Positions 1 through 35,478 of a stretch of 35,478 bases of DNA are shown piece by piece. Each line of letters begins with the position of its first letter. Positions within the stretch are counted from its first letter, which is position 1. The translations under genes and the position numbers were made by a program. Source of the DNA: an uncultured Paenalcaligenes sp. (GTDB lineage: Bacteria > Pseudomonadota > Gammaproteobacteria > Burkholderiales > Burkholderiaceae_B); assembly GCA_947632305.1 (NCBI GenBank), contig CANROS010000014.1, positions 1 to 35,478 on the forward strand. Reading direction: 5' to 3'. The notes under the pieces are model-generated. The model was given only the letters and a program-made list of their open reading frames with translations. It ran no database searches and had not been told where the DNA came from.

Positions 1-104
1 GACATATCAATTTCACGCTGAATTAGCTCGGCCAGATCCTTTTGGATCTGGTCGGCTAAGCGGACATTACGCCCGCTAGCTGGTTTAGATTTATGTCTTG
101 CCAT
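1..104 (-). CDS. rbfA: Ribosome-binding factor A, N-terminal part (runs off the left edge)
   Basis: Reverse complement of 1-104 reads MARHKSKPASGRNVRLADQIQKDLAELIQREIDM, typical of the RbfA N-terminus, directly downstream of infB as in the conserved nusA-infB-rbfA order. Confidence 0.85.
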   Translation of the reverse strand, partial: MARHKSKPASGRNVRLADQIQKDLAELIQREIDM

Positions 105-109
105 AAAGA

Positions 110-3073
110 TTATAGTGTACGGGCGATTTCTTTGATTTCGAAAATTTCAAGCTGGTCGCCGACTTCGAGATCATTATTGCCACGTAAAGTAATACCGCAA
201 TCAAAGCCTTGACGTACTTCACGTACATCGTCTTTAAAGCGACGTAAGGATTCGAGGTGACCAGTCCAAATAACCACGTTACTACGCAGCAAACGAACCT
301 GAGAATCACGCTTCACGATGCCCTCAGTGACCATACAACCAGCCACTTTACCGATACGAGAAATATGGTAGACCTCGCGAATCTCGACCATACCGATGAC
401 TTCTTCGCGTTGCTCAGGAGTCAACATGCCGGACAGTGCCGCTTTGACTTCGTCTACCGCGTCGTAAATGACGTTGTAGTAACGAATATCAATGCCATTC
501 AGCTCAGCTTGTTTGCGAGCAGTGGCTTCGGCACGTACGTTAAAGCCTAGGACTACTGCATTAGAGGCAATAGCTAAGTTCACGTCACTTTCAGAAATAC
601 CACCCACAGCAGCGTGTACCACTTGAACTTTAACTTCATCAGTAGATAGTTTTAGCAAGGAGTTAACCAGGGCTTCTTGAGAACCTTGTACGTCTGTTTT
701 AATGATGAGTGAAAGCACTTTGGCTTCTTCACCTGCATTTTCAAACAAAGACTCCAAGCGAGCGGCTTGTTGACGCGCCAATTTCACGTCACGGAATTTA
801 CCTTGACGGAACAGGGCGATTTCACGTGCTTTACGCTCGTCAACCATGGCGATAAGCTCATCACCAGCGGCTGGTACTTCGGTCAGGCCTTGGATTTCCA
901 CCGGAATGGAAGGACCGGCATCGGCCAAGTTTTTACCGATTTCATTGCTCATGGCACGCACACGGCCAAAGCTAGCGCCTACCAATACGGTGTCACCACG
1001 ATTCAATGTACCGCTTTGAACCAAGATAGTCGCTACAGGGCCACGACCACGGTCTAGACGGGCTTCGATCACAGTACCGCGTGCAGGTGTATTAACTGGA
1101 GCAGTTAGCTCTAGCATTTCAGCCTGTAACAACACGTGCTCTAGAAGATCATCAATCCCCTGACCGGAGCGAGCAGAAACCGGCACAAAAGGTACATCAC
1201 CACCGAACTCTTCGGGGATGACTTCTTCGGCGACTAGTTCTTGTTTAACACGCTCTGGGTTAGCTTCGGGCTTATCAATTTTGGTGATAGCCACCACAAT
1301 AGGCACACCTGCAGCACGCGCATGATGAATGGCCTCGCGTGTTTGCGGCATCACACCATCATCAGAAGCCACAACCAAGATCACCACGTCAGTGGACTTG
1401 GTACCACGAGCACGCATCGCCGTAAAGGCTTCGTGACCGGGGGTATCTAAGAAGGTAATCGTACCGCGATCGGTTTTTACGTTGTAAGCACCAATGTGTT
1501 GGGTAATACCACCCGCTTCACCGGCAGCGATCTTAGCGCGGCGAATATGGTCAAGCAAGGACGTTTTACCATGATCCACGTGACCCATTACGGTTACCAC
1601 TGGAGCGCGAGGCTCTTCTTGGATTTCGCCTACAAATACGTCCTCGAGGAAGGACTCAGGATCGTCTAGCTTGGCAGCTATTGCCTTGTGGCCCATTTCC
1701 TCAACCAAAATCATCGCTGTTTCTTGGTCTAACACCTGATTAATGGTCACCATTTGACCTAATTTCATGAGGTGCTTAATGACTTCAGTGGCTTTAATGG
1801 CCATTTTGTGTGCTAGATCAGCCACTGTAACCGTTTCAGGCACAGCCACTTCGCGAGAAATAAACTCGGGCTGCTGTGGCTGCTGTTGACGCTGATCTTC
1901 GTCACGGCCTCGACGACCACGACGGCCACCACGCGATGACGCACGCCAAGCTTCTTTGCCTGCCCCTGCGCCTGCTGCAGCCACATCGGCTTTGGATGTC
2001 TTGCGGCGATTATCGGTCCACGTGCCATCAGCGGCCTTAGCGGCTGGTTTTACAACCTTTTTCGCTTCAGGAGCTTTGCTTTCTTTTTTGCTGCTCGTCT
2101 TCACCGCTTGTTTGTTTTCTTTTTCAGGATCTGCTGCACGCAGAACCTTGCGCGGACGATTTAACATCTCACTAATTGCTGCGGCTTCCGCTGCGGCGGC
2201 ACGTCGCGCACGATCGCGCTCACGTTCGGCAGCAGGATCAGTAGAAGCGTCAGAAATGGGGTGACGATCAGCTGACGGAGCAACGGTTTTAGTTGCTGCA
2301 CGGGGTTTGTTGGATGCTGCTGCGCCACGTCCTTTGGACGGCTCATTGCGCGCAGGGCTTGTTTTTTTAGGGGAGGATTTTTTATCTTCGACCACGTTAT
2401 CCTGTTTTTTCGTCTGTTCTGCCACGGCAGGCTTTACCTCATCAGCCTTTTCTACAGAATCAGGCTGCTTATTAACTGGCGTCTGTTTCACCTCGGGAGT
2501 GCTCTCGGGCTCGGGAGCTGGAGCTGGGGGTGTAGCAGACTGCTCGATTGGTGCGGCACCCGGCTCGATAGACTCGGCGGGCGATGGTGTAACAGCGGAT
2601 GGCGCTTTAGGGGCGACTTCCTCTGGGGCTACCTGAGGGGTAGGTTCTGTTTTAGGAGCTTCTTTGGGGGTGGCTACTGGAGCCGTTTCAGTAACGGGAG
2701 GCTTGGGAGCCGGGGCTACTGTTTCGTTTGACTGAGTCGATGCTGGGACTGCGGCAGCTTGCTCCTGTGCTTTATCAGCTTCTGCCAATAACTCAGTAGT
2801 ATCACGTTTCACAAACACACGACGCTTGCGTGTTTCTACAGGTATGGTGCGTGAGCGACCTGAACCATCTGCCTGACGAATCTCAGACGTTTTACGACGT
2901 GTCAGGGTAATTTTATCGCCCCGCATCGACTCCATCAATTTAGCCTTATCTGCTGCAGTGATGACATCGTTTACCGATTTTACCTGAACCCCTGCACTAC
3001 GCAGTTGCTCTAACAACGTTTCAGCGGGCGTTTTTAGCTCTTTAGCGAACTGTTCAACTGTGTTACTCGGCAT
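110..3073 (-). CDS. infB: Translation initiation factor IF-2
   Basis: 987 aa; IF2_N-like N-terminus, Pro/Ala/Lys-rich linker, G domain [30 protein letters not shown]. Confidence 0.98.
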
Positions 3074-3118
3074 TCGACTCTCTCTATAACGACTTATTCT
3101 AATAAATATGACCCTAAT

Positions 3119-3138
3119 CGCCGCAACTGGGTGCGGCG
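3119..3138 (-). other. Intercistronic GC-rich hairpin between nusA and infB
   Basis: CGCCGCA-ACTGGG-TGCGGCG: perfect 7-bp stem with 6-nt loop, 16 nt after the nusA stop, no following U-tract. Confidence 0.6.
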
Positions 3139-3154
3139 TATAAGCAACAATCGC

Positions 3155-4633
3155 TTACTCATTGAACCAGTGGGCTCGGGCGCGCATAATAAAGGCACTG
3201 GCCTCTGCGCTATCCATACCAGCCATTTCCGCTAGTTCATCTGTAGCAAGCTCTGCTAGATCATCTAGGGTTAGCACCCCTTTTGCAGCCAAACTTGCCA
3301 AAATATCAGGAGTCATTCCTTCTAGTTCTTGTAGTGCTTGTGACACGGATTGCATTAGCTCTTCTTTGGCTATTGCATCGGATAACAAGACATTACGAGC
3401 GCGAGTACGCAGGGCCTCGACGAGCTCTTCATCAAACTCTTCGATATCGAGGAGTTCTTGTAGAGGCACGTAGGCGACTTCTTCTAGACCTGTGAACCCT
3501 TCGTCAACTAAAACTTCCGCGATGCTCTCATCCACGTCTAGACGTTGGATGAACAACTGCAGAAGCTCTGAGCGCTCTTCAGCTTGACGATTATGGTTTT
3601 CTTCGGGGGTCATGATGTTGATCTGCCATCCGGTTAGCTCGGAAGCTAAACGCACGTTTTGACCACGTGAGCCAATAGCTTTGGGTAGATTTTCTTCGTC
3701 TACCACTACATCCATGGCGTGCTTGTCTTCATCAACCAAAATAGATTGCACATTGGCAGGTGCCAAAGCACCAATCACGAACTCGGCTGGATCCGCAGAC
3801 CACAACACAATGTCAACTTGCTCTCCACCGAGTTCATTACGTACTGCAGTCACACGTGAACCACGCATGCCTACACATGTGCCTATGGGATCAATACGTT
3901 GATCATAGGCAATAACAGCAATTTTAGCGCGCACACCGGCATCACGAGCCGCTGCTTTGATTTCTAAAAGACCCTGTTCAATTTCAGGGACTTCATTTTC
4001 AAACAACTCTCGAATGAACTCAGGTGCGGTACGAGACAAAAACACCTGCTGACCCCGAGCGGCACGATCCACACGCTGCACCCAGGCTCGTACACGGTCG
4101 CCCATACGAATGTTTTCTTTAGGGATCATCTCGCTACGTGGTAGACGTGCTTCGATTTTACCCATTTCAATAATGGCGTCTCCTTTATCGATACGTTTTA
4201 CGGTACCAGAGACAATGGTTTCGCCACGATCAAGGAAATCATTGAGCATTTGCTCTCGTTCGGCATCGCGAATCCGTTGCAAAATAGCCTGTTTGGCGGC
4301 TTGGGCACCAATACGACCAAATGCGATGGACTCTAGAGGCTCTTCGATGTAGTCGCCTACTTCGATCTCAGGGGCATACTCGAGCGCATCAGAATACATT
4401 TCCTGTTTATCTGGCTCTTGTAAGCCAGCCTCGTCAGGCACAACCAACCAACGGCGATAACTTTCGTACTCGCCAGTGATACGGTCGATATCTACGCGAA
4501 TATCCACATCTTCTTCGAAGCGTCTTTTCATGGCAGCTGCCAAGGCCCCTTCAAGGGCTCCAAAAACCACTTCTGGCTCTACGCCTTTTTCACGCGCCAG
4601 TGCATCGACTAGCAAAAGAATTTCGCGACTCAT
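3155..4633 (-). CDS. nusA: Transcription termination/antitermination protein NusA
   Basis: 492 aa; S1/KH region ([51 protein letters not shown]) and C-terminal acidic repeats. Confidence 0.98.
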
Positions 4634-5121
4634 CGCTTTCTACCCTTGAAATCAAGAATGGGATCTAATTTAGCTCGATCAACATCATCTAAACAGAACG
4701 TTAAATCGAGCACTTCACCCGAAGACTGTTCTAGCTCTAACACAAATTCGGTATCTGCTGTGGCCTCGGATGGCTCTAAGCCCTCGGGCGCATACAGCAA
4801 ACCGCGAAATACCTTTTGGTTGTTTACAGGCTCAAATAAACGTAGCTCTATACGTGAACCCGAAAAGCGGACGAAATCAGCCGGGCGCTTTAAGGGACGA
4901 TCCACCCCAGGCGAGGTGACTTCGAGACGGTCATAGTCTATGTTTTCCACTTCGAAAACACGCGACAGTTGTTTAGAAACCTGTTCACAATGGTCAATAG
5001 TAATGCCATCGGGATGGTCAATAACAACCCGTAATAAGCCTTTGGGAGCACGTTCTACATCAACGAGCTCTAGGTCTGTACCCAACAGGCTTTCTTGAGT
5101 TAGTGCAAAAATATCTGTCAT
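4630..5121 (-). CDS. rimP: Ribosome maturation factor RimP
   Basis: Protein [61 protein letters not shown]...[14 protein letters not shown]. The ORF track begins at a TTG (5130); the ATG at 5121 is preferred. The stop overlaps the nusA ATG by 4 nt. Confidence 0.95.
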
Positions 5122-5128
5122 AAAATCC

Positions 5129-5155
5129 AAAAAAAATGGGCTGTATGCCAGCCCA
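5129..5155 (-). terminator. Intrinsic terminator in the rimP 5' leader (candidate attenuator)
   Basis: Minus strand TGGGCTG-GCATA-CAGCCCA followed by TTTTTTTT; perfect 7-bp stem, 5-nt loop, U8, ending 8 nt upstream of the rimP ATG. Confidence 0.8.
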
Positions 5156-5165
5156 CTGCTACTGT

Positions 5166-5279
5166 ATGTCGTAACAACTACAACATCAGCTCATTGCTAA
5201 ACGATGCCCTAAAGAGCTTATCGGTCTTAATCACCATGATATCGAAGATAGCTGTTGATAAAAAGACCGTATTAAGCCC
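5166..5279 (-). ncRNA. Structured 5' leader upstream of the rimP terminator
   Basis: Minus strand: GGGCUUA-AUA-CGGUCUU pairs with AAGACCG-A-UAAGCUC (14 bp, one G-U; 5263-5279 with 5214-5228), then AUGUUGUA/UACGACAU (8 bp, one wobble; 5166-5173 with 5179-5186), then the terminator. Confidence 0.5.
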
Positions 5280-5282
5280 TAT

Positions 5283-5291
5283 ATTCTAACA
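5283..5291 (-). promoter_or_regulatory. Putative extended -10 promoter for rimP-nusA-infB
   Basis: Minus strand TGTTAGAAT (TGn + TAGAAT); the predicted start near 5276-5280 coincides with the 5' edge of the long leader helix. Confidence 0.4.
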
Positions 5292-5394
5292 GAAAATTAA
5301 AAATTTTCTTGGTAGTTTATGGGCTTAACCTATTAAGCAAGGAGCAAGTCGGCGTTTACACCACAGTTGACTCGCAAAGCCAGTTTAATTCCAA

Positions 5395-6942
5395 TTAGCG
5401 ACCACGTCGCCCAACACGACCCAGTTTGGACTCGTGAGCCCCAGCACCAGGCTGACGCTCATCACGACGACCACCGCCAGCACGTGCAGGTCTACGGGAC
5501 TCTGTTGACGTGTTTTTTCGTTCAGTACCAAAACGGCGCTGCCCTGAAGACGCTGTCGCCGAACGCGACTGACCACCACGCTGAGGACGAGCTGAACGCC
5601 CTGCCTCGGGATGACCATTCGCCAAACCACCGCTGACCAACAAACCGGTCCCTGCGGCTTCGCCAATTAAATGGGGCTGCCCCAGACCAGAACCCTGGCG
5701 GGGAGTTCGACGCACAGGACGCTCTGGCTTTTCAAAGCCTGGAGGCATCGCACTGTCATGCGTTAACGGCTGCTGAGAACGTCGACCACCGCGTTGGCGC
5801 CCTTCGTTCACTGAGCCATCTGTACGCAATAAACCCAAACGTACCATCAAAGCCGTAGCCATTTCAGAAGAGAGCTCTTCCCAACGCCCACGACGCAAGT
5901 TGCTCGGTAACACCACTTCGCCAAAACGCGTACGAATCAGCCGGCTTACAGTTAAACCGACGGCTTCGAACATGCGACGCACTTCACGATTACGACCTTC
6001 GGAGATAGTCACTCGGTACCAGCGATTACTGCCCTCGCCGCCCACAAACTCCAACGAGCCAAATTGCGCCATGCCATCATCGAGCTCAATACCCGTGGTT
6101 AGCTGTTTCATTTGCTCTGGCGTTAATTCACCTAAAACCCGTACCGCGTACTCGCGCTCGGCCCCATAACGAGGATGCATGAAACGATGAGCCAAATCAC
6201 CTGAGTTAGTGAAGATCAATAAACCCTCAGTATTTAAGTCCAAGCGTCCTACAGACAACCACTTGCCCATTTTAATACTGGGCAAACGAGAAAACACAGT
6301 ATCGCGTTTACCTGGGTCATCATGGCTGACGATTTCACCTGCGGGCTTGTGATATAGAATCACGCGCGGCGGCTTGTCTGCATTAGGTCGCTTGATGATG
6401 CGACCATTAATGCGCACGAGGTCTTCTGCTGCGACGCGCTGCCCTATGTAAGCAGGCTCGCCATTCACAGAAACACGCCCAGAAATAATCAACTCTTCCA
6501 TTTCTCGACGCGAACCCACACCTGCATCCGCTAAGACTTTATGCAACTTAGGCTTTACCGCATCGGAACTAAGAAAACGGTCTAAACGTTGAGCGGTCGC
6601 CTCTGTATTCTCTAAAAAAGACAAGCCTAAATCTGAATCATCCACATTACGAACTGGACGTTTTGTGTTTGTGCGACCTGAGCTGGATCGGTTCGCATTG
6701 GGTTTGTTTGTATTGGATCGATTGGTATTACGGGGGTGCTTCGCCACTGGAGCAGCGGCTTTTTCTTGTTCAGCCACCGGCTGAAAAGGAGCACTGCCGG
6801 AACTTTTACGTGTTTTTTGTTCTTGTACGGCATCCCCGCGACGGCGTCTAAATGGGGTGCGCAACTTGCGCCCTTTACCTTTTGGCGCAGAGGTCGATGC
6901 AACCACCGCCCCATCGGCAGCTGGCTGTTTGGTATCAGTCAT
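5395..6942 (-). CDS. rluB: 23S rRNA pseudouridine synthase (RluB-type) with long basic N- and C-terminal extensions
   Basis: S4 domain [30 protein letters not shown]; catalytic [27 protein letters not shown]; Arg/Gly-rich low-complexity tail. Confidence 0.92.
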
Positions 6943-6965
6943 TGGACTAAAAAACTCCTTGTATA

Positions 6966-7577
6966 TTATTTATCCTGGCTATCCGTGCCCTTTGCAGAAG
7001 GAGCATAATCACTATGGTCTTGTTGCGGCTCTGCAAGAGCTTGCTGGATAGCATCTATGTCTTGTGTTGAGTCTAAAGCTGGTAAGTCCTGAATGGAGCG
7101 CAATGACAAATCATCTAAGAATTGCTTTGTAGTCCCAAACAATGCGGGCTTGCCTGGTGCGTCGCGATAACCGAGCACCTCTATCCAGCCACGATCCTCT
7201 AAAGTTCGAATGATTTGAGTCGATACCCCTACACCGCGTATGTCTTCGATGTCGCCACGCGTTACGGGCTGACGCCAAGCAATAATAGCTAGTGTTTCAA
7301 GAGTAGCGCGGGAATACCGAGCAGGTTTATCGTTTTGCAAGCGCAATAAGTAAGGTTGAATATCAGCGCGATTCTGAAAGCGCCATCCGCTTGCGACTTG
7401 GACCAGATCCAGTCCACGACCCTGCCAACTTTGCTGCAAAGCAGCCAAATGGCCTTTTATTATATCCGCAGATAGCTCAAAAGACCCAAAAGCTTTACGT
7501 AACTGTTGTATAGATAACGGTTCCCGTGTACATAATAATACCGCTTCTAAAATGCGTTGTACTTCATTTTCTTTCAT
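6966..7577 (-). CDS. scpB: Segregation and condensation protein B
   Basis: 203 aa; [21 protein letters not shown]...[25 protein letters not shown]-type motif ([30 protein letters not shown]), characteristic of ScpB. Confidence 0.93.
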
Positions 7578-7600
7578 TTTTATGTTTTTCCCTAATACCC

Positions 7601-7629
7601 TTGCATTTTATTTTTAGCTCAGCTATTAT
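7601..7629 (+). promoter_or_regulatory. Putative sigma70 promoter of the first tRNA-fMet
   Basis: TTGCAT (7601-7606) - 17 bp - TATTAT (7624-7629), 11 bp before the tRNA. Confidence 0.6.
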
Positions 7630-7640
7630 AACAAATCTGA

Positions 7641-7717
<77 letters not shown>

Positions 7718-7722
7718 AATTC

Positions 7723-7757
7723 AAAAGCCTCGAACATATTTTGTTCGGGGCTTTTTT
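7723..7757 (+). terminator. Intrinsic terminator of tRNA-fMet copy 1
   Basis: AAAAGCCTCGAACA-TATT-TTGTTCGGGGCTTTTTT stem-loop plus U-tract. Confidence 0.9.
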
Positions 7758-7858
7758 ATTGCCACCATCAAACACAGCTCTGTTGCACTTGAACGCTGAT
7801 ACCACGGCATGGCAGCAAGCTTGGCTTCAACCAAAGCTCCCACCATCCATTTTAGGGC

Positions 7859-7887
7859 TTGACATTATACCTAGCGTCTATTACTAT
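7859..7887 (+). promoter_or_regulatory. Putative sigma70 promoter of the second tRNA-fMet
   Basis: TTGACA (7859-7864) - 17 bp - TACTAT (7882-7887), 11 bp before the tRNA. Confidence 0.75.
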
Positions 7888-7898
7888 ACTATTTCTGA

Positions 7899-7975
<77 letters not shown>

Positions 7976-7980
7976 AATTC

Positions 7981-8018
7981 AAAAGCCTCGAACATATATT
8001 TGTTCGGGGCTTTTTTTA
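7981..8018 (+). terminator. Intrinsic terminator of tRNA-fMet copy 2
   Basis: AAAAGCCTCGAACA-loop-TGTTCGGGGCTTTTTTT; same arms as terminator 1 with a slightly longer loop. May also act on the convergent VF530-like gene. Confidence 0.9.
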
Positions 8019-8066
8019 TGTTTTCAAGACTTGCGACCCATGAATCATTAGGATCATGAATGCCTG

Positions 8067-8282
8067 CTAAGCAAAGGTCTCCCTATACAACTGCTCTATC
8101 TTGTCTCTGGCCCATGGAGTACGACGCAGAAAATGCAGAGCCGACTTGATGGAAGGATCATGCTTAAAACAATTCACGTCCACGCGCTGCGCAAGGCCTT
8201 CCCAGCCGTAATGTTCATACAAAGCCGTTAAAATAGTTTTAAGTGTCAAACCATGTAAAGGATTATTCGGTTGTGCGTTCAT
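8067..8282 (-). CDS. VF530-family (DUF2132) small putative DNA-binding protein
   Basis: 71 aa [61 protein letters not shown], characteristic of the VF530 family. Confidence 0.85.
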
Positions 8283-8849
8283 CTAATCTTTTTTAGGTGG
8301 TTTAGTGGGTGTAGGAAAAGGAAAAGCCGTAAACATGTTCAAAGCCTGCCCTTGCATTTGGTCTTGCATCTGTACAAATAAATTTTTACTTTGATCTATG
8401 TAATTATTCATCGCGTTTTGCAATACGGGGGTTTGGCTGGCCATAAACTGCGCCCAGGCCTCTGGTCCCAATTGAGCCCCATACAGACCTTTGGATTGCT
8501 CCGCCATACGCTCTTGAATTTCAATAAAAGCCGTGATGTTTTTTTCTAGATAGCTACCCATCAACCCTTGCATGGCACTGCCATAAAAACGAATAATAGA
8601 TGTTAAAGCATCGGCTGAAAACATGGGTACGTCTCCCGCCTCTTCTTCTAAAATAATTTGCAATAAAACACTGCGGGTGATGTCCTCATTTGACTTCACG
8701 TCTACGACTTGCACGGTTTCATTAGCCAAGATCAGTTGCTTTACATCCGCTAGCGTAATGTAAGCACTGGTGTGGGTATCGTATAAGCGCCGATTCGGAT
8801 ACTTTTTAATCAGTCGGACAAAATCGTGGGTGTTGTTTGTGTTTGTCAT
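8283..8849 (-). CDS. phaR: Polyhydroxyalkanoate synthesis repressor PhaR
   Basis: N-terminal RLIKKYPNRRLYDTHTSAYITLADVKQLI typical of PHB/PHA accumulation regulators; downstream of phaB. Confidence 0.93.
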   Translation of the reverse strand: MTNTNNTHDFVRLIKKYPNRRLYDTHTSAYITLADVKQLILANETVQVVDVKSNEDITRSVLLQIILEEEAGDVPMFSADALTSIIRFYGSAMQGLMGSYLEKNITAFIEIQERMAEQSKGLYGAQLGPEAWAQFMASQTPVLQNAMNNYIDQSKNLFVQMQDQMQGQALNMFTAFPFPTPTKPPKKD

Positions 8850-8889
8850 AGTTAAAATTGAATACTTATCTGAGTCGGCACTGGAGTTA

Positions 8890-9627
8890 TTAGCTCATGT
8901 GCAAACCACCATTAACAGAAAAGTCTGCACCGGTAGCAAAAGCCGCTTGATCTGAAGCCAACCAAGCCACTATGGACGCTATCTCTTCGGGCTCTCCGAG
9001 ACGACGCACAGGAATAGTGCTGACGATTTTCTCTAGAACATCTTCGCGAATCGCTCGGACCATATCGGTACCGATGTACCCTGGAGAAACGGTATTAACC
9101 GTTACGCCTTTAGAGGCTAGCTCTTGGGCTAGCGCTTTAGTAAAGCCGTGCATACCTGCTTTGGCAGTGGAATAGTTAGTTTGCCCAAACTGCCCTTTTT
9201 GCCCGTTGACTGAGCTGATATTAATAATACGCCCCCAGCCTTTTTCAGCCATCCCTTCAACTACCTGTTTAGTTACATTAAACAGGCTATTTAGGTTCGT
9301 GTCCATCACGGCGCGCCATTCTTCTAAGGACATGCGTGCAAATTGGCGGTCACGAGTAATGCCGGCATTATTCACTAAGATATCCACCCCACCAAACTGC
9401 TCTTTAATCTGCTGAAAAGCCGCCACAGTGGAGTCCCAATCCGTGACGTCTGTGGCCGAAGCATGAAACTCAAAACCGAGCTCTTTTTGCTCATTTAACC
9501 AAGCATTTGCATCTCGGCTTGGACTGCAGCCTGCTATCACCACATACCCTTCTGTGGCTAAACGTTGACATACCGCCGTACCAATGCCGCCCATTCCACC
9601 AGTAACATACGCTATTTTTGCTGACAT
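8890..9627 (-). CDS. phaB: Acetoacetyl-CoA reductase
   Basis: SDR fold AYVTGGMGGIG, NNAGITRD, YSTAKAGMHGFTKALAQE; adjacent to phaC. Confidence 0.93.
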   Translation of the reverse strand: MSAKIAYVTGGMGGIGTAVCQRLATEGYVVIAGCSPSRDANAWLNEQKELGFEFHASATDVTDWDSTVAAFQQIKEQFGGVDILVNNAGITRDRQFARMSLEEWRAVMDTNLNSLFNVTKQVVEGMAEKGWGRIINISSVNGQKGQFGQTNYSTAKAGMHGFTKALAQELASKGVTVNTVSPGYIGTDMVRAIREDVLEKIVSTIPVRRLGEPEEIASIVAWLASDQAAFATGADFSVNGGLHMS

Positions 9628-9682
9628 GATTTGCTCCTTTTTACTTTGGCTGTGCCAAAAGAATTAAATAAATTGCTCACCC

Positions 9683-9706
9683 GCTTAGGCTTTACACAGC
9701 CTAAGC
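9683..9706 (-). other. Intercistronic hairpin between phaC and phaB
   Basis: GCTTAGGCT-TTACAC-AGCCTAAGC: perfect 9-bp stem with 6-nt loop, 10 nt after the phaC stop, no clear U-tract on the minus strand. Confidence 0.7.
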
Positions 9707-9716
9707 CTTGTTTGAT

Positions 9717-11351
9717 TTATATCACTGCTCTGGTTTTCACATAACTGCCTGGCGCGGCTTCGAGCACCGGGTAGTCTTTGTGCCCTAACTCTGTAGGAGC
9801 TGGCACGCGCGCGCCGGCTTTAGCAGTAAGCCACGCCATCCAGTCCGGCCACCAGCTGCCCTCCTGTTTGGTGGCTTGCTGCTGCCAAGTCTCCGGCACA
9901 CCAGAAAACTGCGCTGGCAGGCTAGCTTCGGTAGACCAATAATAGCGTCTGTTTTGTACAGGAGGATTAATCACACCGGCTATGTGGCCTGAGGCCCCCA
10001 ATACAAAACGCTCGACCTGCGGCAAGAGTTGCGTACTAGCATAAGCAGTACGCCAAGGCACAATATGATCGTCTTCTGACGCATAGAGATAAACAGGCAG
10101 TTCAAGATGACCCAAATCAATAGGCTGACCATCCACCTGCACTTTGCCTGGCAGTCTCAAATTATTTTCTAAATAGGTATTACGGAAATACCAAGAGAAA
10201 AAGGCGCCAGGCAAATTCGTACTATCTGCATTCCAAAACAAAATATCAAAGGGGGCAGGCGTTTTTCCTTGGAGGTAATTGCTGGCCACGTAATTCCAAA
10301 CCAGCTCTGAGGGCCTCAAAAAAGAAAACGTAGTGGCTAAATCACTGCCAGACATCAGTTTAGTGTTAAGCAACTGACACTCTCGCATTAGGGCGAGGGC
10401 CTCATCTACAAACACGCCCAAGACCCCCACATCGTGGAAATCCAACATGGCAGTCAAAAGCGTCATGCTCGCAGCAGGCTGCTGTTGATTCGCTTGAGCC
10501 AAGCTAAGAGCTGAAGCCAACAGGGTGCCCCCCACACAAAAACCCAGCGTATTGAGCTTTTCACTGCCACTGATAGTTTGAGCCGCCTCTAGAGCGCTCA
10601 ATACACCATGATTTAAATAATCACCCCAACTCGCGTCTAGAATACCGTCCTGATCCGTAGCCAACGGATTACGCCAAGAAATTAAAAAGACTTGCATTCC
10701 TTGCTCTAGGGCGTAACGCACAAAGGAGTTTTCAGGTTGCAAGTCTAAAATATAATATTTATTAATATTAGGTGGAACAATAAATAACGGCACACTATGT
10801 ACTGTTTCAGTTTGTGGCGTATATTGAATTAATTGCAAGAGCTCATTTTGGTAAACTACAGCACCTGGCGTAATGGCTAAATTTTCACCCACCGCAAACT
10901 GCGTTTCGTCAGTTTGCAACATGCGACCTTTGCTTAAGTCTCTTAAGAAATGCTGCGCACCTTGCAATAAGCTTTGACCCTGAGTTTGAATGGCCTCGTT
11001 GAGTGCCTCGGGATTCGTGAGTAAGTAGTTAGCTGGATGCAGCGCTTCGCACCATTGCATCAAAGCAAATGACAACCGCTCTTGGGCCTGAGGGTGCAGT
11101 TGTGTTTCTGAGACCATGCGGTTTAATGTCTCTGTATATAACTGCCACAAATGAGCACTAACAAGCGCGCTAGGGTTATCTTGCCAAGCCTGCGCTCTAA
11201 AACGACGGTGACGGGCTGGGCCCAAGGTCCCCTCTTGGGCCTGCTTATGAATCTCGAACCAACTGGTTAAAAAATTAGACTGTATTTCCTGGAGGGCCTC
11301 TTGATTAATCAGAGAAACCCCTTGCCATTGACTGCTTGCATTGTTATACAT
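9717..11351 (-). CDS. phaC: Class I poly(3-hydroxyalkanoate) synthase
   Basis: 544 aa; lipase-like box GFCVGG, FILWNADSTNLPG, ASEDDHIVPW, GASGHIAGVINPP. Confidence 0.95.
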   Translation of the reverse strand: MYNNASSQWQGVSLINQEALQEIQSNFLTSWFEIHKQAQEGTLGPARHRRFRAQAWQDNPSALVSAHLWQLYTETLNRMVSETQLHPQAQERLSFALMQWCEALHPANYLLTNPEALNEAIQTQGQSLLQGAQHFLRDLSKGRMLQTDETQFAVGENLAITPGAVVYQNELLQLIQYTPQTETVHSVPLFIVPPNINKYYILDLQPENSFVRYALEQGMQVFLISWRNPLATDQDGILDASWGDYLNHGVLSALEAAQTISGSEKLNTLGFCVGGTLLASALSLAQANQQQPAASMTLLTAMLDFHDVGVLGVFVDEALALMRECQLLNTKLMSGSDLATTFSFLRPSELVWNYVASNYLQGKTPAPFDILFWNADSTNLPGAFFSWYFRNTYLENNLRLPGKVQVDGQPIDLGHLELPVYLYASEDDHIVPWRTAYASTQLLPQVERFVLGASGHIAGVINPPVQNRRYYWSTEASLPAQFSGVPETWQQQATKQEGSWWPDWMAWLTAKAGARVPAPTELGHKDYPVLEAAPGSYVKTRAVI

Positions 11352-11450
11352 GCCACACCTAATTAGATCGATTAAATAAAAACTATTTTTTTAATTATTA
11401 TTTAATGTATCATTTTTCGGCGATTAAGCTTGTGAATTTTAATTATAATG

Positions 11451-12215
11451 TCATACCAGCCATGCTAAAGTAACAATACGGCCTGTTTGCCCTTTTTTAC
11501 GATAAGAATAATAATTTTGATATTGATCAAACGTACAAATTTGGCTTGCACTGACTTTTATCGCTGAATTAACTTTCAATAATAAAAAACGTGCTATTTC
11601 TGCCAAATCGGCTTGGTATTTATTTTTGCTTAAATCAAAAATAAAATAGCGCTCTAGTCTGGGATCTAGCTGCGCAAAAGCATCCAAGACCTCAGCGCCC
11701 ACCTCAAAATGTGTTTGACTAATAGCTGGCCCTATCCATGCATGCCACTGAGCAGGACCAACCACTTGTTTTTGTACATGCTGATAGAGTTTTTCCAACA
11801 CACCTGCGGCTAAACCACGCCAGCCTGCATGTGCCACCCCCACGATTTGGCCCTGCTGATCCGCAATGACCACCGGCAAACAATCGGCAGTTAAAATAGC
11901 GAGCACGGTCCGCTTGGATGCAGTCCAAGCCGCATCGGCTTGGGGGGCCTGCTCCCACGCCAAAGCCTGAGAACACGGTGCGGCCGCATGGTACAGCTGC
12001 GTTCCATGAACCTGCTGCAACCAATGGGGCTCGCTGGGCAAAAGCTGTCGCAGCAAAGCCCGATTTTGAGCCACGTGGCGCGGATCGTCGCCACAGTGCT
12101 CACCTAAATTAAGCCCTTGCCAAGCTCCCTGGCTGTACCCCCCATGTACCTGAGTACTGAAATAACGTACTCCTGTCCAAGAGGGCCCAGTAACAGTAAC
12201 TATGCTTTTTTCCAT
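11451..12215 (-). CDS. pgeF: Peptidoglycan editing factor / YfiH-type laccase-domain protein
   Basis: NLGEHCGDDP, LTADCLPV, HAGWRGLAAGVLE motifs; overlaps the 3' end of rluD. Confidence 0.93.
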   Translation of the reverse strand: MEKSIVTVTGPSWTGVRYFSTQVHGGYSQGAWQGLNLGEHCGDDPRHVAQNRALLRQLLPSEPHWLQQVHGTQLYHAAAPCSQALAWEQAPQADAAWTASKRTVLAILTADCLPVVIADQQGQIVGVAHAGWRGLAAGVLEKLYQHVQKQVVGPAQWHAWIGPAISQTHFEVGAEVLDAFAQLDPRLERYFIFDLSKNKYQADLAEIARFLLLKVNSAIKVSASQICTFDQYQNYYSYRKKGQTGRIVTLAWLV

Positions 12216-13156
12216 TCAATTTGCTCGTAGACGGCTTGAAAATCTGCAGGAGGATCCAAATCAAAACGTACTGACTCCTGAGTACTAGGATCTATAAACT
12301 GCAAAGCCCGCGCATGCAACATTTGTCGAGTGGCCCCAGCTAACTCTTTACCACCGTAAATCTCATCACCCAAAAGAGGATGATTTTGGCTGCTTAAATG
12401 CACACGTATTTGGTGGGTGCGGCCTGTTTCTAAACGACACTGCACTAAACTGACCGCCACACCGCGATCAAACAAACCGTGTTCTAAGACTTCGTAATGC
12501 GTACGCGCCTGACGCGGTGCGATCGCATTTTGGGTCGCCATACGAACCGGTACACGCGCATCACGGCCTACGGGTAAATCAATTAGACCGGAACCATAAA
12601 TAAAACCATGACAAAGTGCAATGTATTCTCGGAGCACGGTGCGCTCTTGGAGCTGGCGCACTAAATGAGTTTGTGCAGCTTCGGTTAAAGCAACCACCAT
12701 CAAACCCGATGTATCTTTATCCAATCTATGCACAATACCGGCTCTAGCAACTTGCGTTAATTGAGGAAAACGATACAACAACCCATTAAGCAATGTTCCA
12801 GTCCAATTGCCCGCTCCGGGGTGAGTCACTAAACCCGCCGGTTTATTGATCACCACCCATTGTTCAGACTGAGCCACTATATCTAGAGGGATGTCCTCTG
12901 CCTCGTAGGCTAGCTCCTCAGGGCGAGCTTGGGGCCAAACCCGCAAAATGTCTCCAGGCATTACCTGATGCCGTGTACGCGCCGGCTGCCCATTAACCAA
13001 CACGTGGCCGTTCTCTATCCATGTTTGGATCCGACTGCGTGAATGCTCTGGCAGCAGCTGAGCAACAATTTTATCCAAACGCTCTGGTAAGGCGCTAAGA
13101 GGAATTCGGAACTCCAGTTCCGGCAAATGTTCTGTATTATGTGTGGCTGTATTCAT
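12200..13156 (-). CDS. rluD: 23S rRNA pseudouridine synthase RluD
   Basis: S4 domain plus VINKPAGLVTHPG, AGIVHRLDKDTSGLMVVALTEAA. Confidence 0.93.
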   Translation of the reverse strand: MNTATHNTEHLPELEFRIPLSALPERLDKIVAQLLPEHSRSRIQTWIENGHVLVNGQPARTRHQVMPGDILRVWPQARPEELAYEAEDIPLDIVAQSEQWVVINKPAGLVTHPGAGNWTGTLLNGLLYRFPQLTQVARAGIVHRLDKDTSGLMVVALTEAAQTHLVRQLQERTVLREYIALCHGFIYGSGLIDLPVGRDARVPVRMATQNAIAPRQARTHYEVLEHGLFDRGVAVSLVQCRLETGRTHQIRVHLSSQNHPLLGDEIYGGKELAGATRQMLHARALQFIDPSTQESVRFDLDPPADFQAVYEQIEWKKA

Positions 13157-13184
13157 GATAAAACCTTAAGGATGAAGCTAAATT

Positions 13185-13234
13185 TTGACATAGCTTAGGG
13201 CGCACTGTACAGAATGACTAGCCTAGATTCCCAA
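13185..13234. promoter_or_regulatory. Putative overlapping divergent promoters for bamD (+) and rluD (-)
   Basis: + strand TTGACA (13185-13190) - 17 bp - TACAGA (13208-13213); - strand TTGGGA (13234-13229) - 17 bp - TGTACA (13211-13206). Confidence 0.4.
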
Positions 13235-13317
13235 TAGGCATTTAAAATACGCTATTCTTAGTGCTATTGTTTTATTCGATTAGACTTAACCGTTTGCAAA
13301 CCGCAAAGGATGTTCTT

Positions 13318-14163
13318 GTGACGCGCTTATTTTCCACTTTGGCTCAACTCCCTGCTTCTCAACGTCTAGTACGTACTTTATCCCTAGCATGTGCTTGTCT
13401 AGTATTAGCAGCATGTGGCTCTGTCAAACCCACTGTGGACCCCACCTCTGGCTGGACAGCTGAGCGCCTTTATCAAGACGCTCGCGAAGAAATTAGCTTA
13501 CGAAATTGGTCTTCAGCCCGTACTCGTCTAGAGTCCATTGAGGCTCGCTATCCGTTTGGCATCTATGCCCAACAAGCCTTAATAGACCAAGCCTATATTA
13601 ACTGGCAAGACGATGAACCCGAACAAGCGTTAGCAGCCATAGACCGTTTTCAAAAACAGTATCCTAATCACCCTGGCAGTGATTACATGCTGTACCTAAA
13701 GGGGTTGATTTCGTTCACCCCACCCAGCGCTGCCATGATGCGTTTCACACGCCAAGACCCCAGCGAACGCGATCCCAAGGGCTTAAGCGAGTCTTACCAA
13801 GCCTTTACCCAGCTTTTGGCACAATACCCTGACAGCCGTTATGCCAATGATGCACGTTTGCGTGCTAGTTGGCTAGTCAATACCATTGCGGAAAACGAAG
13901 TCCACGTTGCTGAGTACTATTACTCCCGTGATGCCTATGTGGCCGCCATTAATCGGGCGCAACGCGTCATTACTGATTTCGAAGGCGTTCCCATCGCCGA
14001 GCGTGCGCTCTACATTATCTATTTATCCTACGATAAGCTAGGCCAAGAACAGCTACGGGATGACGCCAAACGAGTCCTAGACAATAACTTTCCGGACTCC
14101 AATTATTACACCGAAGGTCTCAAAGAAAAGACAAACAAGTGGAACCCAATTAACTGGTTTTAG
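13318..14163 (+). CDS. bamD: Outer membrane protein assembly factor BamD (lipoprotein)
   Basis: Lipobox LVLAAC; TPR-like RLYQDAREEISLRNWSSARTRLESIEARYPFG. The GTG at 13318 with AAAGGA SD is preferred over the track start at 13261. Confidence 0.93.
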   Translation: MTRLFSTLAQLPASQRLVRTLSLACACLVLAACGSVKPTVDPTSGWTAERLYQDAREEISLRNWSSARTRLESIEARYPFGIYAQQALIDQAYINWQDDEPEQALAAIDRFQKQYPNHPGSDYMLYLKGLISFTPPSAAMMRFTRQDPSERDPKGLSESYQAFTQLLAQYPDSRYANDARLRASWLVNTIAENEVHVAEYYYSRDAYVAAINRAQRVITDFEGVPIAERALYIIYLSYDKLGQEQLRDDAKRVLDNNFPDSNYYTEGLKEKTNKWNPINWF

Positions 14164-14183
14164 GTCTTAACCCCCCCAATCAA

Positions 14184-14220
14184 AAAAACTCACTTTGCCG
14201 CAGCGAAGTGAGTTTTTTTA
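14184..14220. terminator. Bidirectional intrinsic terminator between bamD and the helicase gene
   Basis: AAAAAAACTCACTT-TGCCGCAGCG-AAGTGAGTTTTTTT. Confidence 0.9.
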
Positions 14221-14231
14221 TGGTTAACGAC

Positions 14232-16259
14232 TCAAGCTGACTCATTGCTCATTTGTATTTGTTTGTTTTGGAAAAAAGCCAAGGCCTGCTGTGGATTACG
14301 AGTACGAGTAAAAGGGGGTAAGCCACGCCATAACACTTTGCCATAAGGCTTTTCCACCAAGCGCGCATCACCCATAATCAACACCCCCCAGTCCTTTTCA
14401 GTCCGTATCAAACGACCGGCACCCTGTTTTAAGGCAATGGCGGCTTCGGGCAACTGGTATTCAATAAAAGGGTTACCACCTCTATCTCGGCAGGCTTTGA
14501 TACGCGCCTCAAGCACGGGATCATCAGGTGGCGCAAAAGGTAGCTTGTCGATGGCGACTACCGTTAAAGCATCGCCAGGCACATCAATGCCTTCCCAAAA
14601 GCTGGCACTTCCCACCAGAATAGCATTGGCCTTGGAACGAAAATCATGTAGCAACACCTGCCTAGAACGCTCGCCTTGGCGCATCACTAAACGCTTTAAG
14701 CCTAAACGCTTGACCTCTTTTTCGATTAGGTCAGCCATTAAATCCACGCCCCGTAGCGTCGTACTTAGTACCAACACTCCACCTTCAGCACTTTCAATAA
14801 AAGGCACTAACTGTTGAATGAATTTTGGGTAGTAATCGGCGCTAGAGGGGACGGGCAGATTTTGAGGCACAAACAATAAAGCTTGTTCGGGATAATCAAA
14901 AGGCGAAGGCCAAACCTCGACCCGTGCCTCCCACAGCCCTAGCTGATGTACAAAATGATTAAAATTACCATGTACAGATAAGGTCGCGGAGGTAAAGATC
15001 CAGCTTTGCTCATCGCCCTTATAGCGCGAAAAAATCTGCGCCACCGATAACGGCGCACGATGCAAGCGTAAATACGTACTGCCGTGCTCGACCCAGCGCA
15101 CGGACTCTTGTTCTAGCTGTTGAATAGTGGCTTGATCTGCATCCGGTAAGATTGCACTGGTGCCGTCTCTTCCGGGCTGTGTCCAAACGAAGACCTGCGC
15201 CCGTAATTGCAAGGCGGTTTTATAAGCGGCCGCCAAATCAGGATGATGCTCTTTGAGCAAATCTAAGAGTTTGATGAGCTTATCTAGCTTATCCAACAGT
15301 GCTTCTAATGCTTCATCAAAAGCCGTTGCGTTAGGCAAGTCATGAAACGTGCTTTTTTGTCCTGACAATTGCTGGATAGGAGCGGCTTGTAAACGTAAAT
15401 CATGGACACATTGTCGCAACGCACCCGCCACCGCGCTCCAGTCTGCGGTGCCTTTGGCATGCGCCAAGCCCGCGGCTTCAACCAAATGAGCCAAATCATT
15501 TAAGTGATGCATTGACACGGTGGTACCCAAAAAACGGGTAGCCACATCAGGCAATTGATGCGCCTCGTCAAACACCACCACATCCACCTCTGGCAATAGA
15601 TCGGTGATGCCTTCTTCGCGTAAGGCCAAATCCGCCATAAACAAAGCGTGATTCACCACAACAATGTCCGCCTCTTGTGCTTTGCGGCGGGCCTTTAAAA
15701 CAAAACACTCATTAATATAAGGGCAGTCTTGGCCTAAGCAGTTTTCACGGGTGGAGGTCACACGGTGCCAAATAGGTGCGTCTTCGGGCACCTCTGCCAG
15801 ATCACTTTTATCCCCCGTTTTACTACGCTCTATAAACGTTTGAATTGCCCGTATCTGAGAGACTTCTTGCTTGGAGCTAAAACCACGCTCGTCATTTTCA
15901 TACTTTTCAAAGTAATAATGACAGGCATAATTGCCTCGGCCTTTTAATAAGGCCACATTTAACGACATCGCTAGGGCTTTGCGCAAATGAGGCAAGTCGC
16001 GTTTAAAAAGTTGGTCTTGCAAAGTGCGTGTGCCCGTGGACACCAAGGCTTTGCGCCCACTGAGAAACAACGGCACCAAATAAGCCCATGTTTTGCCTGT
16101 GCCTGTGCCAGCCTCAGCGATCAGTACCGATGGCGTAGCCACGGCTTCTTGAATAGACTGAGCCAGCTCAAGTTGTTGTTGGCGTAAAAAATAGTGGGAT
16201 ACCGAAGCTGCTAAGGGGCCGTCATTAGCAAAGACTTGGTCAAGTTCCTGCAAAAGCAT
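14232..16259 (-). CDS. ATP-dependent DNA helicase, YoaA/DinG (XPD-like Fe-S) family
   Basis: Walker A AEAGTGTGKTWAYLVP; DEAH; CLGQDCPYINECFVLKAR Fe-S cysteines; GAGRLIRTEKDWGVLIMGDAR. Confidence 0.93.
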   Translation of the reverse strand: MLLQELDQVFANDGPLAASVSHYFLRQQQLELAQSIQEAVATPSVLIAEAGTGTGKTWAYLVPLFLSGRKALVSTGTRTLQDQLFKRDLPHLRKALAMSLNVALLKGRGNYACHYYFEKYENDERGFSSKQEVSQIRAIQTFIERSKTGDKSDLAEVPEDAPIWHRVTSTRENCLGQDCPYINECFVLKARRKAQEADIVVVNHALFMADLALREEGITDLLPEVDVVVFDEAHQLPDVATRFLGTTVSMHHLNDLAHLVEAAGLAHAKGTADWSAVAGALRQCVHDLRLQAAPIQQLSGQKSTFHDLPNATAFDEALEALLDKLDKLIKLLDLLKEHHPDLAAAYKTALQLRAQVFVWTQPGRDGTSAILPDADQATIQQLEQESVRWVEHGSTYLRLHRAPLSVAQIFSRYKGDEQSWIFTSATLSVHGNFNHFVHQLGLWEARVEVWPSPFDYPEQALLFVPQNLPVPSSADYYPKFIQQLVPFIESAEGGVLVLSTTLRGVDLMADLIEKEVKRLGLKRLVMRQGERSRQVLLHDFRSKANAILVGSASFWEGIDVPGDALTVVAIDKLPFAPPDDPVLEARIKACRDRGGNPFIEYQLPEAAIALKQGAGRLIRTEKDWGVLIMGDARLVEKPYGKVLWRGLPPFTRTRNPQQALAFFQNKQIQMSNESA

Positions 16260-16392
16260 GGTGACTAGAGAAAGTGATTTAAGGGCAAAGAAAGGAGAAA
16301 AGGCTTATCGTAGCTCTGGAATCATACTACACTGCTACACTTATGTTGCATAGGAAGCGCCTGTTTCTTTCACGCTTTATTTTCAAAAGACC

Positions 16393-18729
16393 ATGACAAA
16401 TACCACCACCATCGATTCTGCCCGTCTTCTACAACAACTTGCCGAAGAACTCGCCATTAGGCCCTCTCAAGCATCTGCGGCAGTGGAATTGCTAGACGAT
16501 GGTTCCACCGTACCTTTTATTGCTCGCTATCGCAAAGAGGCCACTGGCGGTTTAGATGATGCAGTTTTGCGCGATCTAGAGGTACGCTTATTGTATTTGC
16601 GTGACTTAGAAAGTCGCCGCTTAGCTATCTTAGAAAGCATTCAGTCTCAAGACAAACTCAGTCCAGAACTGCAAGCCGAAATCCTCGGCGCCAGCACTAA
16701 ACAGCGTCTTGAGGACCTCTACGCCCCCTACAAACCTAAGCGTCGCACGCGTGCACAAATAGCGCTTGAAGCTGGCCTAGAACCCTTAGTGGAAGCCATT
16801 TTACATGACCCTAACTGCAGCCCACTTGATTTAGCAACTGACTACATCAATGCAGAGGCCGGTTTTGAGGATGCAAAAAAAACGCTGGACGGCGCCCGCG
16901 AAATCTTGGCACAACGTTATGCCGAGAACGCCACCGTGCTCGAAGATTTACGCAGCTACCTTTGGCAACATGGCTTGCTGTATGCTTCTGTTATGGAGGG
17001 CAAAGAACACGAAGGCGATAAATTTCGTGATTGGTTTGACTTTTCAGAGCGCCTCAAAACCCTCCCTTCTCATCGCGTCCTAGCTTTGTTACGTGGCCGC
17101 CAACAAGGCATCCTAAGTCTACGCTTAGGCCTAAGCCCAGAGCTGGATGAGCAACAGCCACACCCTTGTATTGAACGCTTAATTCGCTTAGTGAACATCA
17201 ACGCAGACTTTAGCCCAAATGCTCGCGAGCAAGCCAAATGGCTTGCCGAAGTCTGCCGCATTACGTGGCGCGTTAAATTGCTCACAGCCTTTGAAACCGA
17301 ATTAATTGGACGCCTTCGCGAAGACGCAGAAACCGAAGCCACCCGAGTTTTCGCTGCCAACTTGCGCGATTTACTGCTTACTGCACCGGCCGGCAATAAA
17401 CGAGTTTTGGGTCTGGACCCCGGCATTCGTACAGGCGTTAAAGTGGCGGCTATTGATGAAACCGGTAAAGTGCTTGCCACCGATACGGTCTATCCTTTTG
17501 GTGGCCGCAAAGACATCAGCGGCACACAACGCACCCTAAGCCAACTGATTCGCCAACACCAGCTGGAGCTCGTTGCCATTGGCAATGGCACCGCCTCCAG
17601 AGAAACCGAACAACTTGTTAAAGAGCTCTTAAAGTCAGCCAACGACCTTAGCCAAGTACAACATATTGTGGTATCTGAAGCCGGCGCCTCGGTGTACTCT
17701 GCGTCCGAACTGGCCAGCCAAGAATTTCCACAATTAGACGTGAGCTTACGTGGCGCCGTCTCTATTGCGCGTCGTTTACAAGACCCCTTGGCTGAATTAG
17801 TTAAAATTGACCCCAAAGCCATTGGCGTAGGTCAATACCAACACGATGTAAATCAACGTGAGCTAGAACGCTCGTTGGACGCCGTAGTGGAAGACTGTGT
17901 GAACGCCGTAGGTGTAGATGTTAATACCGCCTCAGCCGCTTTGCTGGCGCGTGTGTCGGGCTTAAACAAAACTCTGGCTGAAAACATCGTAGAATGGCGC
18001 GATGAATTTGGTGCTTTTCCTGATCGCAAAAGCTTTTTGAAAGTTAAACGCTTTGGTCCTAAAACCTTTGAACAAGCAGCAGGTTTTTTACGTGTTCCTA
18101 ATGGCACCAATCCTTTAGACGCCTCCGCCGTACACCCAGAGGCCTACCCGGTAGCCGAACAAATTCTCCAAAAAATCTCAGCCTCTGCGGCTGACGTCAT
18201 TGGAAAAACAGACGCCTTAAAAGGGCTGTCTCCTAAAGAGTTCACTAATGAGCAATTTGGTCTGCCCACCGTACAAGACATCTTCATTGAAATTGAACGC
18301 CCTGGCCGTGACCCACGCCCTGAGTTCAAAACAGTACAGTTTCTAGACGGCGTGACTGAAATCAAAGATTTACGCGTAGGCATGGTGCTTGAAGGCATTG
18401 TTAGCAACGTCGCTAACTTTGGGGCCTTTGTGGACGTAGGCGTACATCAAGACGGCTTAGTGCACATTTCCGCCTTGTCTAACAAGTTTGTCTCCGATCC
18501 GCGTGAAGTCGTCCGGGTGGGCCAAACGGTACAAGTCAAAGTGCTCGAGGTAGACGAGGCTCGTAAACGCATTAGCTTGACCATGCGCTTAGACGATCCA
18601 ACTGAACCCAGTCTAAAAAAAGCCCCGGCACCTACTAACAAACCGGCTCGTGCCCCTCAACGCGAACGCAAAACACCTGATTCTGCCAACAACGCAATGG
18701 CAGCCGCTTTCGCTAAACTCAAGCGCTAA
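16393..18729 (+). CDS. tex: Tex-family S1 RNA-binding transcription accessory protein
   Basis: VPFIARYRKEATGGLDD, LGLDPGIRTGVKVA, C-terminal S1 domain GMVLEGIVSNVANFGAFVDVGVHQDGLVHIS. Confidence 0.97.
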   Translation: MTNTTTIDSARLLQQLAEELAIRPSQASAAVELLDDGSTVPFIARYRKEATGGLDDAVLRDLEVRLLYLRDLESRRLAILESIQSQDKLSPELQAEILGASTKQRLEDLYAPYKPKRRTRAQIALEAGLEPLVEAILHDPNCSPLDLATDYINAEAGFEDAKKTLDGAREILAQRYAENATVLEDLRSYLWQHGLLYASVMEGKEHEGDKFRDWFDFSERLKTLPSHRVLALLRGRQQGILSLRLGLSPELDEQQPHPCIERLIRLVNINADFSPNAREQAKWLAEVCRITWRVKLLTAFETELIGRLREDAETEATRVFAANLRDLLLTAPAGNKRVLGLDPGIRTGVKVAAIDETGKVLATDTVYPFGGRKDISGTQRTLSQLIRQHQLELVAIGNGTASRETEQLVKELLKSANDLSQVQHIVVSEAGASVYSASELASQEFPQLDVSLRGAVSIARRLQDPLAELVKIDPKAIGVGQYQHDVNQRELERSLDAVVEDCVNAVGVDVNTASAALLARVSGLNKTLAENIVEWRDEFGAFPDRKSFLKVKRFGPKTFEQAAGFLRVPNGTNPLDASAVHPEAYPVAEQILQKISASAADVIGKTDALKGLSPKEFTNEQFGLPTVQDIFIEIERPGRDPRPEFKTVQFLDGVTEIKDLRVGMVLEGIVSNVANFGAFVDVGVHQDGLVHISALSNKFVSDPREVVRVGQTVQVKVLEVDEARKRISLTMRLDDPTEPSLKKAPAPTNKPARAPQRERKTPDSANNAMAAAFAKLKR

Positions 18730-18745
18730 GAGGTTGACAGCTATC

Positions 18746-19594
18746 ATGCATTTAGCGTTAATTGGTTGTGGTTTGATGGGTGGCTCATTTGCTCTTGCCA
18801 CCCAACATGGCGGAGCAGTCACCCACGTGACCGGCTACTCCATCCCTCATAGTTCGGCTCAGCATTTTTTTGAACTAGGTGTGATCCAGCAAATTGCGCT
18901 CAGTGCTGCCGAGGCAGTCGCCACTGCCGATGTAGTGATGCTGGCTACACCTGTGGCTACCCTGCCTCACCTTTTAACCGATATCGCTACAGCCCTAAAA
19001 CCCCAAACGCTAGTGATGGATGTGGGCAGCACCAAGCGCAGCGTGCAACAAGCCGCAGTAGATATCTTAGGTGATAAGGCGCATTTTTTTGTGCCTACCC
19101 ACCCCATCGCGGGCAAAGAACAGGCCGGTCACGCTGAGCCGCGTACTCATCTCTATCAAAATAAAACCGTCATCCTCTGTCCTAATGAGCAAACGCATCC
19201 CAAGGCGTTAAGTCTCGCTCACGAGCTGTGGCAACAAACGGGGGCCCATACCCAAGAGCTGAATGCTCTGGATCACGATCGAGGTCTGGCAGCAGTCAGC
19301 CACCTCCCCCATTTATTAGCTTTTGCTTATATGGATGCCTTGTTAGCGCAAACCGACCACCAACAGTTACTCGCTTTAGGCGGGCCCGGTTTTAGAGACT
19401 TTTCCCGTATTGCGGGCTGTGAGGCCAGCATCTGGAAAGATATTCTTATTGATAATCAAGATCAAATCCTGCCCTTACTTCAAGCAGTACGTCAGTCCAC
19501 ACTAGAACTAGAATTACTAATCACTAAAAACCAACCTAAAAAGCTTGAGTCTGTGCTGAACCAGGCCAGTCAAGCTCGTATTAATTGGCCATAG
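18746..19594 (+). CDS. tyrA: Prephenate dehydrogenase
   Basis: MHLALIGCGLMGGSFALA Rossmann motif; VMDVGSTKRSV; THPIAGKEQAG; AVSHLPHLLAFA. ATG at 18746 preferred over the track start. Confidence 0.9.
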   Translation: MHLALIGCGLMGGSFALATQHGGAVTHVTGYSIPHSSAQHFFELGVIQQIALSAAEAVATADVVMLATPVATLPHLLTDIATALKPQTLVMDVGSTKRSVQQAAVDILGDKAHFFVPTHPIAGKEQAGHAEPRTHLYQNKTVILCPNEQTHPKALSLAHELWQQTGAHTQELNALDHDRGLAAVSHLPHLLAFAYMDALLAQTDHQQLLALGGPGFRDFSRIAGCEASIWKDILIDNQDQILPLLQAVRQSTLELELLITKNQPKKLESVLNQASQARINWP

Positions 19595-19602
19595 GAGTCC
19601 TC

Positions 19603-20577
19603 ATGTTTAAACCTACTTTACGACGTAGTGTCGTCGCTCTAGCCGCTTTTTGTATTTCTAGCGCCGCACTGGCACAACAGAACGTAACCCGTATTATTGT
19701 GCCTTTTTCCGCTGGTGGACCCATTGATGTCACCGCTCGCATTTTGGCAGAAGGCGTCAAAGACGAACTAGGTACCGTCATTATTGAAAACAAACCGGGT
19801 GCAGGCGGAAACATTGGTTCAGATTACGTTGCCAAAGCTAACCCTGATGGCAAAACCATCGGGATCGCCACCCTAGCCTCTCATGCAGTCAACCCTTGGA
19901 TTTACTCCCAAATCCCATTTGATGCTGAAACGGATTTTGCTGCGGTAACGATGATGGTCAACGTCCCTAACGTATTGGTTATGAATAACCTACACGCCGA
20001 AAAACTAGGCATTAATTCAATCCAAGATCTCATTGACTACGCCAAGGCCAATCCAAACAAATTAAACTACGGCTCTGGCGGTAACGGCAGTGGTGGGCAT
20101 TTAGCGGGGGAACTTTTCAAAAAACAAGCTGACATTGATGTCATGCATATTCCCTACAATGGTGGCGCCCCAGCACAACTGGCCTTGCTGTCGGCTGAAG
20201 TGGATTTCACTTTTGATAACCTAGCCACCGCGGCTCCGAACATTAACGGCGGCAAACTAAAAGCCTTAGCCGTTACTACTGACGAACGCTCTGCCATGCT
20301 ACCTGATATCCCCACCGTCAAAGAAAGTGGCTTAGACGATTTCTCTGTATCGACTTGGTGGGGCTTGGTAGCCCCAGCAGGTACCCCTGAGGCAGAAATC
20401 GAAAAACTAAATGCCGCTTTTACTGCTGCGATGGAATCTGAGAAAACCAAAGAACGCTTTGCCGGTTTATTGGTTTCCCCAGCACCTAGCTCTGCCGCTG
20501 AGTTTGATGAACTCATGCGTGCTGAACGTAGCCGTTACAAGCTCATCGTCGAAGAGGCTGGCGCCCAAGTGGACTAA
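19603..20577 (+). CDS. Bug/TctC-family tripartite tricarboxylate transporter periplasmic substrate-binding protein (orphan)
   Basis: Signal peptide; IIVPFSAGGPIDVTARILAEGVKDELG, VIIENKPGAGGNIGSDYVAKANPDGKTIG. ATG at 19603 with AGGAG SD. Confidence 0.93.
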   Translation: MFKPTLRRSVVALAAFCISSAALAQQNVTRIIVPFSAGGPIDVTARILAEGVKDELGTVIIENKPGAGGNIGSDYVAKANPDGKTIGIATLASHAVNPWIYSQIPFDAETDFAAVTMMVNVPNVLVMNNLHAEKLGINSIQDLIDYAKANPNKLNYGSGGNGSGGHLAGELFKKQADIDVMHIPYNGGAPAQLALLSAEVDFTFDNLATAAPNINGGKLKALAVTTDERSAMLPDIPTVKESGLDDFSVSTWWGLVAPAGTPEAEIEKLNAAFTAAMESEKTKERFAGLLVSPAPSSAAEFDELMRAERSRYKLIVEEAGAQVD

Positions 20578-20589
20578 GCCCCATCTGCC

Positions 20590-21906
20590 CTAGCTTAACA
20601 ACAAGGCCGCTTCTAAGCGGTCTTTTTGTGCCGTATCCAGCTCGGCCACCACTACCTCAGCCACAATCAGCTGATGCGCTTCTGCATGAGGCTGTAGACG
20701 GTATTCCCCAGCCTGCAATTGCTTGCTAATTTGCCCCGCTTGCTTGGGATCAGCAAATGGAACTGACAAAAAGATTTCTTTGTCAGCGGCATCAAATAAA
20801 CGGAACTGAAAACCTTGATCACCACGGAAGCTAGCCACTCGTACCGATTTCGCTTTTTCCTTTTTCGCTGCTTGTTCACGTTGCTGCATTTGAGCCGGCG
20901 AGCGCAGGCCTACCATGGCTCGCATCTCTTGCATCATAGGAGTAGCAATACGACGCGCTTTGGCGGCCCCATCCAACAGCATATGTTCCAAACGCTCGGG
21001 GTTGGCCATGAGTTCGTTGTAAGTTTCACGCATAGGGCTTAGTTCTGCATTAACTAATTCAAACAGTTTTTTCTTGGCATCGCCCCAACCCAAACCGTCT
21101 TTTAATTCGTGCTTGAATTGCTCTGCTTGCGCTGCACTGGCAAACGCTTTATATAAATCAAATAAATGTGAGCCTTCGGCATTTTTGGACTCTCCGGGGA
21201 GTTTAGAATCCGTCACAATGCCATTAATCGCGCTTTGCAATAGCTTTTCGCCACCCTCAAACAAAGGAATGGTGTTGTCATAGCTTTTGGACATTTTACG
21301 CCCGTCTAAGCCAGGTAGCGTTGCCACAGAATCATCAATCAACTCGTAAGGTGGCGTTAAAAAGGTCTGACCTTGAGCGTATAAATGATTAAAACGGTTC
21401 GCAATATCTCGCGCCATTTCTAGGTGCTGAATCTGATCACGCCCCACGGGAACCAAATGCGCACTAAACAGCAAAATATCCGCTGCCATTAAAATAGGAT
21501 AAGAAAACAATCCCATATTAATGCCATCATCCGGCTCTACCCCTTTGGCGGTATTTTGATCCACAGAAGCCTTATAGGCATGGGCTCGATTCATTAACCC
21601 TTTGTTCGTAACACACGTCAACAACCAGCAGAACTCAGGGATTTCGGGAATGTCTGATTGACGGTAGAAAGTGACACGCTCCGGATCCAAACCCGCCGCA
21701 ATCCAAGTTGCTGCAATTTCCAATCTGGAACGAGCTACCCGCTGTGGATCATCGCACTTAATGAGAGCGTGATAGTCAGCCAGAAAGAAAAACGCATCGG
21801 TATCAGGCTGAGTACTGGCATGGACTGCTGGCCGAATAGCGCCAGCATAGTTGCCCAGATGAGGGGTTCCTGATGGGGTAATGCCAGTAAGGACTCGTTG
21901 TGTCAT
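20590..21906 (-). CDS. trpS: Tryptophanyl-tRNA synthetase with C-terminal extension
   Basis: LTGITPSGTPHLGNYAGAIRP, GRKMSKSYDNTIPLF; about 90-residue extension beyond the catalytic/anticodon-binding core. Confidence 0.96.
   Translation of the reverse strand: MTQRVLTGITPSGTPHLGNYAGAIRPAVHASTQPDTDAFFFLADYHALIKCDDPQRVARSRLEIAATWIAAGLDPERVTFYRQSDIPEIPEFCWLLTCVTNKGLMNRAHAYKASVDQNTAKGVEPDDGINMGLFSYPILMAADILLFSAHLVPVGRDQIQHLEMARDIANRFNHLYAQGQTFLTPPYELIDDSVATLPGLDGRKMSKSYDNTIPLFEGGEKLLQSAINGIVTDSKLPGESKNAEGSHLFDLYKAFASAAQAEQFKHELKDGLGWGDAKKKLFELVNAELSPMRETYNELMANPERLEHMLLDGAAKARRIATPMMQEMRAMVGLRSPAQMQQREQAAKKEKAKSVRVASFRGDQGFQFRLFDAADKEIFLSVPFADPKQAGQISKQLQAGEYRLQPHAEAHQLIVAEVVVAELDTAQKDRLEAALLLS
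20605..20627 (+). terminator. Intrinsic terminator for tctC, embedded in the 3' end of trpS
   Basis: + strand GGCCGCT-TCTA-AGCGGTC followed by TTTTT; lies within the trpS coding region, antisense. Confidence 0.65.
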
Positions 21907-21945
21907 GATAAAACCTACATCTCTATGGATTAATTTTAATAAGTA

Positions 21946-23037
21946 TTAAAGCACAGCGCTTTGTCTACGCTCTGCCTCTAAATATTCTTTGGACTGCATT
22001 TCCATTAAACGCGATTCGGTCCGATGAAATTCACTTGCCATCGGCCCCTCGGTATACAGTTGTCCCGCCTTGACCTCGGCCGACATAATCAGTTTGACTT
22101 TATGGTCATACAGCACGTCCACCAGCCACGTAAAACGTCGCGCCGCAGAGGCATCCTGCGCTTTCATTTTAGGCACGTCAGATAAAATCACACTACTAAA
22201 ACGACTGGCCAGATCTAAATAATCATTTTGAGAACGCGGCCCCGCGCATAAGGTGTCAAAGTCAAACCAAATGACCTCACCATGACAAGCCAATACGGGT
22301 AGCTCTCGGTTTTCAATTTCGATGTGTGTGGCTGCCGCTGGTGCGCCGCTAAGTGCTTCAAAAGCTGTAATCAACTCGGCCTGAGTCTGATCCGTAAGAG
22401 GCGTTAAGTACAAACGTACCTGCTCTAAGGTGCGTCGACGGTAATCCACACCCGTATCCACATTAAGCACATCCATTCGTTTTTTTATAAGGGCGATGGC
22501 AGGTAAAATACGGTCGCGGTGCAAACCATCGGTATAGAGCAAGTCAGGCTGATAGTTGGAGGTCATCACAAAGCTCACGCCATGCTTAAAGAGTTCATCT
22601 AGCAGCTTATAGAGGATCATGGCATCCGCAATATCGGACACGTGAAACTCATCAAAACAGATGATTTCATAACGTTGGGCAATGGTTTTAGCCACGACTT
22701 CGAGCGGGTCTGACTGACTGCGTAATTGTTTAAGTTGTTGGTGCACGCCCCGCATAAACTCATGAAAATGCAAACGCGCTTTACGCTCTATCGGTAGGCA
22801 CTCGTAGAACGCATCCATTAGAAAGCTTTTACCGCGCCCCACTCCTCCCCATAAATAGACGCCCTGCGGTGCTTGGGGTTTTCTCAGCCAACGAGTCAAG
22901 AGCGACTGCTGACTACGGTGATACGCTAAAAAATCATCAAGTAAGCGCTGCAATCGTTGAATGGCTTTTTCTTGGGCAGCATCTGCTTGATAACCCTTGC
23001 TGGCTAAAGCATTTTGATAATAATGAATGACGTCCAT
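21946..23037 (-). CDS. zapE: Cell division protein ZapE / AFG1-like ATPase
   Basis: GVYLWGGVGRGKSFLMDAFYECLP, HFHEFMRGVHQQL, CFDEFHVSDIADAMIL. Confidence 0.95.
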   Translation of the reverse strand: MDVIHYYQNALASKGYQADAAQEKAIQRLQRLLDDFLAYHRSQQSLLTRWLRKPQAPQGVYLWGGVGRGKSFLMDAFYECLPIERKARLHFHEFMRGVHQQLKQLRSQSDPLEVVAKTIAQRYEIICFDEFHVSDIADAMILYKLLDELFKHGVSFVMTSNYQPDLLYTDGLHRDRILPAIALIKKRMDVLNVDTGVDYRRRTLEQVRLYLTPLTDQTQAELITAFEALSGAPAAATHIEIENRELPVLACHGEVIWFDFDTLCAGPRSQNDYLDLASRFSSVILSDVPKMKAQDASAARRFTWLVDVLYDHKVKLIMSAEVKAGQLYTEGPMASEFHRTESRLMEMQSKEYLEAERRQSAVL

Positions 23038-23057
23038 AGGGATAATAATCTAAACAG

Positions 23058-23088
23058 AAAAAAGGGGCTGACTATGTCGGCCCCTTTT
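23058..23088 (-). terminator. Intrinsic terminator downstream of lpdA
   Basis: Minus strand AAAAGGGGC-CGACATAGTCA-GCCCCTTTTTT. Confidence 0.85.
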
Positions 23089-23108
23089 ACAAACCACATT
23101 AAACCATC

Positions 23109-24533
23109 TTAGAAGTTTAATGCTCGTTTATCAACAGCTAACGCAGCCTCTTTCATGGCTTCAGATAGTGTTGGGTGGGCATGACATATGCGAGCAATGT
23201 CTTCGGCAGCACCACGGAATTCCATGATAACCACGCCCTCAGCAATCAGCTCGGAAGCCGTTGGGCCTACGATATGAATACCTAAGACTTCATCTGTTTT
23301 AGCATCAGCTAACACTTTCACAAAACCTGTGGTATCGCCTAAAGCACGGGCGCGACCATTGGCCATGAACGGAAACTGACCCGCACGGTACTCACGGCCT
23401 TCTTTTTTGAGTTCTTGTTCGTTTTTACCAACCCATGCAATTTCAGGGGAAGTGTAAATAACCCAAGGAATGGTGTCGAAGTTAACGTGAGGCTGTTGAC
23501 CGGCAATACGCTCAGCCACAGCTACGCCTTCTTCTTCGGCTTTGTGAGCCAACATAGGACCACGAACCACGTCACCTACTGCCCAAACATTAGGCAAGTT
23601 GGTACGGCAATCCTCATCGACCTCGATGAAGCCACGTTCGTCTAGTTTCAGACCCACTACGTCTGCGCCTAAGCCAGTGGTATTGGGCACACGGCCAATA
23701 GCTACGATGAGCTTATCGAATTCGCCTTTGTGCTCTTTGCCATCTGCGTCTTGGTATTTGACTTTGACGTGTTTACCTGTTTCTACCTCTTCGACCTTCA
23801 CACCTAGGTTGATTTCTAAACCTTGCTTTTTGAAGGCTTTTAAGGCTTCTTTGGCTACATCACGGTCAGCAGCGGACAAGAACTCGGGCGCACCTTCGAG
23901 CACAGTGACCTCGGAACCTAAACGACGCCAAACGCTACCTAACTCTAGACCAATCACACCGGCACCGATGACACCAATTTTCTTGGGTACACCGTTGATG
24001 CGCAAAGCACCGTCATTAGAGAGGATTTGTTCTTCGTCAAACGGCAGGCCGGGCAGTTCACGCGCAGAGGAACCGGTGGCAACGACCACCTGTTTAGCGA
24101 TGAGCTCTTCGGGTTTATCGCCCGCTACGTTGATGGACCAACCCGCATCCACTTTGGCATTAAAAGAAGCCGTACCGTGGAAGTAAGTGACTTTGTTCTT
24201 TTTAAATAAAAACAAAATACCTTGGTTGTTTTCGCCAACCACTTTGTCTTTGCGACCCAGTAACGTTTTAAGATCTAAATCCAGACCTTTGACCTTGATA
24301 CCATGATCACCAAAGTGTTTTTCAGCTTGCTCGTAGTGCTCGGAGGACTGCAGTAACGCTTTGGAAGGGATACATCCTACGTTAGTACATGTGCCGCCAG
24401 GAGCGGGTTTGCCTTTATCATCGGACCAGGCATCCACACACGCGACGGACAAACCTAATTGGGCAGCTCGGATGGCGGCTATATAGCCGCCAGGACCTGC
24501 ACCAATGACAACTAAATCAAAATTCTTTGCCAT
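23109..24533 (-). CDS. lpdA: Dihydrolipoyl dehydrogenase (E3)
   Basis: [50 protein letters not shown]. Confidence 0.97.
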
Positions 24534-24547
24534 GATGCTGTAATTCC

Positions 24548-25744
24548 TTAGATATCTAACAATAGACGCTGTGGGTCTTCGAGGGCATCTTTCATTGCCA
24601 CCAAGCCTAATACGGCATCACGACCATCAATAATGCGGTGATCGTAAGACATCGCCAAGTAGTTCATAGGACGAACTACTACTTGACCATTTTCTACAAC
24701 AGCACGGTCTTTGGTCGCATGTACACCTAAAATGGCAGACTGTGGTGGGTTAATGATAGGGGTAGATAGCATGGAGCCAAATACACCACCATTAGAGATG
24801 GAGAAAGTACCACCGGTTAGCTCTTCTAGAGTTAGCTTGCCTTCTTGGGCACGACGACCGAACTCGGCAATTTGCTTTTCAATATCAGCAATAGACATTT
24901 GGTCTACGTTGCGCAAAATAGGCACCACCAAACCACGTGGGCTGCTCACAGCAATACCAATATCAAAGTAGCCGTGGTAAACAATGTCTTTACCGTCTAC
25001 AGACGCATTCAAGATCGGGTATTTTTTCAGGGCAGCAACAGCGGCTTTCACAAAGAAAGACATAAAGCCCAGTTTAACACCGTGCTCTTTTTCAAACTTG
25101 TCGCGATACTGTTTGCGTAGCTCGATCACGGCGTGCATGTTGACTTCGTTAAATGTAGTCAAGATGGCATTTTCTTGTTGGGACTGCAACAAACGCTCGG
25201 CCACACGAGCGCGTAGACGGCTCATGGGCACACGCTGCTCGGGACGACCATCTAAAGATAGAGCCACAGGCGCTGCAGGAGCAGCAGCTTTAGCTGCACC
25301 GGCTTGTGCACCAACTGCATCGGCTTTGGTCACACGACCATCACGACCCGTACCCGCTACGTCTGTTACGTCCACGCCTTTTTCTGCCAAAATTTTGCTG
25401 GCAGCAGGTGAAGCAGCAGTCACTGTGGTGGCTGCAGCAGCAGGGGCAGAGGCAACAGGTGCCTCGGCAGGCGCTTCGGCTGCAGGAGCGGCAGCGGCTT
25501 TGGCTTCGGTATCAATACGAGCCAAAACTTCGCCTGAAGTCACCGTGCTGCCATCGCCTTTAACGATTTCTACTAGCACACCAGCCGAAGGCGCTGGGAC
25601 TTCTAGGACAACTTTATCGGTTTCCACATCAATCAAGATTTCATCCTGACCAACGGCTTCACCAGGTTGTTTTTTCCACTCGAGTAAAGTGGCTTCGGAT
25701 ACAGACTCGGATAACTCCGGTACTAAAATTTCAATAATAGCCAT
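24548..25744 (-). CDS. odhB: 2-oxoglutarate dehydrogenase E2, dihydrolipoyl succinyltransferase
   Basis: Lipoyl motif [12 protein letters not shown], Ala/Pro linker, C-terminal [12 protein letters not shown]. Confidence 0.97.
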
Positions 25745-25791
25745 AATATTTTCCGTGTAATAAATGTGTCTTCGTTATGTTTGCAGCCGCA

Positions 25792-28662
25792 CTATCTGGA
25801 GAGCGAAAAACCTTTAATATTTTCAGCAAAAGCCTGCTCGATCAGAGCTTTTTGCTGCTCGTTGTGCTTGGCTAAGTAACCCACTGCAGGTGAAGAAGAA
25901 GCGGCACGTCCAGCATAGCTGAGCTTTTGATTAGCCGTCATGTTTTCCACTAGATGGTGCTGAACATAGAACCAAGCGCCTTGGTTTTGTGGCTCGTCTT
26001 GTACCCAAACCAATTCAGTCAGGTTGGGGTATTTGCGTAGTTCTTCTTGGAGAGACTTGTGTGCAAAGGGATAGAGCTGCTCGATACGAATCACAGCCAC
26101 ATCCTCACGTTCACGCTCGGTGCGAGCATTGATGAGGTCGTAATACACCTTGCCAGAACAAATCAAGACGCGTTTTACTTTATCGGCTTTGATTTGTGCT
26201 TGGGTTTCACCAATAACAGGCTGGAAAGTACCCTCGACCAATTCAGACATAGGTGAGGTGGCTGCTTTGTTACGCAAGAGAGACTTAGGTGTTAGCAACA
26301 CTAAGGGCTTGCGGAACGGACGCAACATTTGGCGACGCAGCACGTGGAAAATCTGAGCGCCAGTCGTAGGCTGAACCACTTGAATATTGTTATCAGCACA
26401 TAACTGCAAAAAGCGTTCTAGACGTGCTGAAGAGTGCTCTGGACCTTGACCTTCGTAACCGTGCGGCAACATCATGGTTAAACCACAATGACGTCCCCAC
26501 TTGGCTTCACCTGAGGCAATAAACTGGTCAATCACAACCTGCGCTCCGTTCACGAAGTCACCAAACTGGGCTTCCCAGATAGTGAGCACATTCGGCTCGG
26601 CTGAAGCGTAACCGTATTCAAAGGCTAATACGGCTTCCTCGGATAGCACCGAGTCAATCACGGAGAAACTAGCTTGGCTTTCGGAAACATTTTGTAGGGG
26701 GATATACGTACCATCGTCCCAACGCTCACGATTTTGATCGTGTAAGACGGCATGGCGGTGTACAAAAGTACCACGGCCTGAGTCCTGTCCTGTAATACGT
26801 AAGGCATAGCCATTTGCAACCAAAGAGGCAAATGCTAAATGCTCACCCATACCCCAATCAATATTTTGTTCGCCACGAGCCATCGCGCGACGATCATTAA
26901 GCATACGCTTAACGAGGGGGTGAACGTTGAAGTCCTCTGGAACAGTGGTGATTTTCTCGCCAATACGGGTGAGCTCAGCCAAAGGCAAGCCTGTATCTGC
27001 GTGATCTGTCCATTTTGCATTCAGGAATGGCGTCCAGTCAGTCGCGTATTTGTTTTTGTAGTCGGTTAAAACCGGTTCTACGGTGCGCTGACCGTCTTCC
27101 ATGAGCTGACGATAGGCTTTAACCATTTCATCTGGCTCGTTTTCTGCCAAGACACCTTGGGCTACCAATTTGTCGGCATAGAGCTTGCGTGTACCTGGGT
27201 GCTGCGCGACTGCCTTGTACATCAGTGGCTGTGTCAAAGAAGGCGTGTCTTGTTCGTTGTGACCTAGTTTGCGGTAACACACCAAATCAATCACTACGTC
27301 ATGACGGAAAGTTTGACGATAATCTAAGGCCAACTGCGTCACAAAAGCAACCGCTTCAGGGTCATCCGCGTTCACATGGAACACCGGTGCCTCGATCATT
27401 TTCACTACGTCAGTACAATACAGCGTAGAGCGTGTGTCACGAGGATCAGAGGTCGTAAAACCAATCTGGTTATTAATGACAATATGTAATGTACCACCTG
27501 TGCCATAGCCACGAGTCTGGGCTAGGTTTAAGGTTTCCATGACTACGCCCTGACCAGCAAAGGCAGCGTCACCATGTACCAATACCGGTAATACTTGTTG
27601 CCCTGTCAGATCGCCACGGCGGTCTTGACGCGCACGCGTACTGCCCTCAACCACAGGATTCACAATTTCCAAATGGGATGGGTTAAACGCTAACGACAAA
27701 TGAACTGGGCCACCACGAGCGGATAAATCGCTGGAGAAACCATTATGGTATTTCACGTCACCATCGGCTAGGTTTGCTGCGTGTTTACCTTCGAATTCGG
27801 CGAACAAATCTGCAGGCATTTTGCCCATGATGTTCACCAACATATTTAGACGACCACGGTGAGCCATACCTACAATGACTTCTTGGACGCCCAAGTCACT
27901 ACCGTGATTAACCACTTCGTCCATACACGCAATAAAGCTTTCGCCCCCTTCGAGGGAGAAACGCTTTTGACCTACGTATTTAGTATGCAAGAAGCGCTCT
28001 AGGCCTTCGGCCTCGGTCAACTGCTGCAAAATATTGCGTTTTTGATCGGTGTTTAAGCCTAGGCGACCATGAACGGACTCTAGACGTTCTTGGATCCAGC
28101 GCTTGGCGACTGGGTCCGAAATATACATAAATTCCGCACCAATGGTCTGACAATACGTTTCGCGCAATGCTCTAAGCATGTCGCGTAAGGTCATGGTGTC
28201 AGATTTAGTGAAGTAGGTGTTAGTGGCGGAATAAACTTGATCGAGGTCAGCTTCGGTTAAACCATAAAAAGCTGGATCAAGCTCTGCATAGGCAGCACGT
28301 TCGGTACGCTTTAGAGGGTCTAGAGCAGCTAGACGAGCCCCTAAGGAACGGTACGCGGCGATCAGAGATTGAACAGAAACTTGTTTGGTAGCTACGGAAA
28401 GGTCAGGAGCAGCCGCACGCACAGCCAAGGTGTTGGCTTTAGCGCGTTCAGCGAAAGATTGAATAACTGGGCTATGCGCTTGGTCACGCGTAGCCTCTTT
28501 ACCATCCGATGCGGGTAAATGTTGGAGTTGATCAAAATAATCTCGCCACTCAGATGGAACTGAGGATGGATTATCCAGATATAGCTCGTACAGTTCTTCG
28601 ACATAAGTCGCATTAGAACCAAAAAGGTACGAGGTAGATTGCAGTTCAGTTTGCGATGACAT
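25792..28662 (-). CDS. odhA: 2-oxoglutarate dehydrogenase E1
   Basis: 956 aa; IVGMAHRGRLNMLVNIMGK, GDAAFAGQGVVMETLNL, CYRKLGHNEQDTPSLTQPLMY. Confidence 0.98.
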   Translation of the reverse strand: MSSQTELQSTSYLFGSNATYVEELYELYLDNPSSVPSEWRDYFDQLQHLPASDGKEATRDQAHSPVIQSFAERAKANTLAVRAAAPDLSVATKQVSVQSLIAAYRSLGARLAALDPLKRTERAAYAELDPAFYGLTEADLDQVYSATNTYFTKSDTMTLRDMLRALRETYCQTIGAEFMYISDPVAKRWIQERLESVHGRLGLNTDQKRNILQQLTEAEGLERFLHTKYVGQKRFSLEGGESFIACMDEVVNHGSDLGVQEVIVGMAHRGRLNMLVNIMGKMPADLFAEFEGKHAANLADGDVKYHNGFSSDLSARGGPVHLSLAFNPSHLEIVNPVVEGSTRARQDRRGDLTGQQVLPVLVHGDAAFAGQGVVMETLNLAQTRGYGTGGTLHIVINNQIGFTTSDPRDTRSTLYCTDVVKMIEAPVFHVNADDPEAVAFVTQLALDYRQTFRHDVVIDLVCYRKLGHNEQDTPSLTQPLMYKAVAQHPGTRKLYADKLVAQGVLAENEPDEMVKAYRQLMEDGQRTVEPVLTDYKNKYATDWTPFLNAKWTDHADTGLPLAELTRIGEKITTVPEDFNVHPLVKRMLNDRRAMARGEQNIDWGMGEHLAFASLVANGYALRITGQDSGRGTFVHRHAVLHDQNRERWDDGTYIPLQNVSESQASFSVIDSVLSEEAVLAFEYGYASAEPNVLTIWEAQFGDFVNGAQVVIDQFIASGEAKWGRHCGLTMMLPHGYEGQGPEHSSARLERFLQLCADNNIQVVQPTTGAQIFHVLRRQMLRPFRKPLVLLTPKSLLRNKAATSPMSELVEGTFQPVIGETQAQIKADKVKRVLICSGKVYYDLINARTEREREDVAVIRIEQLYPFAHKSLQEELRKYPNLTELVWVQDEPQNQGAWFYVQHHLVENMTANQKLSYAGRAASSSPAVGYLAKHNEQQKALIEQAFAENIKGFSLSR

Positions 28663-28813
28663 AATTTATAACGCTTCACCTATATGGATGCTTCACCCAT
28701 CTTGATGCAGGAAAACCTTCCGCGACACGGCTTCACCGATTAGCGGATAGCAGAGCAGAAGGCACGTAACGCCTTTCACAGCGATTCCTTTCAGTATATA
28801 TCACTAAAGGCAG
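28663..28813 (-). ncRNA. Structured odhA 5' leader, candidate sucA-type cis-regulatory RNA
   Basis: Minus-strand hairpins CCUUUAGU/ACU(G)AAAGG (28787-28810), AAGGC/GCCUU (28759-28775), GGAA/UUCC (28710-28721); three GGTGAAGC octamers. A 'sucA RNA motif' is known in 5' UTRs of Burkholderiales sucA; identity here not tested. Confidence 0.5.
28673..28737 (-). repeat. Three perfect copies of GGTGAAGC in the odhA leader
   Basis: + strand GCTTCACC at 28673-28680, 28690-28697 and 28730-28737. Confidence 0.9.
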
Positions 28814-28819
28814 AGTTGT

Positions 28820-28828
28820 ATCTTAGCA
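28820..28828 (-). promoter_or_regulatory. Putative extended -10 promoter for odhA
   Basis: Minus strand TGCTAAGAT (TGn + TAAGAT). Confidence 0.4.
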
Positions 28829-28840
28829 AAGGTAAAATGT

Positions 28841-28862
28841 CCAACTCTTATATAAGTGTTGG
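28841..28862. promoter_or_regulatory. 22-bp near-perfect palindrome, candidate operator
   Basis: CCAACTCTTATATAAGTGTTGG; symmetric at 20 of 22 positions, in the odhA/maeB divergent region. Confidence 0.6.
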
Positions 28863-28957
28863 CATTTTTAAACAAAAAAACATGGTGCGTCGCAGCATGT
28901 AAAAGTAGGAAATACAGTATATAAAAGAGTCTCTATACACGTGGCAGATACTACAGG

Positions 28958-29008
28958 TTAGAATTAAGTACAGATTAGAATTAAGTGCAGTTTCGATTTA
29001 AGTTCATT
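28958..29008 (+). repeat. Three 17-bp tandem repeats upstream of maeB
   Basis: TTAGAATTAAGTACAGA (28958-28974), TTAGAATTAAGTGCAGT (28975-28991), TTCGATTTAAGTTCATT (28992-29008); 15/17 and 13/17 matches between adjacent units. Confidence 0.8.
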
Positions 29009-29039
29009 GTTTTGATTTATCACTCAGGAGCATTCCACA

Positions 29040-31340
29040 ATGGAAGCCAAATCAGATCTAGCTCAACGCGCGCTGGATTACCATGCCCACCCTACACCAG
29101 GTAAAATTTCCGTAGTCCCTACAAAAACATTAGCGGATGCTGATGATTTGTCACTGGCTTACTCCCCTGGTGTCGCCTTTGCTTGTATGGCGATTCACGA
29201 AGAAGGGGACGAAGCCGCTGCAAAATACACCTCTCGTGCAAACTTAGTTGGCGTGATCAGTAATGGTACGGCTGTGCTGGGTCTGGGCAACATCGGTCCT
29301 CTCGCGTCCAAGCCTGTTATGGAAGGCAAAGGCTGCTTATTTAAAAAATTTGCTGGCATTGATGTTTTCGATATCGAACTGGCAGAAAACGACCCACAAA
29401 AATTGGTCGATATTATTGCCGCCATGGAGCCAACCTTAGGCGGCATTAACCTCGAGGACATTAAAGCACCTGAGTGCTTCTATGTTGAAACCGAACTACG
29501 CAAGCGCATGAAAATCCCCGTGTTTCACGATGATCAACACGGAACCGCGATTATTGCCTCAGCTGCGATCATTAACGGCTTAGAGGTAGTCAATAAAAAG
29601 ATTGAAGACGTACGCTTAGTGTGTTCTGGCGCTGGCGCAGCCGCTATCGCATGTTTAAACCTGCTTGTCAGCCTTGGCCTACCCCGTGAAAACATTTATG
29701 TGACCGATTCACGCGGCATCATCTGGAAAGGCCGTGAAGACAACATGGAGCACCACAAAGCTCAGTTTGCCCAAGAAACCGAATTCCGCACCTTAGCGGA
29801 TGCCGTCAATGGGGCAGATATTTTCTTGGGTTGTTCCGGGCCAGGCGTGCTCAGCCCAGAAATGCTACTCACCATGAACGAGCGTCCTTTGGTGCTTGCT
29901 TTAGCTAACCCCGACCCAGAAATTCGTCCCGAGTTAGCCAAAGCCACGCGCTCAGATGTCATCATTGCTACAGGTCGCTCCGACTACCCCAACCAAGTCA
30001 ATAACGTCTTGTGTTTCCCCTTTATTTTCCGCGGCGCTCTAGATTGTGGTGCCACCGAAATTAACGAGGCAATGAAATTAGCGTGTGTAGACGCGATTGC
30101 TCATCTGGCCCGCGAAGAGCAGTACGATGATGTGAACAGCGACACAGACACCGATTTAGGCTTTGGTCCTGACTACATTATTCCCAAGCCCTTTGATCCC
30201 CGTCTTATTGCTCGCATTGCGCCAGCCGTCGCTAAAGCCGCCATGGAAACTGGCGTAGCCAGTCGCCCTATCGAAGACCTAGAGGCTTATCGTCAGCGTT
30301 TAATCGCCATGACGTATCGCTCAGGCGCTTTGATGCGTCCTCTTTACCAACAAGCCAAAGCCCTACCTGATCTCAAACGCGTCATTTACGCGGATGGCGA
30401 AGACGAGCGCGTCTTGCGTGCAGCCCAAACCGTAGTAGACGAAAAACTGGCTTACCCGATTTTAGTGGGACGCCCTTCCGTCATCGAAATGCGTATCAAA
30501 CGCTACGGTTTACGCCTAGAGCCTGGTATCAACTTAGAAATTGTTGACCCAGAAGACGATTACCGCTTTAACGATACGTGGCAGGCCTACTACCAACTGA
30601 AAGGCCGCGAAGGGGTCACCCCAGAAATCGCCAAAGCCATGGTTCGCAAACACAACACCTTAATTGGCGCCATGCTGATTCGTCGTGGTGATGCCGATGC
30701 CATGATTTGTGGTGTCACAACTCGCTTTGACCACCAGCTCGTTCATATTAACAATGTGATTGGTCGCAAAGAAGGCGCCTCTGTTTTTGCTGCCATGAAC
30801 GCTCTGATGCTGCCCACTCAAAATATTTTTGTGTGTGATACGCACGTGAACGAAAACCCCAGCGCCCAAGAAATCGCTGACATCACGTTAATGGCAGCTG
30901 AAAAAGTGCGTCAATTTGGCTTAGTGCCACGCGTGGCTTTGCTCTCGCACTCCAACTTTGGCAGCCGTTCCACCGAGTCTTCTCGCAAAATGGCAGAAGC
31001 TCTGCAAATCATTTTGAAACGTGCTCCCGATCTAGAGATTGACGGCGAAATGCATGCTGACTCAGCCCTTTCCAACCGCATCCGTTTCAAAGCGCATCCC
31101 GACTCCACCCTAACAGCACCTGCTAACCTACTTATCACGCCGAACCTGGACGCTGGGAACATCACCTACAACGTCTTGAAAATGGCAGGCAGCAATGGCG
31201 TTGCCATGGGTCCTATTTTATTAGGTGCCGCGCGCCCTATCCATATCTTAACCACCAGCACCACCACACGTCGCATTATCAATATGACAGCTATTGCGGC
31301 GCTTGAGGCTACCGAGCTAGCCGCACAAGAACAAGCCTAA
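29040..31340 (+). CDS. maeB: NADP-dependent malic enzyme with C-terminal phosphotransacetylase-like domain
   Basis: 766 aa; [27 protein letters not shown]-terminal PTA-like region [13 protein letters not shown]...[18 protein letters not shown]. Confidence 0.96.
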
Positions 31341-31356
31341 ATAACCGTTAGGCCAT

Positions 31357-31386
31357 AAAAAAACGCTCCCACAAGGAGCGTTTTTT
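31357..31386. terminator. Bidirectional terminator between convergent maeB and gltA
   Basis: AAAAAAACGCTCC-CACAA-GGAGCGTTTTTT. Confidence 0.92.
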
Positions 31387-31401
31387 ATTAAGTCAGATGA
31401 C

Positions 31402-32694
31402 TTACATATTGCGTACAGCTTGACCTGTGTACAACTGACGAGGACGACCAATCTTGTAGGCAGGGTCGGAAATCATCTCATCCCACTGAGCAATCCAACC
31501 TACAGTACGTGCCAAAGCAAAAATACCTGTAAATAGCTCGGTAGGAATACCGATCGCACGTTGAACAATACCGGAGTAGAAGTCTACGTTAGGGTAGAGT
31601 TTACGCTCAACAAAGTACTCGTCTTCTAGGGCAATACGCTCTAGTTCCATCGCAAGTTTAAACAAGGGGTCGTTTTCTAGGCCTAAGGCTTCGAGAACTT
31701 CTTTACATGTTTCTTGCATTAGCTTCGCGCGAGGATCGTAGTTTTTGTAAACACGGTGGCCAAAGCCCATCAAGCGCACGCCAGAGGATTTGTCTTTCAC
31801 TTTTTCCATGAACTGACCAACGGTCTCCAAACCGCCGTCTGCTTGGATTTGCTCAAGCATGTTCAAACACGCTTCGTTAGCACCACCGTGTGCAGGACCC
31901 CACAAACACGCAATACCCGCTGAAATAGCAGCGTATGGGTTAGTACCCGAAGAGCCACATAAGCGCACAGTAGAAGTAGAAGCGTTCTGCTCGTGATCTG
32001 CATGCAAAATGAAGATTCGGTCTAAAGCGCGCTCTACTACGTCATTCACCTTGTAGTCTTCACATGGAGTACCAAACATCATGCGCAAGAAATTACCTGT
32101 GTAAGACAGGTCGTTCTTGGGGTACATGAAAGGCTGATCCACACCAAACTTATACGCCAAAGCCACTAAAGTTGGCATTTTAGCAATTAAGCGAATTGCT
32201 GAAATACGACGATGCTCAGGGTTAGTGATATCAGTGGAATCGTGGTAGAACGCAGACATAGCGCCAACCATACCCGTCAAGATAGCCATGGGGTGTGCAT
32301 CAGCACGGAAACCACGCATAAAGTTATGCATCTGCTGTTTCACCATGGTGTGCTGCATCACTGTGCTGTCAAACGCTAGTTTTTCTTCGGCGTTAGGCAG
32401 CTCACCATTAAGCAGTAAGTAGCTAACTTCTAGGAAGTCACAATTGTTTGCCAACTGCTCTATGGGGTAACCACGGTACAACAACTGACCCTTATCGCCA
32501 TCAATATAGGTAATCGCTGACTCTGTAGAGGCCGTTGCCATAAAACCGGGATCGTAGGTAAACATATCTGTTTGACCGTACAACTTGCGAATGTCAATGA
32601 CATCGGGACCGATCGTTCCTTTGTAGACAGGAAGCTCTATTGCAGGGGTAGCGTCTGAAAACGACAATGTCGCTTTTTTGTCTGACAGTTCCAT
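31402..32694 (-). CDS. gltA: Citrate synthase
   Basis: [63 protein letters not shown]. Confidence 0.98.
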
Positions 32695-32712
32695 TTTGCT
32701 TTTCCTTAAAAA

Positions 32713-32979
32713 TCACAGCGATCGCATAATTGCGACCAATCGATGAATATCCGGGCTGTCGTACTCGCCCTGAGGCTCAGAACGGGCTAACAACACATCT
32801 AAAAGTTCATAATCGCCCATCAAAAACAAGCGATCCAAAGCGGTAACGTCAACATCAGTTAGTTCCGCCTCGTACTTATCTAAAAACCGCGTTACGATTA
32901 AATCGTTTTCAAGCAAGCCGCGGCGAGCGCGCCAACGCAGGCGTGCTCGTTCTAACTGAGTTAACGTCCTCATTTCCAA
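32713..32979 (-). CDS. sdhE: FAD assembly factor SdhE
   Basis: RARLRWRARRGLLENDLIVTRFLD: contains the RGLLE-type SdhE motif; adjacent to sdhB. Confidence 0.94.
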   Translation of the reverse strand: MEMRTLTQLERARLRWRARRGLLENDLIVTRFLDKYEAELTDVDVTALDRLFLMGDYELLDVLLARSEPQGEYDSPDIHRLVAIMRSL

Positions 32980-32982
32980 CCC

Positions 32983-33696
32983 TTATACAGTTCTACGTAC
33001 CAACATTTCCTTGATCTTACCGATAGCATGCGAAGGATTAAGACCTTTAGGACATACATCAGTACAGTTCATGATGGTGTGACAGCGGAATAAACGGTAA
33101 GGATCCTCGAGGTTATCCAAACGTTCGCCTGTGGCTTCATCACGCGAGTCAGCAATAAAACGGTAGGCCTGCAACAATCCAGCTGGACCCACGAACTTGT
33201 CAGGGTTCCACCAAAAAGAGGGGCAGGAAGTAGAACAACACGCGCATAAAATACACTCGTATAAACCGTCTAGCTCTTCACGTGCTTCGGGTGTCTGTAG
33301 ACGCTCTTTTTCTGGTGGAGGCGTATCGTTAATTAGATATGGCTTCACAGAATGATACTGGTCGAAGAAGTGCGTCATATCAACGATCAGATCACGCACC
33401 ACAGGCAAGCCAGGCAATGGACGCAACACAACGGGTTGCTTTAAGTCATTGAGGTTAGTGGTACAGGCTAGGCCGTTTTTACCGTTGATGTTCATGGCAT
33501 CCGAGCCACACACACCCTCACGACAAGAACGTCGTAAAGACAAGCTATCGTCCACATCATTTTTGATGCGTACCAAAGCGTCTAACAACATTTTATCGGT
33601 TGGCTCTAGTTCGACCTCTAGCTTTTGCATATAAGGACGTTCGTCCTTATCTGGGTCATAGCGATAAATTTCAAATTTAAATAATCGTTTGCTCAT
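32983..33696 (-). CDS. sdhB: Succinate dehydrogenase iron-sulfur subunit
   Basis: [56 protein letters not shown]. Confidence 0.98.
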
Positions 33697-33708
33697 CGTG
33701 ATACCTGC

Positions 33709-35478
33709 TTAGAAAGTACGTGGCTGTGGAGCGATAGACTCAGCAGAAAGAGGCTTCATTTGTACGGGCTTGTAATGCAAGGTGCTGCCCTCTGAAAACC
33801 AAACTGAGTGTTTTAACCATTCGTCGTCATTACGCTCTGGGTAGTCATTAAGAGCATGTGCGCCACGACTTTCAGTGCGATGTGATGCGGACTTGGTGGT
33901 TGCACGAGCCACTTCGATCATGTTGGCAACCTCTAGGGCCTCAACGCGAGCAGTGTTAAATACTTTGGATTTATCTTGGAAGTAGATTTCATCGACTTCG
34001 GGAGCAATGCTCTCAATGAGATCTTCGCCTTTTTTGAGCAAGTCCATCGTGCGGAACACGCCACAGTGAGCCTGCATAGTTTGACGAATTTTCTCGGCAA
34101 CTTCTTGGGAGCGCTGACCAGAAGTGCGGGACTCAAGACGATTCACGCGATCCATGGATTTCTCTATAGACCACTCAGGAATCTCGTCATGGCTGTGGTC
34201 TTTTTCAGGGTGTGAATCCACAATGTGATTACCCGCTGCGCGTCCAAATACAATCAGATCCAGTAAGGAGTTTGTGCCTAGACGATTCGCACCGTGTACG
34301 TTGGTCGCGGCACACTCACCAATAGCATATAAATTATTGACGAGTTTGTTATTACCACTTTGGTCTAAAGTCATGACCTGACCGTAGTAATTGGTGGGGA
34401 TACCACCCATCTGGTAGTGAATGGTAGGCACGACGGGAATAGGATCTTTAATTGGATCCACGTTGGCAAACTTCATCGCAATTTCGCGAATGGATGGCAA
34501 ACGTTTCAAAATCGTATCAGCACCTAAGTGATCCAGTTTTAGCACCACATAGTTGCCATCAGGACCACAACCACGACCTTCTTTGATTTCTTGGTCCATA
34601 GAACGGGACACAAAGTCACGTGGCGCCAAGTCTTTCAAATTAGGCGCATAACGCTCCATGAAGCGTTCGCCGTCTTTGTTTAATAAGATACCGCCTTCGC
34701 CGCGTACCCCTTCGGTAATCAACACGCCAGCACCGGCCACCCCTGTAGGGTGGAACTGCCAGAACTCCATGTCTTGTAAAGGAATGCCAGCACGAGCGGC
34801 CATACCCAAACCATCACCGGTATTAATAAAGGCGTTGGTAGAAGCAGCCCAAATACGGCCCGCACCACCCGTAGCCAATACCGTACGTTTGCCTTCAAGA
34901 ATGTAAATTTGCCCTGTTTCCATTTCCAGAGCCGTTACACCTAAGACATCACCGGCTTCGTTGCGCAGCAAATCCAATGCCATCCACTCAACGAAAAAGT
35001 TAGTACGCGCTGCTACGTTACGTTGATAGAGCGTATGCAACATCGCATGACCTGTACGGTCAGCTACGGCACAGGCGCGCTGTACTGGTTTTTCACCGTT
35101 ATTGGCAGTATGACCACCAAATGGACGCTGATAAATGGTACCGTCCGCATTACGGTCAAAAGGCATACCAAAATGCTCTAGCTCGTACACGGCATTAGGC
35201 GCCTCGCGACACATGAATTCGATCGCGTCTTGGTCTCCTAGCCAGTCAGAACCTTTTACGGTGTCATACATGTGCCAGTACCAATGGTCTTCGCTCATGT
35301 TACCTAGGGAAGCACTAACCCCCCCTTGGGCCGCTACCGTATGGGAGCGAGTAGGAAACACCTTGGACAGCACCGCTACAGACAAACCGGCTTCGGCGAG
35401 TTGAAGGGAACAACGCATTCCGGCACCGCCGGCTCCAACTACCACCACATCAAACTGGCGGCGTGGTAAAGAAGTTTT
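33709..35478 (-). CDS. sdhA: Succinate dehydrogenase flavoprotein subunit (5' end beyond the window)
   Basis: VVVVGAGGAGMRCSLQLAEAGL, SHTVAAQGGVSASLGN, GANRLGTNSLLDLIVFGRAAG. The frame stays open to 35478 (KTSLPRRQFDVVVVGAGG), so the ORF-track start at 35448 is not the true start. Confidence 0.97.
   Translation of the reverse strand, partial: KTSLPRRQFDVVVVGAGGAGMRCSLQLAEAGLSVAVLSKVFPTRSHTVAAQGGVSASLGNMSEDHWYWHMYDTVKGSDWLGDQDAIEFMCREAPNAVYELEHFGMPFDRNADGTIYQRPFGGHTANNGEKPVQRACAVADRTGHAMLHTLYQRNVAARTNFFVEWMALDLLRNEAGDVLGVTALEMETGQIYILEGKRTVLATGGAGRIWAASTNAFINTGDGLGMAARAGIPLQDMEFWQFHPTGVAGAGVLITEGVRGEGGILLNKDGERFMERYAPNLKDLAPRDFVSRSMDQEIKEGRGCGPDGNYVVLKLDHLGADTILKRLPSIREIAMKFANVDPIKDPIPVVPTIHYQMGGIPTNYYGQVMTLDQSGNNKLVNNLYAIGECAATNVHGANRLGTNSLLDLIVFGRAAGNHIVDSHPEKDHSHDEIPEWSIEKSMDRVNRLESRTSGQRSQEVAEKIRQTMQAHCGVFRTMDLLKKGEDLIESIAPEVDEIYFQDKSKVFNTARVEALEVANMIEVARATTKSASHRTESRGAHALNDYPERNDDEWLKHSVWFSEGSTLHYKPVQMKPLSAESIAPQPRTF

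Follow-up and report, generated by a model that had tools for sequence, protein, structure and literature searches.

The rimP operon and its promoter

Why should an intrinsic terminator stand directly before rimP, and what does the folded RNA ahead of it contribute? The question arises from a 35,478-nt stretch of DNA (the window) belonging to an uncultured member of the genus Paenalcaligenes, family Alcaligenaceae, which we analyzed together with ten genus-level neighbours, including P. hominis, P. suwonensis and P. niemegkensis. Gene order on the minus strand is rluB, rimP, nusA, infB, with identities confirmed by NCBIfam. The upstream neighbour rluB (5395–6942) lies on the same strand as rimP and ends at 5395. 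The operon begins with rimP (4630–5121; NF000929 RimP, above cut-off), whose ATG is at 5121, and continues on the one strand with nusA (3155–4633; TIGR01953 NusA, 401 bits) and infB, encoding IF-2 (110–3073; TIGR00487 IF-2, 826 bits), so that the terminator precedes nusA within the same operon. An extended –10 promoter element, TGTTAGAAT, is present at 5283–5291 on the minus strand. Nearly all family leaders carry such an element at the matching position, as CTGTTAGAAT or a close variant. Given the usual spacing of 6–7 nt, transcription is predicted to start near G5277.

A strong, conserved terminator precedes rimP

The terminator (5129–5157, minus strand) consists of a AGUGGGCUG-GCAUA-CAGCCCAUU stem followed by U8. 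In terms of the DNA, TGGGCTG (5155–5149) and CAGCCCA (5143–5137) flank the loop GCATA (5148–5144), and the U tract (5136–5129) ends 7 nt from the rimP ATG. For the 30-nt terminator element, the folding energy is –15.2 kcal/mol (z = –4.7), and none of 200 shuffled sequences did as well. The whole leader (5280–5121) folds at –54.4 kcal/mol (z = –5.7), and full-length folds of the window leader gave the terminator a probability of 1.00. The initial annotation had reported a hairpin and U8 just before the rimP ATG, and had reasoned that the gap leaves no room for a promoter, obliging all rimP transcripts to pass the terminator. Both points were borne out, and the conserved promoter lies on the far side of the hairpin.

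Conservation extends well beyond the genus. Of 89 distinct Alcaligenaceae leaders, 84 retain the core GGGCUG/CAGCCC, and family terminators are usually 6–10 nt from rimP. We also searched 56 genomes of the class with the pattern TGGGC-N3-14-GCCCAT6, without using rimP in the search. This gave 16 matches, one per genome, in 16 of the 56 genomes; 12 of the 16 are followed, 9–98 nt further on, by an identically oriented RimP domain (L172 among the loci resolved). The looser pattern GGGC..GCCC-T5 is not specific, since about 25 matches, some overlapping, were found in the genome. In two reduced genomes of the family (L032 and L035; 2.0 and 0.8 Mb), the rimP terminator motif was not recognisable, which suggests that the attenuator has been lost from them.

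The hairpin might be nothing more than the ordinary 3′ terminator of rluB, unrelated to rimP, since rluB shares its strand and ends upstream of it. But the promoter arrangement described above, with the conserved promoter before the hairpin and no room for one after it, is at odds with this. Moreover, in two relatives from the same order (L044 and L051), 5S rRNA takes the place of rluB as the upstream gene, and the terminator still adjoins rimP. A terminator that stays with rimP beside 5S rRNA does not serve to end the gene upstream, and assignment to rluB is extremely improbable.

The terminator matches a known motif but not the Rfam model

Naville and Gautheret (2010) reported, 4–130 nt before rimP, a short terminator whose stem has an unusual conserved motif, GGGc..gCCC, and is followed by a U run; they saw no antiterminator and proposed NusA as the regulator (PMC2965389). 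The window leader shares the gene and the position (an intrinsic terminator 7 nt upstream of rimP in a rimP-nusA-infB operon), the stem and U run (GGGCUG/CAGCCC-U8), and the lack of a conserved antiterminator (arm sequestration equals that of shuffled sequences, and the proposed pairs are not conserved; see below). Judged by its sequence, the terminator is not new: it is the rimP-leader terminator motif of these authors. The published motif, however, was described mainly from Firmicutes and Gammaproteobacteria and lacks a larger conserved element (PMC2965389), whereas here a co-varying 5′ domain precedes the terminator.

Rfam represents rimP by RF01770, an enterobacterial tandem-terminator leader of the same operon which, like the window leader, is an RNA ending in a terminator. 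This model (gathering score 47 bits) found no match in the window, even at E-values up to 10; across 41 genomes, no match exceeded the cut-off, while the E. coli positive control was found. Two sub-threshold matches (L141 on G003:C56 and L142 on G050:C1; about 36 bits versus the cut-off of 47) lie away from located rimP genes and are likely due to chance. Thus the model fits the E. coli control only, leaving the rimP loci of the window and its relatives without a match, and RF01770 covers only the enterobacterial form of the rimP leader. More broadly, no Rfam family was detected in the window leader or in the loci of 14 relatives. The initial annotation had mentioned the enterobacterial leader and seen no sign of the same RNA here. 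That remains correct for the RF01770 model, but not for the terminator, which carries the published rimP-leader motif.

No antiterminator is conserved

It had also been proposed that the leader is an RNA switch, in which a 5′ GGGCU or a later AGGGC pairs with the AGCCC arm of the terminator to form an antiterminator. The complementarity exists in the window, and a 5′ GGGCUU is common in the family. Yet AGGGC (5210–5206) is private to the window genome, with AGAGC or UGAGC in four other close species. The 5′ GGG varies between genera and is lost in L006, L007, Alcaligenes species and others. If transcription starts near G5277, the transcript may lack some of the 5′ GGGCU, and part of the GGG may lie upstream of the start site. 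We also folded transcripts cut before the 3′ arm of the terminator and calculated the upstream pairing probability of the 5′ arm. Across 89 leaders, mean sequestration of this arm was 0.76 versus 0.74 in shuffled sequences, and the window leader fell below its own shuffles (0.45 versus 0.77). A few relatives (L079, L082, L085 and L100) do have a terminator arm predicted to be sequestered. With pairs that are not conserved and sequestration no better than that of shuffled sequence, an RNA antiterminator is very unlikely. The lack of such a signal fits control by a protein.

Other candidate elements were examined and rejected. A nut/boxA-type site, GCUCUUUA, which coincides with the 5′ arm and loop of the small hairpin Hb (see below), occurs in the window and L003 only; other leaders have GCUCAUAG, GCUCUCAG or GCUCUUUUU. 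A possible leader peptide was read by eye in the window as an AUG–UAG frame of about 19 codons (AUGGUGAUUAAG...), and its AUG is absent in L003.

A co-varying 5′ domain in Paenalcaligenes

The upstream part of the leader is itself stably folded relative to shuffled sequences (z = –3.4). The helices originally noted there, GGGCUUA-AUA-CGGUCUU with AAGACCG-A-UAAGCUC and AUGUUGUA with UACGACAU, are present as described. The first of these forms the 5′ hairpin H1 (5214–5279, minus strand), with arms at 5279–5263 and 5228–5214. MAFFT misaligned H1, so covariation was counted not from alignment A2 but after placing the arms by anchors. In five Paenalcaligenes species, 23 of 25 cognate H1 pairs form, and the inner stem CGGUC/GACCG is replaced by CAAUA/UAUUG in L004 and L005, a compensatory change. 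Hairpin H3 (5162–5189, minus strand), CUG-AUGUUGU with ACGACAU-A-CAG, also co-varies. With its arms placed solely by flanking conserved sequence, 34 of 35 cognate pairs form in the five species, and the cognate assignment is the best of all 120 between-species arm pairings.

Two more elements follow H1. The small hairpin Hb (5206–5217, minus strand), GCUC-UUUA-GGGC, is mutually exclusive with the base of H1. All 20 of its 20 pairs form in the five species, and its loop varies (UUUA, AUA, UCA, UUUUU); the arms hardly vary, which leaves no scope for a covariation test. A conserved block between H1 and H3, GCAUCGUUUAGCAAUGAGCUG (5187–5207, minus strand), may form a GUUUA-GCAA-UGAGC tetraloop hairpin. 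It is near-invariant in alignment A2 and occurs with 0–1 mismatch in five Paenalcaligenes genomes, at the rimP leader only. We considered a regulon sharing this block and rejected it, as the only perfect or one-mismatch matches in 11 genus genomes are those of the rimP leader. The terminator is conserved with rimP across family and class, and the helices upstream of it co-vary.

Leader domains elsewhere in the family

On the Pusillimonas/Candidimonas/Castellaniella side of the Alcaligenaceae, 32 leaders carry an analogous H1+H2 module. Here, GCUAUAUUGU pairs with ACAAU..UAGC, and a GGCACAUU-UUCG-AAUGCGUC hairpin follows. For 16 leaders with diverged arms, cognate H1 duplexes of the Pusillimonas group summed to –160.8, versus –104.1 (sd 8.9) for re-paired arms, and 0 of 20,000 permutations were as good, counts that ignore shared ancestry. 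In the Yanghanlia subgroup, the second hairpin was not evident by eye, and the sequence GGCACAUUU is kept. Conservation also goes beyond pairing, with GCAUCGUUUAGCAAUG kept in one clade and UAGCGGCACAUUU in the other. Just before the terminator, a CRRUA-like element is present in 55 of 89 leaders, compared to about 4 expected from base shuffles; we treat this sequence element as a lead only for factor binding. Achromobacter rimP leaders (L123, L124, L129 and L131) show a conserved AGGUCGCAAUAUAGGGCAC..GCCCAGCAUUGCUCCUUACGUG..GUAGGG before the terminator, a further clade-specific leader domain. Absent from Rfam, the predicted Alcaligenaceae-specific 5′ RNA domain is the new part of this leader.

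Probable NusA feedback and a possible role of the 5′ domain

On balance, we favour the reading that the leader is a rimP-leader attenuator of rimP-nusA-infB, in which the stopped fraction most likely rises with NusA, limiting NusA's own operon. RNA polymerase would start at the promoter near 5277 and make a leader of about 145 nt before meeting the strong intrinsic terminator ahead of rimP. Some polymerases would stop there, releasing a short leader RNA, and the rest would read through into the operon. Because NusA aids hairpin formation and U-tract termination, more of it would most likely mean a larger stopped fraction. Feedback by NusA at the terminator is, by analogy, the most likely mechanism.

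Work on other bacteria is consistent with this. For B. subtilis, NusA autoregulation by termination in its own 5′ leader is stated in one source (PMC12288461), which cites Mondal et al. 2016; as in the window, an intrinsic terminator lies in the nusA-operon leader. NusA-stimulated termination is demonstrated in that organism and is proposed by analogy for Alcaligenaceae, and no counterpart has been described for the family's 5′ domain. In S. agalactiae (gbs0413–gbs0418), a short leader RNA runs to an intrinsic terminator before rimP-nusA-infB, as is proposed here. This RNA ends 31 nt after the transcription start site, too early to contain an upstream domain, and feedback by NusA was proposed (PMC4448216). 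In E. coli, transcripts of the operon become more abundant when there is less NusA-dependent termination (PMC6511841). The autoregulation put forward in the initial annotation is thus not original, but it is plausible, as it fits published work on the operon elsewhere.

A strong terminator might instead act mostly by fixed leakage. It would then cut operon expression by a constant fraction, with the upstream hairpins serving as 5′ stabilisers without regulation. The strength and near-invariance of the terminator fit such constitutive down-tuning, as does the failure to detect a switch. But the stem is conserved in sequence to a degree that far exceeds the needs of a terminator, and NusA feedback on this operon has been documented in other species. 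We regard fixed down-tuning as unlikely.

NusA feedback at the terminator accounts less well for the upstream RNA: simple NusA-dependent termination, proposed elsewhere with very short leaders, leaves the co-varying 5′ domain unexplained. This domain (H1, the small hairpins and H3) probably keeps the RNA locally folded and the terminator stem free. Possible roles include insulating the terminator, making the released leader more stable and binding a factor; NusA or some other factor might dock there. A more specific version holds that readthrough is set by a particular regulator bound to the 5′ domain, be it the KH/S1 domains of NusA, RimP, a further product of the operon or a small molecule; the domain would then be a lineage-specific regulatory RNA added to an old rimP terminator. 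Covariation of H1 and H3 in Paenalcaligenes and of H1 in the Pusillimonas group speaks for binding, as do the conservation beyond pairing and the excess of CRRUA-like elements. However, the domain is not the same in every clade, some family members have a short version or none at all, and the permutation counts do not allow for shared ancestry. We give regulator binding some weight but hold it unlikely. Rather unlikely, too, is the broader proposal that the Alcaligenaceae rimP leader is an unrecognised regulatory RNA, whose fast-evolving, co-varying 5′ domain binds NusA or another operon product and sets passage past an ancient terminator.

The analysis links this unannotated leader from Betaproteobacteria to an attenuator that ranks among the most widespread known and for which feedback by NusA has been demonstrated in few species. 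With its lineage-specific, co-varying domain, the family offers a testing ground for a long-standing question, namely what controls the rimP terminator.

Other features of the window

Elsewhere in the window, a SucA RNA motif (RF01070) is present at 28672–28753 on the minus strand, scoring 59 bits, above the gathering score. At 7624–8015 on the plus strand is a 134-nt tandem duplication (91% identical, spacing 258) with two tRNA-Met(CAT) genes. In E. coli, the tRNA gene metY precedes the same operon; the duplicated tRNA-Met(CAT) genes here are on the strand opposite to the operon, beyond scpB.
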